Below, piece by piece: positions 1 through 64,000 of a DNA stretch of 64,000 nucleotides. The notes beneath the pieces were generated by a model. It saw only the letters and a program-made list of their open reading frames with translations, was not told the origin of the DNA and did not search any database. Location of the stretch: the NCBI RefSeq assembly GCF_900142325.1, contig NZ_FRAM01000002.1, positions 868,001-932,000 of the forward strand. The letters are read 5' to 3'. Origin of the DNA: Epilithonimonas mollis. GTDB taxonomy: Bacteria; Bacteroidota; Bacteroidia; Flavobacteriales; Weeksellaceae. Numbering within the stretch: position 1 is the first letter of the stretch; each line of letters opens with the position of its first letter. A program made the translations under genes and the position numbers.

Positions 1-55
1 AAACATGACTATTGAAAAGATGGTTGAAGGATATATGAAAATATACAAATTATGA
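1..55 (+). CDS. C-terminal tail of a glycosyltransferase (partial)
   Basis: An open frame enters from the left edge and ends at TGA 53-55. Only 17 codons are visible, ending MVEGYMKIYKL. An ending of the form MVEGYxxIY after an E-K pair is common at the C-terminus of family 4 glycosyltransferases, and the next genes are a sugar transferase and rfbC, which fits a polysaccharide cluster. The assignment rests on a short tail and on context, so the enzyme's specificity cannot be judged. Confidence 0.45.
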   Translation, partial: NMTIEKMVEGYMKIYKL

Positions 56-110
56 ATAAAGCGATTTATATTTCATAATTTATGTTAATTATAAAAAACA
101 TTGATGTTTT

Positions 111-140
111 TTGAAAGAATATTTATATTTTATATATTTG
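111..140 (+). promoter_or_regulatory. Bacteroidota-type promoter of the sugar transferase gene
   Basis: TTG at 111-113 is followed after 19 bases by TATATTTG at 133-140. This matches the TTG / TAnnTTTG -33/-7 pattern of flavobacterial primary-sigma promoters. The start codon is at 213, leaving a leader of about 65 bases. It suggests that the sugar transferase can be transcribed separately from the glycosyltransferase gene upstream. Confidence 0.6.
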
Positions 141-212
141 CAACAGCTAGTAACTAAACTTAAGTGACAAGATGAGAAATAAACACAGATTAGACATAAC
201 ACATAGTTTTTT

Positions 213-1169
213 ATGAAAATAAAAACTTATCTGAAAGTATCTAATCCAAGGGAAAGGTGTCTCTTTATAAATGTAAGTGATATCTCTTTAAAATTATTTA
301 GAGGTAGAAAACTCAGACAATCATTTAAAGTGATCAGATATAATTCTGAAAAAAACACTAAAAGTATTCTGGAATATGTAGACCGTTTGAATATAAAAAC
401 TATTATAATTGAAACCTCAAATCTTAACCATTTGCCGGAAAATCTAACTAATGATATTATTGATGCCAGACTTAGCGGCGTAAAGATTTACGAGGCCCAT
501 GAGTTCTATGAAATGGTCAATAAAAGAATCCCTTTGGTAAAGCTGAAAACGAATGAGTATTTGGCCGATGACATATTTTCCATAGGGATGAAACACCAAT
601 CAGGACTTTCTTCAAAAAGGATTGTCGATGTGCTTGTGACTTTATTATTGCTGCCATTAGCCATTCCATTGATAGTTTTTGGATGTTTGCTGACAATGTG
701 TACGTCGCCAGGTAAATTATTTTTTGTCCAGGAAAGAGTAGGGCGGAATTCTAAAAATTTCAAAATCTACAAGCTCAGGACTATGAAATCAAAACATAGC
801 GGAGGCTACACCACTTCTAACGACGATAGAATTACTTTCGCCGGAAAATTTCTTAGATTATCAAAAATAGATGAACTGCCGCAGATTTATAACATCCTGA
901 AAGGCGATATGAGCCTGATCGGTCCTAGGCCCGAACGTCCGGAGTTTGTAAAAATATATAATGATGAAAATGCATATTTTGATTTGAGACATATCGTAAA
1001 ACCAGGAGTGACAGGCTGGGCTCAGGTTCATTTGCCAAAAGCAACTCCAGAAGATAATCTCAAAAAATTGGAATATGATCTTTATTATATTAAAAACTAT
1101 TCATGGTTAATGGATATCGAAATTATTCTAAAAACAATCAGAATTGTAGTTACAATGAATAGTAATTAA
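213..1169 (+). CDS. Initiating sugar transferase (bacterial sugar transferase family)
   Basis: Likely transfers a sugar-1-phosphate from a nucleotide sugar to undecaprenyl phosphate at the inner membrane, the first step of exopolysaccharide or O-antigen assembly. The catalytic half (about residues 130-318) carries the family hallmarks: one hydrophobic segment at 137-160, KLRTM at 187-191, DELPQ at 220-224, GPRPERPEF at 237-245 and PGVTGWAQV at 264-272. The first 130 residues are soluble and look like a Rossmann-type lobe. The usual four N-terminal membrane helices of WcaJ-like proteins are missing, so at 318 residues the protein is a short form. It sits between a glycosyltransferase tail and rfbC. 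The sugar donor cannot be told from the sequence. Confidence 0.88.
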   Translation: MKIKTYLKVSNPRERCLFINVSDISLKLFRGRKLRQSFKVIRYNSEKNTKSILEYVDRLNIKTIIIETSNLNHLPENLTNDIIDARLSGVKIYEAHEFYEMVNKRIPLVKLKTNEYLADDIFSIGMKHQSGLSSKRIVDVLVTLLLLPLAIPLIVFGCLLTMCTSPGKLFFVQERVGRNSKNFKIYKLRTMKSKHSGGYTTSNDDRITFAGKFLRLSKIDELPQIYNILKGDMSLIGPRPERPEFVKIYNDENAYFDLRHIVKPGVTGWAQVHLPKATPEDNLKKLEYDLYYIKNYSWLMDIEIILKTIRIVVTMNSN

Positions 1170-1238
1170 ACAATTAAAATTTCAGATTTTAGTAATCAGA
1201 TGTTTTAATATTAAGATCAGAAAATAAATATGTAATTC

Positions 1239-1784
1239 ATGAAAATAAAAGAAACGCCTCTTAAAGACTGCTATATAGTAGAACCAACCATATTCGAAGA
1301 CGAAAGAGGTTATTTTTTTGAAAAGTTCAATGAAAAAAGATTTGAAGAACTTACAGGGATGAATGGTCATTTTGTTCAGGATAATATTTCCAAATCAAGC
1401 TATGGCGTTTTAAGAGGATTGCATTTGCAAAAAGGAGAGCACGCACAGGCTAAGCTTGTTTCTTGTCTGGAAGGAAAAGTGTTGGATGTTGCAGTGGATC
1501 TCCGGAAAGATTCACCAACCTTTGGTCAATGGTTTTCTATAGAACTCACAGAACAAAATAAATTGCAGCTGTACGTTCCCAGAGGTTTTGGGCACGGATT
1601 TTCTGTGCTGAGTGAGACTGCTGTTTTTTCATATAAATGTGATAATTTTTATAATAAAGAATCAGAAGGCAGTGTGCTTTGGAATGATACAGACCTGGCT
1701 ATCGACTGGAAGCTACCGCCACATGACATTATACTTTCTGATAAAGATAAAACCTCACCTGCTTTTAAAGAAAATAATTTTTAG
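1239..1784 (+). CDS. rfbC: dTDP-4-dehydrorhamnose 3,5-epimerase
   Basis: Epimerises dTDP-4-keto-6-deoxyglucose at C3 and C5 on the way to dTDP-L-rhamnose, a precursor for surface polysaccharide. The 181-residue protein is of normal length and carries the cupin signature: RGLHLQ around residues 59-64 with the catalytic His62, then a DLRKDSPTFGQW stretch, and YVPRGFGHGF with the later YKCDNFYN segment. The other rhamnose genes (rfbA, rfbB, rfbD) are not in the window, so they probably lie upstream or elsewhere. A strong terminator follows directly, which makes this the last gene of the polysaccharide unit. Confidence 0.95.
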   Translation: MKIKETPLKDCYIVEPTIFEDERGYFFEKFNEKRFEELTGMNGHFVQDNISKSSYGVLRGLHLQKGEHAQAKLVSCLEGKVLDVAVDLRKDSPTFGQWFSIELTEQNKLQLYVPRGFGHGFSVLSETAVFSYKCDNFYNKESEGSVLWNDTDLAIDWKLPPHDIILSDKDKTSPAFKENNF

Positions 1785-1795
1785 AAAATACATTA

Positions 1796-1822
1796 GGAAT
1801 CAAAAATTTGATTCCTTTTTTT
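1796..1822 (+). terminator. Intrinsic terminator after rfbC
   Basis: A perfect 9-bp stem (1796-1804 with 1807-1815) closes a 2-base loop and is followed by seven T residues. It closes the polysaccharide transcription unit. The -33 TTG of the next promoter lies inside its right arm. Confidence 0.85.
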
Positions 1823-1835
1823 ATTACTAAATTTG
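1808..1835 (+). promoter_or_regulatory. Promoter of rimO
   Basis: TTG 1808-1810, spacer 17, TAAATTTG 1828-1835, a full match to the flavobacterial pattern. The start codon of rimO is at 1871. The promoter shares bases with the rfbC terminator. Confidence 0.6.
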
Positions 1836-1870
1836 CACTCTTAAATTAATTATCAATAAGCAATTATAAG

Positions 1871-3172
1871 ATGCGTACAAAATCTGTAGGTAAAAAGAAA
1901 ATCAATGTCGTCACATTAGGCTGCTCCAAGAATGTTTATGACTCAGAAGTTCTCATGGGTCAGCTGGAAGCCAATGGTAAAAAAGTAGTGCATGAAGAGA
2001 AAGGTGATGTTGTTGTTATCAATACCTGCGGTTTTATTGATAATGCGAAGGAAGAGAGTATTAATACCATTTTGGAATATGTTGATCTTAAAAATCAGGG
2101 TGTCGTAGAAAAAGTCTTTGTGACGGGCTGCCTTTCCGAAAGGTATAAGCCGGATCTGGAAAGGGAAATTCCGGATGTTGATCAATATTTCGGAACCCGT
2201 GATCTTCCTATTTTATTAAAGCATCTCGGTGCGGATTATAAACATGAACTGGTCGGGGAAAGACTGACAACAACGCCCAAACATTACGCCTATTTAAAAA
2301 TCTCCGAAGGCTGCGACCGTCCTTGCTCATTCTGTGCTATCCCCTTGATGAGAGGCGGACACATTTCTACACCCATTGAAAAATTAGTAACAGAAGCCCA
2401 GAAATTAGCAAAAAAAGGAGTTAAAGAACTGATACTTATCGCCCAGGATCTGACATTCTACGGACTTGATATTTATAAGAAAAGAGCACTTGGAGAACTT
2501 CTTCAGGAATTGATAAAAGTGGAAGGAATCGAGTGGATTCGTCTTCATTATGCCTTTCCTTCAGGCTTCCCGGAAGATGTGCTGGATATTATCAGAACCG
2601 AACCAAAGATCTGCAATTATATCGATATACCGCTTCAGCATATCAATACAGAATTGCTGAAAGCAATGAAAAGAGGAACAACTTTTGAAAAAACCAATGC
2701 GCTGCTTGATAAATTCCGCGAAAAAGTACCTGATATGGCTATAAGAACGACTCTGATAGTCGGTTTCCCGGGCGAAACGGAAGAAAGATTCGAAGAGCTA
2801 AAACAATGGGTAAGAGATCAGAGATTTGATCGTTTAGGCTGTTTTACATATTCACATGAGGAGAATACAACCGCTTTTGTTTTGGAAGATGATATTCTGG
2901 ATGAGGTTAAACAGAAAAGAGTAGAGGAGGTTATGGAGATCCAGCAGCAGATTTCCTGGGAAAAAAATCAGGAAAAAGTAGGAAAAGTTTTTAAATGCAT
3001 CTTTGACCGAAAAGAAGGCGATTATTTCGTGGGAAGAACCGAATATGATTCTCCGGATGTGGACAATACAGTTTTAGTGCCGACAAAGGATGTTTATATT
3101 TCCATCGGAGAATTTGCAAACGTTAAAATTACATCTGCAGAAGATTATGATCTAATCGGGGAATTGGTCTAA
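1871..3172 (+). CDS. rimO: Ribosomal protein S12 methylthiotransferase RimO
   Basis: Radical-SAM enzyme that adds a beta-methylthio group to the conserved aspartate of ribosomal protein S12. The N-terminal UPF0004 domain has its three cluster-binding cysteines (Cys18, Cys53, Cys87). The radical-SAM motif CxxxCxxC is at Cys148, Cys152 and Cys155. A C-terminal TRAM-like segment occupies roughly residues 370-433. The 433-residue length is normal for RimO, and the GCSKN and INTCGFI motifs separate it from the tRNA enzyme MiaB. It stands alone between its own promoter and a hairpin terminator. Confidence 0.95.
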   Translation: MRTKSVGKKKINVVTLGCSKNVYDSEVLMGQLEANGKKVVHEEKGDVVVINTCGFIDNAKEESINTILEYVDLKNQGVVEKVFVTGCLSERYKPDLEREIPDVDQYFGTRDLPILLKHLGADYKHELVGERLTTTPKHYAYLKISEGCDRPCSFCAIPLMRGGHISTPIEKLVTEAQKLAKKGVKELILIAQDLTFYGLDIYKKRALGELLQELIKVEGIEWIRLHYAFPSGFPEDVLDIIRTEPKICNYIDIPLQHINTELLKAMKRGTTFEKTNALLDKFREKVPDMAIRTTLIVGFPGETEERFEELKQWVRDQRFDRLGCFTYSHEENTTAFVLEDDILDEVKQKRVEEVMEIQQQISWEKNQEKVGKVFKCIFDRKEGDYFVGRTEYDSPDVDNTVLVPTKDVYISIGEFANVKITSAEDYDLIGELV

Positions 3173-3225
3173 GTTGAATAAGTAAATATCTTTCCGAATA
3201 ATCCTAAACAGTAGGATCCGATATA

Positions 3226-3252
3226 AGTGGTGTTTTTTACATCACTTTTTTT
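3226..3252 (+). terminator. Intrinsic terminator after rimO
   Basis: A 7-bp stem (3226-3232 with 3240-3246, one G-U pair) has a T-rich loop and is followed by a run of T. It lies 53 bases after the rimO stop. Confidence 0.65.
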
Positions 3253-3290
3253 ATTGGAAAATCAACCCAAATTTCTCTAATTAAAGGATA

Positions 3291-3320
3291 TGAAAAAACC
3301 ACTTACGTTTGTAAGTGGTT
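3291..3320 (-). terminator. Intrinsic terminator of the tRNA-Phe gene
   Basis: Perfect 10-bp inverted repeat (3297-3306 with 3311-3320) and a 4-base loop, placed 8 bases after the tRNA 3' end on the minus strand. A run of T follows on that strand (3291-3296 read in reverse). Confidence 0.8.
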
Positions 3321-3328
3321 GTTGAAAG

Positions 3329-3401
<73 letters not shown>

Positions 3402-3493
3402 ATTACTCTTGTTGTTTTGAGTGGTGCAAAAGTATACTCTTTCTTGTTATAATGCAAATTATTTGATAACTTTTTTTGCTTAAAAAGCCAATA

Positions 3494-5338
3494 TTACTGA
3501 TTTTCAGAAGATTTTTTTTCCGTCTGCGCTTTGAAGAAATCGCTTAGTTCCTCCAAAACCGGTTTGATCGTATCCTCCGGAAGATCGCTTATCCTGATAT
3601 ACATGAGACCGTCAATAGCATCATTAAAGTTCGGATCCACGTTGAATGCGATCATTTTTGCATTTTGCTTGATGTATTTTTTGATGAGGACGGGCAATCG
3701 CAATTCCGGTTCCAGATCATCAATGATTTTGTCCAGTTTGTTGAGATCAGCATCCATATCTTCGAAAAACAAAGCTTTGTCCCGCTCCTTCATCACCACC
3801 TTGAATTCATTTTTCGGATGGATATATTGTGCCACCGCCGAATCGTAATAATGCGAACGCATAAACTCTATCATCAGCGATTTTGAAAATTCTGAAAATT
3901 TATTACTGATGCTCACACCTCCCATCAGGAACTTGTGACCAGGATTTCTGAGACATACGTGGACAATCCCACGCCAAAGCAAAAACAACGGAAACGGCTT
4001 CTGTTGATATTCTACGGATATGTAAGCTCTTCCCATCTCTATCACTTTCCGGAAAAACGGCTGCAATTCCGGATCATACTCGAACAGTGAGCTGGTATAG
4101 AATCCATTGATGCCGTATTTTTTCATTACTTCTGCGCCTAACGCCATTCTGTAGGCACCTACAAGCTTTTTATCCGTGTTATCCCAAAGAAACAGATGGT
4201 GATAGTGGTTATCATATTCGTCCAGATCAAAAGGCAGGTTTGTACCTTCCCCTATTGCGCGGAAAGTAAGCTCTCTCTGTCGTCCGATTTCCCTCATTAT
4301 CGAAGGAATCTCGGCAGATGTTGTAAAAAAAACATCATAATCTCCATGAGAAAAAAGCTTTTTGTTTTCTGCATTTTTTAAAGCCTCTATTTCGTTGATA
4401 ATATCTTCAATCGGTGTTTCATCAATGATGTTCTGAACGATGTTATTCTGTTTCAGAAGCGGGAGTTTAAGAGCCATATTCGGCAGCTTCAGCTTTTCGG
4501 TGATGCTTTTTCTTTTTTCATAATAGGACTTCAGCATGTAAACCTTTCTGTAAAGATATTCGCCTAATTCCTCAATTGTTTCCTCTTCTTCCATCTGCTT
4601 CACAGAGATAGGCTTCCCGATTCTGATCCGGATAGGCTTATCTCTTTTTTTCATCATTTCTGCAGGCAGCATCATGGTCTGCAAATCCGGATGAAGCTTG
4701 GCAACATTATAAAAAATCTGACTGTTGGTGGCATGAAAATACATAGGAATTACCGGAACTTTTGCCTTTTTGATAAGTTTCAGAGCTGTTTTTTCCCACG
4801 GCTTGTCAAGAACTTCACCGTATTCGTTATTTTTATTGGAAACCTCGCCTGCCGGAAAAATCCCGATACAGCCGCCTTCCTGCAGATGCTTTAGTGTTTC
4901 ACGCATTCCCGACGAGCTGTTGTAAGCATCTTTCCGCCCTTCGAACGGGTTGACAGATATTACAAACGGCGCCATCGGTTCAATTTTTGACAGCAGAAAA
5001 TTCCCCATTACTTTGAAATCTGGGCGGACACGTAATAGTATTTTGCACATCAGGATTCCGTCTAATGCACCCAGCGGATGGTTGGAAACCAGGATAAAAG
5101 GACCGATTTTCGGGACTTTGGCAAGATCTTCTTCAAAAACGATATAACTCAGTTCCTGCTCTTTTACAAATTGATCGAAGAAATCTGTACCTTTTGTGTT
5201 TTTCAGTTTGTTGTATAGATTATTGACATCATTGATCTTGGCGAGATTCATAATCGCAGACGCTACAGGTTTCTTCAGGAAACCGATCTTGTCCAAGCCC
5301 GATGCTTTAATCAAGTCTTCTTTGGATATTAAGCTCAT
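3494..5338 (-). CDS. Fused lysophospholipid acyltransferase / GNAT N-acyltransferase (aminolipid synthase-like)
   Basis: The 614-residue protein joins two acyltransferases. Residues about 60-290 are PlsC/OlsA-like, with NH...D at 86-93, PFEGR at 131-135 and FPAGEVS at 161-167. Residues about 335-500 are the OlsB/hemolysin-type GNAT N-acyltransferase. Such fusions (OlsF, and the fused equivalents of GlsA/GlsB in Bacteroidota) make ornithine, glycine or serine-glycine lipids in two steps: N-acylation of the amino acid, then O-acylation of the 3-hydroxy fatty acid. The His-Asp spacing is H-x5-D (His87, Asp93), not the textbook H-x4-D. The start codon is 5 bases after the aspartokinase stop, so the two are probably cotranscribed. 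The amino acid substrate is unknown. Confidence 0.8.
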   Translation of the reverse strand: MSLISKEDLIKASGLDKIGFLKKPVASAIMNLAKINDVNNLYNKLKNTKGTDFFDQFVKEQELSYIVFEEDLAKVPKIGPFILVSNHPLGALDGILMCKILLRVRPDFKVMGNFLLSKIEPMAPFVISVNPFEGRKDAYNSSSGMRETLKHLQEGGCIGIFPAGEVSNKNNEYGEVLDKPWEKTALKLIKKAKVPVIPMYFHATNSQIFYNVAKLHPDLQTMMLPAEMMKKRDKPIRIRIGKPISVKQMEEEETIEELGEYLYRKVYMLKSYYEKRKSITEKLKLPNMALKLPLLKQNNIVQNIIDETPIEDIINEIEALKNAENKKLFSHGDYDVFFTTSAEIPSIMREIGRQRELTFRAIGEGTNLPFDLDEYDNHYHHLFLWDNTDKKLVGAYRMALGAEVMKKYGINGFYTSSLFEYDPELQPFFRKVIEMGRAYISVEYQQKPFPLFLLWRGIVHVCLRNPGHKFLMGGVSISNKFSEFSKSLMIEFMRSHYYDSAVAQYIHPKNEFKVVMKERDKALFFEDMDADLNKLDKIIDDLEPELRLPVLIKKYIKQNAKMIAFNVDPNFNDAIDGLMYIRISDLPEDTIKPVLEELSDFFKAQTEKKSSENQ

Positions 5339-5343
5339 AGTTT

Positions 5344-6582
5344 TTAAATGGTTACCATTTGGAACGTTTTTTTGGAAATCTGTTCCAATAGTACTTTTTT
5401 ATCTTTATAAAATTTGTCCAGCGTGTCAATGTTGACATTTCGGACGGTGAATAAAGATACGTTTTTTGTCATTTGTGTGATGAAACTTTGCTGCAATTCT
5501 TCATTAAAGTCATTCGCTGTTCCGAATTTATCTTCCAGACATAAAGCTAATGAAATTGCCGAATTCTGCATCAAAGAAACTTTAATTTTATATTTTGCCA
5601 GAAGTGTGAATATTAAACTCATATGATCTTCGGCAATGAAAGAAAAATCTCTGGTTTCTACATTCAATAGGGTTTGGTTTTCTTTCAGGATGTAACTTTC
5701 TATCAGTTCGTTTTCCTCAGAATTTCCAACTTTAGTTCCCGGCTTTTTCGGTTCAATAAAAGATTTTACATAGAACGGAATGTTTTTTTGTTTCAATGGC
5801 TGAAGGGTTTTTGGATGGATCACCGACGCGCCGTAATAAGCCATCTCGATCGCTTCTTCGTAAGAAATAGCTGACAACAATTCCACATTCTCGAATTTTC
5901 GCGGATCGCCTGTCATCACGCCCGGAACATCTTTCCAGATGGTCATTTCATCAGCATTCAGACAATAGGCAAAGATCGCAGCGGTATAATCAGAACCTTC
6001 TCTTCCCAAGGTAACTGTGAAGTTATTACTTTCGGACCCGATAAAACCTTGTGTTACATAACAATTGATTTTGTCCAGCTTGGCAATATTCTGTTCCGTT
6101 TCCTGCCAGTTTACAATTCCTTCCCTGTAATTACTGTCGGTTTTGATGAAGTCTCTTGCATCCAGCCAATGGTTAAAGAATTGAATTTCATTGAGATATT
6201 CGCTCAGGATTTTCGAGGAAATCATCTCGCCACTGCTTACAACCTGATCGTAAACGAAATTATAATTAGGCGACTTGTTTCTTCTCAGGAAAGAGTCAAT
6301 ATCATCAAAAAATAAAGAAATCTCACTAAACACAGCGTGATTGTCAGAAAACAAGCCTTTCGCGATCTCTATATGATTTTGTTTGATAGTTTCTATCTCT
6401 GCCTGATAATCCTGTTTCTTGAAATAATATTCAACAACTTTTTCCAATGCATTCGTGGTTTTTCCCATAGCAGAAACCACCAGAAGACATTTTTCAAATC
6501 CTTGTGTTTCCAAAACCAAGGCTACATTTTTCACACTTTCTGCATCTTTCACAGACGCTCCTCCAAATTTGTAAACTTTCAT
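5344..6582 (-). CDS. Aspartate kinase
   Basis: Phosphorylates aspartate, the entry step to lysine, diaminopimelate, threonine and methionine. The N-terminus reads KFGGASV as in all aspartokinases. VVSAMGKTTN and TLGREGSDYTA give the nucleotide- and substrate-binding loops. Residues about 310-412 form the ACT-type regulatory region. At 412 residues it is a monofunctional enzyme without a homoserine dehydrogenase domain. It overlaps nothing and precedes the aminolipid synthase by 5 bases. Diaminopimelate supply for peptidoglycan would suit the envelope theme, but that link is inference. Confidence 0.92.
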   Translation of the reverse strand: MKVYKFGGASVKDAESVKNVALVLETQGFEKCLLVVSAMGKTTNALEKVVEYYFKKQDYQAEIETIKQNHIEIAKGLFSDNHAVFSEISLFFDDIDSFLRRNKSPNYNFVYDQVVSSGEMISSKILSEYLNEIQFFNHWLDARDFIKTDSNYREGIVNWQETEQNIAKLDKINCYVTQGFIGSESNNFTVTLGREGSDYTAAIFAYCLNADEMTIWKDVPGVMTGDPRKFENVELLSAISYEEAIEMAYYGASVIHPKTLQPLKQKNIPFYVKSFIEPKKPGTKVGNSEENELIESYILKENQTLLNVETRDFSFIAEDHMSLIFTLLAKYKIKVSLMQNSAISLALCLEDKFGTANDFNEELQQSFITQMTKNVSLFTVRNVNIDTLDKFYKDKKVLLEQISKKTFQMVTI

Positions 6583-6764
6583 CAGACTAATTGTTGTTCA
6601 GAATATTATTTATTAGATTAAATTAGATTTTTTTTCAATTCAGAATCAAAAATATTAATAATGCCCGAATTATGAAAGGAAGTTTGATATTCCATACGAA
6701 AACATTCTTCCCGATGAAACGATATTAATAAAATTTGGATGATTATTATCAATAACCGATAAAT

Positions 6765-6798
6765 TTGTTTCAATAATTCAAAAAAAAAATTAGTTTTG
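6765..6798 (+). promoter_or_regulatory. Promoter of fbp
   Basis: TTG 6765-6767, spacer 23, TAGTTTTG 6791-6798; the fbp start codon is at 6820. The 237-base gap to the divergent aspartokinase gene contains no convincing coding frame. Confidence 0.5.
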
Positions 6799-6819
6799 TA
6801 AAACCCCAAAATTATAACA

Positions 6820-7839
6820 ATGTCACATCAAGCTTTACAGACTTTAGGAGAATTTATTATCGAGAAACAGGACGATTTCAAATACTCCACAGGAGAACTT
6901 TCCAGACTGATCAGCTCCATCAGGATCGCTACTAAAGTCGTAAACAGGGAAGTCAATAAAGCAGGAATTGCGGACATTATCGGAAAAGTCGGGACAGAAA
7001 ATATACAAGGCGAGGAACAGCAGAAACTGGATGTTTTGGCAAACGATATTTTTATTGCAGCATTATCGCAAAGAGAAGTTGTTTGCGGAATTGCTTCTGA
7101 GGAAAGTGATGATTTCATCGAAATTAAATGTACAGAAAATGCGCACCTTAGCAAATATGTTGTTCTGATAGATCCCCTGGACGGTTCATCCAACATCGAT
7201 GTGAATGTTTCCGTAGGAACGATTTTTTCCATCTACAGAAGAGTGACGCCGCCGGGAAGTCCTGTCGAGCTGAGAGATTTCCTTCAAAAAGGTGTTAACC
7301 AGGTTGCTGCAGGTTATGTGGTTTATGGATCTTCGACAATGATTGTTTACACAACAGGAAATGGCGTTAATGGTTTTACACTTGATCCATCCATCGGAAC
7401 CTACTATCTTTCTCATCAGAATATCAAATTCCCAACTTTCGGGAAAATCTATTCCATCAATGAAGGAAATTATATAAAATTTCCTCAAGGCGTGAAGGAT
7501 TATATCAAATATTGCCAGGAAGAAGAAGGTGACCGGCCTTATACATCGCGGTATATCGGTTCTCTGGTTTCCGATTTCCACAGGAATATGCTGAAAGGCG
7601 GTATTTATATCTATCCTTCTACTTCCCAGTCACCAAACGGAAAGCTTAGATTATTATATGAATGCAATCCGATGGCTTTTTTGGCGGAGCAGGCAGGCGG
7701 AAAATGCAGTGATGGTTTTAAAAGGATCATGGAAATCGAGCCGACCGAACTGCATCAGCGTGTGCCATTTTTCTGCGGAAGTGCCGCGATGGTGACCAAA
7801 GCGGAAGAGTTTATGGCGAAAGCGGTGGATCATAAGTAA
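6820..7839 (+). CDS. fbp: Fructose-1,6-bisphosphatase, class I
   Basis: Hydrolyses fructose-1,6-bisphosphate to fructose-6-phosphate, the committed step of gluconeogenesis in the cytoplasm. Metal-binding motif [10 protein letters not shown] is intact. The substrate-binding segment SLVSDFHR and the distal [20 protein letters not shown] stretch are also present. At 339 residues the length is normal for class I. The gene has its own promoter upstream and a hairpin terminator 21 bases after the stop. Confidence 0.97.
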
Positions 7840-7860
7840 TAACAGAACTTTTAATCATAC

Positions 7861-7884
7861 AAAGGCCGATTTTCTCGGTCTTTT
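7861..7884 (+). terminator. Intrinsic terminator after fbp
   Basis: A 9-bp stem with one G-U pair (7861-7869 with 7875-7883) is followed by a T-rich stretch. The T-rich stretch runs into the -7 box of the next promoter. Confidence 0.75.
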
Positions 7885-7886
7885 CT

Positions 7887-7894
7887 TATTTTTG
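7887..7894 (+). promoter_or_regulatory. -7 box of the menC promoter
   Basis: TATTTTTG matches TAnnTTTG; the menC ATG is only 4 bases downstream, so the mRNA would have almost no leader. No clear -33 TTG is seen. Confidence 0.4.
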
Positions 7895-7898
7895 TCTA

Positions 7899-8912
7899 AT
7901 GAAAACAGCAAAATTCTACCCCTATGTCCTTAATTTTAAACGCCCGAGCGGAACATCAAGAGGCGTTCTCAATACAAAGGAAACTTATTTTATAGAGATA
8001 TTTGAAGATGGGAAAAAAGGAATTGGAGAGTGTGCTCTGTTCCGGGGTTTGAGTTTTGATGACGATGATGATTATGAAGCTGCATTAGAATGGGCTTGTC
8101 AGAATATTAACCTGAGATTAGAGGAATTGCAGGAAGAACTTGTTAATCATCCTTCTATCATTTTTGGAATTGAACAGGCATTGCTTAATCTCGAGCATCA
8201 AGGAGATATGTATTTTCCAAGTGATTTTACGGATGGAAAAGGTTCGATTAAAATCAATGGATTGATATGGATGGGCGATGCTGATTATATGCAATCTCAA
8301 ATTGAGGAAAAATTGGAGAATAATTTCACCTGCATCAAACTGAAGATCGGTGTTGATTGGAATTCTGAAAAAGAGGTTATCAAAACGTTAAGAAAAAAAT
8401 TTCCGAAGGACAAAATTGAACTTAGGGTGGATGCCAACGGTGCATTTTCTCCGGAACAAACCAAAGTTGTATTGCAGGAATTGTCAGATTTGGACATCCA
8501 TTCCATTGAACAGCCGATAAAAGCCGGAAACTGGAAAGCCATGGCAGAACTTTGCAAGAACACACCAACTCCGATTGCTTTGGATGAAGAATTAATCGGA
8601 GTTTTGAATATCGAATCAAAAAAAGATATTCTCAAAGAAATCACTCCTCAATATATCATTTTGAAACCGGGTTTAATCGGCGGATTTTCCGGTTCGGATG
8701 AATGGATAGATCTGGCAGAAAAAAATAATATTGGCTGGTGGATCACTTCTGCTCTTGAAAGTAATATCGGACTGAATGCAATTGCACAGTATACTTATCT
8801 CAAAAGAAATCCGATGCCTCAAGGTTTGGGAACTGGTGGATTATTTACCAATAATTTCGAGACGCCTTTGGTTCTGAAAGGTGAAAATCTCTGGTTTGAA
8901 AAAATAAAGTAA
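7899..8912 (+). CDS. menC: o-Succinylbenzoate synthase (enolase superfamily)
   Basis: Dehydrates SHCHC to o-succinylbenzoate in menaquinone synthesis. The enolase-superfamily barrel motifs are in order: the catalytic KLK pair in CIKLKIGVD, metal ligand D in LRVDANGAF, E in IEQPI and D-E in IALDEE, then the second-side lysine in YIILKPGLIGG. The 337-residue length fits MenC. Related dipeptide epimerases share the fold, and no other men gene lies nearby, so the reaction is assigned from family resemblance. The start codon nearly abuts a promoter box, implying a very short leader. Confidence 0.8.
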   Translation: MKTAKFYPYVLNFKRPSGTSRGVLNTKETYFIEIFEDGKKGIGECALFRGLSFDDDDDYEAALEWACQNINLRLEELQEELVNHPSIIFGIEQALLNLEHQGDMYFPSDFTDGKGSIKINGLIWMGDADYMQSQIEEKLENNFTCIKLKIGVDWNSEKEVIKTLRKKFPKDKIELRVDANGAFSPEQTKVVLQELSDLDIHSIEQPIKAGNWKAMAELCKNTPTPIALDEELIGVLNIESKKDILKEITPQYIILKPGLIGGFSGSDEWIDLAEKNNIGWWITSALESNIGLNAIAQYTYLKRNPMPQGLGTGGLFTNNFETPLVLKGENLWFEKIK

Positions 8913-8964
8913 ATTCTCTTGATGTAACTTTATAATATCCTGTACTACTTATTATTAAAAAAAT

Positions 8965-9678
8965 ATGAAAACATTCCTTTTCATTTTAATAATTGGTTGT
9001 GCTGATTCTTTTTCGGCACAGAACATTCTTTCACCGGCAGATGTGAAGCTGAATTCAAAATACATTCAGGATGAGTCATGGGAAGTAAGTTGGTCAATGG
9101 AAAATGCGGGTTCAAAATTTGAAATTGGCAAAGTGATCAATGAGTTTAAGAAGTTAAACAAGAAAGACCTTCTGATAAAAACCACTGTCAAAATGAAACA
9201 ATCACCCGAAGCCTGGATTGATTCTACCATCGTGAAAATTTCAGATTTCCAGCCGGTTTATCACTCTTCATTCAATTCTATGAGAAATATGTCGATTAGA
9301 TTTAATAAAAATAAAGCGACCGGATATTACCTCGATAACAAAACTCAGAAAAAAATTATTATTGATGAAGAGACCAATTCTTCTTATTTTGACAGCAACA
9401 GCTATCCCGCTTTGATCCGGTTTTTACCTCTTGCAGAAATTTATACAAAGGAAATTTCTATTTTCGATTATAACCCTGCAGCAAAGAAAGGCATTATCAA
9501 AGCTTACATAGAAAAGGTAGAAAAAAGCGAATATAATGGTGAAAAAGTCTGGGTAGTGAAAACTACTGATGATATTCAGGATAGAAAAACCGAGAGTATT
9601 TATTATATTGATATGAATACTCGGAAGGTTCTGAAGCAGGAAATCAATGCAGGTGGAAGGAAAATGATAATGGAATAA
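8965..9678 (+). CDS. Secreted DUF3108-like protein
   Basis: A 237-residue protein with a cleavable signal peptide (about residues 1-19, ending SFSAQ). The rest is rich in beta-strands and resembles DUF3108 proteins, whose LolA/LolB-like folds suggest binding of a lipid or lipoprotein in the periplasm. The N-terminal third holds WEVSWSMEN, and the C-terminal third holds the YYIDMNTRKVLKQE stretch, typical of the closing strands of this family. No catalytic motif is apparent. It is a single gene followed by a terminator, and its role is unknown. Confidence 0.6.
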   Translation: MKTFLFILIIGCADSFSAQNILSPADVKLNSKYIQDESWEVSWSMENAGSKFEIGKVINEFKKLNKKDLLIKTTVKMKQSPEAWIDSTIVKISDFQPVYHSSFNSMRNMSIRFNKNKATGYYLDNKTQKKIIIDEETNSSYFDSNSYPALIRFLPLAEIYTKEISIFDYNPAAKKGIIKAYIEKVEKSEYNGEKVWVVKTTDDIQDRKTESIYYIDMNTRKVLKQEINAGGRKMIME

Positions 9679-9697
9679 GTAGAAGACATTAGAATAG

Positions 9698-9723
9698 AGT
9701 TTGCCAATTGGTAAACTTTTTTT
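9698..9723 (+). terminator. Intrinsic terminator after the DUF3108-like gene
   Basis: An 8-bp stem with one G-U pair (9698-9705 with 9710-9717), a 4-base loop AATT and a run of seven T. The first TTTCTGCCAA motif of the groES upstream region begins inside the T-run. Confidence 0.7.
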
Positions 9724-9815
9724 CTGCCAAAATTTCACATCGACAAATAAATTCTGCCAAATTTAACTTCTATATTCCTTGTTCTGCTTTCCATAGTCTG
9801 TTGGCACATTGTTGG
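9721..9815 (+). promoter_or_regulatory. groESL upstream region with repeated TTCTGCCAA and a sigma-54-like element
   Basis: TTCTGCCAA occurs twice (within 9721-9730 and at 9752-9760), and TTGGCAC at 9801-9807 is followed after four bases by TTGG at 9812-9815. The same TTTCTGCCAA occurs upstream of grpE. No CIRCE inverted repeat and no sigma-32 box is visible. Whether TTGGCAC-N4-TTGG is a sigma-54 promoter is uncertain, since the -12 GC is missing. Confidence 0.35.
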
Positions 9816-9856
9816 AGATCTAGGAATCAGAATAATATTAAAATCAAAATATAATT

Positions 9857-10135
9857 ATGTCAGTAAATTTTAAACCATTAGCAGACAGAGTTTTGGTAGA
9901 ACCGACTCCAGCTGAAACAAAAACAGCATCAGGAATCATAATTCCGGACACCGCAAAAGAAAAACCACAAGAAGGAACTGTAGTAGCAGTAGGTCCTGGG
10001 AAAAAAGATGAACCTACAACTGTAAAAGTGGGTGACAAAGTTCTTTATGGAAAATATTCCGGAACCGAATTAAAATTTGAAGGCAAAGATTATTTAATTG
10101 TAAAAGAAGGAGATTTATTAGGAATCATTGGTTAA
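9857..10135 (+). CDS. groES: Co-chaperonin GroES
   Basis: Forms the seven-subunit lid on GroEL and closes the folding chamber in the cytoplasm. The 92-residue length is standard. The N-terminal [13 protein letters not shown], the mobile-loop region [17 protein letters not shown] and the C-terminal [12 protein letters not shown] are all intact. groEL follows 95 bases later on the same strand. The long upstream region carries the repeated TTCTGCCAA motif, which is the likely site of stress control. Confidence 0.98.
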
Positions 10136-10215
10136 TCGGTAAAAGTAAAATGTATTCATGTAAAATGATTTCATGGATATAAACATTCATTAATACATTG
10201 TACAAAGTACATTAA

Positions 10216-11853
<1,638 letters not shown>

Positions 11854-11877
11854 TCTTCTTAAGCTATATAAATTAAT

Positions 11878-11908
11878 AAAACCGTTCAGATTTTCTGAGC
11901 GGTTTTTT
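11878..11908 (+). terminator. Intrinsic terminator after groEL
   Basis: A 13-bp stem with one G-U pair (11878-11890 with 11894-11906), a 3-base loop and T-run. It sits between groEL and the convergent LLM oxidoreductase gene. Confidence 0.85.
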
Positions 11909-11948
11909 ATTAAGGAAAACTGAAATCTAAAATAAAATTGATTTTGGA

Positions 11949-12941
11949 TTATAGAGATTTTAAAACTTCCGAAGCAAGTGTGTAAGATTTTAATTTTTTA
12001 TCAAAATCATAAATATTTCCTGAAACGATAATCTCATCAGGCCGTAACTTTTTTGAAAATTCTCCCAGTTTCTCTTCCAAAGTTTCTTTGTTTCCGACAA
12101 AAGTTTTCGAAGCCATTCTGTTAAGATGGATTGAAATTTCATCAGAAATATCCGCAAGCGATGTTTCTTCCGGCGGCAAAAGCGGCTGTCTCTGGTCTGT
12201 AAGGATGTTGACAAAGGCCTGAAAATGTGAAGTTGAAAGATAATGTGCTTCATCCACAGATTCTGCTGCAATGATATTGACACAAACCATGACATAAGGT
12301 TCATTCAAAAACTCAGAAGGCTGAAAATGATCCCGGTAAATCTCCAGAGCTACGTCCAGTTGTGAAGGCGCAAAATGTGCTGCGAAAGCATAAGGCAGGC
12401 CTAATTTTGCGGCCAGAAAAGCAGAATCTGTAGAACTTCCCAAAATGTAAAACGGAACATCAGCACCTTCGCCTGGAATAGCTCTAACTTTGGCTTCAGC
12501 ATTTTTATGAGACATATATTTCTGAAGCTCTTTGATGTGAAATTCAAAGTTATAATTGGGATTGAAATTATTTCCCCTAAGTGCAGTTGCCGTCAGCATA
12601 TCTGTTCCAGGTGCCCGTCCCAGGCCAAGGTCTATTCTTCCCGGAAATAATCCGTCCAGAGTTCCAAACTGTTCCGCGACAGATAAAGTAGAGTGGTTGG
12701 GCAGCATAATTCCGCCGGATCCAATTCTTAATGTTTTTGTTTGCGAAGCGATGTGTCCTATCAATATGGAAGTTGCTGCACTGGCAACATTCGGGAAATT
12801 ATGATGTTCGGAAAACCAATATCTTGTAAATCCGAGTTTCTCTGCATGTTGCGCGGACGTTACAGATTTCTGAAATGTTTTATGAATGTCATCTCCTTTA
12901 ACTATAGTCGCCAAATCGAGAATTGAATATTTTAAAGCCAT
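11949..12941 (-). CDS. LLM-class flavin-dependent oxidoreductase
   Basis: A 330-residue bacterial-luciferase-like monooxygenase or reductase that would use FMN or F420-type flavin. Family markers are YWFSEHHNFP near residue 40, IGSGGIMLPNHS around residue 75, and DLGLGRAPGTD around residue 105, then GSSTDSAFLAAKLGLPYAFA in the middle. It belongs to the subgroup often annotated as MsnO8-like, which holds enzymes of unknown substrate. It is monocistronic, convergent with groEL and divergent from the aquaporin gene. Confidence 0.85.
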   Translation of the reverse strand: MALKYSILDLATIVKGDDIHKTFQKSVTSAQHAEKLGFTRYWFSEHHNFPNVASAATSILIGHIASQTKTLRIGSGGIMLPNHSTLSVAEQFGTLDGLFPGRIDLGLGRAPGTDMLTATALRGNNFNPNYNFEFHIKELQKYMSHKNAEAKVRAIPGEGADVPFYILGSSTDSAFLAAKLGLPYAFAAHFAPSQLDVALEIYRDHFQPSEFLNEPYVMVCVNIIAAESVDEAHYLSTSHFQAFVNILTDQRQPLLPPEETSLADISDEISIHLNRMASKTFVGNKETLEEKLGEFSKKLRPDEIIVSGNIYDFDKKLKSYTLASEVLKSL

Positions 12942-13042
12942 AATTATAAAAATTTATATAATCCTTCAGCACAAAAAACAAACCATTGAAATATGGCAAA
13001 AAATAATTGGAAATATTGTCAGTAATTTTTTGTTTTAAATTA

Positions 13043-13074
13043 TTGATAATCAATTGAAATAATTATTACATTTG
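13043..13074 (+). promoter_or_regulatory. Promoter of the aquaporin gene
   Basis: TTG 13043-13045, spacer 21, TACATTTG 13067-13074, with the start codon at 13103. Confidence 0.55.
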
Positions 13075-13102
13075 TTTTAATAAACTATAAAAAACTTAAC
13101 AA

Positions 13103-13816
13103 ATGGTATCAACAACTTCAAAATTCGTTGCCGAAATGATCGGGACAATGGTTCTTGTTTTAATGGGCTGCGGAAGTGCGGTTATCGCTGGCTCTGACGG
13201 GACCACTGGTGTCGGCCTGCTGGGGATTTCTTTCGCTTTCGGGCTGAGCGTAGTAGCAATGGCATACGCAATCGGACATATTTCCGGATGTCATATCAAC
13301 CCTGCAATTTCACTGGCAATGGTAGCGGCCGGAAGAATGAAACTGGGAGAAGCCATCTATTTCATCGTTGCACAAATTATTGGAGCCATTGCCGGAGCGG
13401 GCATTCTTTATGTCATTTTCACCAATCATCCAGGCGCAGAAATGGGACCTTGGGCTTTGGGATCCAACGGCTGGGGAACCGGCTATCTTGACGAGTATAC
13501 GACTTTAGCTGCTTTTGTAGCAGAGTTTGTATTCACTTTTATCTTTTTATTGGTCATTCTCGGATCTACTTCTACCAAGAATATTCACGGCGGTTTCGCC
13601 GGTCTTGCGATTGGGCTTTCATTGGTTTTAATTCATATCGTTGGTATTAAAATTACAGGCGTCTCCGTAAATCCTGCAAGAAGTATCGGTCCTGCAATTT
13701 TTGCCAGAGGAGAAGCGCTTTCACAATTGCCATTATTCATTGCTGCACCAATTCTAGGCGGTGTTTTTGCAGCGTTTGTTTACAACTTATTGATTGAGAA
13801 AAAGGAAACTGTGTAG
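13103..13816 (+). CDS. Aquaporin (MIP family, AqpZ-like)
   Basis: Inner-membrane channel for water, possibly small neutral solutes. Both half-helix motifs are present: NPA in HINPAISLA and NPA in SVNPARSIG, the latter with the selectivity-filter arginine. Six hydrophobic helices and the 237-residue length fit AqpZ. The opening FVAEMIGTMVLVLMGCGSAV is typical of AqpZ rather than GlpF, and the short loops also favour a water channel. It is monocistronic, with its own promoter and a strong hairpin terminator. Confidence 0.9.
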   Translation: MVSTTSKFVAEMIGTMVLVLMGCGSAVIAGSDGTTGVGLLGISFAFGLSVVAMAYAIGHISGCHINPAISLAMVAAGRMKLGEAIYFIVAQIIGAIAGAGILYVIFTNHPGAEMGPWALGSNGWGTGYLDEYTTLAAFVAEFVFTFIFLLVILGSTSTKNIHGGFAGLAIGLSLVLIHIVGIKITGVSVNPARSIGPAIFARGEALSQLPLFIAAPILGGVFAAFVYNLLIEKKETV

Positions 13817-13837
13817 ATTGGTTCATCAGAAATAATT

Positions 13838-13868
13838 AACTCCTGTCACTTTGACAGGAGTTATTTTT
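13838..13868 (+). terminator. Shared terminator between the aquaporin gene and the convergent nuclease-fold gene
   Basis: A perfect 11-bp stem (13838-13848 with 13852-13862) and 3-base loop, followed by a T-rich stretch on the plus strand. The stop codon of the minus-strand gene (13861-13863) lies in the right arm. Confidence 0.8.
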
Positions 13869-14406
13869 TGTTATTGATTTCATAGAAATTTTTAAAGATC
13901 AGCTCTTCTTTTTTGCCTTTCAGTTCAAATTTTTTGATGAGGAGATTTCTGGCAAGATTTCTTAGGAAATAATCCTTATCACAGAGCTTCCAGTAAGAAT
14001 CCTCATGGATCATCTTTGGCTCACGAACTTTATAAAATGTGGTTTCCCAGTTATCCTCGTCATGGTAAAACTCGATGATGCCACAATGTTGGGGAATATC
14101 CTGATGATCGATCATTCCCATTGGCAAAAGAAAGCTGAAAGCGTTACAGATATAATCGCCACAGCCGATCTTGTCATGTTTCAGGAATTTTTCTCCTGAT
14201 TTCCGGTTGGTGTAGAATTTTTTGAAATCGTTTTTGAAATCAGATTTGGAGAGTTTGATTTCAATTTCGTGGCTGATGCCTGAGTTATTAATCAACAAAA
14301 TATCTGCTTCCCAGTCCGAATGAAAAAAATTGGTCAGGACAATTTCCTTATCAAAATCACAATTGGTATTGACAAAATTATGAACCAGCTCTTCGATTTT
14401 CAGCAT
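13861..14406 (-). CDS. Uncharacterised protein with a PD-(D/E)xK-like nuclease core
   Basis: I do not recognise a named family with certainty. Around residues 31-51 the pattern is D/E-rich, then Asp35, then a beta-strand with Glu49-Ile-Lys51. This is the acid, then E-x-K layout of PD-(D/E)xK nucleases, similar to MmcB-type DNA repair proteins. Two cysteines and an aromatic run follow (GCGDYICNAF, 81-90). There is no signal peptide or membrane segment. It is the last gene of a minus-strand run, starting 9 bases after the DUF5715 gene. DNA cleavage is inference from three residues. Confidence 0.45.
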   Translation of the reverse strand: MLKIEELVHNFVNTNCDFDKEIVLTNFFHSDWEADILLINNSGISHEIEIKLSKSDFKNDFKKFYTNRKSGEKFLKHDKIGCGDYICNAFSFLLPMGMIDHQDIPQHCGIIEFYHDEDNWETTFYKVREPKMIHEDSYWKLCDKDYFLRNLARNLLIKKFELKGKKEELIFKNFYEINNKK

Positions 14407-14415
14407 ATATTTAAC

Positions 14416-15009
14416 TTAATAATTCCTGACAGTAATGTGATAACAGCTTTGCTGTTTCTCTTTGATATAAAATATTTTCCCGAGGTTTTTATATTGCAGA
14501 AGTATCTTTTCAAGTTCTTTTTCCAGCTTGGCATTGACTTTCAGTTTGTGGTCAAAACGGACGTAAGATATATCGAAAGCCGTCCCGTAGTTGTGAGAAC
14601 TGATTCCCAGAGATGCATTAGAGTTTACCTTTCTGAGCCTGCATTGATCTTCCAAAGTCCTTGTAACAGAAGAAACCACGAAAAAACTTTTTGTTTCCGA
14701 GGCAAAGGAATTTGCCATTTTTTCCAGCGTTGCTCTGGATTTTTTAACCAGGTAAGGCCTGCTGTATTCCAAAGTCTGTAGCCGGTAACCTCTGGATTTT
14801 TTTTTGACTTTGACCAATTTTCCTTTGGCAATATACTTGTCGATTGTCTTTGTGTTTTCAAGAATATTGATTCCGAAATTCTGTGATGCCAAGAGATGCG
14901 GCTTGTATAATTCGGTTGGCTCAACTTTCAGAACCGTTTTCAGATCATAGCAATTCTGAGATTTAAACAGCGAAAATAACAAGAAGAAAAACAACGGTAA
15001 AAACCTCAT
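14416..15009 (-). CDS. Secreted DUF5715 protein, M15 peptidase-like
   Basis: A 197-residue exported protein (signal peptide about residues 1-17). Ser138, His139, Gly142 and Asp146 reproduce the SxHxxGxAxD zinc-binding pattern of M15 D,D-carboxypeptidases, and His191 near the C-terminus could be the third ligand. That suggests cleavage or binding of peptidoglycan peptides in the periplasm. A conserved Arg precedes the pattern (VTRTLEDQ, 115-122). DUF5715 is a Bacteroidota family without a defined reaction. It lies 9 bases from the nuclease-fold gene downstream. Confidence 0.7.
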   Translation of the reverse strand: MRFLPLFFFLLFSLFKSQNCYDLKTVLKVEPTELYKPHLLASQNFGINILENTKTIDKYIAKGKLVKVKKKSRGYRLQTLEYSRPYLVKKSRATLEKMANSFASETKSFFVVSSVTRTLEDQCRLRKVNSNASLGISSHNYGTAFDISYVRFDHKLKVNAKLEKELEKILLQYKNLGKIFYIKEKQQSCYHITVRNY

Positions 15010-15079
15010 CCAATTAACATTAAAATTGAGACCATAATAAATCAGCTGTGTTTTTAAAATTAAATTTAATAATAAAAAA

Positions 15080-16063
15080 TCAGGAAACCAAAAGACTGCA
15101 TCCGCGGATATCGGAATGATCTATTCTCCCTAAGACCTGAAACGTATCACCCTGAATCTTACCCAGATCCTGCGTCGCAATAAATGAGCAAGAGTGTCTG
15201 TTGGCTAAATCTATAATATTAACGGCACCAGTTGTTCCATCTTCTACATATGAAAAGGGATCCTCGGTATTTCTGATCAATATCCGCATCCAGGATGGGC
15301 TTTTGTATTTATTTTCTCCAAGAGAATAAGCCTGGGAAAGCAGTTCTGTCATGGAATATTCCGAATAGATTCTCCGGGTTTTAAAACCTTCCTGAAAGAT
15401 TTTCAACAGCTCATCTTTGGTCATTTCTTCCTTTCTTCCCTTCATCCCGCCAGTTTCTATGACAGTTAGAGAATCTGAAAACTGAAGGGTCTGTGAGGTT
15501 GAATTACTGAAATCCAAAAAATCAAGCAAAGCAAATGAAACACCAAACAAGATTACTTTTTTATCCTTCAAAGTATTGAGCAGATCAATAAGTTCCTGAT
15601 GATCATATAGAAAATAACCGTTTTCTTTGTGGTCCGACCTTTTCATCAGGTAATCAACCATATAGATCAGAGATGAATGCGAATTCTCGGAATAATTTGG
15701 TAATAAACCTAGGAAAATATAGTCTTCCGGCTTACCGATAAATTGCTCAAAACTTTTGTAAATACTCGTCTCGTAAAGCGAAAAATCTGCGATATAATGC
15801 CTGGAACGGTTCATCTGTGTTGTTCCGGAACTCTGAAAATAATGTTCTGTCGAAAAATTTTTATCTAAAATCTTATGATTCTTGAACATCTCGATCGGCA
15901 GAAAAGGAATATCCTCAACACGAGTAACCCAGGATAAATCAATGTTAAGATAATCGACAAATCTCCTGTAAATTTCCAGATTATCATACTGATAATGGAA
16001 TGTCTCCAGACAAGCCAGCCGGAAATTTTCTGTTGTTGTGATGTCAAAAATATTCTGCTTCAT
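15080..16063 (-). CDS. LuxE-like acyl-protein synthetase / acyltransferase
   Basis: A 327-residue member of the LuxE/PaaK branch of adenylate-forming enzymes. It has a QSSGTT phosphate-binding loop at about residues 88-93, SEYSMTELLSQAYS (acid and Glu, near 235), and the GKIQGDTFQVLGRIDHSDIRG ending in which the D-x-x-G region closes the active site. LuxE activates fatty acids; relatives in Bacteroidota sit in polysaccharide or lipid clusters. Here it follows lpxH by 21 bases, which hints at a lipid or surface-sugar acylation role. No luciferase or LuxC homologue lies nearby. The substrate is unknown. Confidence 0.75.
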   Translation of the reverse strand: MKQNIFDITTTENFRLACLETFHYQYDNLEIYRRFVDYLNIDLSWVTRVEDIPFLPIEMFKNHKILDKNFSTEHYFQSSGTTQMNRSRHYIADFSLYETSIYKSFEQFIGKPEDYIFLGLLPNYSENSHSSLIYMVDYLMKRSDHKENGYFLYDHQELIDLLNTLKDKKVILFGVSFALLDFLDFSNSTSQTLQFSDSLTVIETGGMKGRKEEMTKDELLKIFQEGFKTRRIYSEYSMTELLSQAYSLGENKYKSPSWMRILIRNTEDPFSYVEDGTTGAVNIIDLANRHSCSFIATQDLGKIQGDTFQVLGRIDHSDIRGCSLLVS

Positions 16064-16084
16064 TTATCAATTCAATCTTTGAAT

Positions 16085-16849
16085 TTAATCTTCAAATTTT
16101 TTCAGTTCAAATTGTTCTCCGTCAAAAACGCCATAAGTAAAATAAGAGATCCAGTCTCCAAGATTGATGTATTTTGAATCTGCTCCCAGATCAAAAATCA
16201 GAGGCAAATGACGGTGTCCAAAAACAAAATAATCGATTTTCTCTGTTTCCAGTTTCTTTTTGGAATATTGAATCAAAAACTCCTTGTCCTCACCCAAAAA
16301 CTTCTGATCTTCCTCACCGGAAATCAATTTATTCTTCTGTGACATATAGTTGGCGATGCGCATCGCAATATCCGGATGCAGCCATCTGAAAGCCCACTGA
16401 GCAAGAGGATTTGTGAATAGTTTTTTCATTCTCTTGTAACCTTTGTCACCAGGCCCAAGTCCGTCTCCGTGTGCAAGAAGAAACTTTTTAGCATTAATTT
16501 CGTAATATCGTTTTTCAAAAAAAACAGGAATACCCAGTTCTTCTTCGAAATAATTTTTCATCCACAGATCGTGATTGCCTACAAAGAAATAGATAGCGAT
16601 GCCAGAATCTTTCAATTCGGCAATTTTTCCTAAAACCCTGATATAACCTTTCGGAACTACATATTTCCACTCATGCCAGAAATCGAAAAGATCACCCATG
16701 AGAAAAAGAACCTGTCCGTCATTCCTGATCTGATCCAGCCAACGGATGAACCGCTCCTCTCTTTTCCTGCTTTCGGCAATATCTGAACCGCCAAAATGCT
16801 GGTCGGAAGCGAAGTATACTTTCTTTCCAGGATCTAATCCAATTTTCAT
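16085..16849 (-). CDS. lpxH: UDP-2,3-diacylglucosamine diphosphatase (LpxH-type)
   Basis: Calcineurin-like phosphoesterase that hydrolyses UDP-2,3-diacylglucosamine to lipid X, step four of lipid A synthesis, at the inner face of the inner membrane. All metal motifs are present: Asp16-x-His18, GDLFDFW at 52-58, GNHD at 91-94, HGDG near 130 and FGHRH near residue 215. Its 254 residues are close to LpxH, and no LpxI was seen. It lies inside a minus-strand run with 18-21 base gaps on each side. Confidence 0.9.
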   Translation of the reverse strand: MKIGLDPGKKVYFASDQHFGGSDIAESRKREERFIRWLDQIRNDGQVLFLMGDLFDFWHEWKYVVPKGYIRVLGKIAELKDSGIAIYFFVGNHDLWMKNYFEEELGIPVFFEKRYYEINAKKFLLAHGDGLGPGDKGYKRMKKLFTNPLAQWAFRWLHPDIAMRIANYMSQKNKLISGEEDQKFLGEDKEFLIQYSKKKLETEKIDYFVFGHRHLPLIFDLGADSKYINLGDWISYFTYGVFDGEQFELKKFED

Positions 16850-16867
16850 AAGCTATTCTGAAATTAA

Positions 16868-17065
16868 TTAATCAAAATCAGGATGATTATTGTTCTTATC
16901 TCTTTTATAAAACCACAATCCTATCCCTAAACCCACAACTGCAGCAAATGCGGTCAGTAAAGCACGGGACAATTTATCCGGCGTATCACTTCCCAGATAA
17001 TTCATCAGAAAGATAATCACAAAAGTAAGGACTCCGAAAACGATATATTTTGGTTTGAAGTTCAT
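16868..17065 (-). CDS. Small two-helix membrane protein, unknown function
   Basis: A 65-residue protein with two hydrophobic helices (about 8-23 and 35-53), ending in a charged tail KRDKNNNHPDFD. The short loop between helices contains SDTPDKLSR. It starts 4 bases after the outer-membrane protein gene and ends 18 bases before lpxH, so it is very likely cotranscribed. No family was recognised. Position and codon use argue that it is a real gene. Confidence 0.7.
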   Translation of the reverse strand: MNFKPKYIVFGVLTFVIIFLMNYLGSDTPDKLSRALLTAFAAVVGLGIGLWFYKRDKNNNHPDFD

Positions 17066-17069
17066 GATA

Positions 17070-17690
17070 TTAAAGTTTATAAGAAATCATTAAACCACCT
17101 TTGTAAGGAAGTAATTCTCCACTTCTGTTCGTTCCTCTTCCCATGGAATCACCTTCCGTATCGTAGCGGTCGCCACTCAGCTTGTCATATCCTTTGTAAA
17201 AACTTTGCATTGTTCCTATCCCAAGATATAAATCAAGATTCCACCGGTCAGCCAAAGTAAACTGGTAGCCGGCAATTCCGCCAATCATGAATGAATAACC
17301 TCTCTGATAAAGATTCGAATTGATATAAGGAGTCACTTCACCGTTTTTATGGACATAAAATTCGTCATTCCAATATCCCCATTTTTGTATGTTAAATCTG
17401 GCTAATGAAAGATCAACTCCAACATAGAATTTTTTAAATGCTTCACTGAAATAATACCGTCCGTTGAAGCCCAGCATGTAAACCTGGGCATGTTTTCCTG
17501 CAAAAGATTTCCAAGGGGAAACAAACAAATCGGCCTGCCCTGTAATATGTTCAGAGAACCCATGTTCAACTCCCACATTCAGCATACCAACAGGCAGAAA
17601 AAGAGCATTGGCTTTGATATAGGTTTCATTGTTCTGAGCAAGGCTGAAAGCTGCAATGCATACAAGACTTAGTATTAAAAATTTTTTCAT
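17070..17690 (-). CDS. Outer-membrane beta-barrel-like protein
   Basis: A 206-residue exported protein with a signal peptide to about Ala18. Alternating strands such as VYMLGFNGRYYFSEAFKKFY and YSFMIGGIAGYQFTLADRWN, and a final GGLMISYKL, are typical of small eight-stranded barrels (DUF3575-like). No enzymatic motif is seen. It lies 2 bases downstream of the thioredoxin-like gene and 4 bases before the small membrane protein, indicating one operon. Confidence 0.65.
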   Translation of the reverse strand: MKKFLILSLVCIAAFSLAQNNETYIKANALFLPVGMLNVGVEHGFSEHITGQADLFVSPWKSFAGKHAQVYMLGFNGRYYFSEAFKKFYVGVDLSLARFNIQKWGYWNDEFYVHKNGEVTPYINSNLYQRGYSFMIGGIAGYQFTLADRWNLDLYLGIGTMQSFYKGYDKLSGDRYDTEGDSMGRGTNRSGELLPYKGGLMISYKL

Positions 17691-17692
17691 CG

Positions 17693-18862
17693 TTATTTTT
17701 TGTTCAGGATTTCGTTCATTTTTGCAGCATCTTTATTTTCTTCTTTTGCGAAGTTAGCTGCCATTCCCGCAAACATTTTAGCTTCTTCTTTCTTTCCCAA
17801 TTTATCATACAATAATGCCAGAATACTAGTAGAATCAAAATTTTCCTGAGACATCACTACTTTTTCAGTCCATCTTGCCGCAGCCTGAAGTGCTTTTTTA
17901 TCCGTTGATTTTTCCGCAAATGTTCCTGCAACAGCCAACAATTCCGAATTATTAAACTCGTCTGTATTATTGTAATACTCCAAAGCTGTTTTTTCGTAAG
18001 CCGGAAAATTATCGTGGACAGAATAGTAATTAAGTTTGTAAATCCCAAGATTTTTTACAAGTTCTTCTTTAGGGAACAGTTTTTCTCCTTCTTTAAGGAT
18101 TTTTGTATCGTCAATGGTTTTTGTTTTTTCATCTGTTGCAGTAGTTACCAGCTTCATCAGCTTGAGATAATTGTCGAACTGCGTATAATTATTCTCAGAA
18201 AGAATCTCTGTAATGGAAGCTTTGTTAGCCAAAAAAACTTTATAATTGGCATCATCTACAGACTGGGTAAAATTGAGGAGAGCATTGACTTCTTCTCCGG
18301 AAAATGTTTTGTCTTTTTTATTGGCAAAATATTTTTCAGAAGCTTTTTTTGCCAGAACCGGATCCTTGCCAGCGTAAAGATTAATAAAATTCAACAGACC
18401 TGCCTGATCCAGTTTACCTTTCAGAAATTCCTCTTTCAGGTTGGTATTTATCAGCTGAGGATTATTGTTTTTCTGTCCCAGTTCTAAAAATTCTTTGGAC
18501 TGAATATAGCCTAACTCCTTTCCTACAACTTCGCCTTCACCGTTAAGGAAAAGAAAAGTAGGATAGCTTCTTACGCCATATTTCATCGCAAGGTCTCTGC
18601 CTTCGCCTTTTTCCATATCAACTCTTGTGTTGATGAAATTTTTATTATAAAAATCAGCAACATTTTTATCTGTGAACACGTTTTTCTCCATCAGTTTACA
18701 CGGTCCGCACCAGGATGCGTATGCATCCATAAAAACAAGCTTCTTCTCAGCCTTAGCTTTTGCCAGAACTGCTGCAAAATTAGAATCTTCAAATTTGATG
18801 GACTGCTGAGAAAAGCTGAATTGAAAAATAAATAATAAAAAGAAAAATGTTATTTTTTTCAT
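17693..18862 (-). CDS. Exported thioredoxin-fold protein with a long helical C-terminus
   Basis: A 389-residue protein with a signal peptide (1-19) and a thioredoxin domain at about 20-130 holding SWCGPC with Cys52 and Cys55. It probably acts as a disulphide reductase in the periplasm. Residues about 150-389 are helical and TPR-like. The KMLVF-type DsbD-gamma/YbbN similarity lies only in the thioredoxin domain. It is the first gene of a seven-gene minus-strand run and opens 183 bases from the divergent DUF3822 gene. No convincing promoter box was found on this side. Confidence 0.85.
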   Translation of the reverse strand: MKKITFFFLLFIFQFSFSQQSIKFEDSNFAAVLAKAKAEKKLVFMDAYASWCGPCKLMEKNVFTDKNVADFYNKNFINTRVDMEKGEGRDLAMKYGVRSYPTFLFLNGEGEVVGKELGYIQSKEFLELGQKNNNPQLINTNLKEEFLKGKLDQAGLLNFINLYAGKDPVLAKKASEKYFANKKDKTFSGEEVNALLNFTQSVDDANYKVFLANKASITEILSENNYTQFDNYLKLMKLVTTATDEKTKTIDDTKILKEGEKLFPKEELVKNLGIYKLNYYSVHDNFPAYEKTALEYYNNTDEFNNSELLAVAGTFAEKSTDKKALQAAARWTEKVVMSQENFDSTSILALLYDKLGKKEEAKMFAGMAANFAKEENKDAAKMNEILNKK

Positions 18863-18938
18863 CCTAAAAATAAATCGAATTATCTTGCGAAGATAATTAT
18901 AATATAAGAATTGACCGAATCCGAAAGTTTTAATTTTT

Positions 18939-18946
18939 TAACTTTG
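18939..18946 (+). promoter_or_regulatory. -7 box upstream of the DUF3822 gene
   Basis: TAACTTTG fits TAnnTTTG. A TTG at 18911-18913 has a 25-base spacer, slightly longer than usual. The start codon is at 19046, giving a leader of about 95 bases. Confidence 0.4.
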
Positions 18947-19045
18947 CAAATCTCCAAACCTGGCTTTTGGATGAAGATCAAAACATAAAAACTCCGGATT
19001 GTACTGTTACAACTGGACTTTTCACACATTTATTGATATCAAGAC

Positions 19046-19762
19046 ATGAGGAAATTATCCTTGCTTTTCACAAAAGACGGCCTGCAATGGCAGGTTTCTA
19101 AATCCAAAAAAGTTTTGGAAGAAAAGATCTTTCTGAAAGATGAAGAAAGCCCGGAAAATCTGATTTCCGAGAAGTTGAATGAAGTTCTGGCTTCGGAAAA
19201 ATTCTCAGAGATATCGGTGATTTCTGCATTCAATCATTTTTCGGTTGTGGAAGAAGGTTTTGATCAGCATGATCTGGGTTATGAACTGATTGCTTATAAC
19301 TCTGATGTCAAAAAAGATGCGGAAGAGCTGATGCTTTCTGTGAATAAAAAATTCGGGATTCAGTTTTATTACAGCTTTCCGAAGGATTTTTATCTGAAAA
19401 TAAAACAACTGGAGATCCCTGTGCATTTTAATTTTTCCGGTGAAAAGTTCCTGAATTCCCTGAATGTAAAAAACAGGAAAGAGATCCATGTGAATCTTTA
19501 TCATCAGCAGGCAGAATTTTTCGCCATCGAGAATAAAAAAGTCATCCTTTATAATAATCTGGATGCAGCTTCGGAAGTCGATTTTCTATATTTCATCATG
19601 TTTACACTGAGTAAAATAGATTTTGGAATTTCAGAAACCAATTTTTATATTTATGGAGAAACCACCGAAAACGAAACTTTCATTTCGGAAATGCAAAAAT
19701 TTGTTCCGAATCTGAAAATAGTTTTCGATAATCTTCATAAGAAGAATTTTGTCCTGAATTAA
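19046..19762 (+). CDS. DUF3822 family protein
   Basis: A 238-residue cytoplasmic protein of a Bacteroidota-specific family that typically sits beside rsmD and coaD, as here. The strand order and the INHVNLYHQQAEFFAI-like central segment suggest an actin/FtsA/PilM-type ATPase fold, but I see no clear phosphate-binding loops. It is followed after one base by the GNAT gene, indicating translational coupling. The function is unknown. Confidence 0.75.
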   Translation: MRKLSLLFTKDGLQWQVSKSKKVLEEKIFLKDEESPENLISEKLNEVLASEKFSEISVISAFNHFSVVEEGFDQHDLGYELIAYNSDVKKDAEELMLSVNKKFGIQFYYSFPKDFYLKIKQLEIPVHFNFSGEKFLNSLNVKNRKEIHVNLYHQQAEFFAIENKKVILYNNLDAASEVDFLYFIMFTLSKIDFGISETNFYIYGETTENETFISEMQKFVPNLKIVFDNLHKKNFVLN

Positions 19763-19763
19763 A

Positions 19764-20204
19764 ATGAGCTTCAAAATTGTTGAATATAAAGATTCTTATA
19801 AAGCCGAAATTCTCTCTGTTTGGGAAAATTCTGTAAAAGCAACACACCAATTTTTGCTTGAGTCCGATTTTGAAGATTACAAAAATATGCTTCAGAATTT
19901 TGACTTCAAAAATCTGGATGTATTCTGTTTGAAAAATAATGACAGAATTGTTGGCTTTATCGGCCTGCATTCAGAAAAGATAGAAATGCTTTTCCTTAAA
20001 TCCGATTGCATCGGAAAAGGACTTGGCAGACAATTAACCGATTTTGCATTTGAAAATTTCAAGGTCAACTATGTTGATGTGAATGAGCAAAATCAAAAAG
20101 CAACAGAATTCTATAGAAAATTAGGATTTGAAAGCTTTGAACGAACCGGGAAAGACGATATGGGAAAATCTTATCCAATTCTCAAAATGAAACTTAAAAA
20201 ATAA
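19764..20204 (+). CDS. GNAT family N-acetyltransferase
   Basis: A 146-residue single-domain GNAT. The acetyl-CoA loop is IGKGLGRQLTDFAFEN (Q/RxxGxG/A type) near residues 77-92, and the EQNQKATEFYRKLGF segment near 109-123 is the usual C-terminal helix-strand. It resembles YjaB-type acetyltransferases. It is packed between the DUF3822 gene (1 base) and rsmD (4 bases). The acceptor substrate is unknown. Confidence 0.85.
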   Translation: MSFKIVEYKDSYKAEILSVWENSVKATHQFLLESDFEDYKNMLQNFDFKNLDVFCLKNNDRIVGFIGLHSEKIEMLFLKSDCIGKGLGRQLTDFAFENFKVNYVDVNEQNQKATEFYRKLGFESFERTGKDDMGKSYPILKMKLKK

Positions 20205-20208
20205 TAAA

Positions 20209-20775
20209 ATGTTCAGAATCATAGCCGGAAAATGGAAAGCAAAAAGAATTGCTGCTCCTAAAAACTTTGATGTAAGACCAACGACTGACTTCGCCAAAGA
20301 AGCGCTTTTCAGTATGATCGAAAACCGTTTTGATCTGGAATTCTGTTCTGTGCTGGATCTGTTTGCAGGTATTGGTTCTATCACTTTGGAGTTGGCTTCG
20401 CGCGATTGTAATGACATTACTTCCGTGGAACTGAATCCGAAACATGCCGGCTTCATCAGCACCACTGCCAATGAACTGGATATGGGACTGCAGGTGAATG
20501 TCCAGAGAGCAGACGTTTTCGATTGGCTTAAAAGAAAAAGGAATCACGAAAAAAAATATGACATTATTTTCGCAGATGCACCTTTTGAAACGGACGAAAA
20601 AAAATATAACGAACTGATTGATCTGGTCTTAAAGAATGAATTACTGAAACCCAACGGCATCTTTATCCTGGAACATCAAAGCAAACAAAAATACCAGCAT
20701 CCTAACCTGAAAGACAGCAGGAAATACGGAAATATCAATTTTTCTTTCTTCGAAAGTGAGCCAATTTCTGAATAA
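20209..20775 (+). CDS. rsmD: 16S rRNA (guanine(966)-N2)-methyltransferase RsmD
   Basis: SAM-dependent methyltransferase of G966 in the small subunit rRNA. RPTTDFAKEALFSM (23-36) and DLFAGIGSITLELASR (50-65) are the family signatures. The catalytic motif IV, usually D/N-P-P-Y/F, reads D-A-P-F at 123-126, one substitution. Its 188 residues match RsmD. The pairing with DUF3822, dgkA, ddl and coaD is common in Bacteroidota. Confidence 0.92.
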   Translation: MFRIIAGKWKAKRIAAPKNFDVRPTTDFAKEALFSMIENRFDLEFCSVLDLFAGIGSITLELASRDCNDITSVELNPKHAGFISTTANELDMGLQVNVQRADVFDWLKRKRNHEKKYDIIFADAPFETDEKKYNELIDLVLKNELLKPNGIFILEHQSKQKYQHPNLKDSRKYGNINFSFFESEPISE

Positions 20776-20787
20776 CTGATCAGCAAA

Positions 20788-21159
20788 ATGAAAAAACCGC
20801 CATTTCATAATAGCGTCCATTTCACAATCAAAGGACTGATGTGGATCCTGAGAAACGAACGCAATTTCCAGTTCCATATTTTTGGATTGATTATCAATCT
20901 TTTTCTGATTGTTTTCCTCGGGCTTTCCAATACCGAAACTGCTCTGATTATCCTTTGCTGCTTTTTTGTTTTGACGACCGAAGCCGTGAATACCTGCATC
21001 GAAAAGATCTGCGACCACATCCAGCCGGAATTTGACATCAATATCGGCATCATCAAAGATCTGGCAGGTGGTGCGGTTTTACTTTCCGTAATTGTTTCTC
21101 TCTTCGTTGGTATTCTGGTTTATTGGCCTTATCTGAATCAGAAAATCTCTGAATTTTAG
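20788..21159 (+). CDS. dgkA: Diacylglycerol kinase family membrane protein
   Basis: A 123-residue integral membrane kinase of the DgkA/undecaprenol kinase family, with three hydrophobic helices and the family signature EAVNTCIEKICD (E-x2-N-T-x2-E-x3-D) around residues 70-81. It phosphorylates diacylglycerol or undecaprenol to recycle lipid carriers at the inner membrane. Bacteroidota forms often act on undecaprenol. The gene starts 12 bases after rsmD. The choice of substrate is not visible from the sequence. Confidence 0.88.
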   Translation: MKKPPFHNSVHFTIKGLMWILRNERNFQFHIFGLIINLFLIVFLGLSNTETALIILCCFFVLTTEAVNTCIEKICDHIQPEFDINIGIIKDLAGGAVLLSVIVSLFVGILVYWPYLNQKISEF

Positions 21160-21217
21160 GATTAATTATAATTTTCAAATATTTTCAGATTTAATCCGTA
21201 TTTTTTTATAAAATCTT

Positions 21218-21225
21218 TACATTTG
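21218..21225 (+). promoter_or_regulatory. -7 box of the ddl promoter
   Basis: TACATTTG fits TAnnTTTG, with the ddl ATG at 21244. An upstream TTG codon at 21223 that would extend the frame lies inside this box, which argues against it as a start. Confidence 0.45.
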
Positions 21226-21243
21226 TTTTCAAGAAAATTTGGA

Positions 21244-22227
21244 ATGGGTAAAAAAAACATAGCCGTTGTAATGGGCGGTTATTCTGACGAATATAAGGTT
21301 TCTCTCAAAAGCGGGCAGTTGATTTTTGACTCACTGGATCGTGACGTTTATAATGTTTACAAGGTAGTGATCCTGAAAAACGAATGGTATTTTCTGGATG
21401 AAAATGATAACAAAAAACCAATCAACAAAGGAGACTTTTCAGCAGAGACAGGAAACGGAGACAGACTGAAATTCGATGCCTGTTTCAATATCATCCACGG
21501 AACACCCGGCGAAAACGGAATTATGCAGGCTTACTGGGATGCTGTCGGGCAAAAATATACAGGCTGTGATTTCTACCAGAGCGCATTGACGTTCAATAAA
21601 AAAGATACGCTGGCCGTTCTCTCAAAATACGGAATTCCTTCTGCGAAAAGTATTTACCTAAGAAAAGGCGAAGACATCTCTGATGAAGAAATTACAGAAA
21701 AATTGGGACTTCCGGTTTTCGTAAAGCCAAATCAAAGTGGCTCTTCTCTCGGAATTTCCAAAGTAAAGGAAAAAAGCGAATTGAAAACTGCCATTGAAAT
21801 TGCTTATAAAGAAGACAACGAAATCTTAATCGAAAGTGCCTTGTTCGGGATGGAAGTTTCTGTTGGTGTTTTAGACTATAAGGGCGAAGTAATTGTTCTT
21901 GGAATTACAGAAATCGTTCCTGATAAAGAATTCTTCGATTATGAGGCCAAGTATGAGGGCGCTTCTCAGGAAATTACACCTGCAAGAATTGATGAAGACA
22001 CCAGAAAAAAAGTAGAAGAGATTTCTATTAAAGCTTACAAATCGCTTGGAATGAGCGGATTCTCCCGTTCAGAATTCATTATTGTTGACGGGATTCCGCA
22101 TTTATTGGAGATGAATACCAATCCTGGTTTTTCACCGGCAAGTATTCTTCCTCAGCAGGCAAAAATTTATGGAATTTCTATCAAAGACCTTTGCGGAAAC
22201 GAAGTAGAAAAAGCACTTAATAAATAA
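21244..22227 (+). CDS. ddl: D-alanine-D-alanine ligase
   Basis: ATP-grasp ligase that makes D-Ala-D-Ala for the peptidoglycan stem peptide. I chose the ATG at 21244 (327 residues, starting MGKKNIAVVMGG). The TTG at 21223 falls in the promoter box. Visible signatures are GGYSDEYKVSLKSG at the N-terminus, FVKPNQSGSSLGISKV for ATP binding, and LLEMNTNPGFSPASILPQQA near the C-terminus. It is followed by coaD after a 75-base AT-rich gap. Confidence 0.95.
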   Translation: MGKKNIAVVMGGYSDEYKVSLKSGQLIFDSLDRDVYNVYKVVILKNEWYFLDENDNKKPINKGDFSAETGNGDRLKFDACFNIIHGTPGENGIMQAYWDAVGQKYTGCDFYQSALTFNKKDTLAVLSKYGIPSAKSIYLRKGEDISDEEITEKLGLPVFVKPNQSGSSLGISKVKEKSELKTAIEIAYKEDNEILIESALFGMEVSVGVLDYKGEVIVLGITEIVPDKEFFDYEAKYEGASQEITPARIDEDTRKKVEEISIKAYKSLGMSGFSRSEFIIVDGIPHLLEMNTNPGFSPASILPQQAKIYGISIKDLCGNEVEKALNK

Positions 22228-22244
22228 TTATAAATGATAACATT

Positions 22245-22275
22245 TTAGATTTTTAATTATCTGAGAGAAATCTAA
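22245..22275 (+). repeat. Inverted repeat between ddl and coaD
   Basis: TTAGATTT (22245-22252) faces AAATCTAA (22268-22275) across 15 bases. A third half-copy, AATCTAAATTT, follows at 22283-22293. There is no T-run, so a role as terminator is doubtful. Confidence 0.35.
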
Positions 22276-22302
22276 ATTTCTGAATCTAAATTTAAAACTT
22301 CT

Positions 22303-22773
22303 ATGAAAATTGCTGTTTTCCCGGGCTCGTTTGACCCCATTACGCTTGGTCATTTTGATATTGTAGAACGTGCTGTTCCGCTGTTTGACAAGATTATCAT
22401 TGCCATCGGAAAAAACTCCCAGAAAAAGTACATGTTCTCTCTGGAACAGCGTAAAGAATTTATCAGAAAAACTTTTGAAAAATTCCCCAATGTAGAAGTT
22501 GATGATTTTGAAGGTCTTACAATTGATTACTGTAAAAGTAAAAATGTAAATTTCATATTAAGAGGACTTCGAAATCCGGCTGATTTTGAATTTGAAAAAT
22601 CTATTGCTCAGACCAACAGGGCTATGACAAGAGACAATACTATAGAAACGATTTTTTTGCTGACCTCATCCGGAAAATCTTATATCAGCAGCAGCATCGT
22701 GAGAGAGATAATATCTTTCGGCGGCAATTATGAAATAATGGTTCCTGATGCCGTGCGCGTCGGGAAGAATTAG
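22303..22773 (+). CDS. coaD: Phosphopantetheine adenylyltransferase
   Basis: Fourth step of coenzyme A synthesis: adenylates 4'-phosphopantetheine. The nucleotidyltransferase signature GSFDPITLGH (8-17) is intact, as are ILRGLRNPADFEFE around residues 85-98 and the closing SSIVRE. At 156 residues the length is normal. Its stop codon (22771-22773) overlaps the stop codon of the convergent response regulator (22770-22772). Confidence 0.96.
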   Translation: MKIAVFPGSFDPITLGHFDIVERAVPLFDKIIIAIGKNSQKKYMFSLEQRKEFIRKTFEKFPNVEVDDFEGLTIDYCKSKNVNFILRGLRNPADFEFEKSIAQTNRAMTRDNTIETIFLLTSSGKSYISSSIVREIISFGGNYEIMVPDAVRVGKN

Positions 22774-23435
22774 TCAAAAGTTACCAAACCTTCATTGATC
22801 GCATATTTTATCAGACCGACAATCGTTTTCGTTTTTGTTTTGATAAAGATATTGCGTCGGTGCGCTTCTACCGTCCGCTCACTGATAAACAGTTTTTCAC
22901 CGATCTTCTCGTTGCTGTATTCCTTTGTTATAAGCTTCAAAACCTCCAGTTCCCTTGCAGAAAGAACAGGCTTATTTTCTTCTTTGGAATCCATGAGTTC
23001 ATCCGGACTCATCAGATTATCCATAATAATATTCTGGGCACTTGCACTCAGATATTTTCCGTTGTGATGAACGGTTTTCAGCGCATCGATCACCTCATGC
23101 ATATTGGTTTTTTTCAGTACATATCCGGATGCGCCGGCTTTTATCATTTTGGATATGACGGCAATATCGTCGTGCATCGTGAGCGCAATCACTTTGATCT
23201 TGGGAAAAAGTTCTTTTATTTTTTTGGTGATCTCGATCCCGGAAGAATCCGGCATATTGATGTCCATCAGGACAACATCGATCTGGTGATTATCCAGAAA
23301 AGTTAATGTTTCCTGCATCGATGTTGCTCCGGCTACAAATGAAATACTTTCTTCGTCTTCGAGAAGGGATTTCAGACCTTCTATCATTAGTTGGTGGTCA
23401 TCAACAATCAAGACCCGCATTTTGTCACTCAACAT
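22770..23435 (-). CDS. NarL/FixJ-type response regulator
   Basis: A 221-residue DNA-binding response regulator. The receiver has DD at 12-13, the phospho-acceptor Asp58 in VVLMDINMP, the conserved T/S (ALTMHD) and Lys near 108. The C-terminal LuxR-type helix-turn-helix lies at about 150-215, with the conserved LSARELEVLKLI and ISERTVEAHRRNI. It begins 5 bases after the histidine kinase stop, so the pair is an operon. Targets are unknown; no adjacent effector gene stands out apart from the divergent T9SS protein beyond the kinase. Confidence 0.94.
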   Translation of the reverse strand: MLSDKMRVLIVDDHQLMIEGLKSLLEDEESISFVAGATSMQETLTFLDNHQIDVVLMDINMPDSSGIEITKKIKELFPKIKVIALTMHDDIAVISKMIKAGASGYVLKKTNMHEVIDALKTVHHNGKYLSASAQNIIMDNLMSPDELMDSKEENKPVLSARELEVLKLITKEYSNEKIGEKLFISERTVEAHRRNIFIKTKTKTIVGLIKYAINEGLVTFD

Positions 23436-23440
23436 AATTT

Positions 23441-25390
23441 TTATTCGATTGGGATTAGAATACTTATAATTGTTCCTCTGTTCATTTTAGAATCTATATC
23501 GATGGTTCCGTTCAGATTCTCGATCCATGATCTGATGTGCGACAATCCGAAACTGGACTTATCTTTCAGGGATTCCGGGTCAAAGCCTTTTCCATTATCT
23601 TCTGCCATCAGTGTGATCTGGTTATTATCCTGGGCAATCTGGATAAAAAGCTCTGTGGCCTCAGCATGCTTTATCGTATTGTTTACAATCTCCTGTAAAG
23701 TGCGGTAAAGCACATTTTCTATAAGATCATCCAGTTTATGATTGAGCCCGAAGGTGTCGAAACTCATTTTCAGTTTATTGCTCTGATTGACCTTGTCAGA
23801 GATATTTTTCAAAGTCCCTTTCAGACCCTGCTCGGACAAAAGCGAAGGTGCAAGATTATGCGAGATGGTTCGGACTTCATCAAAAGCATCATCAATACTT
23901 TCCATGAGAGAAGTCAGGAGCTCGTTCTTTTTTTCCTCGGTGATGTCTTTCCTCTTCTGGAGCACACTCGCATTGAGTCCGGCCAGCGAAAGCAAATAAC
24001 CGAGACTGTCATGCAACTCGCGTCCGATTCTTTTCCTTTCCTGGATTTCCGCTTCCAGCGCAGCATTTGATTTCTTTTTTGTCAGCTCAATAATCGTTTC
24101 CTGAAGCCTGACTTTTTGTTTGTTCTGATGGTTCCTGTACAAAAGATATAATCCACCAAAAATCATCAGAAATATTATTGATAAAAATAACAGCCAGATA
24201 TTTTTATTGCTGATTGCCAGTTCTTTTTTCTCTAATTCCAATTGCTGCATTTTATTCAGCTGATTCAGGTAGTCCACTTCCACATCATATATCTGGTTGA
24301 CGACCGTATTGTTATTGAGTTCTTCTTTCACCTTTACATGGTTCTGATACTCTTTCAGGCTGGCCCGGAAATCGCCTTTCTTTTCATATATGCTGGATAG
24401 AAGCTGATGTGCATCGGCTTTCAGCGACTGACTTTTTTTGTCAATGGAAACCCGCATCACATCGTTGGCATATTGTAAAGCCTCTTCAACTCTATTCTGG
24501 CCTAAAAGAACTCTGGAAATACCGACCTCAGAAACCGCAAGCAAATGGATAAGATTGGCTTTTTCTGCAATATTGATACTTTTGGTGTAAGTTTCATATG
24601 CTTTATCGAGTTTATTCTCCGTTAGGAACATGTTGCCCATGATCTGATATGACACACAGGTTCCATAAATATTTTTTGTCTTTTCTGATAGATAAATAGA
24701 GCGCTTCAGATTTTCCAGTCCCAGTTTCATCTGTTTTTTTGTAAAATTGCAGATGGCAATATTATTAAGAATGGTTGATGCCAGAATGGTGTCTTTATTA
24801 GCATTGCTGGAATGGAGTGCTTTCTGGAAATAACCAAGTGCTTTTTCCTGATGATTGAGGTTGAGATAAGTCAATCCGATGTTGTTCAGTGTTCCTGTTT
24901 TTTTCTGCTGATTGCCAGCCAGATCGTAGTTTTCCAACGCTTTTATAAAGTAAATATAAGCAGAACGGTAATTGCCAAATTCATTATAAATCGTTCCCAG
25001 ATTATTGTTCAGATTGGCGATCTCAAAATAAAAATTGATTTTCTCTGCCAGCTCCAGAGATTGTTTATAATATTTTATAGCTTCGGAATAATTGGTTTCG
25101 AACGCATAAGACGATCCAATATATTTCAGACAGATAATTCTTGATTTTTTATCATCAGCAGAGACTGATTTCAGAATTTTATTTGATTTTTCCCTGGCAA
25201 GAGAAGGATTTTCGTAGACCAGTTTATGAATTTCTTCGAACTGATTTTTAAATGGTTCCGAAACATACACATCCTCATTTTTATCTGATGAATGACAGGA
25301 CATAAAACAGATCAGTATAAAAAACAGAATGACCGTAAAAGAGAAATATCCCTGACTCATCCGTGTTCTATATGTGCTCGCTTTTTTCAT
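23441..25390 (-). CDS. TPR-containing sensor histidine kinase (HisKA_3)
   Basis: I place the start at ATG 25390 (649 residues). An upstream TTG at 25411 sits in a promoter-like CATATTTG. The protein has an N-terminal hydrophobic segment ending in FMSC, possibly a lipobox, then about six TPR repeats in the periplasm (60-340), a coiled stretch, one membrane helix at roughly 395-415 and a cytoplasmic kinase. The phospho-His motif GRELHDSLG and the N box NTIKHAEA with the DNGKGF G box are present. It probably senses a periplasmic signal through the TPR domain. Partner: the response regulator 5 bases downstream. Confidence 0.92.
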   Translation of the reverse strand: MKKASTYRTRMSQGYFSFTVILFFILICFMSCHSSDKNEDVYVSEPFKNQFEEIHKLVYENPSLAREKSNKILKSVSADDKKSRIICLKYIGSSYAFETNYSEAIKYYKQSLELAEKINFYFEIANLNNNLGTIYNEFGNYRSAYIYFIKALENYDLAGNQQKKTGTLNNIGLTYLNLNHQEKALGYFQKALHSSNANKDTILASTILNNIAICNFTKKQMKLGLENLKRSIYLSEKTKNIYGTCVSYQIMGNMFLTENKLDKAYETYTKSINIAEKANLIHLLAVSEVGISRVLLGQNRVEEALQYANDVMRVSIDKKSQSLKADAHQLLSSIYEKKGDFRASLKEYQNHVKVKEELNNNTVVNQIYDVEVDYLNQLNKMQQLELEKKELAISNKNIWLLFLSIIFLMIFGGLYLLYRNHQNKQKVRLQETIIELTKKKSNAALEAEIQERKRIGRELHDSLGYLLSLAGLNASVLQKRKDITEEKKNELLTSLMESIDDAFDEVRTISHNLAPSLLSEQGLKGTLKNISDKVNQSNKLKMSFDTFGLNHKLDDLIENVLYRTLQEIVNNTIKHAEATELFIQIAQDNNQITLMAEDNGKGFDPESLKDKSSFGLSHIRSWIENLNGTIDIDSKMNRGTIISILIPIE

Positions 25391-25576
25391 TTTCTGTATT
25401 AGCTCATACAAATATGAGGTTTAATCCTGAAATTTATTTCATTTTCCAGCATTTGGTATTCAAAATAAGTAGTAGCACTTATTTTGAATATTAGAAAATT
25501 AGCAGGAATCCCGAATTGTTTTAAAACTTATTATGAATTTAATTTGTAAAACATTAATCACATAAAATTTGTAATT

Positions 25577-27250
25577 ATGAAGAAAATTTTTACTTTAATT
25601 TCATCTTTGCCTGCTCTTTTCCTTATCAGCGGAAGTATGTATGGGCAACAAACGATTTATTCCGAAAGTTTCAGTTATGCACCCGGAGGCATGCCGCAAG
25701 GTTGGGAAATCCAGGCCGAGCAGCCACCAGGATGGTCTATCAATAACTCCCAGATCTCGGGAGGAACAGCACCTGAGCTTTACATGACCTATGGTATGCA
25801 GGTTGGACTAAGTCGTTTGGTTTCGCCCGTCATCGATATTACCGGACACAAGCAACTGGCTTTGTCCTATGACCAATATCTTATTAATTTTGCAGGAGAT
25901 GCAGGTGAAACCATCGGAGTTGATGTAACCTTTGACGGAGGTCAGAACTGGCAACCGCTATGGGAAAAACCATTAGGTGTACTGAATATTCCGCAGAACA
26001 GATTTACTTACTTTATAACGGCACCAGAAAATGCTACGCAGATGCAATATGCATTCCGATATGATGGGAATAATTTTTTCATCAATGGCTGGGCAGTCGA
26101 TGATGTGAAAATTGAAGATGTTGCCAATAAAGATCTTCTTGTGAGCAACATCAGCGGCAACACAACTATAAACGCCGGCAAACCGTCTCTGTTTGTAGTG
26201 GAAGTTACCAACGGCGGAAAAGCTACACAAAACAATTACACTGTAAAACTAAAATCCAGTGACGGAACCGAACTCGCAACAACATCCGGAGAAGCCATAA
26301 ACTTTGGCGAAAAATCACAGAATTTTCTGACCTGGACACCAAATGATGTCTCTCACAAGACAGTCTATGCTGTAGTAGAAAGTTCAGATGATACAAATCC
26401 TAGCAACAACCAGTCGGCCAACCTTTCTGTAAATATTCTGAAAGAAGATATCAAAAATGTTCAGATAGGCAACGGTTCATTTGCACTGCAACATTCAATT
26501 CCGTTTAATTTCTTCAATCTGTATAGCCTCGGGCAGACGATGTATACATCGCAGCAGATCAACAAAAGCAGCTCGAAAATCACCGGGATTCAATATACCT
26601 GCCAGTTTGACGAGGATAATAATGACATCCCTGTAAAAATCTATCTTGCAGAAACAGATCAGGAAGATCTTTCTTCCGAATGGCTGGATCCGTCAACTTT
26701 CACGCTTGTCTATGACGGTAAGATTAATTTCCAAAAAGGTTTTAATAATCTTTACATCCCATTACAGACTGAGTTTAACTATAACGGGAAAAACCTTGTT
26801 ATCTATACCAACAAAAGCCATCCTGAAATGGTTCTTTGGTCAACATTTATGAGTACATTCTCAGAAGAGCCAATCTATTCCAGATCCAGTGACCGGGATG
26901 ATGAGCCTTTTGATGCTATGAATCCGCCACAAGGATATCCTGTTCTGTATACTCCTAACGTGACGCTTTTCTTTGCTGACGGAACAATGTCCGTGATCGA
27001 TGACAGCGCAAAATCTTCGTCCGTTCAGATCTACCCGAATCCTGTGAAGGATGTATTAAAGATCAAAACCGACAACAACGAAAAAGTACAGGAATTAAAA
27101 ATCATCAATGCTTCCGGACAAATTGTGATGAGTAAAACCTTCTCCGGTGATAAAACAGAAACAGATGTCAGAAGCCTTGCTTCCGGTTTCTATATCGTTC
27201 AGATTACTACTTCCAAAGGGGTTGTAAACAAGAAGATTCTTGTAGAATAA
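25577..27250 (+). CDS. T9SS-exported protein with choice-of-anchor J-like domain
   Basis: A 557-residue secreted protein. Signal peptide about 1-23. Residues about 30-180 resemble the choice-of-anchor J/MAM-like domain with SFSYAPGGMPQGW and WAVDDVKIEDV. A CARDB-like immunoglobulin-type domain (about 190-290) follows. The last 80 residues are a type A T9SS sorting domain: IYPNPVKDVLKIK...SGFYIVQITTSKGVVNKK. The protein is thus sent to the surface or medium and may bind or degrade polymers, but no protease or glycosidase motif is apparent. The two-component genes are divergent from it. Confidence 0.9.
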   Translation: MKKIFTLISSLPALFLISGSMYGQQTIYSESFSYAPGGMPQGWEIQAEQPPGWSINNSQISGGTAPELYMTYGMQVGLSRLVSPVIDITGHKQLALSYDQYLINFAGDAGETIGVDVTFDGGQNWQPLWEKPLGVLNIPQNRFTYFITAPENATQMQYAFRYDGNNFFINGWAVDDVKIEDVANKDLLVSNISGNTTINAGKPSLFVVEVTNGGKATQNNYTVKLKSSDGTELATTSGEAINFGEKSQNFLTWTPNDVSHKTVYAVVESSDDTNPSNNQSANLSVNILKEDIKNVQIGNGSFALQHSIPFNFFNLYSLGQTMYTSQQINKSSSKITGIQYTCQFDEDNNDIPVKIYLAETDQEDLSSEWLDPSTFTLVYDGKINFQKGFNNLYIPLQTEFNYNGKNLVIYTNKSHPEMVLWSTFMSTFSEEPIYSRSSDRDDEPFDAMNPPQGYPVLYTPNVTLFFADGTMSVIDDSAKSSSVQIYPNPVKDVLKIKTDNNEKVQELKIINASGQIVMSKTFSGDKTETDVRSLASGFYIVQITTSKGVVNKKILVE

Positions 27251-27270
27251 TATTTATCCATTATCATTTT

Positions 27271-27306
27271 AAAACCAGATAACCTTAGTTGTCTGGTTTT
27301 TATTTT
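27271..27306 (+). terminator. Intrinsic terminator after the T9SS gene
   Basis: A 13-bp stem with one G-U pair (27271-27283 with 27288-27300) and 4-base loop CTTA, followed by T-rich DNA. Confidence 0.8.
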
Positions 27307-27850
27307 AGTAAATATGACAAAATGTTACTTGATTTAATAACAAAGTTTAATGTAATGATATTAATGTTTAGATGAATTTTCTTGTATTATGTTAAAAAAA
27401 ACAGCATGAACGGATAACTTTCTGATTAATAGGTTTTTAAATAATTAATAAAATAATTATTAATATTAAATTTTAATATTTTGAATATTAATCAATTGAT
27501 TTAATAATAATGTAGATGATTCGTAATGATTTATTAAAATACAAAATTATATTTAGCTAACATTGATCTTAAATTACATTATATCTAAAAATATTAATTA
27601 GGCGAAAATATTTAAATTATTGATTTTCAACAATTTAATTAAATAATACATTTGCTATTATTACAATTTCATTAACAGTATTAATGATAAATTAACATTT
27701 CTTAACAAATCTTGCTATAGCCTTGTGAGAAGTAATTTTTAGAGACAGAATATCAATTAGAGTGCCGTTTTTGAAGTACGATTCGCAAAATCAAGATTCG
27801 AGGCAGAGATAGCCATATCTTTGCGGAGTCAAAACCCATAAATATTCAAC
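27307..27850. other. Long AT-rich intergenic region, no gene seen
   Basis: About 540 bases with very few G and C, many short palindromes such as ATCAATTGAT and inverted AATATTAAA stretches. I find no convincing coding frame, tRNA or riboswitch. A possible -7 box TATCTTTG lies at 27816-27823, 28 bases before the rlpA-like start codon, without a proper -33 TTG. It is the largest non-coding stretch in the window and probably carries control DNA for the gene downstream. Confidence 0.5.
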
Positions 27851-28219
27851 ATGATGAAAAGAGCTTTTCTCGTAATCATAATGATGATTTCAACACTTGG
27901 TTTTTATTCTTTCAAGAATATTGCCACTGATGCGAAAACAAGTTTTGTATCGTACTACCACGACAAATTTGATGGTAGAAAAACAGCGAGCGGAGAGGTA
28001 TTCAGTAACTCGGCGCTAACTGCAGCAAACAAAACACTTCCTTTTGGAACTCTGGTAAAGATCACGAATCTGATCTCCGGAAAAAGTGTTGTTGTTAAAG
28101 TGAATGACAGAGGTCCTTACCATTCTTCAAGAGCCTTTGATCTTTCTAAAGCTGCTTTCAAAACTATTGCAGATATCCGTAAAGGAACTGTTGCAATAGA
28201 ATATGAAATTCTAGACTAA
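27851..28219 (+). CDS. RlpA-like septal lytic transglycosylase
   Basis: A 122-residue exported protein with a signal segment (about 1-20) and a double-psi beta-barrel domain. RlpA signatures are visible: FDGRKTASGEVF (38-49), AANKTLPFGTLVKITN (57-72) and VNDRGPYHSSRAFDLSKAAF (91-110) with the catalytic Asp92 in the NDRGP motif. It lacks an SPOR domain, so it is the minimal form. In other bacteria RlpA cleaves denuded peptidoglycan glycans at the septum. It is preceded by a long AT-rich control region. Confidence 0.85.
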   Translation: MMKRAFLVIIMMISTLGFYSFKNIATDAKTSFVSYYHDKFDGRKTASGEVFSNSALTAANKTLPFGTLVKITNLISGKSVVVKVNDRGPYHSSRAFDLSKAAFKTIADIRKGTVAIEYEILD

Positions 28220-28242
28220 GAAATTATCTTATTATGACAATT

Positions 28243-28274
28243 AAAGCCAATCAGATTCTGATTGGCTTTTTCTA
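28243..28274 (+). terminator. Shared terminator of the rlpA-like gene and the convergent hydrolase gene
   Basis: Perfect 12-bp stem (28243-28254 with 28258-28269), 3-base loop and T-run. The hydrolase stop (28272-28274) lies just to its right. Confidence 0.85.
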
Positions 28275-30125
28275 TTTTATTATTTCAAATTCAATGGTGC
28301 TACCGCTTGATACTCTGATTTCTGCCTTTTCATAATCATCCTTGGTTGCCAGATAAGGGTTTTCCAGAAACTTTTGCGGATTGATTGCCATTAGTGGAAA
28401 CCATGTGTTTTGAACCTGAATCTGGATCTTATGCCCTTTTTTAAAAGTATGCAACACATCCTGTAATTTGACATTTACAATTGCGCCTTTATTTGGTATC
28501 AAGGGTTCCGGTTTTTCAAAACTGTTACGGAATCTTGCAGGCATTATCTCACTTCTCACCATCTGGTGATAATTGGCATATACAACATTGGGCTTGTCGG
28601 GATTTTGTTTTTCATCAGCGGGATAAATATCAATTAATTTCACAATGAAATCTGCATCTGTTGATGAACTTACAATTTTTAGTTGGGTTAAAATTTCTCC
28701 GGCTAAGGTCAGATCATTTTCAAGAACATCAGTGGTAAAGGTCACCACATCTGATCTGTAACTTGCAAACCTTTGATCTTCCGTCATATAGTTTTTTGGT
28801 GTGAAACCGTTCATGTCTTTATAGTTCTCGCTGCTGAGAACAGGTTTGTTGGGATCAGATATATAATAGGAAAATGTTTTCGGATTTTCTGGTTTTTGAG
28901 AAAGAATACCGGAGGAATTTAAAAAAAATGATTTTTTTTCTGTCTCTTTTGGTGGCCAGCTATCAAATTGTTTCCATTCTTTTTTTCCAGTATCGAACAT
29001 ATAAGCTTCCGGAAATTTGGCAGGCGTTTTAGAATCCTCTTTGAGGTAGTGATGGAAGAAAGGCTGCTCAATATTTTTCTGATAGAATGTTGCAATACTG
29101 TCTCCGAAATAAATATCGTTATGATAGTGTTTTCCGCTGTCGTAGTTCCATCCGCCGTGTGAAAAAGGACCCATGACGATCGTGTTTTTTGCTTTTGGAT
29201 TATTTTTTTCGATGGTTTTATAGATTTCCAGAGGTCCACGCAGATCTTCTGCGTCAAACCAGCCACCGACTGTCATCACAGCATGGCTGATATTCTTCAG
29301 GTGTGGCAGCAGATTTCTTTTTTTCCAGAACTCATCATAGTTAGGATGATTTATAACTTCCTGCATGAAGAAATTGTCTTTATAATATTTGTCCACGCCA
29401 TCCTTCAGGGTTCCCATATCTTTATAAAAAAGGTAACCATCTTCCGAAGTTGGCTTTAATAATTTATCATTGAACCAGGATTCTTTCTCAGCCTTGGTTT
29501 TCTGAATGCCAAATACTGGAAAAGTTTTAAAATAGCTCATCAGAAAAGCACCGTTATGGTGGAAGTCATCAAACCAGAAATCTGAGATCGGCGCCTGAGG
29601 GGACGATGCTACAAGAGCCGGGTGATTGGCCAGAGTTCCGACAGCGGTATAAAAACCGGGATAAGATGTTCCGTATTGCCCCACTTTTCCATTATTGTTC
29701 TGAATGTTTTTCACCAGCCAGTCAACGGTGTCATAGGTATCGGTGCTTTCGTCCACATCCTTTTTTGTTTTGTGATCTACCTGTGGCGTCATATTAGTAA
29801 AAGTTCCTTCACTCATATATCTTCCTCGCACATCCTGGAACACGAAAATGTATTTTTCCTTTTCAATGAATTTGTTCGGGCTCAGTTTTTTCCTGAAATT
29901 ATTTTCGCCATAGGGTGCAATGCCGTAACATGTCCTGTTCATGATAAAAGGGTACTTGTTCGCCTTCGAAATATCTTTTGGCGTATAGATAATAGTGAAC
30001 AGTTTTGTTCCATCCCGCATCGGGATATAAACTTCTTTTTTTGTGAAATTCTCTTCAACAGATAACGTCTGTGAAAAACTGAAATTAATGATTAGAATAA
30101 AAGAAAATATCAGGAATCTTTTCAT
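28272..30125 (-). CDS. CocE/NonD family hydrolase (S15 peptidase fold)
   Basis: A 617-residue exported alpha/beta hydrolase (signal peptide 1-19, ending SFS-Q). Nucleophile Ser154 sits in QYGTSYPGF, and the strand 93-100 (IFVFQDVRG) and the GPFSHGGW segment supply the oxyanion tyrosine region and His. The C-terminal third is the jelly-roll domain of X-Pro dipeptidyl-peptidase/cocaine-esterase proteins. Likely a periplasmic or outer-membrane peptidase, esterase or beta-lactam acylase; the exact substrate cannot be told. The next gene on the strand is PAP2-like, with a 12-base gap. Confidence 0.88.
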   Translation of the reverse strand: MKRFLIFSFILIINFSFSQTLSVEENFTKKEVYIPMRDGTKLFTIIYTPKDISKANKYPFIMNRTCYGIAPYGENNFRKKLSPNKFIEKEKYIFVFQDVRGRYMSEGTFTNMTPQVDHKTKKDVDESTDTYDTVDWLVKNIQNNNGKVGQYGTSYPGFYTAVGTLANHPALVASSPQAPISDFWFDDFHHNGAFLMSYFKTFPVFGIQKTKAEKESWFNDKLLKPTSEDGYLFYKDMGTLKDGVDKYYKDNFFMQEVINHPNYDEFWKKRNLLPHLKNISHAVMTVGGWFDAEDLRGPLEIYKTIEKNNPKAKNTIVMGPFSHGGWNYDSGKHYHNDIYFGDSIATFYQKNIEQPFFHHYLKEDSKTPAKFPEAYMFDTGKKEWKQFDSWPPKETEKKSFFLNSSGILSQKPENPKTFSYYISDPNKPVLSSENYKDMNGFTPKNYMTEDQRFASYRSDVVTFTTDVLENDLTLAGEILTQLKIVSSSTDADFIVKLIDIYPADEKQNPDKPNVVYANYHQMVRSEIMPARFRNSFEKPEPLIPNKGAIVNVKLQDVLHTFKKGHKIQIQVQNTWFPLMAINPQKFLENPYLATKDDYEKAEIRVSSGSTIEFEIIK

Positions 30126-30137
30126 AAAAATTTGTTT

Positions 30138-30737
30138 TTAAAAAATGACAATTTTTACCATAATAAGGTAAGCCAAAGATACAAAAATAGCAATCAGACC
30201 GCCGGCAACAACCTCTTTCACTGTATGCCGCTTCAGAATAATTCTGGTAATTCCTATTAAAACAGATAATAAAAACCAAAAAATGCCGATTGTGGGATTG
30301 ATAGCAAAAAACAGAGCGGCTACATAAATATTAAGGCTGGTGTGCATAGAGCTTTTAATGAAAAAATTACTGATCTGCATCATCATCAGCAATATGCAGA
30401 GCATCAATACAGTCCAGTCGATTTCCTTATGAAGGAAGTAATCTACGGCAAGAAATACTATTGTTGCAAGAATAATAAACACATATAAAGAATGTCTCTG
30501 CTTTCTATTGGAAACATCCATGTTGGTGTAATTTCCTTTTTTTACGTTTCTATAGATCCATATCCCAACAGGAATTATTAGTAACAAAAGTATAGGCAGA
30601 AATTTTTTAGTGGCTTCTTCCCATGTATAATTAATGTAGCTGTAGTAAAAAAAGTACAGAACCAAAGACACAAGAGGATTGAAAAAATTAGAAATAAATC
30701 TTGAGACAGATAAAACATTCGGGTCTTTGACTTCCAT
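30138..30737 (-). CDS. PAP2-like membrane protein with altered motifs
   Basis: A 199-residue membrane protein with five to six helices. I start at ATG 30737; the TTG at 30758 adds 7 residues and overlaps a promoter-like stretch. The PAP2 motifs are degenerate: NRKQRH instead of KxxxxxxRP, SSMH instead of PSGH, and TR-x5-H-x3-E instead of SR-x5-H-x3-D. His of motif three is kept. It may be a lipid phosphatase of altered activity or an inactive relative. It ends 12 bases before the hydrolase gene begins and is probably its operon partner. Confidence 0.65.
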   Translation of the reverse strand: MEVKDPNVLSVSRFISNFFNPLVSLVLYFFYYSYINYTWEEATKKFLPILLLLIIPVGIWIYRNVKKGNYTNMDVSNRKQRHSLYVFIILATIVFLAVDYFLHKEIDWTVLMLCILLMMMQISNFFIKSSMHTSLNIYVAALFFAINPTIGIFWFLLSVLIGITRIILKRHTVKEVVAGGLIAIFVSLAYLIMVKIVIF

Positions 30738-30954
30738 CGGTGCAAATTTCGCGAACAATATACAAAAATATCTGAAATATTAAATTTTGTTGATTTTTAA
30801 AATTTATTAATGTTGATTTAATAATATTTGAATGTAAATACCATAATCTGTTCAAAGCGCAATCGATTGCATTTGTGAGCGTTTTAAATATTTGACATTT
30901 GTGGCATCTCCTAAAATATGATAATATGCATATAATAGAAAGTAAAATTTTTCT

Positions 30955-30962
30955 TATTTTTG
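30955..30962 (+). promoter_or_regulatory. -7 box of the pdhA promoter
   Basis: TATTTTTG fits TAnnTTTG. The pdhA ATG at 30983 leaves a short leader. A TTG codon at 30899 that would extend the reading frame lies upstream of this box and is unlikely to be used. Confidence 0.45.
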
Positions 30963-30982
30963 CTACATATTTCAAAACAACA

Positions 30983-31984
30983 ATGAAAGAATTTTCTAAA
31001 GAAGTCTACCTGAAGTGGTACGAGGATATGACGATGTGGAGACGGTTTGAAGACAAATGCCGTTCTCTTTATCTGAAACAAAAAATCAGAGGTTTTTTAC
31101 ATCTTTATAATGGTCAGGAAGCTATTCCTGCGGGTTTCACGCATGCGATGGATATGTCAAAGGATAGCATGATCACGGCTTACAGATGTCACATCCATCC
31201 AATGGCGATGGGCGTGGATCCAAAAAGAATAATGGCAGAACTTTGCGGAAAAGCAACGGGAACATCCAAAGGAATGGGTGGTTCTATGCACATTTTCAGC
31301 AAAGAGCACCGTTTTTACGGTGGGCATGGTATTGTTGGCGGTCAGATTCCTTTGGGAGCAGGTATCGCTTTTGCAGACCAGTATTTTGACAGAAAAGCCG
31401 TTAATATCTGCTTTATGGGTGATGGTGCTGTTCGTCAGGGTTCCCTTCACGAGACCTTTAATATGGCGATGAACTGGAAGCTTCCTGTGGTTTTTGTTTG
31501 TGAGAACAACGGTTATGCGATGGGAACATCTGTAAAAAGAACTGCCAATCATGAGGATATTTATAAATTGGGATTAGGATATGAAATGCCTTGTCTTCCT
31601 GTAGATGCAATGGATCCTGAAAAAGTTGCAGAAGCAGCTTACGAAGCTATTGAAAGAGCCAGGAGAGGAGACGGCCCAACTTTTATCGAGGCGAGAACGT
31701 ACCGTTACAGAGGACATTCTATGTCTGATGCAGAACCATACAGAAGCAAGGAAGAGGTTGCACAATATAAACTGGAAGATCCGATCGAAATTGTTAGAAA
31801 GAGGCTTCTTGACAACAATTGGGCTACGGAACAGGATTTGGAATCCATTGATGAAAGATCCCGTGAGTTTGTAGAAGAATGCATTGATTTTATGGAGCAG
31901 TCTCCATATCCGGATCTGTCTCAGGTTTATGACTTTGTTTATTCTACACCGGATTATCCCTTCATTGACAAATTAGAAAACTAA
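30983..31984 (+). CDS. pdhA: Pyruvate dehydrogenase E1 component, alpha subunit
   Basis: Thiamine-diphosphate-dependent decarboxylation of pyruvate, alpha half of the alpha2beta2 E1. I chose ATG 30983 (333 residues, starting MKEFSKEVYLKWYEDM). The upstream frame to 30899 is only a non-conserved extension. The ThDP-binding signature GDGAVRQGSLHETFNMA...CENN (GDG...NN) is intact, and RTYRYRGHSMSD carries the phosphorylation-loop equivalent. E1-beta is not adjacent; the next gene is E2. In this group E1-beta is often encoded elsewhere. Confidence 0.95.
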   Translation: MKEFSKEVYLKWYEDMTMWRRFEDKCRSLYLKQKIRGFLHLYNGQEAIPAGFTHAMDMSKDSMITAYRCHIHPMAMGVDPKRIMAELCGKATGTSKGMGGSMHIFSKEHRFYGGHGIVGGQIPLGAGIAFADQYFDRKAVNICFMGDGAVRQGSLHETFNMAMNWKLPVVFVCENNGYAMGTSVKRTANHEDIYKLGLGYEMPCLPVDAMDPEKVAEAAYEAIERARRGDGPTFIEARTYRYRGHSMSDAEPYRSKEEVAQYKLEDPIEIVRKRLLDNNWATEQDLESIDERSREFVEECIDFMEQSPYPDLSQVYDFVYSTPDYPFIDKLEN

Positions 31985-32067
31985 AATATTATTAATTTGA
32001 AATTTTGAAATTTGAACTTCAACGAATTTCAAATCTCGAATCTCAAATCTCAAATCAATAAAAAATT
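31985..32067 (+). repeat. Low-complexity inverted and direct repeats between pdhA and the E2 gene
   Basis: The gap is built from AAATTTGAA / TTTCAAAT units in opposite orientation (about 31998-32032) and repeated TCAAATC / TCGAATC units (32030-32055). A hairpin could form in the mRNA between the two genes. No T-run, so termination is not expected. Confidence 0.5.
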
Positions 32068-33687
32068 ATGGCAGAAGTAATTACGATGCCCCGTCTATCC
32101 GATACAATGACGGAAGGTAAAGTTTCAAAATGGCACAAAAAAGTGGGTGACGCAGTGAAAGAAGGCGACATCCTTGCTGAAATCGAAACGGACAAAGCGG
32201 TTCAGGATTTCGAATCCGAAGTGAACGGTACATTATTATATGTCGGAGTAGAAGAAGGAGGGCAAGCGCCTGTGGATTCTGTTTTGGCGATCATCGGAAA
32301 AGAAGGTGAGGATGTATCTGCACTTATTGGAGGCGGTGCAAAATCTGAAGAAAATATATCCGGGGAAGAATCTAAAACCGAAAATGAATCTACATCCGAG
32401 GAACGTGAGACCGAAGAATCTTCTTCTGCTGATATCCCAGAAGGTGTCGAAGTAATCACGATGCCGAGACTTTCCGATACAATGACGGAAGGTAAAGTCG
32501 CCAAATGGCAAAAAAATGTTGGTGATGCTGTAAAAGAAGGTGACATCCTTGCTGAAATCGAAACAGATAAAGCAGTACAGGATTTTGAATCTGAATTTAA
32601 CGGAACATTATTATACCAAGGTGTGGCTGAAGGTGATGCTGCAGAAGTTGATAAGATTTTAGCAATCGTTGGTCCTGCAGGAACCGATGTTTCCGCTATA
32701 GTTTCCGGTGGTGGTAAAAAAGCTGCAGGTCCAAAAGCGGAAGCCAAGACTGAAACCAAATCTGAAGATAAGAAAGAGTCAGCACCAGTTGCAGCTTCTT
32801 CTACTGGCGAAAGAGTTGCAATCTCTCCTTTGGCAAAGAAAATAGCCGAGGATAAAGGTATCGATTTCGCGGGTATCAAAGGATCCGGAGAGAATGGAAG
32901 AATCGTTAAGAAAGATGTGGAGAACTATAAGTCTTCTGCTCAGCAAGCTCCGGTATCTGCGCCGACATCTGTTTCTGCACAGCCAAGTGTAACTTTCAAA
33001 CCTGGTGAAGATTCTGAAACGCCCAATTCTCAGATGAGAAACATCATCGCAAAAAGACTGGCTGAAAGTAAATTCACGGCTCCGCATTATTATCTGATGG
33101 TCGAGATCAATATGGATAAAGCGATCGAAGCGAGAAAAGAAATCAACAGCATGCCGGATACAAAGGTATCCTTCAATGATATGGTGATTAAAGCGGTTGC
33201 GATGGCATTGAGAAAACATCCTCAGGTTAATTCTTCCTGGGCAGGTGACAAAATCATCCACCATGGTAATATCAATGTTGGTGTTGCAGTTGCTGTTCCG
33301 GACGGTTTGGTTGTTCCTGTATTGAAAAATACGGATTATATGAACTACAACGAGATATCTGCATCAGTAAAAGATATGGCGGGAAGAGCAAAAACAAAAG
33401 CGCTTAAAGCCAATGAAATGGAAGGCTCTACTTTCTCCGTGTCCAATCTTGGAATGTTCGGAATCGAGACGTTTACTTCTATTATCAATCAGCCAAACTC
33501 CTGTATCTTATCTGTAGGTGCCATCGTCGAAAAGCCAATCGTGAAGAACGGACAGATCGTGGTGGGGAATACCATGAAACTTTCTCTTGCTTGTGACCAT
33601 AGAGTAGTGGATGGTGCAACAGGAGCTCAGTTTTTACAAACGCTGAGAACTTATCTGGAAAGCCCGCTGACACTTTTATTAGGATAA
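32068..33687 (+). CDS. Pyruvate dehydrogenase E2, dihydrolipoamide acetyltransferase with two lipoyl domains
   Basis: Core of the pyruvate dehydrogenase complex, transferring acetyl groups from lipoamide to CoA. Two lipoyl domains sit at about 2-76 and 128-205, with lipoyl lysines Lys43 and Lys168 in E-T-D-K-A. A peripheral-subunit-binding domain lies at 249-285 (ISPLAKKIAEDKGID), then the catalytic domain from about 315. The active site is DHRVVDGA near the end, with His and Asp in place. Glu/Ser/Ala-rich linkers separate the parts. The two lipoyl domains are close to identical at the DNA level. It follows pdhA and ends at a terminator. Confidence 0.96.
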   Translation: MAEVITMPRLSDTMTEGKVSKWHKKVGDAVKEGDILAEIETDKAVQDFESEVNGTLLYVGVEEGGQAPVDSVLAIIGKEGEDVSALIGGGAKSEENISGEESKTENESTSEERETEESSSADIPEGVEVITMPRLSDTMTEGKVAKWQKNVGDAVKEGDILAEIETDKAVQDFESEFNGTLLYQGVAEGDAAEVDKILAIVGPAGTDVSAIVSGGGKKAAGPKAEAKTETKSEDKKESAPVAASSTGERVAISPLAKKIAEDKGIDFAGIKGSGENGRIVKKDVENYKSSAQQAPVSAPTSVSAQPSVTFKPGEDSETPNSQMRNIIAKRLAESKFTAPHYYLMVEINMDKAIEARKEINSMPDTKVSFNDMVIKAVAMALRKHPQVNSSWAGDKIIHHGNINVGVAVAVPDGLVVPVLKNTDYMNYNEISASVKDMAGRAKTKALKANEMEGSTFSVSNLGMFGIETFTSIINQPNSCILSVGAIVEKPIVKNGQIVVGNTMKLSLACDHRVVDGATGAQFLQTLRTYLESPLTLLLG

Positions 33688-33710
33688 AAATTTATTCCAA
33701 ATATTTTATA

Positions 33711-33741
33711 AACCTTTCAATTTTTATTGGAAGGTTTTTTT
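33711..33741 (+). terminator. Intrinsic terminator after the E2 gene
   Basis: A 10-bp stem with one G-U pair (33711-33720 with 33727-33736), a 6-base loop and T-run. Confidence 0.8.
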
Positions 33742-33818
33742 ATGTCAGGATATTTAGATATGCAAATTTCAAATGCTTATATAGATCCAAAAATAGTTAT
33801 TCTGATGAAGGATTTGAT

Positions 33819-33826
33819 TATATTTG
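33819..33826 (+). promoter_or_regulatory. -7 box upstream of the DUF2490 gene
   Basis: TATATTTG fits TAnnTTTG. The GTG start is 4 bases downstream, so the mRNA would be leaderless or almost so. The nearest -33-like triplet is TTA at 33797-33799. Confidence 0.4.
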
Positions 33827-33830
33827 CTTC

Positions 33831-34538
33831 GTGAAAAAAGCAGGATTTTTATTTCTTTTCTTGGGATGTTTTGTATTGGGTCAGAACCATCTTTCTGGCT
33901 TTAATATGATGTCTTTTACCTATAAGATGGATCCGAAATGGATGGCTTATGTAGAGCTGCAGGCCAGGGCGAGGAAGGATTATACAGTGATTGATTATTA
34001 TGAGACAAAAGGCGGTATTGGCTACAACCTGAATAAAAATAATCAGGCATTTGTCGGTGTCGGACGGTACGGAACGTATGAGAAAATGAAAATTACTCAG
34101 GAAGAATTCCGAATCTGGCTTCAATATACTTTGACACAACGCTTTGGAAGGCTGAAGCTGGATCACAGAGCCAGGGCAGAACATCGTTTTTTCTATGCCA
34201 GCCAGACTGGTGAACACACGGAAGCCAACCGTTTCCGATATAGGCTGAGTGCAACTTTGCCAATCAATAAACCAAAAGTTCAGGAGGAAACTTTTTTCAT
34301 GAATGCTTTCGAGGAAGTGTTTTTAGGGCCGAAAGATCCAAACTTCAAAAGAAACCGGACTTTCGCCGGATTTGGTTATCAATTCAATCATTCATTATCT
34401 GCAACAACTGGCTACATGTTCCAGCGTGAGTTTGCCGTGAAAGGAAATGACAATTTTCATTTTCTTTATTTCTCTCTGAATTTTACTCTGGATGCGACAG
34501 ATGACGAAAAAGATATTGTCATCCCGATGGTGGATTAG
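33831..34538 (+). CDS. DUF2490 outer-membrane protein
   Basis: A 235-residue exported protein with a GTG start; no in-frame ATG precedes the signal peptide (about 1-18). The mature part has alternating beta-strands such as WMAYVELQARARKDY, FRIWLQYTLTQRFGRLKLDHRARAE and FAGFGYQFNHSLSATTGYMF, as expected for a small barrel. DUF2490 proteins are found in Bacteroidota and Proteobacteria and have no assigned reaction. It ends 4 bases from the stop of the convergent AraC-type gene. Confidence 0.85.
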   Translation: MKKAGFLFLFLGCFVLGQNHLSGFNMMSFTYKMDPKWMAYVELQARARKDYTVIDYYETKGGIGYNLNKNNQAFVGVGRYGTYEKMKITQEEFRIWLQYTLTQRFGRLKLDHRARAEHRFFYASQTGEHTEANRFRYRLSATLPINKPKVQEETFFMNAFEEVFLGPKDPNFKRNRTFAGFGYQFNHSLSATTGYMFQREFAVKGNDNFHFLYFSLNFTLDATDDEKDIVIPMVD

Positions 34539-34542
34539 GCAA

Positions 34543-36294
34543 TTAGAAAACATTCTTTATACCATCAAGCGCAGATGTGCCGGATGTATTGTTCTCCAGC
34601 TCTTTTTTTCTTTTTCTGATGAAATCTGTTGGACGGATTCCATTGATTTCAAAAAATAAGTCCGAGAAATTCTGCCTGGATGCAATCCCACATTCTTTTG
34701 CCAGAGTGTCAATGGTATAATTGAGATAGATGTTCTTTTCAAATAGTAGTTGGGTGATATGTCTGATCCTTAGTTCGCCCAGATATTTGTTGAAGTTCAT
34801 GCCCTTCTGCTCGTTGATAACAGCCGAGAGGTAGTTAGAATTTGTTTCCAGCTGTATCGCAAGTTTCTGGATGGTGAGACCTTTCTGTGTAAACTGTTTT
34901 TTTTCTTCAAAAATCGTAAGTTTTCTGAGCAGTTCCTGCTTTATTGATTGGGTAATCTGTGTTTTCTTGTCATCATTATTTTCAGTGATATTGGTGACGA
35001 CAGCATTCTCTGTACGGCTATAATTTTGATTCTGCAATTTCTGATGAAGAAGCATGTACTGATTAAGAATATTTTTTTCTTTCTTGAATTTCTTGTATAA
35101 AACCAAAACCAGAAAACCTGCTATTATTACCAGGATGCTGATAAATACAAAACTCCATACATTAGCCTTTTCCAGTTTTCCTTTCTCTTCCAGAAGCGAA
35201 TTGGTATCGTATTCTCTATGGACCTTGGGAGAGAGATAAGCAAAATCTCTGGAAATGATGCTGTCTGCCTTCAGCAGCTGCGTTGTATAAAATAGCTGTT
35301 GCTTGGCATCTTTCTTATCTTTGTAGTAATTGATAAGCAATTCATAATTCTCTCTCAGCTCCGGAAGTATAAAGTTTTGCTTGGTAAAGATAGAATCGAT
35401 TTTTTTAAAATTTTTGATTGCTGCTTCTTCATTTTTAAGCGCCAGCTGACTTTTTCCGATATAAAAATAATCTACGGATTCCCATGCAAAATCGTCAGTC
35501 ATCAGACCAAGAGATTGGTTAAGGTAATCGATTGCAGAATCATATCTGTTATTGGAATATTCGGAGATACCCATAGATTTCAGGAAGCAGCTTCTTTCTT
35601 TAGAAAACTCCGGTTCGTTGAATGTCTTTAATAAACCGACGTTAGTTAAAGAGTCTGCCTTGGAATAATCTTTCATATTCCTGTAGCAAATGATCATCTG
35701 ATGGAGGCTGTTCAGATAACCCTTCATATTATTAAACACCTGAAATTTATGTGTATTCTTGTTATTTGCCTGGGCTTCGAAATAGGTAAGACACTCCTTG
35801 AAAAGATCCAAAGCTTCCTCATTATAACCCAGATAATTTTTCACAACGCCGAGGTGATAGGAAACCTTGTTTTTCAGATAGAGATCGCCTGTGTTTTTTG
35901 AATATTTATAGGCCATAAGATATTCATCCAGCGCTGGTTTATACTTCTTCAGCTTGGCATAGAAAATACTTCCTTTTAGGATATAAGCTGTGGAAACACG
36001 GTCATCACTTCCGGATTTGTATGCAGCGTCCAGGCAGCTGTCAGCATATTTAACCTTTCGGTCTATCGATTTTGAGTAAAATACCGCATCACGATACGCC
36101 TGAAAAAGTTCCGGATATTTTTTCTCTGTCTTTGCTTTCTGGATGTAGGGATTGATAAAAGTGAAGGCACGGGTATCATTTTCTCCATAGGTTTCATATG
36201 CTTTTCTGAGGCCTTCATAGGTGGCTGGGATCTTGTCTCGTGAAAATAAGAATCCCGAAAAACACACAAATATGATAAAGAAAAAATTTTTCAT
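34543..36294 (-). CDS. TPR-containing AraC-family transcriptional regulator
   Basis: A 583-residue hybrid: signal segment (1-18), about seven TPR-like repeats in the periplasm (to about 370), a membrane helix around 385-405, a coiled linker and a C-terminal AraC helix-turn-helix pair at about 470-570. The second HTH is preceded by the family signature GIASRQNFSDLFFEINGIRP. Such one-component regulators are common in Flavobacteriia, where they sense envelope signals. The gene is monocistronic and divergent from the small lipoprotein gene at 36592. Confidence 0.9.
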   Translation of the reverse strand: MKNFFFIIFVCFSGFLFSRDKIPATYEGLRKAYETYGENDTRAFTFINPYIQKAKTEKKYPELFQAYRDAVFYSKSIDRKVKYADSCLDAAYKSGSDDRVSTAYILKGSIFYAKLKKYKPALDEYLMAYKYSKNTGDLYLKNKVSYHLGVVKNYLGYNEEALDLFKECLTYFEAQANNKNTHKFQVFNNMKGYLNSLHQMIICYRNMKDYSKADSLTNVGLLKTFNEPEFSKERSCFLKSMGISEYSNNRYDSAIDYLNQSLGLMTDDFAWESVDYFYIGKSQLALKNEEAAIKNFKKIDSIFTKQNFILPELRENYELLINYYKDKKDAKQQLFYTTQLLKADSIISRDFAYLSPKVHREYDTNSLLEEKGKLEKANVWSFVFISILVIIAGFLVLVLYKKFKKEKNILNQYMLLHQKLQNQNYSRTENAVVTNITENNDDKKTQITQSIKQELLRKLTIFEEKKQFTQKGLTIQKLAIQLETNSNYLSAVINEQKGMNFNKYLGELRIRHITQLLFEKNIYLNYTIDTLAKECGIASRQNFSDLFFEINGIRPTDFIRKRKKELENNTSGTSALDGIKNVF

Positions 36295-36591
36295 TGTAAA
36301 TTTTTAATTCTTCGTCATTTGTGTGTACAAAAATAAGAAAATATGATTTATGAATGTCAAATTTTCAACAGAAATAGTTTATGTTTTGAATGATAAGAAA
36401 GATAATGTTAATCATCTGTCTAACAGGTTTTTAACATTGTCTCAATTTGTGAATTAGGACGTCAAGATTTCAGAATATTGACCACAAAAGTTTTCGCAGG
36501 ACAAAAATAGAGCCTAATTTCGTATCAGAAAATGGTAAGAAAATGTTTCTTTGCACCATTCAGAAATTTAAAATAAATAATTATACTCAAT

Positions 36592-36813
36592 ATGAAAAAA
36601 TCTATCTCAATTCTTGCAATTGCATTAGTGTCCCTCAATTTTGTTTCTTGCAGACAAGATGATGTTACATCTGATATGGATGTTGTTACAAAAAAAGAAT
36701 CTTCTAACTTCAGAAAAGGAGGTGATTCGGTAAAAGCTGAAACAACTACTGTTCAGCATGCGCAACGTCCAGTTGATCCAGATCCACCAGTAAAAGACGG
36801 AACTAGCTGGTAG
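36592..36813 (+). CDS. Small lipoprotein, unknown function
   Basis: A 73-residue protein with a lipobox-like signal: hydrophobic 5-18, then FVSC with Cys20, followed at once by RQDD, an acidic stretch. The rest is short and polar and ends PDPPVKDGTSW, an ending I associate with small Chryseobacterium surface proteins. No domain recognised. It opens 298 bases from the divergent AraC-type gene, so it may be its target. A perfect hairpin without T-run lies 39 bases after the stop. Confidence 0.6.
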   Translation: MKKSISILAIALVSLNFVSCRQDDVTSDMDVVTKKESSNFRKGGDSVKAETTTVQHAQRPVDPDPPVKDGTSW

Positions 36814-36851
36814 TCAATACTAATAAAAACATTCATTCTATAACACTATAT

Positions 36852-36881
36852 CTGCCTCAATTTAATTTTAGATTGAGGCAG
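36852..36881 (+). repeat. Strong hairpin between small lipoprotein gene and secreted-protein gene
   Basis: Ten perfect pairs (CTGCCTCAAT 36852-36861 with ATTGAGGCAG 36872-36881) around a 10-base loop. Neither strand has a T-run next to the stem. It may protect mRNA ends or mark a processing site in a two-gene transcript. Confidence 0.5.
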
Positions 36882-36954
36882 GTTCGGAGGTAGAATTGAA
36901 ACTGCGTCCATTAATCGGAGTAAGAATCTCATATTTCTTATCAGATATTTTTCT

Positions 36955-37770
36955 ATGAAAAAAATATATACATTAATTTTTACTTTGATTTTAGTTCTGG
37001 CAAAAGCCCAAGTTGGGATCAATACACCAAGTCCTTTGGCGAATCTGGAAGTGCACAGATCTAGTCTTCCAAATATCCCGGACGGCATTATTCCGCCGAG
37101 AATCTCTGCAGATTCTCTCCAGCTGAAAGATCATCTTTACGGCCCGGCTCAGGATGGTGCATTGATTTATATTACTAAGCCTGTTACCAGGACTTCCAGT
37201 AAAACGCAACACGTCCTAAGTTCCGGTTACTATGTCTATGATTCCGGATATTCTAACAAGGATAACAGTAAAGGAACGTGGAAAAAAATGTTCAGTGACC
37301 CGAATGCATTTGCTGCAAGAAGTATTTCTGGTGTCAGTTTTTCTAAATCGACATTAGCTTCTTCTGATTTTCAGGCGATCCGGTTCGATTCTGGATTTGA
37401 AAGTGAAATAGGTTCAGAATATATAGTTGATAATCAATATGTTGTTCCGGAAACAGGATTGTATGTTGTCAATTATTATGTCAATGTTGATAATCCGAAT
37501 CAGAAAAAGATCTTCAAGAGACCAGGTTTAGCTATTGTAAAAACTACTGCAAATGCTTCATCTCGTGCTGTTATAGCCTCGAGATTGTTTAATGGTGATG
37601 ATTCTGCTAAGGAAAAGATAATTACTTCATTGTCTCCGCAGGCTGTAATCAATCACATCTATAGCTTGAAAAAGGGTGAAAAACTCAGTTTTGGTCTTAT
37701 TGCTGATAATGAAGTACTTTCAGCTTTAGGACATGTTTCTTCAGAAATTTCAATTTATAAAATAAGATAA
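36955..37770 (+). CDS. Secreted protein with C1q/TNF-like beta-rich C-terminus
   Basis: A 271-residue secreted protein (signal about 1-18, ending AKA-QVGINTPSP). The QVGIN...P start of the mature protein followed by LATLEV-like residues is a recurring theme of Chryseobacterium exported proteins. Residues about 130-271 form beta-strands with VSFSKSTLASSDFQAIRFD and YVVPETGLYVVNYYV, similar in style to C1q/TNF jelly-roll modules. No T9SS C-terminal domain. Function unknown; the small lipoprotein gene precedes it by 141 bases. Confidence 0.6.
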   Translation: MKKIYTLIFTLILVLAKAQVGINTPSPLANLEVHRSSLPNIPDGIIPPRISADSLQLKDHLYGPAQDGALIYITKPVTRTSSKTQHVLSSGYYVYDSGYSNKDNSKGTWKKMFSDPNAFAARSISGVSFSKSTLASSDFQAIRFDSGFESEIGSEYIVDNQYVVPETGLYVVNYYVNVDNPNQKKIFKRPGLAIVKTTANASSRAVIASRLFNGDDSAKEKIITSLSPQAVINHIYSLKKGEKLSFGLIADNEVLSALGHVSSEISIYKIR

Positions 37771-37777
37771 AAATATC

Positions 37778-37924
37778 ATGTCCAGATTAAATAATGTTGT
37801 AGTAGGAAAATTTGTAGGGATTTCTTTATTTGTTTTGAAAGTATGCTTTGGTGACAGAATCTTCCGTAAAAAACCAGATTACAAAAAAAGTTTATCTACT
37901 TTTGCAGGAAATCAAACTGTATGA
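37778..37924 (+). CDS. Possible small protein overlapping the cvfB start
   Basis: A 48-codon frame starts at ATG 37778, 7 bases after the stop of the secreted-protein gene, and its TGA (37922-37924) overlaps the cvfB ATG (37921) as ATGA. The product has a hydrophobic segment (VVVGKFVGISLFVLKVCFG, 7-25) and a basic tail. The overlap is the usual arrangement for coupled translation. No homologue is recognised; it may be a leader peptide or a chance frame. Confidence 0.35.
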   Translation: MSRLNNVVVGKFVGISLFVLKVCFGDRIFRKKPDYKKSLSTFAGNQTV

Positions 37925-38745
37925 AGCCCGGGCAAACTCAGACACTCAAAATATCGGAACAGATTTCTTCCGGATTTATCCTGAAGGATGATGAAGGCGA
38001 GAAAGCTTTTATTCAAAAAATTTTTGCTGATGACTCCTGGGAGGTTGGGAAAGATGTGGATGTGTTTGTCTATCAGGAAGAAGGAACTCTGAAAGCTACC
38101 ACAGAAAAAGCAAATGCCGAGATCGGGGAGTTTGCGGTTATGACCTGTGTCCAGAGTCTTCCAAGCGGTGCTTTTATGGATTGGGGGATTATCAAAGATC
38201 TTTTTATTCCCTATAAACAGCAAAAATCTAAGGTTGAAGAAGGAAAACGCTATCTCGTGTATGTTTACACGGATGCCGCAACCGGATTGGTTACAGGTAC
38301 CACAAAGTTCAAGCGGAATCCGCAGTATGAAGATCTTCCCTTTAAAAACGGAGACAAAGTAAGCCTGATAATGATGAATGAGTCCGAATTGGGCTGGAAT
38401 GTCGTCATTGATAAAAAATACATCGGATTGATCTATGCTTCTGATGTTTTCAAAAAACTCTATCCGCTTTCTGAAGAATCCGGCTACATCAAAACCATTC
38501 GGGAAGATGGGAAAATTGATGTCACACTTCAGCCGCAAGGTTTTGAAAATGTGGATGAATTCAAACAAAAAATCATTGACAAGCTGAATGATTCTTTTGG
38601 TTTGCTGTACCTTTCTGATAAATCTACGCCTGAAGAAATAAAAGATGAACTTCAGATGAGCAAGAAAAATTTCAAAAAAGCGATAGGAAGTCTTTATAAA
38701 GACAAAATAATAGAGATTCTGGATGACAGGATCAGATTATTATGA
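37921..38745 (+). CDS. CvfB-like S1 RNA-binding protein
   Basis: A 274-residue protein resembling CvfB/YitL, with three S1-type OB folds and a C-terminal winged-helix domain. The N-terminal KISEQISSGFILKDDEGEKAFIQ is an S1-like barrel, and the winged helix occupies residues about 205-274 with STPEEIKDELQMSKKNFKKAIGSLYK. In Staphylococcus CvfB binds RNA and modulates virulence genes; in this phylum its role is unknown. Its start overlaps the stop of the small frame at 37778. Confidence 0.85.
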   Translation: MKPGQTQTLKISEQISSGFILKDDEGEKAFIQKIFADDSWEVGKDVDVFVYQEEGTLKATTEKANAEIGEFAVMTCVQSLPSGAFMDWGIIKDLFIPYKQQKSKVEEGKRYLVYVYTDAATGLVTGTTKFKRNPQYEDLPFKNGDKVSLIMMNESELGWNVVIDKKYIGLIYASDVFKKLYPLSEESGYIKTIREDGKIDVTLQPQGFENVDEFKQKIIDKLNDSFGLLYLSDKSTPEEIKDELQMSKKNFKKAIGSLYKDKIIEILDDRIRLL

Positions 38746-38836
38746 TCTGGATGTAAAATATCAGTTTTTCTTAAGATTATCTCCATTAATTTTCTATTGG
38801 AATCGTTTTTGAATCAGAAAACTAAATCTGAAGGTA

Positions 38837-39736
38837 ATGAAAAAGATTCTGATAAGCGGGGCAACGGGACTGGTTGGCAAAAAACTATCCCGAAAATTAC
38901 ATGAAAGAGGCTATCGTGTGGAACTCCTTGTTCGTTCCAAAAAGACTAACTCCGACTTCAAATCCTATGTCTGGGATTATAAAAAGAAGTTTTTGGAAGA
39001 AGGCGCTCTCGATAATACCTATATTTTTATTCATCTTGCAGGTGCATCGATCAGCAAACGATGGACAGAATCTTATAAAAAAGAGATCTATGACAGCAGG
39101 ATCAAATCCGCTCAGTTCATTTATGAGGAAATGTTGAGAAAAGGTATACACCCGGAAGCTGTTATTTCAGCGTCAGCAACAGGATTTTACGGACAGCTGA
39201 CATCAGAACATGTTTTTAAAGAAGATGATTCTCCTGCCGAAGATTTTTTGGCAAATGTCTGTACGGACTGGGAACTAAAAGCGATTCAGTTTCAGAATCT
39301 TGGCAGTCGGGTTGTACGTTTGAGAACTTCTACTGTTCTTTCTGAAAGAGGTGGTGCAATGGCTGTTTTCAGAAAACCTGTTGATTTTAATCTTGGCGCT
39401 GTTTTAGGTAGCGGAAGACAGTATTTTCCATGGATACATATCGATGACCTGGTGAATATCTATTTCAAAGCTGTGGAAGATGTTTCTATGAATGGTGCTT
39501 ACAATGCAGTCGCCCCTGATTTTATTACAAACGAGACGCTGACTAAAAGCTTAGCCTCTCATCTGAATAAAAAAATATTGCTTCCTAATATCCCAAAATT
39601 TTTAATCAAAGTCCTGTTAGGAGAGATGTCCGTTTTAGCTTTAGAAGGCAGTCGTATATCATCCAGGCGGATTGAAAATGCGGGATTCCGGTTTCGATAT
39701 AATAATTTAGACGTTGCATTGTCAGATATCCTGTAA
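38837..39736 (+). CDS. TIGR01777 family NAD(P)-dependent epimerase-like protein
   Basis: A 299-residue short-chain dehydrogenase of the TIGR01777/YfcH group. The nucleotide-binding motif is GATGLVGKKL (6-15). LAGASISKRWTESYKKEIYDSRI (63-85) and SASATGFYGQ carry the family pattern, in which the catalytic Tyr-x3-Lys is modified. The C-terminus holds the DUF1731-like SRRIENAGFRFRY. A sulA-type cell-division inhibitor name is sometimes used but is not supported here. No clear reaction is known. Confidence 0.88.
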   Translation: MKKILISGATGLVGKKLSRKLHERGYRVELLVRSKKTNSDFKSYVWDYKKKFLEEGALDNTYIFIHLAGASISKRWTESYKKEIYDSRIKSAQFIYEEMLRKGIHPEAVISASATGFYGQLTSEHVFKEDDSPAEDFLANVCTDWELKAIQFQNLGSRVVRLRTSTVLSERGGAMAVFRKPVDFNLGAVLGSGRQYFPWIHIDDLVNIYFKAVEDVSMNGAYNAVAPDFITNETLTKSLASHLNKKILLPNIPKFLIKVLLGEMSVLALEGSRISSRRIENAGFRFRYNNLDVALSDIL

Positions 39737-39768
39737 AAAAAAGCCATCCGAAAAAAACGGACAGCTTT
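39735..39768 (-). terminator. Terminator of the DUF6252-like lipoprotein gene
   Basis: Two stacked stems, AAAGC/GCTTT and TCCG/CGGA with a 2x2 internal loop, enclose seven A residues. On the minus strand the hairpin is followed by a T-run of at least eight. It lies beyond the (TTAG)11 tract. Confidence 0.6.
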
Positions 39769-39784
39769 GAAATTGAATAAAGTC

Positions 39785-40360
<576 letters not shown>

Positions 40361-40466
40361 AACATTATTTTATAGGTTATCGTTTACAAAACTCTATAAA
40401 ATATGCCATGACATCAATAGGGCATTTGACGTATTTTGTTAAATTATAAAAGAAAATTTCAGGCAA

Positions 40467-42011
40467 TCATTTGGTTTTTCCTAGTACTGAATTCCGAAAG
40501 CTGATATCATCCAGAACCCAATTAAGCATTTTGTCTTCGGATGGATTGAGACTTCCGAAATCTGGATCGACTGCTACATCAGGGATTACACCACGACCCA
40601 TATTTTCAAATTCTATATTAGGACGGATCAGAAACAATCCGATTGGCAAAGTAAGTCTGGAATTTGGCAAAGTAACGGTATTATTCACTCCGGAAACTGT
40701 TCCGTCGTTTGCACCACCGGTTTCTTCGCCTACAATTACGGCTCTTTTTTCATGCTTCAGTTTAGCAGATATAATGGATGATGCTGAAAAACTGGCTCCA
40801 TTTACCAGAACATAAATCCTGCCGCGGAAAGCATTTGACTTTGGTTTTGTCGGCCGGGATGTAAATTCCCGGAAATAATATTTGTCTTGTTTTTTTGAGG
40901 AAAGAAAATAATTTCCTGCCAAAAAAAACGGATATCCAGCTGCTGTGAAGATAGATGAAAAAACGCTTTGTCCGCGGAAATAGTTTTGATGAAGCCCTGA
41001 GGTTTTGGAAGTCATTTCCGGTGTTTTGATCAATGTGAATTTCTGATCAGTAAGATAAGAATACAAAGTATTGATTTCCGATAAAGAACCGCCCAGATTG
41101 TCCCTGATGTCCAGAATGAGATAGCCTGACCGGGCATATGCGATTTTTTCAAAGGATTCTTTATAGAATTTTTTAGCTAGTGTGGCAGAAAACGTTTTGA
41201 CCTTGATGTACGCGATACTGCTGTCGCGCTTCAGAAACTTCAGGCTTCTGTTATAAGTATTGGAAGAGGCATCATAATCCTGAATCTTCTGTGCTGGCGT
41301 GATCTTGGGCTGATCTTTTTCCGAAGAGATTTCTTTGTCGGATTTCTTTTTTCTTCTGATAAGGACGTCTGTTATTGCATTGTCAAATTTCGTCTTTAAA
41401 ACAGCGCTATCCAAAAATCCATGTTCCAGAGTATAAAAATTAAAAAATGCCAGATTCATAAAATACTTTTGGAACGTCTGGTTTTTCCCGTCCGAACTGT
41501 AGAGCTTTTTATATTTATCGATAAGGTAGGCGGTGTTTTCATTATTGATCTTCAGTATCTCTGTTCCGGGTTTTATATTACCCAGGCTTTGCTTATTTTC
41601 TTTTACAAACATTCTGTCGCCGAGGATCTTATACTCCATAAGCGCAAAAAGAGGCTTTTTTGTTTTAAAGATTTTCTGTTCTGCTTTGGTATATTGCTTT
41701 GGAAGCGAGCGCAATCTGAGATGACCTTCGCTGATAGAGGCAATAACTGGTGACAGCTTGAAATAGAACTGATTGGGAGTCAAAGGTTCTGTGATTGTGG
41801 CTTTAAGACTGTCAAATTTATAATCCAGATTTTCTTTAGAAATATACCAATATAGATTCGGATGAAATCTTTTCAGCTTAGAATAGGTAAAATCCACATC
41901 TTTTCTGAGCTCCGGAGCCGCAATTTTCTTTTCCAGAAACAGATTATTCTTCCTGACGGAGCTGCAGGAAAATAAGATCACCGAAATAATTAAAATAAAT
42001 ATCTTATTCAT
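40467..42011 (-). CDS. S41 family peptidase (tricorn/IRBP-like), lipoprotein
   Basis: A 514-residue protein with a lipobox (VILFSC, Cys16). The catalytic serine is probably Ser409 in NGASFSASS (404-412). GEETGG (428-433) carries a glutamate where CtpA has its lysine, as in tricorn-type S41 enzymes, so a Ser/Glu/His mechanism is more likely than a Ser-Lys dyad. A PDZ-like stretch lies at about 100-160, with KPGTEILKINNENTAYLI. It probably degrades peptides in the periplasm or at the outer membrane. The neighbouring threonine aldolase gene is 43 bases upstream and may be cotranscribed. Confidence 0.85.
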   Translation of the reverse strand: MNKIFILIISVILFSCSSVRKNNLFLEKKIAAPELRKDVDFTYSKLKRFHPNLYWYISKENLDYKFDSLKATITEPLTPNQFYFKLSPVIASISEGHLRLRSLPKQYTKAEQKIFKTKKPLFALMEYKILGDRMFVKENKQSLGNIKPGTEILKINNENTAYLIDKYKKLYSSDGKNQTFQKYFMNLAFFNFYTLEHGFLDSAVLKTKFDNAITDVLIRRKKKSDKEISSEKDQPKITPAQKIQDYDASSNTYNRSLKFLKRDSSIAYIKVKTFSATLAKKFYKESFEKIAYARSGYLILDIRDNLGGSLSEINTLYSYLTDQKFTLIKTPEMTSKTSGLHQNYFRGQSVFSSIFTAAGYPFFLAGNYFLSSKKQDKYYFREFTSRPTKPKSNAFRGRIYVLVNGASFSASSIISAKLKHEKRAVIVGEETGGANDGTVSGVNNTVTLPNSRLTLPIGLFLIRPNIEFENMGRGVIPDVAVDPDFGSLNPSEDKMLNWVLDDISFRNSVLGKTK

Positions 42012-42054
42012 TCAGGAATAAAAATAGAATTTTTTGACAGAATATCATATAACC

Positions 42055-43086
42055 TTATAGATTTTCAACCTTTCTGATAAATGCCTCAACAATATCATCC
42101 GGCGTTGCCCAGGATGTAATCAAACGTATTGCAGAACTTTTTTCATCAATTTTTTTCCATACATAAAAATCAAAATTGACCGAGAGATCTTCGATCTGGG
42201 CATTACTTAAGATCGGAAAAATCTGATTGGTAAATGTTTCTGATAAAAATTTAAAGCCTTTTCTCTGAAATGCAGATTTAATTTTCATCGCCTGAATATT
42301 GGAATGCTTGGCCAAATCAAAATACAGATCATCTTTCATCAGCTCCAGAAACTGAATGCCCAGCAATCTGCCTTTTGCCAGCATCGCACCTTTTTGCTTG
42401 ACATGAAATCCGAATTCTGCTTTAAGCTGATCATTTGTGATGATAATCGCTTCGCCCAGCAAAGCTCCGTTTTTGGTTCCTCCGAGATAGAAAATATCAA
42501 CCAGGTTCGCAATGTCGTCCAGGCTGAGATCATTGATTTCTGAGGTTAAAGCCTGTCCTAACCTTGCGCCGTCCAGAAATAGGTAAAGATCATTAGCTCT
42601 GCAGAAAGCAGACAACTCTTCCAGTTCTTTTTTGATATAAATTGTTCCGACTTCCGTAGAATTTGAAATATAAACCAGTTTTTGTTTCAGCTGATGAGGT
42701 CTGTTGGTATGTGCATCCAGAACCGATTGGATGTGTTCCGGTTTTAATTTGCCGTCAGATGTTTGGATACCGTGGATCTTATGTCCTGTTGCCTCTATTG
42801 CACCGGTTTCATTGGTGAAAATATGACCTGTTTCAACAGCAATAACACTCTCATGCGGACGAAGAATTGCAGAAATAACCAATAAATTTGCCTGGGTTCC
42901 TCCACTTACAAAATGAATATCTGCATTGTGATGATTCATTTTTTGTTGGATTAAAATACGGGCTTCATCAGAGTATTCATCATAGCCATATCCGTTTTGC
43001 TGAATGAGATTTGTCCTGATTAATACTTCTAAAATATAAGGATGACAACCTTCTGAATAATCGTTTTTGAATGAATATTGCTTCAT
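42055..43086 (-). CDS. Low-specificity L-threonine aldolase-like beta-eliminating lyase
   Basis: PLP-dependent fold-type I enzyme of 343 residues that would cleave threonine or allo-threonine to glycine and acetaldehyde. Lys205 in YLGGTKNGALL is the PLP lysine; DGARLGQAL (172-180) holds the conserved Asp-x-x-Arg near the cofactor. FVSGGTQANLLV (59-70) binds the phosphate. Other beta-eliminating lyases share these motifs, so the reaction is by family. It opens 108 bases from the divergent DtxR gene. Confidence 0.88.
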   Translation of the reverse strand: MKQYSFKNDYSEGCHPYILEVLIRTNLIQQNGYGYDEYSDEARILIQQKMNHHNADIHFVSGGTQANLLVISAILRPHESVIAVETGHIFTNETGAIEATGHKIHGIQTSDGKLKPEHIQSVLDAHTNRPHQLKQKLVYISNSTEVGTIYIKKELEELSAFCRANDLYLFLDGARLGQALTSEINDLSLDDIANLVDIFYLGGTKNGALLGEAIIITNDQLKAEFGFHVKQKGAMLAKGRLLGIQFLELMKDDLYFDLAKHSNIQAMKIKSAFQRKGFKFLSETFTNQIFPILSNAQIEDLSVNFDFYVWKKIDEKSSAIRLITSWATPDDIVEAFIRKVENL

Positions 43087-43182
43087 TGTTCTTCTTCTTG
43101 GAATTCAAAGATATTGAATTATCGCATAGCATCTTTAAAAACCATATTGTTAGGGTATATTTCATTTTTGTCTAACTTTTAT

Positions 43183-43190
43183 TATATTTG
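43183..43190 (+). promoter_or_regulatory. -7 box upstream of the DtxR-family gene
   Basis: TATATTTG fits TAnnTTTG and ends 4 bases before the ATG, implying a leaderless or near-leaderless mRNA. ATTTCA (43159-43164) and TGAAAT (43189-43194) form an inverted repeat around the box, which could be an autoregulatory operator. Confidence 0.4.
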
Positions 43191-43194
43191 AAAT

Positions 43195-43842
43195 ATGAAT
43201 TCTCTTACCGAAGAAAATTATCTGAAAGCACTTTATCATCTCGTAAATGAGAATGATGAAGTTTCTGTAAATGATCTGAGCCGGCAGCTGAATATTAAGA
43301 TGCCTTCTGTAAACAGCATGATCAAAAAATTTGCAGAAAAAAAATGGGTAAAATATGAATCTTATAAACCCATCAAACTGACCGAATCCGGCAAAAAAGA
43401 AGCTTCATTAATTGTAAGAAAACATAGATTAACGGAAATGTTTTTGGTAGAAAAAATGGGTTTTGGATGGGAAAATGTTCACGAAATCGCCGAACAGCTG
43501 GAACACATCCATTCCGACGTTTTCTTTGATAAAATGGACGAAATTCTGAATTTTCCAAAAGTAGATCCTCACGGCGAACCGATCCCGGATAAAGACGGAA
43601 ACATCATCCAGCCGGATCTGAAAAAACTCAGTAAATGTAAAGAGAATGATAGGGTAGAACTGGCTTCTGTAACCACTTCTTCTGAAGAATTTCTGAATTT
43701 TCTCAATAAAAGAAACCTAAGCCTTGGTACAGAAATCAAGGTGTTACAGAAAGAGGATTTTGATCAGTCTATGAAAGTTTTCTACAATAACCAGGAGGAA
43801 AATTTCAGTAAAACGGTTTGTGACAGACTTCTTGTAAAATAA
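43195..43842 (+). CDS. DtxR/MntR-family metal-dependent repressor
   Basis: A 215-residue metalloregulator. The winged helix is at about 8-65 (ENYLKALYHL...SVNDLSRQLNIKMPSVNSMIKKF), followed by the dimerisation and metal-binding domain with RKHRLTEMFLVEKMGFGWENVHEIAEQLEH (77-106), which supplies His, Glu and Cys/Met-type ligands. The C-terminus is a FeoA-like SH3 domain, present here. The metal (Fe or Mn) cannot be told, and no transporter gene lies nearby. It has its own promoter and a bidirectional terminator shared with dnaJ. Confidence 0.92.
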   Translation: MNSLTEENYLKALYHLVNENDEVSVNDLSRQLNIKMPSVNSMIKKFAEKKWVKYESYKPIKLTESGKKEASLIVRKHRLTEMFLVEKMGFGWENVHEIAEQLEHIHSDVFFDKMDEILNFPKVDPHGEPIPDKDGNIIQPDLKKLSKCKENDRVELASVTTSSEEFLNFLNKRNLSLGTEIKVLQKEDFDQSMKVFYNNQEENFSKTVCDRLLVK

Positions 43843-43874
43843 AAAAAGAGACTTAAAAATAAGTCTCTTTTTGT
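43841..43874. terminator. Bidirectional terminator between the DtxR gene and dnaJ
   Basis: A 13-bp perfect stem (43843-43855 with 43860-43872), loop AAAA, flanked by A on the left and T on the right. The symmetry serves both convergent units; dnaJ ends at 43881. Confidence 0.9.
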
Positions 43875-43880
43875 TATATT

Positions 43881-45005
43881 TTAATTGAACATATCTTTAA
43901 CCTTCTCGAAGAATGTCTTTTCTTTTCCAGTTGGTTCAGCGTTCATATCGCCGTTTTGTAATTGGCTCTGGAAGAATTCTCTTTGTTCCTTAGTTAGTTT
44001 CTGTGGAGTCCATACGTTGATGTGAACAAACATATCACCTTTTCCACCATAACCTTCAATATTTGGAAGACCTTTGCCAGCCAATCTCAGGATTTTACCG
44101 GATTGCGTTCCTTCATCAATCTTGATTTTAACCTTTCCGCCTACCACATTAATTTCCTTCGTAGTTCCTAAAGCTGCTTCTGCAAAAGATATGTAAAGTT
44201 CCTGATGTAGATTGTCGCCTTCACGCTTAATAGTTTTGTCCACTTCTTCCTCAACTACTACCAAAAGATCGCCAGGTGTTCCTCCCAAAGGCGCATCATT
44301 TCCTTTTCCTCTGACATTGAGTTGGATGCCATCTCTTGCACCCGCCGGAATATTGATGGTGATTTCTTCCTCTTCTTTTATAAGGCCTTGCGCATTAGCT
44401 CCTGCAGGTATTTTATCAGCTACTTTTCCGACACCATGGCAGGTTCCGCAAGTGGTCTGCGTCTGCATCTGTCCAAACATGGTGTTCATAACCTTTACCT
44501 GAACACCGCTTCCGTTACATGTAGGACAAGTTTTAGAAGTCACACCCGCAGCCAGCTTCATCTTTTTAACTTTAACGGTTTTCTGAGTTCCGTTGATCAT
44601 CTCTTCGAGATTCAGTTTGATACGGATTCTCAGATTAGAACCTCGCGCCTGCTGTTGTCTCTGACCGCCGCCAAATCCACCACCAAAGTGTCCGCCGAAA
44701 ATATCACCAAACTGGCTGAAGATATCCTCCATGTTCATGCCGCCACCGAATCCCCCGAATCCACTGCCTCCGGCTGCACCGCTCATTCCGGCATGTCCGT
44801 ACTGATCATATCTGGCTCGTTTGTTATCGTCGCTCAGAACTTCATAGGCTTCCGCAGCTTCCTTGAATTTTTCCTCCGCTTCCTTATCTCCGGGATTTTT
44901 ATCCGGATGATATTTGATCGCCATCTTTCTGTAGGCTTTCTTGATTTCCTCTGCACTTGCCGATTTGGATATTTCTAAAACTTCGTAATAATCGCGTTTA
45001 CTCAT
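43881..45005 (-). CDS. dnaJ: Chaperone DnaJ with reduced zinc finger
   Basis: J-domain cochaperone that stimulates DnaK ATPase. The J domain (1-70) has the HPD motif in [10 protein letters not shown] Gly/Phe-rich linker (about 75-120) follows. Only two CxxCxGxG motifs are present (CPTCNGSG and CGTCHGVG), instead of the four of E. coli DnaJ; the first and fourth are replaced by [10 protein letters not shown] and PAGANAQG. The two C-terminal beta domains are intact. Flavobacterial DnaJ proteins often look like this. It follows grpE by 67 bases; no dnaK is in the window. Confidence 0.95.
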
Positions 45006-45072
45006 AATTGATGATTGATATATGGTGATTGACCCGCAATCTATGATCTGATATCTTATTCTAAATTTTTAA

Positions 45073-45612
45073 TTAATTTCCGGTCACTACTTTAGCAAAT
45101 CTGATAACCTTATCGTGCAGCTGGTAACCTGTTTCAATGACATCTACAATTTTGCCTTTCAGTTCAGGAGTAGGAGCAGGAATCTGTGTAATAGCCTCGT
45201 GGAAATCTACATTGAAATCGTCTCCGGCATTGACCTCGATTGGTTTAAGACCTTTTTCTACCAATTTATTTCTGAATTTCTGATAAATCAACTCAATACC
45301 TTTCAGATCGGATTCATTTCCGTTTTTAGCAATTTCTTTCAGAGCTCTTTCAAAATCGTCCAAAATACCTAGCATAGAAGTCATCAGGTCTTTTGAAGCA
45401 TAGAGATAAAATTCATTCTTTTCTTTCAGAGTTCTTTTCTTATAATTTTCAAATTCTGCATACAAACGGATGTATCTGTCTTTTTCTTCTGCCAAAAGTT
45501 CTTCTGCAGTCAGCTGTTGTGACACATTTTCCTGATTTTCCTGTTCAGATGTTTGCGTATTTGGCGTGTCCTGATTTAAGTTTTCTTCGTGTATATCTTT
45601 GTTTTCTTCCAT
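45073..45612 (-). CDS. grpE: Nucleotide exchange factor GrpE
   Basis: Releases ADP from DnaK. I chose the ATG at 45612 (179 residues, MEENKDIHEEN). A longer reading frame begins with a non-ATG codon and adds 14 residues that look non-coding. The long acidic coiled N-terminus (1-60) leads to the signature RYAEFENYKKRTLKEKNEF and the C-terminal beta domain with HEAITQIP and VIETGYQLHDKVIRFAKVVV-like residues. Upstream is an inverted TTTCTGCC...GGCAGAAA that resembles the groES upstream motif. Confidence 0.95.
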   Translation of the reverse strand: MEENKDIHEENLNQDTPNTQTSEQENQENVSQQLTAEELLAEEKDRYIRLYAEFENYKKRTLKEKNEFYLYASKDLMTSMLGILDDFERALKEIAKNGNESDLKGIELIYQKFRNKLVEKGLKPIEVNAGDDFNVDFHEAITQIPAPTPELKGKIVDVIETGYQLHDKVIRFAKVVTGN

Positions 45613-45639
45613 ATTGATAAATTTATAGGGACTATTTCT

Positions 45640-45682
45640 CAATTTTTCTGCCAAGCATCGCTTTTTGACAATTAGGCAGAAA
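45640..45682 (-). promoter_or_regulatory. grpE upstream element with TTTCTGCC / GGCAGAAA inverted repeat
   Basis: TTTCTGCC at 45645-45652 and GGCAGAAA at 45675-45682 face each other across 22 bases. Read toward grpE, TTGGCA is followed after 6 bases by TTG. The groES upstream region carries the same TTTCTGCCAA and a TTGGCAC-TTG pair. This supports a shared heat-shock control site. Confidence 0.4.
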
Positions 45683-45787
45683 GATTCTGAAATCAGTGAT
45701 TAAAATTAGTAACTGAAATTCTGGAATCATTTAGAAATAATGCACCAAAAGTCGGTTTAAAACCTTATTTTTATCAAAATTTTCCCA

Positions 45788-46336
45788 ATGAGACTGACTG
45801 AAAAAACCGAGGAAAGACTTTCGGCCTTAGAAAAAATTGCCAATGGAATTATCTGGTGGGTCGGTTCTATTCCGTCTTTGATTCTGCATACGATTTTTTT
45901 TATTGTCAGTTTTGCGTTGCCTGTTTTCGGACTCGTGGATTTTGATAAGATGTTGCTGGTTCTCACAACAGTTGTTTCTCTGGAAGCTATTTATCTGGCG
46001 ATTTTCATACAGATGTCGGTCAATAAAAGCTCTGAACATATCGAGGATCTGAAGGAAGATGTCAATGAAATTCAGGAAGATATTGATGAGATCCAGGAAG
46101 ATATTGACGAGATCCAGGAAGATATAGAAGAAATCCAGGAAGATGTGGAAGAAATTCAGGAAGACGTGGAAGAAATAAGTGAAGATGAGGATGATGAAGA
46201 CCACAGCGAGCGTGCCAGAACAGTGATGCTGAAAAGCAAAGTGACGAGCAATAAAAACGATATTAAAAACCTGAAAGATAAAATTGCCGAGTTAGAAAAT
46301 TTAATAGAAAGCCTTAAAAAAGAAGGCGAGCAATAA
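45788..46336 (+). CDS. DUF1003-like membrane protein with acidic heptad-repeat coiled coil
   Basis: A 182-residue protein with two membrane helices (about 20-45 and 55-75) as in DUF1003 proteins. After them come six near-perfect heptads with the pattern E-I-Q-E-D-I/V-D/E (94-135) followed by a very acidic DEDDEDHSE and a final coiled coil (150-180). The heptads correspond to 21-bp DNA repeats at 46067-46192. The cytoplasmic or periplasmic side of the coil is not certain. The stop lies 2 bases from the stop of the convergent monooxygenase gene. Confidence 0.75.
   Translation: MRLTEKTEERLSALEKIANGIIWWVGSIPSLILHTIFFIVSFALPVFGLVDFDKMLLVLTTVVSLEAIYLAIFIQMSVNKSSEHIEDLKEDVNEIQEDIDEIQEDIDEIQEDIEEIQEDVEEIQEDVEEISEDEDDEDHSERARTVMLKSKVTSNKNDIKNLKDKIAELENLIESLKKEGEQ
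46067..46192 (+). repeat. Six 21-bp tandem repeats encoding an acidic coiled coil
   Basis: Units start GAAATTCAGG / GAGATCCAGG / GAAATCCAGG and continue AAGATATTGAT-like. Each codes for one heptad of the DUF1003-like protein. The sixth unit has diverged the most. Because 21 is a multiple of three, gain or loss of units keeps the frame and only changes coil length. Confidence 0.85.
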
Positions 46337-46338
46337 TT

Positions 46339-47454
46339 CTACAGTTCCAGTTTCAGAATTTTTTCCATCTGCTTTTGATTCACAGTTTCAGGAATCATTC
46401 TGAAAATAGAATTTCTAATTTTTGTAAAATTCTCCCATTGCGCCACTTTCCCGAGCGTCCAACTTGTATTCACAATATGATGAACTTTTTCTTTCCTGAT
46501 TTTTTCAAATCGAGCAAAAACTTTATTCCAGTCTTTTTCAGTTTCTAATAATTTTCCAATTACATAGGCATCTTCAACCGCCTGGCAACCGCCTTGTCCC
46601 ATATTTGGAGTCGTGGCGTGGGCAGCGTCACCAATCAGGCAAAGATTTTCTAATGACCAATTGTCCATCGGTTTGATGTCGATGATGTCATTTAGAATAA
46701 TATTTTCTTTAGCAGTTTCAGAAATCATTTCCAGAATGTCAGGATGAAAATCTCTGAACTCTTTCAATAAATCGAAATCTTCATAATAAAATTTTTCATT
46801 CACCAAAGCATACCAGTATATCGTATTTTCCCGGATTTTTACAAAACCGAAACGCTTTCCTTTTCCCCACATTTCGTAAGCATTGTGGCTGTATTTTTCA
46901 GGGATTTCTGTATTTATAATTCCACGCCAGCATTTTTGTTTGGCATTTCGGATTTCTCCAGATTTCAGAATTTCATTCCTAACCAAAGATTTTACGCCAT
47001 CAGCTCCGAAAACGATGTCACTTTCGATTTCTGTATTATCTTCAAAAGTCAAATGGTAATTTTCTTTCTTCTCAATTTTTGAAAGACGTTTATTCAGAAT
47101 AATATGCTCCGAAATATTTTCGCTCAATATTTTTTGTAAATCTGCTCTGTGAATGGCAATGTTGCAAACTTTGTATTTGTTTTCCAATTTCAAAACATCC
47201 GTTTTAGAAATGGTTTTTAGTTTTTCATCAGTGATGATTAAAGCGTGCATTTTGGTTCCGGCCTTTTCGATTTTCTCTTTCAATCCGAGTTTATCAAAGA
47301 TTTGCATTGCATTGCCCGCCATCGCAATTCCTGCTCCAACCGGTTTTATTTCCGGAGCACTTTCATAGATTTTGAAATCAATGTTTTGATGCTTTAGAAA
47401 ATTGCCTAAAGTTAAACCGCCAATTCCGCCACCGATGATTGAGATTGAATTCAT
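46339..47454 (-). CDS. FAD-dependent monooxygenase (UbiH/TetX-like)
   Basis: A 371-residue class A flavin monooxygenase. The FAD motif GGGIGGLTLGN (8-18), the second FAD motif GDAAHATTPNMGQGGCQA (near 275) and the DG fingerprint GADGVKSLVR (151-160) are all intact. The best-fitting subgroup is that of TetX and aromatic hydroxylases. Whether it inactivates tetracyclines is not known. Its ATG overlaps the stop of the upstream DUF2007-like gene as TAATG. Confidence 0.88.
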   Translation of the reverse strand: MNSISIIGGGIGGLTLGNFLKHQNIDFKIYESAPEIKPVGAGIAMAGNAMQIFDKLGLKEKIEKAGTKMHALIITDEKLKTISKTDVLKLENKYKVCNIAIHRADLQKILSENISEHIILNKRLSKIEKKENYHLTFEDNTEIESDIVFGADGVKSLVRNEILKSGEIRNAKQKCWRGIINTEIPEKYSHNAYEMWGKGKRFGFVKIRENTIYWYALVNEKFYYEDFDLLKEFRDFHPDILEMISETAKENIILNDIIDIKPMDNWSLENLCLIGDAAHATTPNMGQGGCQAVEDAYVIGKLLETEKDWNKVFARFEKIRKEKVHHIVNTSWTLGKVAQWENFTKIRNSIFRMIPETVNQKQMEKILKLEL

Positions 47455-47915
47455 TATTTTTTAGATCTCTTAAATTTGTAGTGTTGGTAGAAAAAAGAAA
47501 AACAAATTAAAAATATTATTAAAAATAAAATCCAAAAAACTGATTTTCTAAATTTATTTGCATTAACAATTTCTATAAGGCAAACTAAACCAGATATAAT
47601 AGTTATAAATCCATAAAGAGCATAATTGTTTTTTTCTTTATCAAAGAAAGGAATATTTCCTCCAGTATAATGCCCAGGATTATACATATTTTTATCCCAT
47701 TCTTTATAGCCTTCAATTATAGATTCATCTACTTCAACATCATTTTCATCAAGATTTAAACTATTTATAAAATCAAAAACATTTTGATTGTCTTTTTCCT
47801 CACAATAAAGAATGTTGTTTTCCCAATCGGCTTCGAACAATATTCCTTTATCTTTTAAACCTTGACAGACAAAATCTAAATTAGACGTAAATTTGAATCG
47901 TTTAACTTCAACCAT
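47454..47915 (-). CDS. Uncharacterised membrane protein with DUF2007-like N-terminus
   Basis: A 153-residue protein. The first 70 residues (MVEVKRFKFTSNLDFVCQGL, then GILFEADWENNIL) recall the ferredoxin-like fold of DUF2007-type putative signal-transducing proteins. Two membrane helices follow at about 98-116 and 124-141. It lies 51 bases after the rpoD stop, downstream of a terminator, and is translationally coupled with the monooxygenase gene through TAATG. Function unknown. Confidence 0.5.
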   Translation of the reverse strand: MVEVKRFKFTSNLDFVCQGLKDKGILFEADWENNILYCEEKDNQNVFDFINSLNLDENDVEVDESIIEGYKEWDKNMYNPGHYTGGNIPFFDKEKNNYALYGFITIISGLVCLIEIVNANKFRKSVFWILFLIIFLICFSFFYQHYKFKRSKK

Positions 47916-47916
47916 A

Positions 47917-47946
47917 TTAAAAAAAAGCAGGCTAAAAAACCTGCTT
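47917..47946 (-). terminator. Intrinsic terminator after rpoD
   Basis: A 7-bp stem (47925-47931 with 47940-47946) with an A-rich loop. On the minus strand it is followed by a long T-run. Confidence 0.85.
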
Positions 47947-47966
47947 CTAATTTATAATCAAAAATC

Positions 47967-48833
47967 TTATTTACCAAGATAAGATTTCAGAATCTTACTT
48001 CTGGAATTATGTTTCAGCCTTTTGATCGCTTTTTCCTTGATCTGACGAACTCTTTCTCTTGTTAAATCGAAGGTTTCACCAATTTCTTCCAATGTCATAG
48101 GATGTTTCCCGTTCAGACCGAAATATAATCTTACAAGATCCGCTTCTCTTGGTGTGAGGGTATTCAAGGCTCTTTCAATCTCAATTTGAAGAGATTCAAG
48201 CATCAGATCTTTATCCGGACTTGGCGATTCTCCGGAACGTAACACGTCATAAAGGTTAGAATCTTCACCTTCCACAAGCGGTGCATCCATCGATAGGTGA
48301 CGACCACTGTTTTTCATAGATTCTTTGATGTCTTCCTCGCTCATATCCAGAACTTCTGCCAATTCTTCCGGAGAAGGCGGTCTTTCGTTCTCTTGCTCCA
48401 AGTGAGCATAAGCTTTGTTGATTTTGTTGATAGAACCAATCTTATTCAAAGGTAATCTTACAATTCTCGACTGCTCAGCCAAAGCCTGCAAAATCGATTG
48501 ACGAATCCACCAAACAGCATAAGAAATGAATTTGAAACCTCTCGTTTCATCATATCTTTTCGCCGCTTTCATCAGACCAAGATTTCCTTCATTGATTAGA
48601 TCCGGAAGAGAAAGTCCCTGATTCTGATACTGTTTAGAAACCGAAACCACGAAACGTAAGTTGGCTTTGATCAGTTTTTCAAGAGCAGCTCTGTCTCCGG
48701 CACGGATTCTCTGAGCCAAATCTACCTCCTCATCGGCGGTAATCAATTCAACTTTTCCAATCTCTTGCAGATACTTGTCCAGTGATGCGGTTTCCCTGTT
48801 GGTAACCTGTTTTGTAATTTTTAATTGTCTCAT
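47967..48833 (-). CDS. rpoD: Primary RNA polymerase sigma factor (RpoD/SigA)
   Basis: Main sigma factor. Regions 1.2 ([20 protein letters not shown]), 2 ([40 protein letters not shown]...), 3 and 4.2 ([27 protein letters not shown]) are in order. At 288 residues it is short and lacks region 1.1 and the non-conserved insert, as in Bacteroidota primary sigma factors. These recognise the TTG / TAnnTTTG promoters seen throughout this window. It is followed by a strong terminator. Confidence 0.97.
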
Positions 48834-49016
48834 TATAAAAACCTCATTCTATTAGGTTGCATTATATTATACGATGAGAACATGAAAAAGGTTACAAATA
48901 TTTTAATTTTATGAGATTCGACTTCAATTTTAACGCATTTTAAAATTAATTAATAAAATTTGACTATGTCGAACCACTTCGTTTGGTTTGGGCAGCTTAA
49001 TCCGCCTGTAGTTTAT

Positions 49017-49210
49017 CCTGAGCTTGTCGAAGGGCTCGCAATCTTTTCACTCCGCTACGCTGCGTAAAAAGGATTTCCGCTCAAGCCGGGCTGCGTGCAA
49101 TTCAATTTCAAATATTATCTTTATAAATACACTTCGTCTCTGCTCAGTGTGACATCTCTGATACTATTCTCAATAATAAACCATTGTGAGTCTGAGCGGA
49201 GTAGAAGACT
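49017..49210. repeat. Cluster of CTGAG/CGAAG-type palindromic repeat elements
   Basis: CCTGAGCTTGTCGAAGG (49017-49033), a 26-base ACACTTCG...TGTGACA element (49129-49154) and its inverted relative CATTGTGAG...GAAGACT (49182-49210) share the CTGAG and CGAAG cores. Elements of this type are widespread in Bacteroidota genomes. The last two can form a long imperfect hairpin. They lie in the 537-base gap between rpoD and gldD, in which I see no gene. Confidence 0.6.
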
Positions 49211-49358
49211 TTTTTCCAATGAACAATTAAAAATAACAAAATCTCCAAATCATCGAGAAATTATTAATCATAAAGATTTCAACCACACATTTCTCTGTAA
49301 ATCAATCATTCTTAACAAAAATTTGGGAATCAAAATTCTCTGTATCAATTCTAATTGT

Positions 49359-49366
49359 TATTTTTG
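49359..49366 (+). promoter_or_regulatory. -7 box of the gldD promoter
   Basis: TATTTTTG fits TAnnTTTG and ends 4 bases before the gldD ATG, so the mRNA would be nearly leaderless. Confidence 0.4.
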
Positions 49367-49370
49367 CCGG

Positions 49371-49928
49371 ATGTTAAAAAATCTGTTCAGAATTTTTATT
49401 GGACTGACATTGTTTTCCTGTGCCAAAGAACCTGTTCCCAAGCCCAAAGGAGAACTGCGTCTGGAATATCCGAATCCCAAATACCTGAGATTCGATTCCC
49501 CTTGCGACTATGCTTTTGATTATTCAGATTTTTCCAGAGTAGAAAATGCTAAGGAAAGGTGCTGGTATTATATCAACTACCCAAAGATGAAAGCCAAAGT
49601 TTTCATTACTTATTTTCCTATAAAAAATGATTTTCAGCTCCACGTAAGAGAAGTGGAAAAAATGGTTTATGAACACACCATCAAAGCCAGTTCTATAGAC
49701 ACCAAATTTTTCCAGTATCCTGAGAAAAAAGTCTATGGCAATTTTTATGAGCTTAAGGGACAGACTGCGTCGAACATCCAGTTTTTTGTAACAGACAGTA
49801 CAAAACATTTTGTAACCGGAAATCTATATTTCAACTCTCGCCCTCGTCCTGATTCATTAGGCCCGGCTGTGGATTATGTCAAAAAAGATTTGCTTCATAT
49901 GATAGATTCTTTTGAATGGAAAAAGTAA
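49371..49928 (+). CDS. gldD: Gliding motility lipoprotein GldD
   Basis: A 185-residue lipoprotein (lipobox LTLFSC, Cys17) of the GldD family, needed for gliding and T9SS secretion in Flavobacterium johnsoniae. Start ATG 49371 is preferred. A longer frame to 49095 reads through non-coding DNA without conserved residues. GldD-like features include PKGELRLEYPNPKYLRFD, CDYAFDYSDFSRV and WYYINYPKMKAKVFITYFPI. No gldB or gldC is adjacent. It is one of several pieces of evidence for a flavobacterial origin. Confidence 0.93.
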   Translation: MLKNLFRIFIGLTLFSCAKEPVPKPKGELRLEYPNPKYLRFDSPCDYAFDYSDFSRVENAKERCWYYINYPKMKAKVFITYFPIKNDFQLHVREVEKMVYEHTIKASSIDTKFFQYPEKKVYGNFYELKGQTASNIQFFVTDSTKHFVTGNLYFNSRPRPDSLGPAVDYVKKDLLHMIDSFEWKK

Positions 49929-49981
49929 AAAAAGAAAAAATCAGTATTTAAGAAAAAAATTAATTATAAATAAAAAAACTT

Positions 49982-50005
49982 CGGATATCCATTATCGGAT
50001 ATCCG
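49982..50005 (+). promoter_or_regulatory. Palindromic hairpin in front of the PfkB kinase gene
   Basis: The self-complementary octamer GGATATCC occurs twice (49983-49990 and 49997-50004), separated by 6 bases, ending 18 bases before the ATG. The two copies can pair with each other. Each may also bind a dimeric regulator. Confidence 0.4.
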
Positions 50006-50022
50006 GCATAAAAGCTTAAAAT

Positions 50023-50943
50023 ATGAAATTATTAGCAGTAGGAACAGTAGCATTCGATGCCATCGAAACACCTTTTGGAAAAACAGATAAGATTCTTGGC
50101 GGAGCAGCAACTTTTATTGGATTGGCAGCTTCAGCTCTGGAAACTGAAGTAAGTTTGGTTTCTGTTATTGGCGGCGATTTTCCTCAGGAATATCTGGATA
50201 TGATGACTTCTAAAAATATCAATGTGGATGGTGTCGAAATGGTGAAGGATGGTAAAACTTTTTTCTGGAGCGGAAAATACCACAACGACCTGAACTCCCG
50301 TGATACGCTGGTGACTGAACTGAATGTTCTGGCAGATTTTGATCCAAAAGTTCCTGAACAGGCTGCCGATTCTGAAGTTTTGTTGCTGGGAAATCTTGAT
50401 CCGGTTGTTCAGCTTTCTGTTTTGGAAAGAATGAAATCCCAGCCGAAATTGGTTATTCTTGATACTATGAATTTCTGGATGGATATCGCATGGGATAACC
50501 TGATGAAGGTGATTGCAAAAACAGACGTGATTACCATTAATGATGAGGAGGCGAGACAGCTGTCCGGAGAATATTCTTTGGTAAAGGCAGCTAAGAAAAT
50601 CCACGAGATGGGTCCTAAGTTTGTCATTATCAAAAAAGGAGAGCACGGTGCACTATTATTCCACGAAGGAAAAGTATTTGCAATTCCGGCGTTGCCTTTG
50701 GAAGAAGTATTTGATCCAACCGGAGCTGGCGATACTTTTGCAGGAGGATTTGCGTCATATCTAACAAAAAAAGGTGATTTTAGTTTCGAAAGCATGAAAA
50801 CAGCTATTATCGTTGGAAGTGCGATGGCGTCTTTTACAGTAGAAAAATTCGGGACAGAAAGAATCCAGGAAGTTACAAAGCAAGAGCTGAGCGAGAGAAT
50901 CATGCAGTTCCGTGAACTGACTTCTTTTGAATCTGCAATATAA
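50023..50943 (+). CDS. PfkB family sugar kinase
   Basis: A 306-residue ribokinase-fold kinase. The C-terminal PfkB signature with the catalytic Asp is DPTGAGDTFAGGFASYL. Near the N-terminus GGAATFIGLAASALE lines the substrate site. The lid region and VITINDEEARQL are typical of the adenosine/ribokinase group. The substrate may be a sugar or nucleoside and is not predictable. The gene is monocistronic and stands between gldD and the isomerase genes. Confidence 0.9.
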   Translation: MKLLAVGTVAFDAIETPFGKTDKILGGAATFIGLAASALETEVSLVSVIGGDFPQEYLDMMTSKNINVDGVEMVKDGKTFFWSGKYHNDLNSRDTLVTELNVLADFDPKVPEQAADSEVLLLGNLDPVVQLSVLERMKSQPKLVILDTMNFWMDIAWDNLMKVIAKTDVITINDEEARQLSGEYSLVKAAKKIHEMGPKFVIIKKGEHGALLFHEGKVFAIPALPLEEVFDPTGAGDTFAGGFASYLTKKGDFSFESMKTAIIVGSAMASFTVEKFGTERIQEVTKQELSERIMQFRELTSFESAI

Positions 50944-51002
50944 AATTTAACCTTATCAGAATTTATTACTCAAAACAGTGTTATAAATTATTATTATACA
51001 GA

Positions 51003-52838
51003 ATGAAGAAAATTTTTTTCCCGCTTTTGTTGGCTTTTGCTTCTCAAAATGCTTTTTCTCAATACCTGATTATTGGCAAAGACAGCATCTCCGTAAAAGA
51101 TTATATCCGTGACAATAAATATGGACTGGAACAAACCGGTCCGGAAAAATCTGTTAATGCTACAGTGGAATTCATGCTGCTGCAACAGCTGGCAAGAGAA
51201 AAGAAAGCAGATACGCTCAATTTCTTTGTTAATTCTTTTAACCAGAAGTTGTCCGAAGTCAGAGAGCAAAAATTCTATCCGAAAACTATCATTGACCCGA
51301 TGATTCAGGATTTTGTCAAGTCCAACAAAACCGAAATTCAGATTTTGCTTTTTATCAAAGAAAAAAAATCGGATGATAAAACCGATTACAAAGCTCTTTA
51401 TAACGAAGTGAAAGCCGGAAAAATGAAGATGGAGGATTTTCTTGCAAAAAACGGAAGCCCAGAAGCAGGTAAAGCATTTTATGTAAAACCAGGAATGCTG
51501 GATTATGAACTGTATCAGCAGGTAAAAAACATACCGGTTAATTCTTATACGCCGTTTATAGATAAACCAAATGTGGTTGCATTCGCAAAAGTTGTCAATA
51601 CAAGACCAAGCCTCGGCTATATGGTTTTTGGCGTATTGACCATTCCAAAAGATAACAATTATGAAGCTACAAAAGCTAAGATCTATAAAGAATTGGAATC
51701 GGGGAAAAAATTCCAGACTGTGGTAAAAGAATTTGGTGCAACTGATGACGAGAAAAACTCAGGTGGTGCTGTGATGGGATCACCGATTTTGCCGGATGAA
51801 GTTTACAGTGCGCTGAAGGGTCAGAAAAAGGATTATTATACAAAAGAGCCGATTTTGTTCAATGATAAATATTTTATTTTCAATATTTATAATCTTGAAC
51901 CTTATGAGCTTACAGATGAGAATAGAAGATTTTTCCAGAAGGAGATGTTGGCAACCAGCTATGGTGAAGAAGCGACATCAAAGTTAGTCAGCTGGCTGAA
52001 AACGCAGCAAAAATTCTCGGAAACTAATGACTTTACTGAAATCAAAAGGTCTTATCAGAATTTCCTGAATCCTAAAAATCCGAAAGCAGTATTGTTCTCT
52101 TACGGCAAAAATTCTGTAACATACGAAGACCTTAAAAAAGCGATCGAATCTCAATATAAAAATCTGGAGCTGATCCCGACTTCTCAATGGTCAGACCTTC
52201 TGAATTATCAGGCAAATCAGTATATCATTGGTGTGTATGCGAAAAATTTCCAGGATCTTCCTGATGTGAAGCCGGAATTGGATGAGCTTAGAAAAAATCT
52301 GTACTCTGAATATATCTTTTCCGAATATCTCAAAGATGAAGTGAAAAACAATCCTCAGCTTTATACAGAGTATTACAATGAGAATAAAGCCAAGTTTGTC
52401 TGGGAAAAGCGGGCAGAATCCAGAGCGGTTGTAATCTCTGATCCGAAACTGGTTAAAGAAATCGAGAAAGAAGTTAAAGACCCGAAAAAATGGGAAGCTC
52501 TTAAGGAAAAATATAAAAATCAGGTCAACGACAAGAATCAGGTCCTGGTTCATTTCGAACAAGGCAAGATTCAGGAAACTGCTGATATCTTCAAAAAGCA
52601 TAACGTTCCTTTCAAAAAAGGTGTTTTCCTTACTAAAATCGGTGACCGCGATGTGATCGTTGCGATAGATGATCTCTTGCCGGAACAGCAGATGACACTG
52701 GAAGAAGCGAAGGATGATATGACCGATGCCGTAACAGAACGGTTATTACAAAAAACAATTGCCAACCAAAGAGCAAAAACGAGAGTGGAAATTCAACCGG
52801 CTTTTATGGCGGAACTGAATAAAAACTTTAAGAAATAA
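51003..52838 (+). CDS. Periplasmic parvulin-type peptidyl-prolyl isomerase (PpiD/SurA-like)
   Basis: A 611-residue exported protein (signal peptide 1-19). A parvulin-like domain lies in the middle (about 205-300), with MVFGVLTIPKD at its start and the conserved GGAVMGSPILPDEVYSALKGQKKD ending. The remainder is long and helical, as in a chaperone. The later part (about 360-600) has further PpiC-like features. It probably escorts outer-membrane proteins. The second isomerase follows after 65 bases. Confidence 0.8.
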   Translation: MKKIFFPLLLAFASQNAFSQYLIIGKDSISVKDYIRDNKYGLEQTGPEKSVNATVEFMLLQQLAREKKADTLNFFVNSFNQKLSEVREQKFYPKTIIDPMIQDFVKSNKTEIQILLFIKEKKSDDKTDYKALYNEVKAGKMKMEDFLAKNGSPEAGKAFYVKPGMLDYELYQQVKNIPVNSYTPFIDKPNVVAFAKVVNTRPSLGYMVFGVLTIPKDNNYEATKAKIYKELESGKKFQTVVKEFGATDDEKNSGGAVMGSPILPDEVYSALKGQKKDYYTKEPILFNDKYFIFNIYNLEPYELTDENRRFFQKEMLATSYGEEATSKLVSWLKTQQKFSETNDFTEIKRSYQNFLNPKNPKAVLFSYGKNSVTYEDLKKAIESQYKNLELIPTSQWSDLLNYQANQYIIGVYAKNFQDLPDVKPELDELRKNLYSEYIFSEYLKDEVKNNPQLYTEYYNENKAKFVWEKRAESRAVVISDPKLVKEIEKEVKDPKKWEALKEKYKNQVNDKNQVLVHFEQGKIQETADIFKKHNVPFKKGVFLTKIGDRDVIVAIDDLLPEQQMTLEEAKDDMTDAVTERLLQKTIANQRAKTRVEIQPAFMAELNKNFKK

Positions 52839-52851
52839 TTATAATTTAAAA

Positions 52852-52883
52852 TTGAGCAAAATTGGCTGATAATTCTAATTTTG
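52852..52883 (+). promoter_or_regulatory. Promoter of the second isomerase gene
   Basis: TTG 52852-52854, spacer 21, TAATTTTG 52876-52883, with the ATG at 52904. It would allow separate transcription from the first isomerase gene. Confidence 0.5.
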
Positions 52884-52903
52884 CAGGTTAATATCTAAAA
52901 ATA

Positions 52904-54283
52904 ATGTCAAAATACACGAAATATCTTTTTCTAGTCTCGGCAATGATTTTTCTTCTGAACGGAAAAGTATCGGCGCAATTACAAAAAGGTCAGTTGATAG
53001 ATGGAATTGCAGCGGTAATCGGGGACGAGATCATTCTGGAATCTGATATCGAAGATCAGGCCAACTATGCTAAGCAGCAGGGCGCGAATGTCAGTGATAA
53101 ATGTGATTTTATGGAAAGTATCCTGAATAATAAGTTGCTTATCTATGAAGCCAAAAAAGATACATTGATCGAAAACAGAAGTGCAGCAATCAAGGAAATG
53201 GCTGGTAATAAATACAACCAGATCCTGGGGCAGTTTCCTGATGAAAAAGCTATGTTGGCAGCCTATAAGTTCCGAACATCGTATGAGATGAAGACCGCTA
53301 TCGAGAAGATCGATGCTGATAACTATTACGGCCAGCAAAAGTATGCAAGGATTACCGAAAAATCCGATGTAACACCAAATGAAGTGACCGATTTCTACAA
53401 TCAGTTCAGATTCCAGCTTCCGAATGTTAAGGATGAAGTGGCTTTATCAAAAATCAGTATCTATCCAAAGATTTCCGAAGATCACAGAAAAGAGATCATA
53501 GAAAAGCTCAATAAGATAAAGCAGGATATCAAAAACGGGGACAGCTTCGAGAATCTTGCAAGGATATATTCTGAGGACGAAGGATCTGCGGCTTTGGGAG
53601 GTATTTACAAAAATATCAATATGGGACAGATGGTGAAGCCTTTTGAAGCAGCCGCACTCAACCTTCAGGAAGGTGAGATTTCTGATCCTGTAGAATCTGA
53701 GTTTGGTTTTCACCTGATTCAGCTGGTAAAAAGAAGCGGAAAAAAGTATGACGCCAGACACATTCTTATAAAAAGCACGCCAAATGCAGAAGAAATTGCA
53801 TCTGCGAAAAAAGAGCTGGAAAATATCAGAACGATGATTATTGATAAAAAAATCAGCTTTAAAGATGCGGCTTTTAAATATTCTGATGATAAAAGCAATA
53901 AGTTCAGTGCCGGGATCATGACCAACAATCAGGATGGGTCTGATAAACTGGAAAAACTGAATCTTGATCCAACCATTTCTTATCAGATCGCAGGTCTCAA
54001 AAAGAATGATATCACAGAACCATTCCAGCAGGAAGATCAGCAGAAAAGAAAAATGATCAGCATCATTCAGGTCAATGACGTGATCGATGCCCACCAGCTG
54101 GAGCTGTCAACAGACTACGAAAGGGTGAAGGATATGGCACTTAACAAAAAGAAAAATGAAATTGTGGAAAAATGGGTTAATGCCAAGATCCCATCAATTT
54201 TTATCTCTATTGACAATAAATATAAAGATTGCAAATTCCACAGCAACTGGCAAAAAAATACAGTGGTTGCTGCGGGTAACTAA
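52904..54283 (+). CDS. SurA-like periplasmic peptidyl-prolyl isomerase
   Basis: A 459-residue SurA-type chaperone with a signal peptide (about 1-25). The N-terminal SurA_N domain begins GIAAVIGDEIILESDI, and two parvulin domains follow, at about 175-275 and 280-390. The first has GDSFENLARIYSEDEGSAALGG and ends FGFHLIQLVKRSG; the second is marked by ARHILIKSTP. It folds or escorts outer-membrane proteins to the BAM machine. Both isomerase genes are adjacent and may act in sequence. Confidence 0.92.
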   Translation: MSKYTKYLFLVSAMIFLLNGKVSAQLQKGQLIDGIAAVIGDEIILESDIEDQANYAKQQGANVSDKCDFMESILNNKLLIYEAKKDTLIENRSAAIKEMAGNKYNQILGQFPDEKAMLAAYKFRTSYEMKTAIEKIDADNYYGQQKYARITEKSDVTPNEVTDFYNQFRFQLPNVKDEVALSKISIYPKISEDHRKEIIEKLNKIKQDIKNGDSFENLARIYSEDEGSAALGGIYKNINMGQMVKPFEAAALNLQEGEISDPVESEFGFHLIQLVKRSGKKYDARHILIKSTPNAEEIASAKKELENIRTMIIDKKISFKDAAFKYSDDKSNKFSAGIMTNNQDGSDKLEKLNLDPTISYQIAGLKKNDITEPFQQEDQQKRKMISIIQVNDVIDAHQLELSTDYERVKDMALNKKKNEIVEKWVNAKIPSIFISIDNKYKDCKFHSNWQKNTVVAAGN

Positions 54284-54298
54284 AAATAATTTATATAA

Positions 54299-54328
54299 AA
54301 AAAAGAGGCTGTCAAAAGTCTCTTTTTT
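54299..54328 (+). terminator. Intrinsic terminator after the SurA-like gene
   Basis: A 10-bp stem with one G-U pair (54301-54310 with 54317-54326), a 6-base loop and T-run. Confidence 0.8.
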
Positions 54329-54412
54329 GTTTTTTTAATTCTCAGAAAGTAATATTTGCGACATTAAAATCTTCTCAATATCGCATATTGTATTAACCAA
54401 AATCGAAAAAAT

Positions 54413-55078
54413 TTGAATTTTCAATCCATTTACGAATATCTCACGCAGTTTCTTACCGAAGAACGTTTCCGCAAAATAGAACATTATTCCAAAGAAAGCT
54501 CCGATTTTGTATTACCGGTTATGGAAGATATTTACCAGTTCCGGAATGCTGCGGCAATTGTCCGGTCAGTAGAAGCTTGCGGATTTCATAAAGTGATTGC
54601 AATGGAAAAAGAGAATTTTTTTGAGCCCAATCTCAAAGTCACAAAAGGCGCAGATACCTGGGTTGAGGTCGAGAAAATGCCGAGAACTATAGAATCTCTG
54701 CAAAAAGTCAAAAATCGTGGCTATAAAATCGTAGCGGTTTCTGCTGAGAATAATGCGAAAATGCTGCCGGATTATACAATACAAGAGCCTTTGGCTTTGG
54801 TTTTTGGGACAGAGTGGGAGGGAACAACGGATGAATTGCTGGATTTTGCGGATGAAACTTTGGCCATTCCGATGTATGGTTTTACAAAAAGTTTCAATGT
54901 GTCAGTCGCTGCTGCAATCTGCATGTATGAACTCAAACAAAAACTTCTGAAATCCGATATCGATTATAAACTGTCTGAAGAAAAATTACTCCAAATGAAA
55001 ATCCGTTGGGCGAAGAATTCTATTCCAAGTGGTGATAAGATTCTGGAGAAATATTTAAGAGATAATTCTAAAACATAG
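54413..55078 (+). CDS. TrmH/SpoU family RNA methyltransferase
   Basis: A 221-residue SPOUT methyltransferase. The best available start is TTG 54413; no in-frame ATG precedes the substrate-binding part, and the first internal ATG would remove 36 conserved residues. Motif 1 is in NAAAIVRSVEACGFHKV, motif 2 in LALVFGTEWEGTTDELL and motif 3 in IPMYGFTKSFNVSVAAAICMYEL. The family methylates tRNA (Gm18) or 23S rRNA. The best guess is a tRNA enzyme, but the substrate is not certain. Confidence 0.85.
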   Translation: MNFQSIYEYLTQFLTEERFRKIEHYSKESSDFVLPVMEDIYQFRNAAAIVRSVEACGFHKVIAMEKENFFEPNLKVTKGADTWVEVEKMPRTIESLQKVKNRGYKIVAVSAENNAKMLPDYTIQEPLALVFGTEWEGTTDELLDFADETLAIPMYGFTKSFNVSVAAAICMYELKQKLLKSDIDYKLSEEKLLQMKIRWAKNSIPSGDKILEKYLRDNSKT

Positions 55079-55151
55079 TTTTTTGGCTTCGCTCAGAAAA
55101 TGTAGCGTTTATAATATTAGGGAATATCAAACCGGGCCGAGTCAAAGTGTC

Positions 55152-56273
55152 TTAGTCGATCATCTCACAAACCAACTCTCCAATCTTAGGTGCCAGCGCA
55201 ACACCCATTCCGGAAAGTCGCACGGCACAGAACTGTCGTTCAGAAATCTGTTTTACAATAGGTGTTTTTTCCATTCCCATGGCCATAATTCCGGACCAGC
55301 GCATTGCGATTTTGAAATCCTGGTTGGGCAAAATAACTTCTTTCAGGAATTGTTCCAAATGATTTTGCAGAAAATCTGTCGTTTCAAAATCTGTCGTTTT
55401 TTCCGTTTCAAAATCCTGGTTTCTTGCGCCGCCTAAAAGAATTCTGTTTCCCAGATTACGGAAATAATAAAAGCCTTGATCATAATGAAAAGTTCCTCTG
55501 AGTTTAAGATTTTCGATAGGTTCTGTCAGAATGATTTGCCCTCTTGCAGGAATGATTTCTTCTGATTTCAAAAATTTTGAACTGAAAGCATTGGTGCAAT
55601 AGACTATTTTTTCTGATTTAAGAATTAGATTGTCGTTAAATTTAATTTCAATTTCATTATTGTTTTCTGAAACGGATTCGACTTCGGCTCCGAATAAGAA
55701 TTCAATTTTCAGTTCATGGCATTTTTCTAAAAGCTTAGTTAGTAATTTCCCTGAATGTAAACTTCCTTCGCAAAGGTTCTCAACCAAAAATTCTGATTTT
55801 CCCAGTCCAAATTCTTTAATTTTCTCATTTCTGGTTCTGAAAGTATTCTCAGTTTTTGTAATCGGAGCCAATTTTCCATTAACTTCATCTAGTTTTGCTA
55901 AAACTGATTCATCATTCAGAATTTCATAACCACCACATAAACTAAAATCAATTTCTTCATTAGTAAAATAATTCTGAATCTTACCCAAACCTTCGAATCT
56001 CATTTTGACCAGATCCAAAGTTTTCTCCCAGCTCATTTTTTCAGCATCCGAAATAATCTCTGTCAGGCTTCCGAAGCAGGCAAAACCGGCATTCCGGGTG
56101 GAAGCACCTGTTGGAACAGAATTCCGTTCAATAATTAAAACCGATTTTTCTGGATGTTTTTCTTTGATGGAAATTGCAGTCCAAAGCCCTGTAAATCCAG
56201 AACCGATGATTGCAATGTCTCGTTTTTTGTAAAAAGTCTCGGTTTCCCAAATGCTTGGATTTTTTGGTTTCAT
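55152..56273 (-). CDS. DAO-family FAD-dependent oxidoreductase
   Basis: A 373-residue enzyme of the D-amino acid oxidase/glycine oxidase superfamily. Start ATG 56273 (MKPKNPSIWETETF) is preferred over a GTG 42 bases upstream. The FAD motif IIGSGFTGLWTAISI follows 20 residues in. RNSVPTGASTRNAGFACFGS is the substrate-side flavin loop. The C-terminus (MGVALAPKIGELVCEMI) resembles the group that contains YCP4/PuuB-type gamma-glutamylputrescine oxidases. The substrate amine is unknown. It is convergent with the methyltransferase gene. Confidence 0.85.
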   Translation of the reverse strand: MKPKNPSIWETETFYKKRDIAIIGSGFTGLWTAISIKEKHPEKSVLIIERNSVPTGASTRNAGFACFGSLTEIISDAEKMSWEKTLDLVKMRFEGLGKIQNYFTNEEIDFSLCGGYEILNDESVLAKLDEVNGKLAPITKTENTFRTRNEKIKEFGLGKSEFLVENLCEGSLHSGKLLTKLLEKCHELKIEFLFGAEVESVSENNNEIEIKFNDNLILKSEKIVYCTNAFSSKFLKSEEIIPARGQIILTEPIENLKLRGTFHYDQGFYYFRNLGNRILLGGARNQDFETEKTTDFETTDFLQNHLEQFLKEVILPNQDFKIAMRWSGIMAMGMEKTPIVKQISERQFCAVRLSGMGVALAPKIGELVCEMID

Positions 56274-56357
56274 AGCTTTAGAAATTGGTTGGAAATTTTC
56301 CTCAAAAAATAACACTTTTTTTGCCTAATATTGCAATCCTTTTTTGAAGCAATATTT

Positions 56358-57014
56358 ATGAAGAAAAAATCTACGATTTTAATTTTATTTCTGATCATCT
56401 CAAATTTTATTAAAGCTCAGGAGCCACCAAAAGTCCAGAATCCACCTGTTATAATGGAAGGTCTTGTCGGGAGCCGGGGTTTTTCTTACCAGTTGGTTGC
56501 AGATAAAAAATTCCAGAGCGTGCCGAAACTGGGATATTATACAGTTGTCAATTTCCAGACCGATTGGGGCGAGTCCAAAATCGGAGATTATATGCTGCAA
56601 GGGCATTTGACCTACTCCGTTCTAAAAGGCTTGAATGCAGAAGCAGGATTTTTCGCCAATCCTGTGGATGGGATCCGGCCTTCCGCTGGATTGATTTATA
56701 CTTACGTTAATCCTAAAGTTTTTTTACTGGCAAATCCCAGAATTGATATGACAAAAAATCCAAATGCTGAAGTTTTTGCCCTGGCAGAATATAAGCCGAA
56801 AGTGAATGAAAAACTAAATCTTTATACCAAGATCCAGGGATTGTACTGCCACAATTTAGGTTCTGATTTCCATTCCAGAAGCTATATCTGGGTAAGAGCG
56901 GGACTGACAGTTAAAGAATTCACATTCGGATTGGCTGCCAATGTCGATTTTTATGGATCTGCAAAATATAATGAGAATAACCTTGGTGTTTTTCTTATGG
57001 TGAATATGCTCTAA
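56358..57014 (+). CDS. Outer-membrane beta-barrel protein
   Basis: A 218-residue exported protein, starting at ATG 56358 (MKKKSTILILFLIISNFIKA signal). The upstream non-ATG start adds 9 residues. Repeated strands with alternating residues such as PKLGYYTVVNFQTDW and YIWVRAGLTVKEFTFGLAANVDF, and a terminal GVFLMVNML, indicate a porin-like barrel of the DUF6268 type. The sequence resembles a family of unknown function. It ends 4 bases before the stop of rsmE (convergent). Confidence 0.7.
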   Translation: MKKKSTILILFLIISNFIKAQEPPKVQNPPVIMEGLVGSRGFSYQLVADKKFQSVPKLGYYTVVNFQTDWGESKIGDYMLQGHLTYSVLKGLNAEAGFFANPVDGIRPSAGLIYTYVNPKVFLLANPRIDMTKNPNAEVFALAEYKPKVNEKLNLYTKIQGLYCHNLGSDFHSRSYIWVRAGLTVKEFTFGLAANVDFYGSAKYNENNLGVFLMVNML

Positions 57015-57017
57015 GAA

Positions 57018-57749
57018 TCAGAACATCTTGTCATAATTCCAGGCCGCGACGAAGATTCCCGCAGTTTCTGTCCGCAATCTTTGATTTCCTAATGAAACGG
57101 CTTTGATGCCTTTACCTGCTAATAACTGGATTTCTCTGTCAGAAAAGTCGCCTTCCGGACCAATTAGAAAAGTAATTTGGTTGATGGTTGATGGTTGATG
57201 GTTGATGGCATTGTCACGCTGAGGTTCTCGAAGCGTATTCAAATTAATTCTTTCCAAATTTTCATTACAATGCGCAACAAATGTATTTTCTGGATCCAGA
57301 TTTTTCATAAAGTCAGAAAACTTGGTCAAATCATTGACTTTCGGAAAATGAAACCGATGACTTTGCTTCGAGGCAGAAATCGCCTGTTTTCTCAATTTTT
57401 CGATACTGATATTCTTGCGTTCCGTTTTTTCTGTCCATATAAAACTGACTTCTGAGATTCCCATTTCCACCGCTTTTTCCAGAAAAAACTCGATGCGGTC
57501 GATATTTTTTGTGGGCGCAATAGCGATATGAAGTTTCGGAGAAAAATCAGGTAGGTTTTCTTTGACTTCAGTAACATTTAATGAGACTTTTTTACCTTCA
57601 AAAACCAGATTGCCTTTTGCCAGGTTTCCATTGCCGTCGGTGACGAAAATCTCTTCACCTTCACGCATTCGGAGAACTTTCGTGATGTGAAGTTGCTCAT
57701 CGGAATCGATAATTAAATCAGGGAAAATCTGTCCAAAGAAAAGTTTCAT
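57018..57749 (-). CDS. rsmE: 16S rRNA (uracil(1498)-N3)-methyltransferase RsmE with a repeat-derived insert
   Basis: SPOUT methyltransferase for U1498 of 16S rRNA. The 243 residues hold the family signatures: HITKVLRMREGE (21-32), LHIAIAPTKNIDRIEFFLEK (73-92), GPEGDFSDREI (197-207) and LGNQRLRTETAG (220-231). Between residue 171 and 191, just before the SAM-binding GPEG, about 20 residues (NTLREPQRDNAINHQPSTIN) look foreign. They are encoded by a palindrome-like element and four TTGATGG repeats on the plus strand. The frame is kept. Activity of this form is not known. Confidence 0.92.
   Translation of the reverse strand: MKLFFGQIFPDLIIDSDEQLHITKVLRMREGEEIFVTDGNGNLAKGNLVFEGKKVSLNVTEVKENLPDFSPKLHIAIAPTKNIDRIEFFLEKAVEMGISEVSFIWTEKTERKNISIEKLRKQAISASKQSHRFHFPKVNDLTKFSDFMKNLDPENTFVAHCNENLERINLNTLREPQRDNAINHQPSTINQITFLIGPEGDFSDREIQLLAGKGIKAVSLGNQRLRTETAGIFVAAWNYDKMF
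57181..57208 (+). repeat. Heptanucleotide repeat (TTGATGG)4 inside rsmE
   Basis: Four perfect copies of 7 bp in a coding region. Because 7 is not a multiple of three, a change of one copy would shift the rsmE frame. It is followed by a CTGAG...CGAAG-type element at 57211-57235. Confidence 0.95.
57211..57235 (+). repeat. CTGAG/CGAAG-type element inside rsmE
   Basis: A TTGTCACGCTGAG core followed by GTTCTCGAAGCG belongs to the same loose family as the copies at 49017-49210. Here it is translated in the rsmE frame. Confidence 0.55.
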
Positions 57750-57763
57750 AGAAATTTATTTTA

Positions 57764-57811
57764 AACCACAAAAGTCACAAAAGAATTTTAAACTTTGTGT
57801 CTTTTGTGGTT
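57764..57811 (-). terminator. Long hairpin between the DUF808 gene and rsmE
   Basis: AACCACAAAAG (57764-57774) pairs with CTTTTGTGGTT (57801-57811), and the inner CACAAA(A)G / CTTTGTG pair within it. On the minus strand it is followed by a T-rich stretch. Two nested repeats make the hairpin unusually long. Confidence 0.5.
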
Positions 57812-57823
57812 CGATTTACATTG

Positions 57824-58726
57824 TTATCTTTTAGTAGGTTTTACTGTAGAAATAATTTTACTAACAATTGTCATCACTAAAACTACTGCCAATCCGAAAA
57901 CTATTCCCAATGCAAATTGTGGAATCTGCTCAGGCCAACTGTCTGGAACATTGTCCGAAACCCAATGGTGAACCATGTCAATGTTATGATGAAAAATGCC
58001 GCCGGAAACCAATATCAAAGCAATCGTTCCCACGACGCCCAAAATTTTAATGACAACCGGTAAAGCCTTAACCAATAACTGTCCAAGACCTGAAAAAAAA
58101 CCTTTGTTGCCGGACTTTCTCATCAGGAAAAAACCGGCGTCATCCATTCTTACAATTAATGCCACAATACCATAAACGCCTACTGTCGCTATAATGGCAA
58201 CCAATGATACGACAATAATCTGCGTCAGAAGCGGATGTTCTTTTTCGATGACGGTTCCCAATGCGATGATGACAATTTCCAGAGAAAGAATAAAATCGGT
58301 CTTGATGGCCGAGCTTATTTTCGATTTTTCAGAATTGACCTCTTCCTCTTCCAAAGTACTCTCTGCGATCACTTCTCCGCTGGTTTTTTTCCTGTGAAAA
58401 AGATATTCGATGATTTTCTCCACACCTTCATAAGCCAGATAAAAGCCACCGAGAACCAGAAGCACTTTGATAGCGACAGGAAAGAAAAAATTGAGTAAAA
58501 ATACTACGGGAAGGATGATGAGCTTATTGACAAACGAACCTTTGGTAATGGCCCACAGAACAGGGATCTCCCGTGAAGAAAGAAATCCTGTCGCCTTTTC
58601 GGCATTCACGGCAAGGTCGTCACCGAGGATTCCGGCTGTTTTTTTGGTTGCGAGTTTGCTGGTGACTGCGATGTCGTCCATCAGCGCCCCGATATCGTCT
58701 AAGATTGCAAAGAATCCTGAAGCCAT
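57824..58726 (-). CDS. DUF808 (YedI-like) membrane protein
   Basis: A 300-residue integral membrane protein of the DUF808 family. Its N-terminus MASGFFAILDDIGALMDDIA is almost diagnostic. Four to six hydrophobic segments follow, with a cytoplasmic acidic loop (about 118-140). A conserved HHNIDMVHHWV segment near residue 245 is rich in His. Function unknown; metal binding is possible. Downstream lies a long hairpin and rsmE. Confidence 0.85.
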   Translation of the reverse strand: MASGFFAILDDIGALMDDIAVTSKLATKKTAGILGDDLAVNAEKATGFLSSREIPVLWAITKGSFVNKLIILPVVFLLNFFFPVAIKVLLVLGGFYLAYEGVEKIIEYLFHRKKTSGEVIAESTLEEEEVNSEKSKISSAIKTDFILSLEIVIIALGTVIEKEHPLLTQIIVVSLVAIIATVGVYGIVALIVRMDDAGFFLMRKSGNKGFFSGLGQLLVKALPVVIKILGVVGTIALILVSGGIFHHNIDMVHHWVSDNVPDSWPEQIPQFALGIVFGLAVVLVMTIVSKIISTVKPTKR

Positions 58727-58887
58727 AACTTTTTATTTTGTACAAAAATAAGTTTTAAACTTTATAAAATCAATGGTTAAAAATTTGGGAATTGAAAAGC
58801 TTCACAAAGTTCTGAAATGAAAACAGGCCTCCCTGGAGTTTTGCTATGAAAAATATTGTAAGTTGTTGATTGATAGTGAATTTACTT

Positions 58888-59076
58888 CATTGTAATGCTT
58901 CAACGGCCCATCGTAATGCTTCATCGGCTCATTGTAATGCTTCACCGCCTCATCGTAACAGATCACTGGCTCATCGTAATACTTCTTCGGTACATTGAAA
59001 TAAATCAAGGACTCTATGTAGTGCTGCAACGCAGTTTTGTAATGATTCAAGGATTTATTGTAAGCTGATTGGAGAA
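58888..59076. repeat. Nine degenerate 21-bp tandem repeats
   Basis: Units begin at 58888, 58909, 58930, 58951, 58972, 58993, 59014, 59035 and 59056. The consensus begins CATCGTAATGCTTCA. Copies 1-5 are the most alike; 6-9 are more diverged. On the minus strand the array encodes a heptapeptide repeat with a Tyr-Asn/Asp-Glu core, but the open frame (58844-59077) has no ATG start and no clear ribosome site. It may be the remnant of the C-terminus of the gene just upstream or a decayed gene. Confidence 0.85.
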
Positions 59077-59077
59077 A

Positions 59078-59494
59078 TTATCTGATGTTTTGAAACGCAA
59101 TTTCATTCTCGCTGATGAACGCAACGCCGGTTTTCATTGTCGTGTAAATATCCGTGTCACATTCTCGCAAAGAGCACATATAGATTTCTTCCACCCAGGT
59201 GTTGTTGATGAAGATCAGATTGAGATATTCCTGTTTTCTAAGGTTGTTTTTGATGGAAAGATAATCGCCTTCTTTCGGTTCATAAGCAAAACTGAATACA
59301 TTTTCAGCATTGATTTTTTCAAGAATTTCCTCTTTGACATCCTGAAGATAACCTTTATCAGAACTGATTAGGCCAAAATCTTCTGACTCTACCGAAGCTT
59401 CAGTTTTGCCTGTAATGGTTTCTAAAATCCAATAATATTTAGATTTTTTTTTGGCTTGTTTTTCGAGTATTTTTTCTTCGAGGAGTATTTTCAT
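59078..59494 (-). CDS. Uncharacterised protein
   Basis: A 138-residue cytoplasmic protein with no recognised family. It opens with a charged helix (KILEKQAKKKSKYYW) and continues in mixed alpha/beta with many acidic residues. There is no signal peptide. It lies 33 bases after the zinc-ribbon gene on the same strand. Its stop (59078-59080) abuts the 21-bp repeat array, whose heptapeptide frame would continue in the same reading frame if the stop were read through. Confidence 0.55.
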   Translation of the reverse strand: MKILLEEKILEKQAKKKSKYYWILETITGKTEASVESEDFGLISSDKGYLQDVKEEILEKINAENVFSFAYEPKEGDYLSIKNNLRKQEYLNLIFINNTWVEEIYMCSLRECDTDIYTTMKTGVAFISENEIAFQNIR

Positions 59495-59527
59495 AGGATT
59501 TATTTGGCTTGTACGAGCGTTTGGATA

Positions 59528-60178
59528 TTATATGCTGGGATTTTTAAAAATATTAATTGGATGAAGAGTACTTCCAAAATTTATTATTGTCTGGATTTCA
59601 TCTTCATTAAGTTCATTAATTTGAAGCCCAACTAAATTAATAGGTTTGTTGTTTTCAATTTTTCTAACAGACTCTATATTTTTGATTTCAACTTTTTTAT
59701 TAATTCCAGCAAATCCTAAATCAATAAAACTATCATTGATTGATAATTCGCCTTCAACTATTTCTCCTTTTAGGAATAATCCACGATTTGTAATTTTTGT
59801 AGAAAAATGTAATCTGAATTTCCCAATAACTTGATAATGCCAATTATGTCCACAAAATCTACACTGTTTTGCTAAAGGTGTTCTTGCTAATTTCCCACAC
59901 TCAGGACAATTATTTAAAAATACTTTGTCGGGATTTTGTTCTAAAATTCTTTTTGCTGCTTGGATTTGAAAGTTATCATAACCATTAAGCAAAAGTTGTA
60001 GTATCTCTTGGTCTTCAGTAATCCAGCCGTGTTTCAAATAGATGTTTCTTATTTGAGGTTTATCAAAATCATCTCCTCGGATTATACAGGAATTTGTATG
60101 TTTTATTGCAATTTGTTCTTCTCTATTAAGGAGATGTGAAAAATAATTAATAATATATTCTGCTTTTTCAATATCCAT
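59528..60178 (-). CDS. Uncharacterised zinc-ribbon protein with OB/EF-Tu-like domain
   Basis: A 216-residue protein not assigned to a named family. Residues 1-85 are helical. A zinc ribbon follows: Cys91, Cys94, Cys106 and Cys109 (CPECG...CRFCG). Residues about 120-190 have strands with TKITNRGLFLKGEIVEGELSIND that recall domain 2 of EF-Tu-like GTPases. An RNA- or ribosome-related role is possible but unproven. It precedes an unknown gene by 33 bases and follows tsaD by 35. Confidence 0.5.
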   Translation of the reverse strand: MDIEKAEYIINYFSHLLNREEQIAIKHTNSCIIRGDDFDKPQIRNIYLKHGWITEDQEILQLLLNGYDNFQIQAAKRILEQNPDKVFLNNCPECGKLARTPLAKQCRFCGHNWHYQVIGKFRLHFSTKITNRGLFLKGEIVEGELSINDSFIDLGFAGINKKVEIKNIESVRKIENNKPINLVGLQINELNEDEIQTIINFGSTLHPINIFKNPSI

Positions 60179-60213
60179 AACTGCAATTTTAGATTGATGA
60201 AAATAAACTGAAT

Positions 60214-61230
60214 CTACAAATCATACTTCGCAGTAGCCGTCGTCCTGATATCCGTAAACTCACCGCGCTCATATTTCAGTTTTGCTACCATGGCGATCAT
60301 CGCAGCATTATCTGTGGTATATTCGAATTTTGGAATGAAGATGTTCCAACCCAATTTTTCACGGTTTTCTTCCATTGCTTTTCTAAGACCGGAATTGGCA
60401 GAAACACCACCGGCAATCGCAACATCTTTTACATTAAGTTCTACCGAAGCTTTTTCTAATTTATCCATCAGGATTTCGATGATTGATTTCTGAACAGAAG
60501 CACAAAGGTCATTCAGATTGTCCTTAATAAAATCCGGATTTTTTCTCACTTCTTTCTGAATAAAATATAAAACCGACGTTTTGATCCCGCTGAAAGAATA
60601 ATCATAACCTTCCATTCTCGGCTTGTTGAATTTGAATGCATCCGGATTTGCTTCTTTTGCTAATCTATCCACAATTGGTCCGGCAGGATAATCGAGGTCA
60701 AATATCTTCCCGATTTTGTCAAAAGCTTCGCCTGCTGCATCGTCAATGGTTCTTCCGATAATTTCCATTTCGAAATAATCTTTCACCAAAACGATCATCG
60801 TGTGACCACCGGAAACCGTCAGACATAAAAACGGAAAAGTGGGTGGTGTGGGATTGGCATCATCTATAAAATGCGCAAGGATATGAGCCTGTAAATGGTT
60901 GACTTCTATCAGCGGAACGTCCAGACTCATTGCCAGAGATTTCGCAAAAGAGGTTCCCACCAGGAGCGAGCCCAAAAGTCCGGGGCCTCTTGTAAAGCCA
61001 ATCGCGCAAATCTCATTTTGTTGTATATTTGCTTTTGAGAAGGCTTTTTCCACGACAGGGATGATGTTTTGCTGATGTGCTCTGGAAGCCAGCTCTGGGA
61101 CAACACCACCATATTCATTGTGAATTTCCTGATTAGCAGCCACATTGGAAAGGATTTTGCTACCGCTGATAATGGCAGCAGAAGTGTCGTCACAAGAAGA
61201 TTCTATACCTAAAATAATTGATGCACTCAT
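60214..61230 (-). CDS. tsaD: tRNA N6-adenosine threonylcarbamoyltransferase
   Basis: Transfers threonylcarbamoyl to A37 of ANN-decoding tRNAs, within the TsaB/D/E system. The start ATG 61230 (338 residues, MSASIILGIESSCDDTSAA) is preferred; an 11-residue longer frame would overlap the tamB start. Metal ligands His-x3-His in NHLQAHILAH and the ASKHA nucleotide-site elements (SGGHT) are intact. The gene is divergent from tamB, with only 5 bases between start codons. Two small genes follow on the same strand. Confidence 0.96.
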   Translation of the reverse strand: MSASIILGIESSCDDTSAAIISGSKILSNVAANQEIHNEYGGVVPELASRAHQQNIIPVVEKAFSKANIQQNEICAIGFTRGPGLLGSLLVGTSFAKSLAMSLDVPLIEVNHLQAHILAHFIDDANPTPPTFPFLCLTVSGGHTMIVLVKDYFEMEIIGRTIDDAAGEAFDKIGKIFDLDYPAGPIVDRLAKEANPDAFKFNKPRMEGYDYSFSGIKTSVLYFIQKEVRKNPDFIKDNLNDLCASVQKSIIEILMDKLEKASVELNVKDVAIAGGVSANSGLRKAMEENREKLGWNIFIPKFEYTTDNAAMIAMVAKLKYERGEFTDIRTTATAKYDL

Positions 61231-61235
61231 AATAG

Positions 61236-64000
61236 ATGGCAAAGTTAGAAAATAAAAATACAAATAACGAAGAACCTCATATTGACGAGCCTGTCAGCAA
61301 GAAAAAACAGCCGCTTTTTCTGAGGGTTCTCAGCACTGTTTCTTATATTGTTTTAGGGCTGTTGCTGTTGGTATTTGTTGTCATCAATCTGCCGGTTACA
61401 AAACGTTATATCGCCAATCAGGCCATTGATATGCTGAATAATGACTTCAAAATGGGGATGAGAATAGAGGATATCGATGTCAATTTCTTTGGCGATGTCA
61501 CTATCAAAGGGCTGACGCTGAAGGATTATAAAAACTATGATTTTGTGAAAGCGAAGGAATTACGGGTAGCTTCCGACTGGTTTGCACTGGCCTTCAACAC
61601 ACGGGATATCAAATTCAATCAGGCAACGATCATTGACCCGGTGATTCGGGTCATTACTTATCGAGGAGACAGCATCAGTAACTTTGTTAGGTATGTAGAT
61701 AATTTTGATGACGGAAAACCCAGAGATCCGAAGAAAAAGCCTTTCAAGATGGGGATGAAGATCGATATGATCAACGGGATTGCCAGCATCGTGAATGAAA
61801 ATAGTCCGGGCGAAGCCGGACGATGGCTGGATGCAAGAAACATCAATCTGAATGTCACATCCTTAAAAGTGGAAGGTCCTGATGTTTTTGCGGATATCAG
61901 AAACTTCAGTTTCATTACAAAAAGAAATGGAAAAGAACATGCCGTAGATACTTTTTCTACCAATTTTGAACTGACGAAGAAACATTTGAAGTTGGGGAAT
62001 CTGACTTTTAATACAGATCATTCCCTGTTGCAGGGAGAAGCCATTCTTAACCTAGATCCTAAAACAAAATTTTCTGATTTTGGCAATAAAGTAAGTTGGG
62101 ATTTGAAGATGATTCCGGGAAGTCAGATCAGTGGTTATGATCTTAGTTATTTTGTGACCAATTGGGACAATTATACACCGATCAATGTCTCCGGAACCAT
62201 GACGGGACCACTGAATGGTTTTGTTCTGGATAATTTTGTGATCCGCTCGCAGGATATCAATCTCAACACCAAAAAAATGAAGATATCTGATGTTCTGAAC
62301 GGAAAATTCTTCATAGAAAGTAAAGATGTATCCACTGATTTTACTTATAAAGGGCTCAAGGCATCACTGCCAAAATTCATTTCATCCAAACTCGGTAATT
62401 TTGCCGATGATTTTGGAAGGCTGAAATATAACGGTTCCGTAAAAGTCAACCCAAAGCAGGTTTTTGCCAACGGTAATTTGATCACAGGCATCGGGCAGGC
62501 TAAAATGAAAGATTTCAACCTGGTGGATTACAGTACAAAACGTCCCCGATATAAGGGTTATGTTGAAGTCAGTGATCTCAATGTAACGGCCCTAACGAAA
62601 AATAAACAAGTGGGTTTGATATCCGGAAAATTCAATGTTCAGGGAGAAGGTTTTGATGTGAATACGATGTATGTCAAAACTTCTTCTGATGTCGCCCATA
62701 TAGATCTGATGGGCAAAAGCCTTAATAATATATCGATAGACGGTGTTCTGAACAAAAGAAGGTTCACAGGTGATCTTAAGGCTGATGATGCTCATGCAAA
62801 AGGAAGTTTTAAAGGAATTGTAGATTTCAGCACCAAAAGATTATTATCCGATTTTGTGGCGGATATCAAATATCTGGATCTTCGGTATTTCGGCGTTTCA
62901 GCCGGCGATACCAATTCAGTGAGCGGATTGATCGACGGAAAGATCTCGATGACCAATCTCAATGATCTCAACCTGGATACAAGTATTAAAAATCTGGTTC
63001 TGAATTCTCCGGCTCAAAAGCTTCATATCCCGGATTCCAAAATCAAAGCGTATTTTGAAAACGGAAACAGAATCGTTTCTGTAGATGCACCAGGTGCTGT
63101 TGTTGGAAAACTCTCCGGGAAATTTGATCTGGAAAATATCGGGTTGATGTTCGAGAACAGTCTCAACAAAATTCTTGTAGGCAATCCTCCGAAAAAAACG
63201 TTTAACGGACAGAATTTCGATTTCGATTTTGATGTTAAGCAAGGTTTGGTTTCGTTTTTCATGCCGGATCTTGAATTGCCCGATGGTGCCAAAGTCTCCG
63301 GAAACTATATTGGAGCAACCAATGACCTGATCCTGAATGCAGATGCAGCAAAGATCAAGTACATGATGACCAGCAAACGGGAATTGAGCGAAGCGGAAAA
63401 GTTCCTGGCAGAAACGGATGCGGCTTTTCAGCCTGATCTGAATAAAGTTAAAGACAGTGCTATGGTGGACAGTCTCCAGCTGCGAGTGAATACCGCTGAT
63501 CTTAACCAGCAGTTATCTGCAACAATCAAAAGAGGACAATATGGAAACCAGGTTTTACAGGATGTAAAGCTGGCAGCGAATAATGAAAACGGACAACTTC
63601 TGAGAATAGGAACCAACTTCAAGCTTGGCAGTCCGGACGATGAGGCAGCAAAACAGATGAAAGAATATAAGGTCAACATTAACCAGTCGACCAATTCTGC
63701 CGGCGATTATGTTTTCCGGTTCGAGCCTACGACAATCAAGTTCAATGATGTCGCCTGGAGTGTGGACACAAGTCCTGAGTTGAACCATTCCATTACTTAC
63801 AGGAGAAATGAAAAAGATATTATTGTAGAAAATCTTAAGATTTTTTCGGATCAAAGTGAATTGCTTGTGAAAAGTGCTGATTTCAAATCAGGAAAACAAT
63901 TCACGGCAGATGCAGAAGTGAAAAATCTTGATATTTCGAAATTGCTGGCTTTCGGAAAAGACAATAATGAACTGGACATAAAAGGTATAGCAAATGGCAC
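61236..64000 (+). CDS. tamB: TamB-like translocation/assembly protein (partial)
   Basis: An open frame from ATG 61236 to the right edge, more than 920 codons without a stop. A cytoplasmic start is followed by one hydrophobic helix (LSTVSYIVLGLLLLVFVVIN, about 34-53). The rest is repeated beta-strands, as in the beta-taco of AsmA/TamB proteins that bridge the periplasm and carry lipid or assist outer-membrane protein insertion. The DUF490-type C-terminus lies outside the window. Its start is 5 bases from that of tsaD. Confidence 0.88.
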   Translation, partial: MAKLENKNTNNEEPHIDEPVSKKKQPLFLRVLSTVSYIVLGLLLLVFVVINLPVTKRYIANQAIDMLNNDFKMGMRIEDIDVNFFGDVTIKGLTLKDYKNYDFVKAKELRVASDWFALAFNTRDIKFNQATIIDPVIRVITYRGDSISNFVRYVDNFDDGKPRDPKKKPFKMGMKIDMINGIASIVNENSPGEAGRWLDARNINLNVTSLKVEGPDVFADIRNFSFITKRNGKEHAVDTFSTNFELTKKHLKLGNLTFNTDHSLLQGEAILNLDPKTKFSDFGNKVSWDLKMIPGSQISGYDLSYFVTNWDNYTPINVSGTMTGPLNGFVLDNFVIRSQDINLNTKKMKISDVLNGKFFIESKDVSTDFTYKGLKASLPKFISSKLGNFADDFGRLKYNGSVKVNPKQVFANGNLITGIGQAKMKDFNLVDYSTKRPRYKGYVEVSDLNVTALTKNKQVGLISGKFNVQGEGFDVNTMYVKTSSDVAHIDLMGKSLNNISIDGVLNKRRFTGDLKADDAHAKGSFKGIVDFSTKRLLSDFVADIKYLDLRYFGVSAGDTNSVSGLIDGKISMTNLNDLNLDTSIKNLVLNSPAQKLHIPDSKIKAYFENGNRIVSVDAPGAVVGKLSGKFDLENIGLMFENSLNKILVGNPPKKTFNGQNFDFDFDVKQGLVSFFMPDLELPDGAKVSGNYIGATNDLILNADAAKIKYMMTSKRELSEAEKFLAETDAAFQPDLNKVKDSAMVDSLQLRVNTADLNQQLSATIKRGQYGNQVLQDVKLAANNENGQLLRIGTNFKLGSPDDEAAKQMKEYKVNINQSTNSAGDYVFRFEPTTIKFNDVAWSVDTSPELNHSITYRRNEKDIIVENLKIFSDQSELLVKSADFKSGKQFTADAEVKNLDISKLLAFGKDNNELDIKGIANG
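61240..61247 (-). promoter_or_regulatory. -7 box of the tsaD promoter inside tamB codons 2-4
   Basis: On the minus strand TAACTTTG fits TAnnTTTG and ends 9 bases before the tsaD ATG at 61230. It overlaps the tamB reading frame. The matching tamB promoter must then lie within or upstream of tsaD; none was identified with confidence. Confidence 0.4.

Follow-up and report, generated by a model that had tools for sequence, protein, structure and literature searches.

In plasmid iteron-Rep systems, direct repeats spaced by about two helical turns lie upstream of the gene for the protein that binds them, and each system has its own private repeat; in ParR/parC-type centromeres, too, a repeat array precedes the gene whose product binds it. 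BOX elements have a tandemly repeated middle part and fixed ends. Those of the pneumococcus are intergenic repeat elements dispersed through the genome, sometimes with chance open reading frames (PMC3049150). The closest known system by anatomy to the arrays reported here is the BrickBuilt MITE of Porphyromonas gingivalis, which consists of imperfect 23-bp tandem repeats with IS5-like terminal inverted repeats (PMC4596501).

We consider here a 21-bp tandem array of Epilithonimonas mollis, located in a window of 64,000 nucleotides (contig NZ_FRAM01000002.1, positions 868,001 to 932,000), with the following features.

58877..59065, minus strand: nine 21-bp units, consensus CATTACRATGAGCCGTTGAWG (TRF, lag identity, unit alignment)
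58857..58885, minus strand: 3' end of the last unit plus the tail GTAAATTCACTATCAATCAACAACTTACA, common to arrays at other loci and in other genomes
58784..59077, strand not applicable: stretch missing from empty orthologous sites, approximate limits (gap comparison across the genus)
59078..59494, minus strand: 138-aa gene without a Pfam match above cut-off; a neighbour only, on the upstream side
57824..58726, minus strand: DUF808 gene (E 1.5e-91); downstream neighbour only

A preliminary description had placed a nine-unit, 21-bp array at 58888-59076. The nine units and their period hold, with a lag-21 identity of 103/168 (0.61) over that interval, an identity of 0.16-0.39 at the lags from 5 to 63 other than 21, 42 and 63, and a 21-bp tandem repeat of 4.7 copies called by TRF at 58887-58985; the coordinates were about 11 bp off, since the best register is 58877-59065. 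A polarity had also been missed: units on the DUF808 side (58877-58981) are near the consensus, and those on the side of the 138-aa gene (58982-59065) are decayed. The last unit (58877-58897) has an altered 3' end, GAAGTAAATTCA.

We sampled one genome per species. Among the 18 genomes of the genus that carry the 138-aa gene, this one included (five further genus genomes have no match to it), an array occupies the gap after the gene in four (this genome, G000, with G017, G004 and G015). In the other 14 the array-free gap measures 6-129 bp, mostly 73-76 bp; in this genome it measures 351 bp. The orthologous site of G017 holds a different 21-bp unit, CAYTTAGTTGAGGCGTTGATT, followed by the same tail; variants of this tail precede a 231-aa gene in G000 and G008. 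Three arrays of the window unit are present in this genome. One sister array lies between two genes, which from their sequences we take to be rsgA-like and aroG-like, and an array occupies the orthologous gap in 2 of 22 genomes; the other precedes the 231-aa gene by about 110 bp. A search for the same unit in plasmids returned weak unrelated matches only.

The preliminary description had read the array as a heptapeptide frame on the minus strand, and had suggested a decayed C-terminal coding region, a recoding tail of the 138-aa gene, or a structural DNA/RNA repeat. The frame is confirmed: it keeps the reading frame of the 138-aa gene beyond that gene's TAA, is open for 77 codons and has no ATG, and a TTG start would yield 68 aa. 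It is the one frame of six open across the array, and at least one of six is open in 62% of trials when bases are shuffled within unit columns (P 0.62); an open frame is therefore expected from the units alone. Across gene-linked arrays an open frame is found in 55 of 61, versus 52.2 expected (L311 and L321, with runs of N, are excluded from the open-frame and RNA-folding counts). No selection on amino acids is detected: information content is even across the codon positions (0.92, 1.03 and 1.05 bits), and where codons of adjacent units differ by one base in the heptapeptide frame, the change is synonymous in 7 cases and non-synonymous in 33, no better than in the other frames (6:46 to 14:26). 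Orthologous loci speak against coding as well. Neither the decayed coding region nor the recoding tail is supported, given the 14 of 18 genomes that lack the array, the in-frame stops of the G017 unit, the 7:33 ratio and frames open at chance level. Both refuting conditions named in the preliminary description, relatives lacking the array and amino-acid positions free of selection, thus turned out unfavourable to coding. The window array is thus real but non-coding. A heptad-repeat mini-protein, or a readthrough tail of the 138-aa gene, could draw on the frame being open in the window array and both sisters, each sister having an ATG-started frame of 72 aa; against the chance expectation, the codon differences, the stops in relatives and the empty sites, we give it almost no credence.

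Of the structural repeat, the DNA part is supported and the RNA part is not: neither strand has a better folding energy than its unit-permuted controls (z about +0.3 to +0.5), and no Rfam family matches the array at its gathering score. Dispersed copies with a fixed tail might be expected of an array encoding a structured or guide-like non-coding RNA, which the missing fold signal, the lack of an Rfam match and the lack of spacers nevertheless make very unlikely. A CRISPR array was considered and rejected, as the units abut without spacers.

The 231-aa gene downstream of the second sister array (G000:C5:791956-792639) is solitary and lies about 134 kb from the window array. It has nine matches in 7 of the 23 genus genomes (E up to 1e-10), every one of which (9/9) has a 21-bp array upstream. 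Among the nine is a paralogue in this genome (L260, G000:C4:699952-703617), 32-33% identical and preceded by its own, unrelated 21-bp unit. By profile search, 36 of the 320 family genomes contain homologues, as do 16 of the 395 genomes in a phylum sample, where a single genome has up to seven copies. Gene neighbours are not conserved between genera, and the module therefore consists of the array and one gene.

The association of array and gene is demonstrated across genomes of the phylum. In a common test of the 600 bp upstream of the gene, a lag-21 score of at least 36/63 is reached at 41 of 42 loci in the family and at 28 of 34 in the phylum sample, and one of at least 40/63 at 40 of 42 and 24 of 34, respectively; other stretches of these loci reach the two thresholds in 4 and 0 of 218 cases, and independent control stretches show a 21-bp period in 0 of 140. 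Periods of 10-20 and 22-40 bp are absent from the family set and occur at 0-3 of 34 phylum loci each. Not entered in the test are L311 and L321, which contain runs of N, L081 and L132, which had been recovered through their arrays, any locus with less than 600 bp of upstream sequence and, in the family set, short or broken proteins of under 190 aa; one phylum match, G477:C85, lies at a contig start and is not among the loci analysed.

Starting from the array side, a pattern scan of genome contigs returned at least 117 stretches, for the most part 21-bp or 7-bp arrays with no relation to the one studied here. Among the matches listed, 34 loci (within L071-L176), in and out of Bacteroidota, have period-21 arrays of at least five units. 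Two of them, from Polaribacter (L132) and a groundwater Bacteroidetes (L081), each have the gene's homologue immediately after the array; the other 32 yielded no convincing one. Period-21 arrays therefore also exist without the linked gene, and the period by itself does not mark out this gene family. The scan also returned seven-base tandem runs of TTACGAT in Akkermansia and Bacteroidales contigs (L066, L083, L085, L117, L127 and L129), unrelated to the 21-bp arrays. The pairing of the array with an uncharacterised gene suggests an undescribed repeat-plus-gene module; literature searches, with subscription journals and preprints outside their scope, returned no description of it. We note that this link explains scattered intergenic minisatellites that annotation would otherwise take for small repeat proteins.

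Arrays away from the gene, here termed satellites, occur mainly in gene-bearing genomes. A unit pattern of the type found in g6, one group of genomes within the 320-genome family set, has matches in 33 of the 320 genomes, versus none for a backward control pattern. In g6, arrays are present in 25 of 25 gene-bearing genomes versus 6 of 148 gene-free ones (Fisher test); counting satellites only, in 15 of the 20 gene-bearing genomes with places listed versus the same 6 of 148. Gene-free genomes that keep arrays include these six, G020, G018 and G012 (73% completeness). We fetched 20 g6 satellites from a longer listing, one of them (L388) from a gene-free genome. All 20 lie outside ORFs and have a homologous tail of about 27 bp by eye, or 13 of 20 by a strict pattern that fits 24 of the 42 loci tried (11 gene-linked, 13 satellites). 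Eleven lie between convergent genes, nine between co-directional genes and none between divergent genes, in a count where many represent one site in several species, two neighbours are N-masked and one, at L379, is a doubtful ORF. Beside the genus satellites no gene remnant was found. The window array is one such gene-free satellite copy of an element made of array and tail.

Compared with the described elements, these arrays resemble BrickBuilt in being intergenic, imperfect short tandem repeats of Bacteroidota, without spacers, with a flanking tail and in several copies per genome (PMC4596501). They differ in having a 21-bp period and many unrelated units, where BrickBuilt has 23 bp and one unit family in one species and a near relative, in having a linked gene, where the available part of the BrickBuilt description gives no partner gene, and in showing no terminal inverted repeats, which BrickBuilt has (PMC4596501). 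They share with BOX their dispersal between genes; in contrast, the accessible text on BOX stresses secondary structure and describes no linked protein family, whereas here there is one, and no fold signal (PMC3049150). As in MITEs, copies are dispersed between genes at filled and empty sites. Unlike in a MITE, no terminal inverted or direct repeats were detected at the array ends: when the tail is compared with the 220 bp on the other side, the inverted match exceeds a z of 3 in 3 of 61 arrays and has a mean z of 0.1-0.5 (L132, L294, L295, L296, L298 and L299 of the family left out). These results bear on a parasitic minisatellite, BOX- or BrickBuilt-like, whose array and tail would be copied to intergenic sites without benefit to the host, the linked gene supplying the copying or being hijacked for it. 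Sporadic presence at orthologous gaps (4/18 after the 138-aa gene, 2/22 at the first sister array), intergenic sites, a common tail and satellites mainly in gene-bearing genomes are what it would lead one to expect. We nevertheless hold it to be rather unlikely, given that no terminal repeats were detected, that no transposase-like domain was found in the linked protein, and that gene-linked arrays with different units are maintained across the phylum, which is more than a parasite needs.

Units are often unrelated between copies, while the 21-bp period is constant. In one genome (G477), two proteins about 70% identical (L302 and L327) have units identical at 12 of 21 positions, versus a 95% null of 12. 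Such a fixed period with free sequence is rare evidence that DNA is under a length-based or helical-phase constraint. Within the family, the half of the array nearer the tail is the more homogeneous in 35 of 39 cases and the reverse holds in three, in a count whose members are not independent; in the phylum sample polarity is absent (9 versus 15 of 27), and polar growth is therefore at most a family trait. (The polarity and unit comparisons exclude L311 and L321; the polarity count keeps L081 and L132.) At most loci of the family the array stops about 105-130 bp short of the ATG; array length ranges from about 117 to 261 bp. Both facts suit a promoter-distal variable-number repeat whose copy number tunes expression of the gene, with satellites as by-products. 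This we judge improbable, as the 20 satellites lie between convergent or co-directional genes and none between divergent ones, and no period other than 21 was seen.

The linked protein, of about 230 aa, is probably helical. The 231-aa protein belongs to no Pfam family, and structure prediction from two aligned homologues reached a pLDDT of 41. No recognised DNA-binding domain was found in it, no Rep family appears among the Pfam matches of 43 members, a sequence-level test only, and sequence searches of solved structures gave nothing below E 0.2. Four of six members match NCBIfam NF052641 (PQLLE) at E up to 0.01 (best 3e-6), weak matches far below the bar for membership, with member 1 at 22.1 bits versus a curated cut-off of 80. 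PADLOC and PHROGs searches gave nothing convincing. No homologue was found in IMG/VR, plasmids or phages, and copies of the gene occur on contigs of up to 4.7 Mb. Some phylum-level homologues (L302, L305, L306, L319 and L327) have C-terminal extensions, and that of L305 has a weak fn3 match (E 0.005, below cut-off).

The array/gene pair is like an iteron-Rep system in that a gene is preceded by direct repeats in helical phase whose length falls in the range of 17-22 bp. It differs in lying on chromosome-sized contigs, in having no recognised Rep initiator domain and no plasmid homologue, and in having satellites elsewhere. Unlike ParR/parC, the linked gene is solitary, with no motor gene conserved beside it. 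We tentatively favour, somewhat short of even confidence, a reading in which the window array is a satellite of a two-part element whose units are iteron-like sites for the linked protein. The element comprises a tandem array of 21-bp units and then a short fixed tail, with the array upstream of the solitary 231-aa gene as putative master copy. Two turns of B-DNA span 21 bp, so each unit would present the same helix face; the units are candidate sites at which the linked protein, or a partner of it, would bind along that face. We infer that protein binding is the best reading because the coding and RNA readings fail, and the linked product is the obvious candidate. That protein might coat its own upstream array, thereby controlling itself, and might bind satellites in trans. 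Arrays would lengthen as units duplicate, which in this family would happen mostly at the tail end, and we propose that unit sequence is thereby replaced quickly while spacing is kept.

Against the iteron-like reading count the lack of a recognised DNA-binding domain and the pLDDT of 41, the absence of polarity in the phylum sample, the 6 of 34 phylum loci below 36/63, and the gene-free genomes that keep arrays. Strict sequence-specific binding sits awkwardly with the unrelated units of the two similar G477 proteins. Satellites, moreover, match the gene-linked unit of their own genome (17.5/21) no better than those of other genomes (17.48/21; p 0.53, 10 satellites). A protein that reads spacing or builds the array would fit the lack of a recognised domain, the unrelated units and the unmatched satellites better. 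It is possible, if doubtful, that we are dealing with an undescribed Bacteroidota module in which a helical protein that stands alone, in many cases extended at its C-terminus and in some of them fn3-like there, goes with an upstream array whose period is exactly 21 bp but whose unit may be replaced altogether, and which in one family also shows polar growth and has satellites in trans. Spacing, not sequence, would then be recognised, and the linked protein itself would perhaps build or maintain the array. The linked protein together with its own, its paralogue's or scrambled arrays offers a clear route to the function of a family without a Pfam entry.

Other repeats of the window are of different kinds. 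A second 21-bp tandem array, at 46053-46191, lies inside a 182-aa ORF (45788-46336, plus strand) and encodes an IQEDVEE coiled-coil heptad, an ordinary coding repeat. A seven-base repeat, TGGTTGA, occurs in 4.4 perfect copies at 57178-57208, within a 243-aa ORF (57018-57749), and a nearly perfect AGTT tetranucleotide run of 12.8 copies at 39781-39831 is a possible slippage site.
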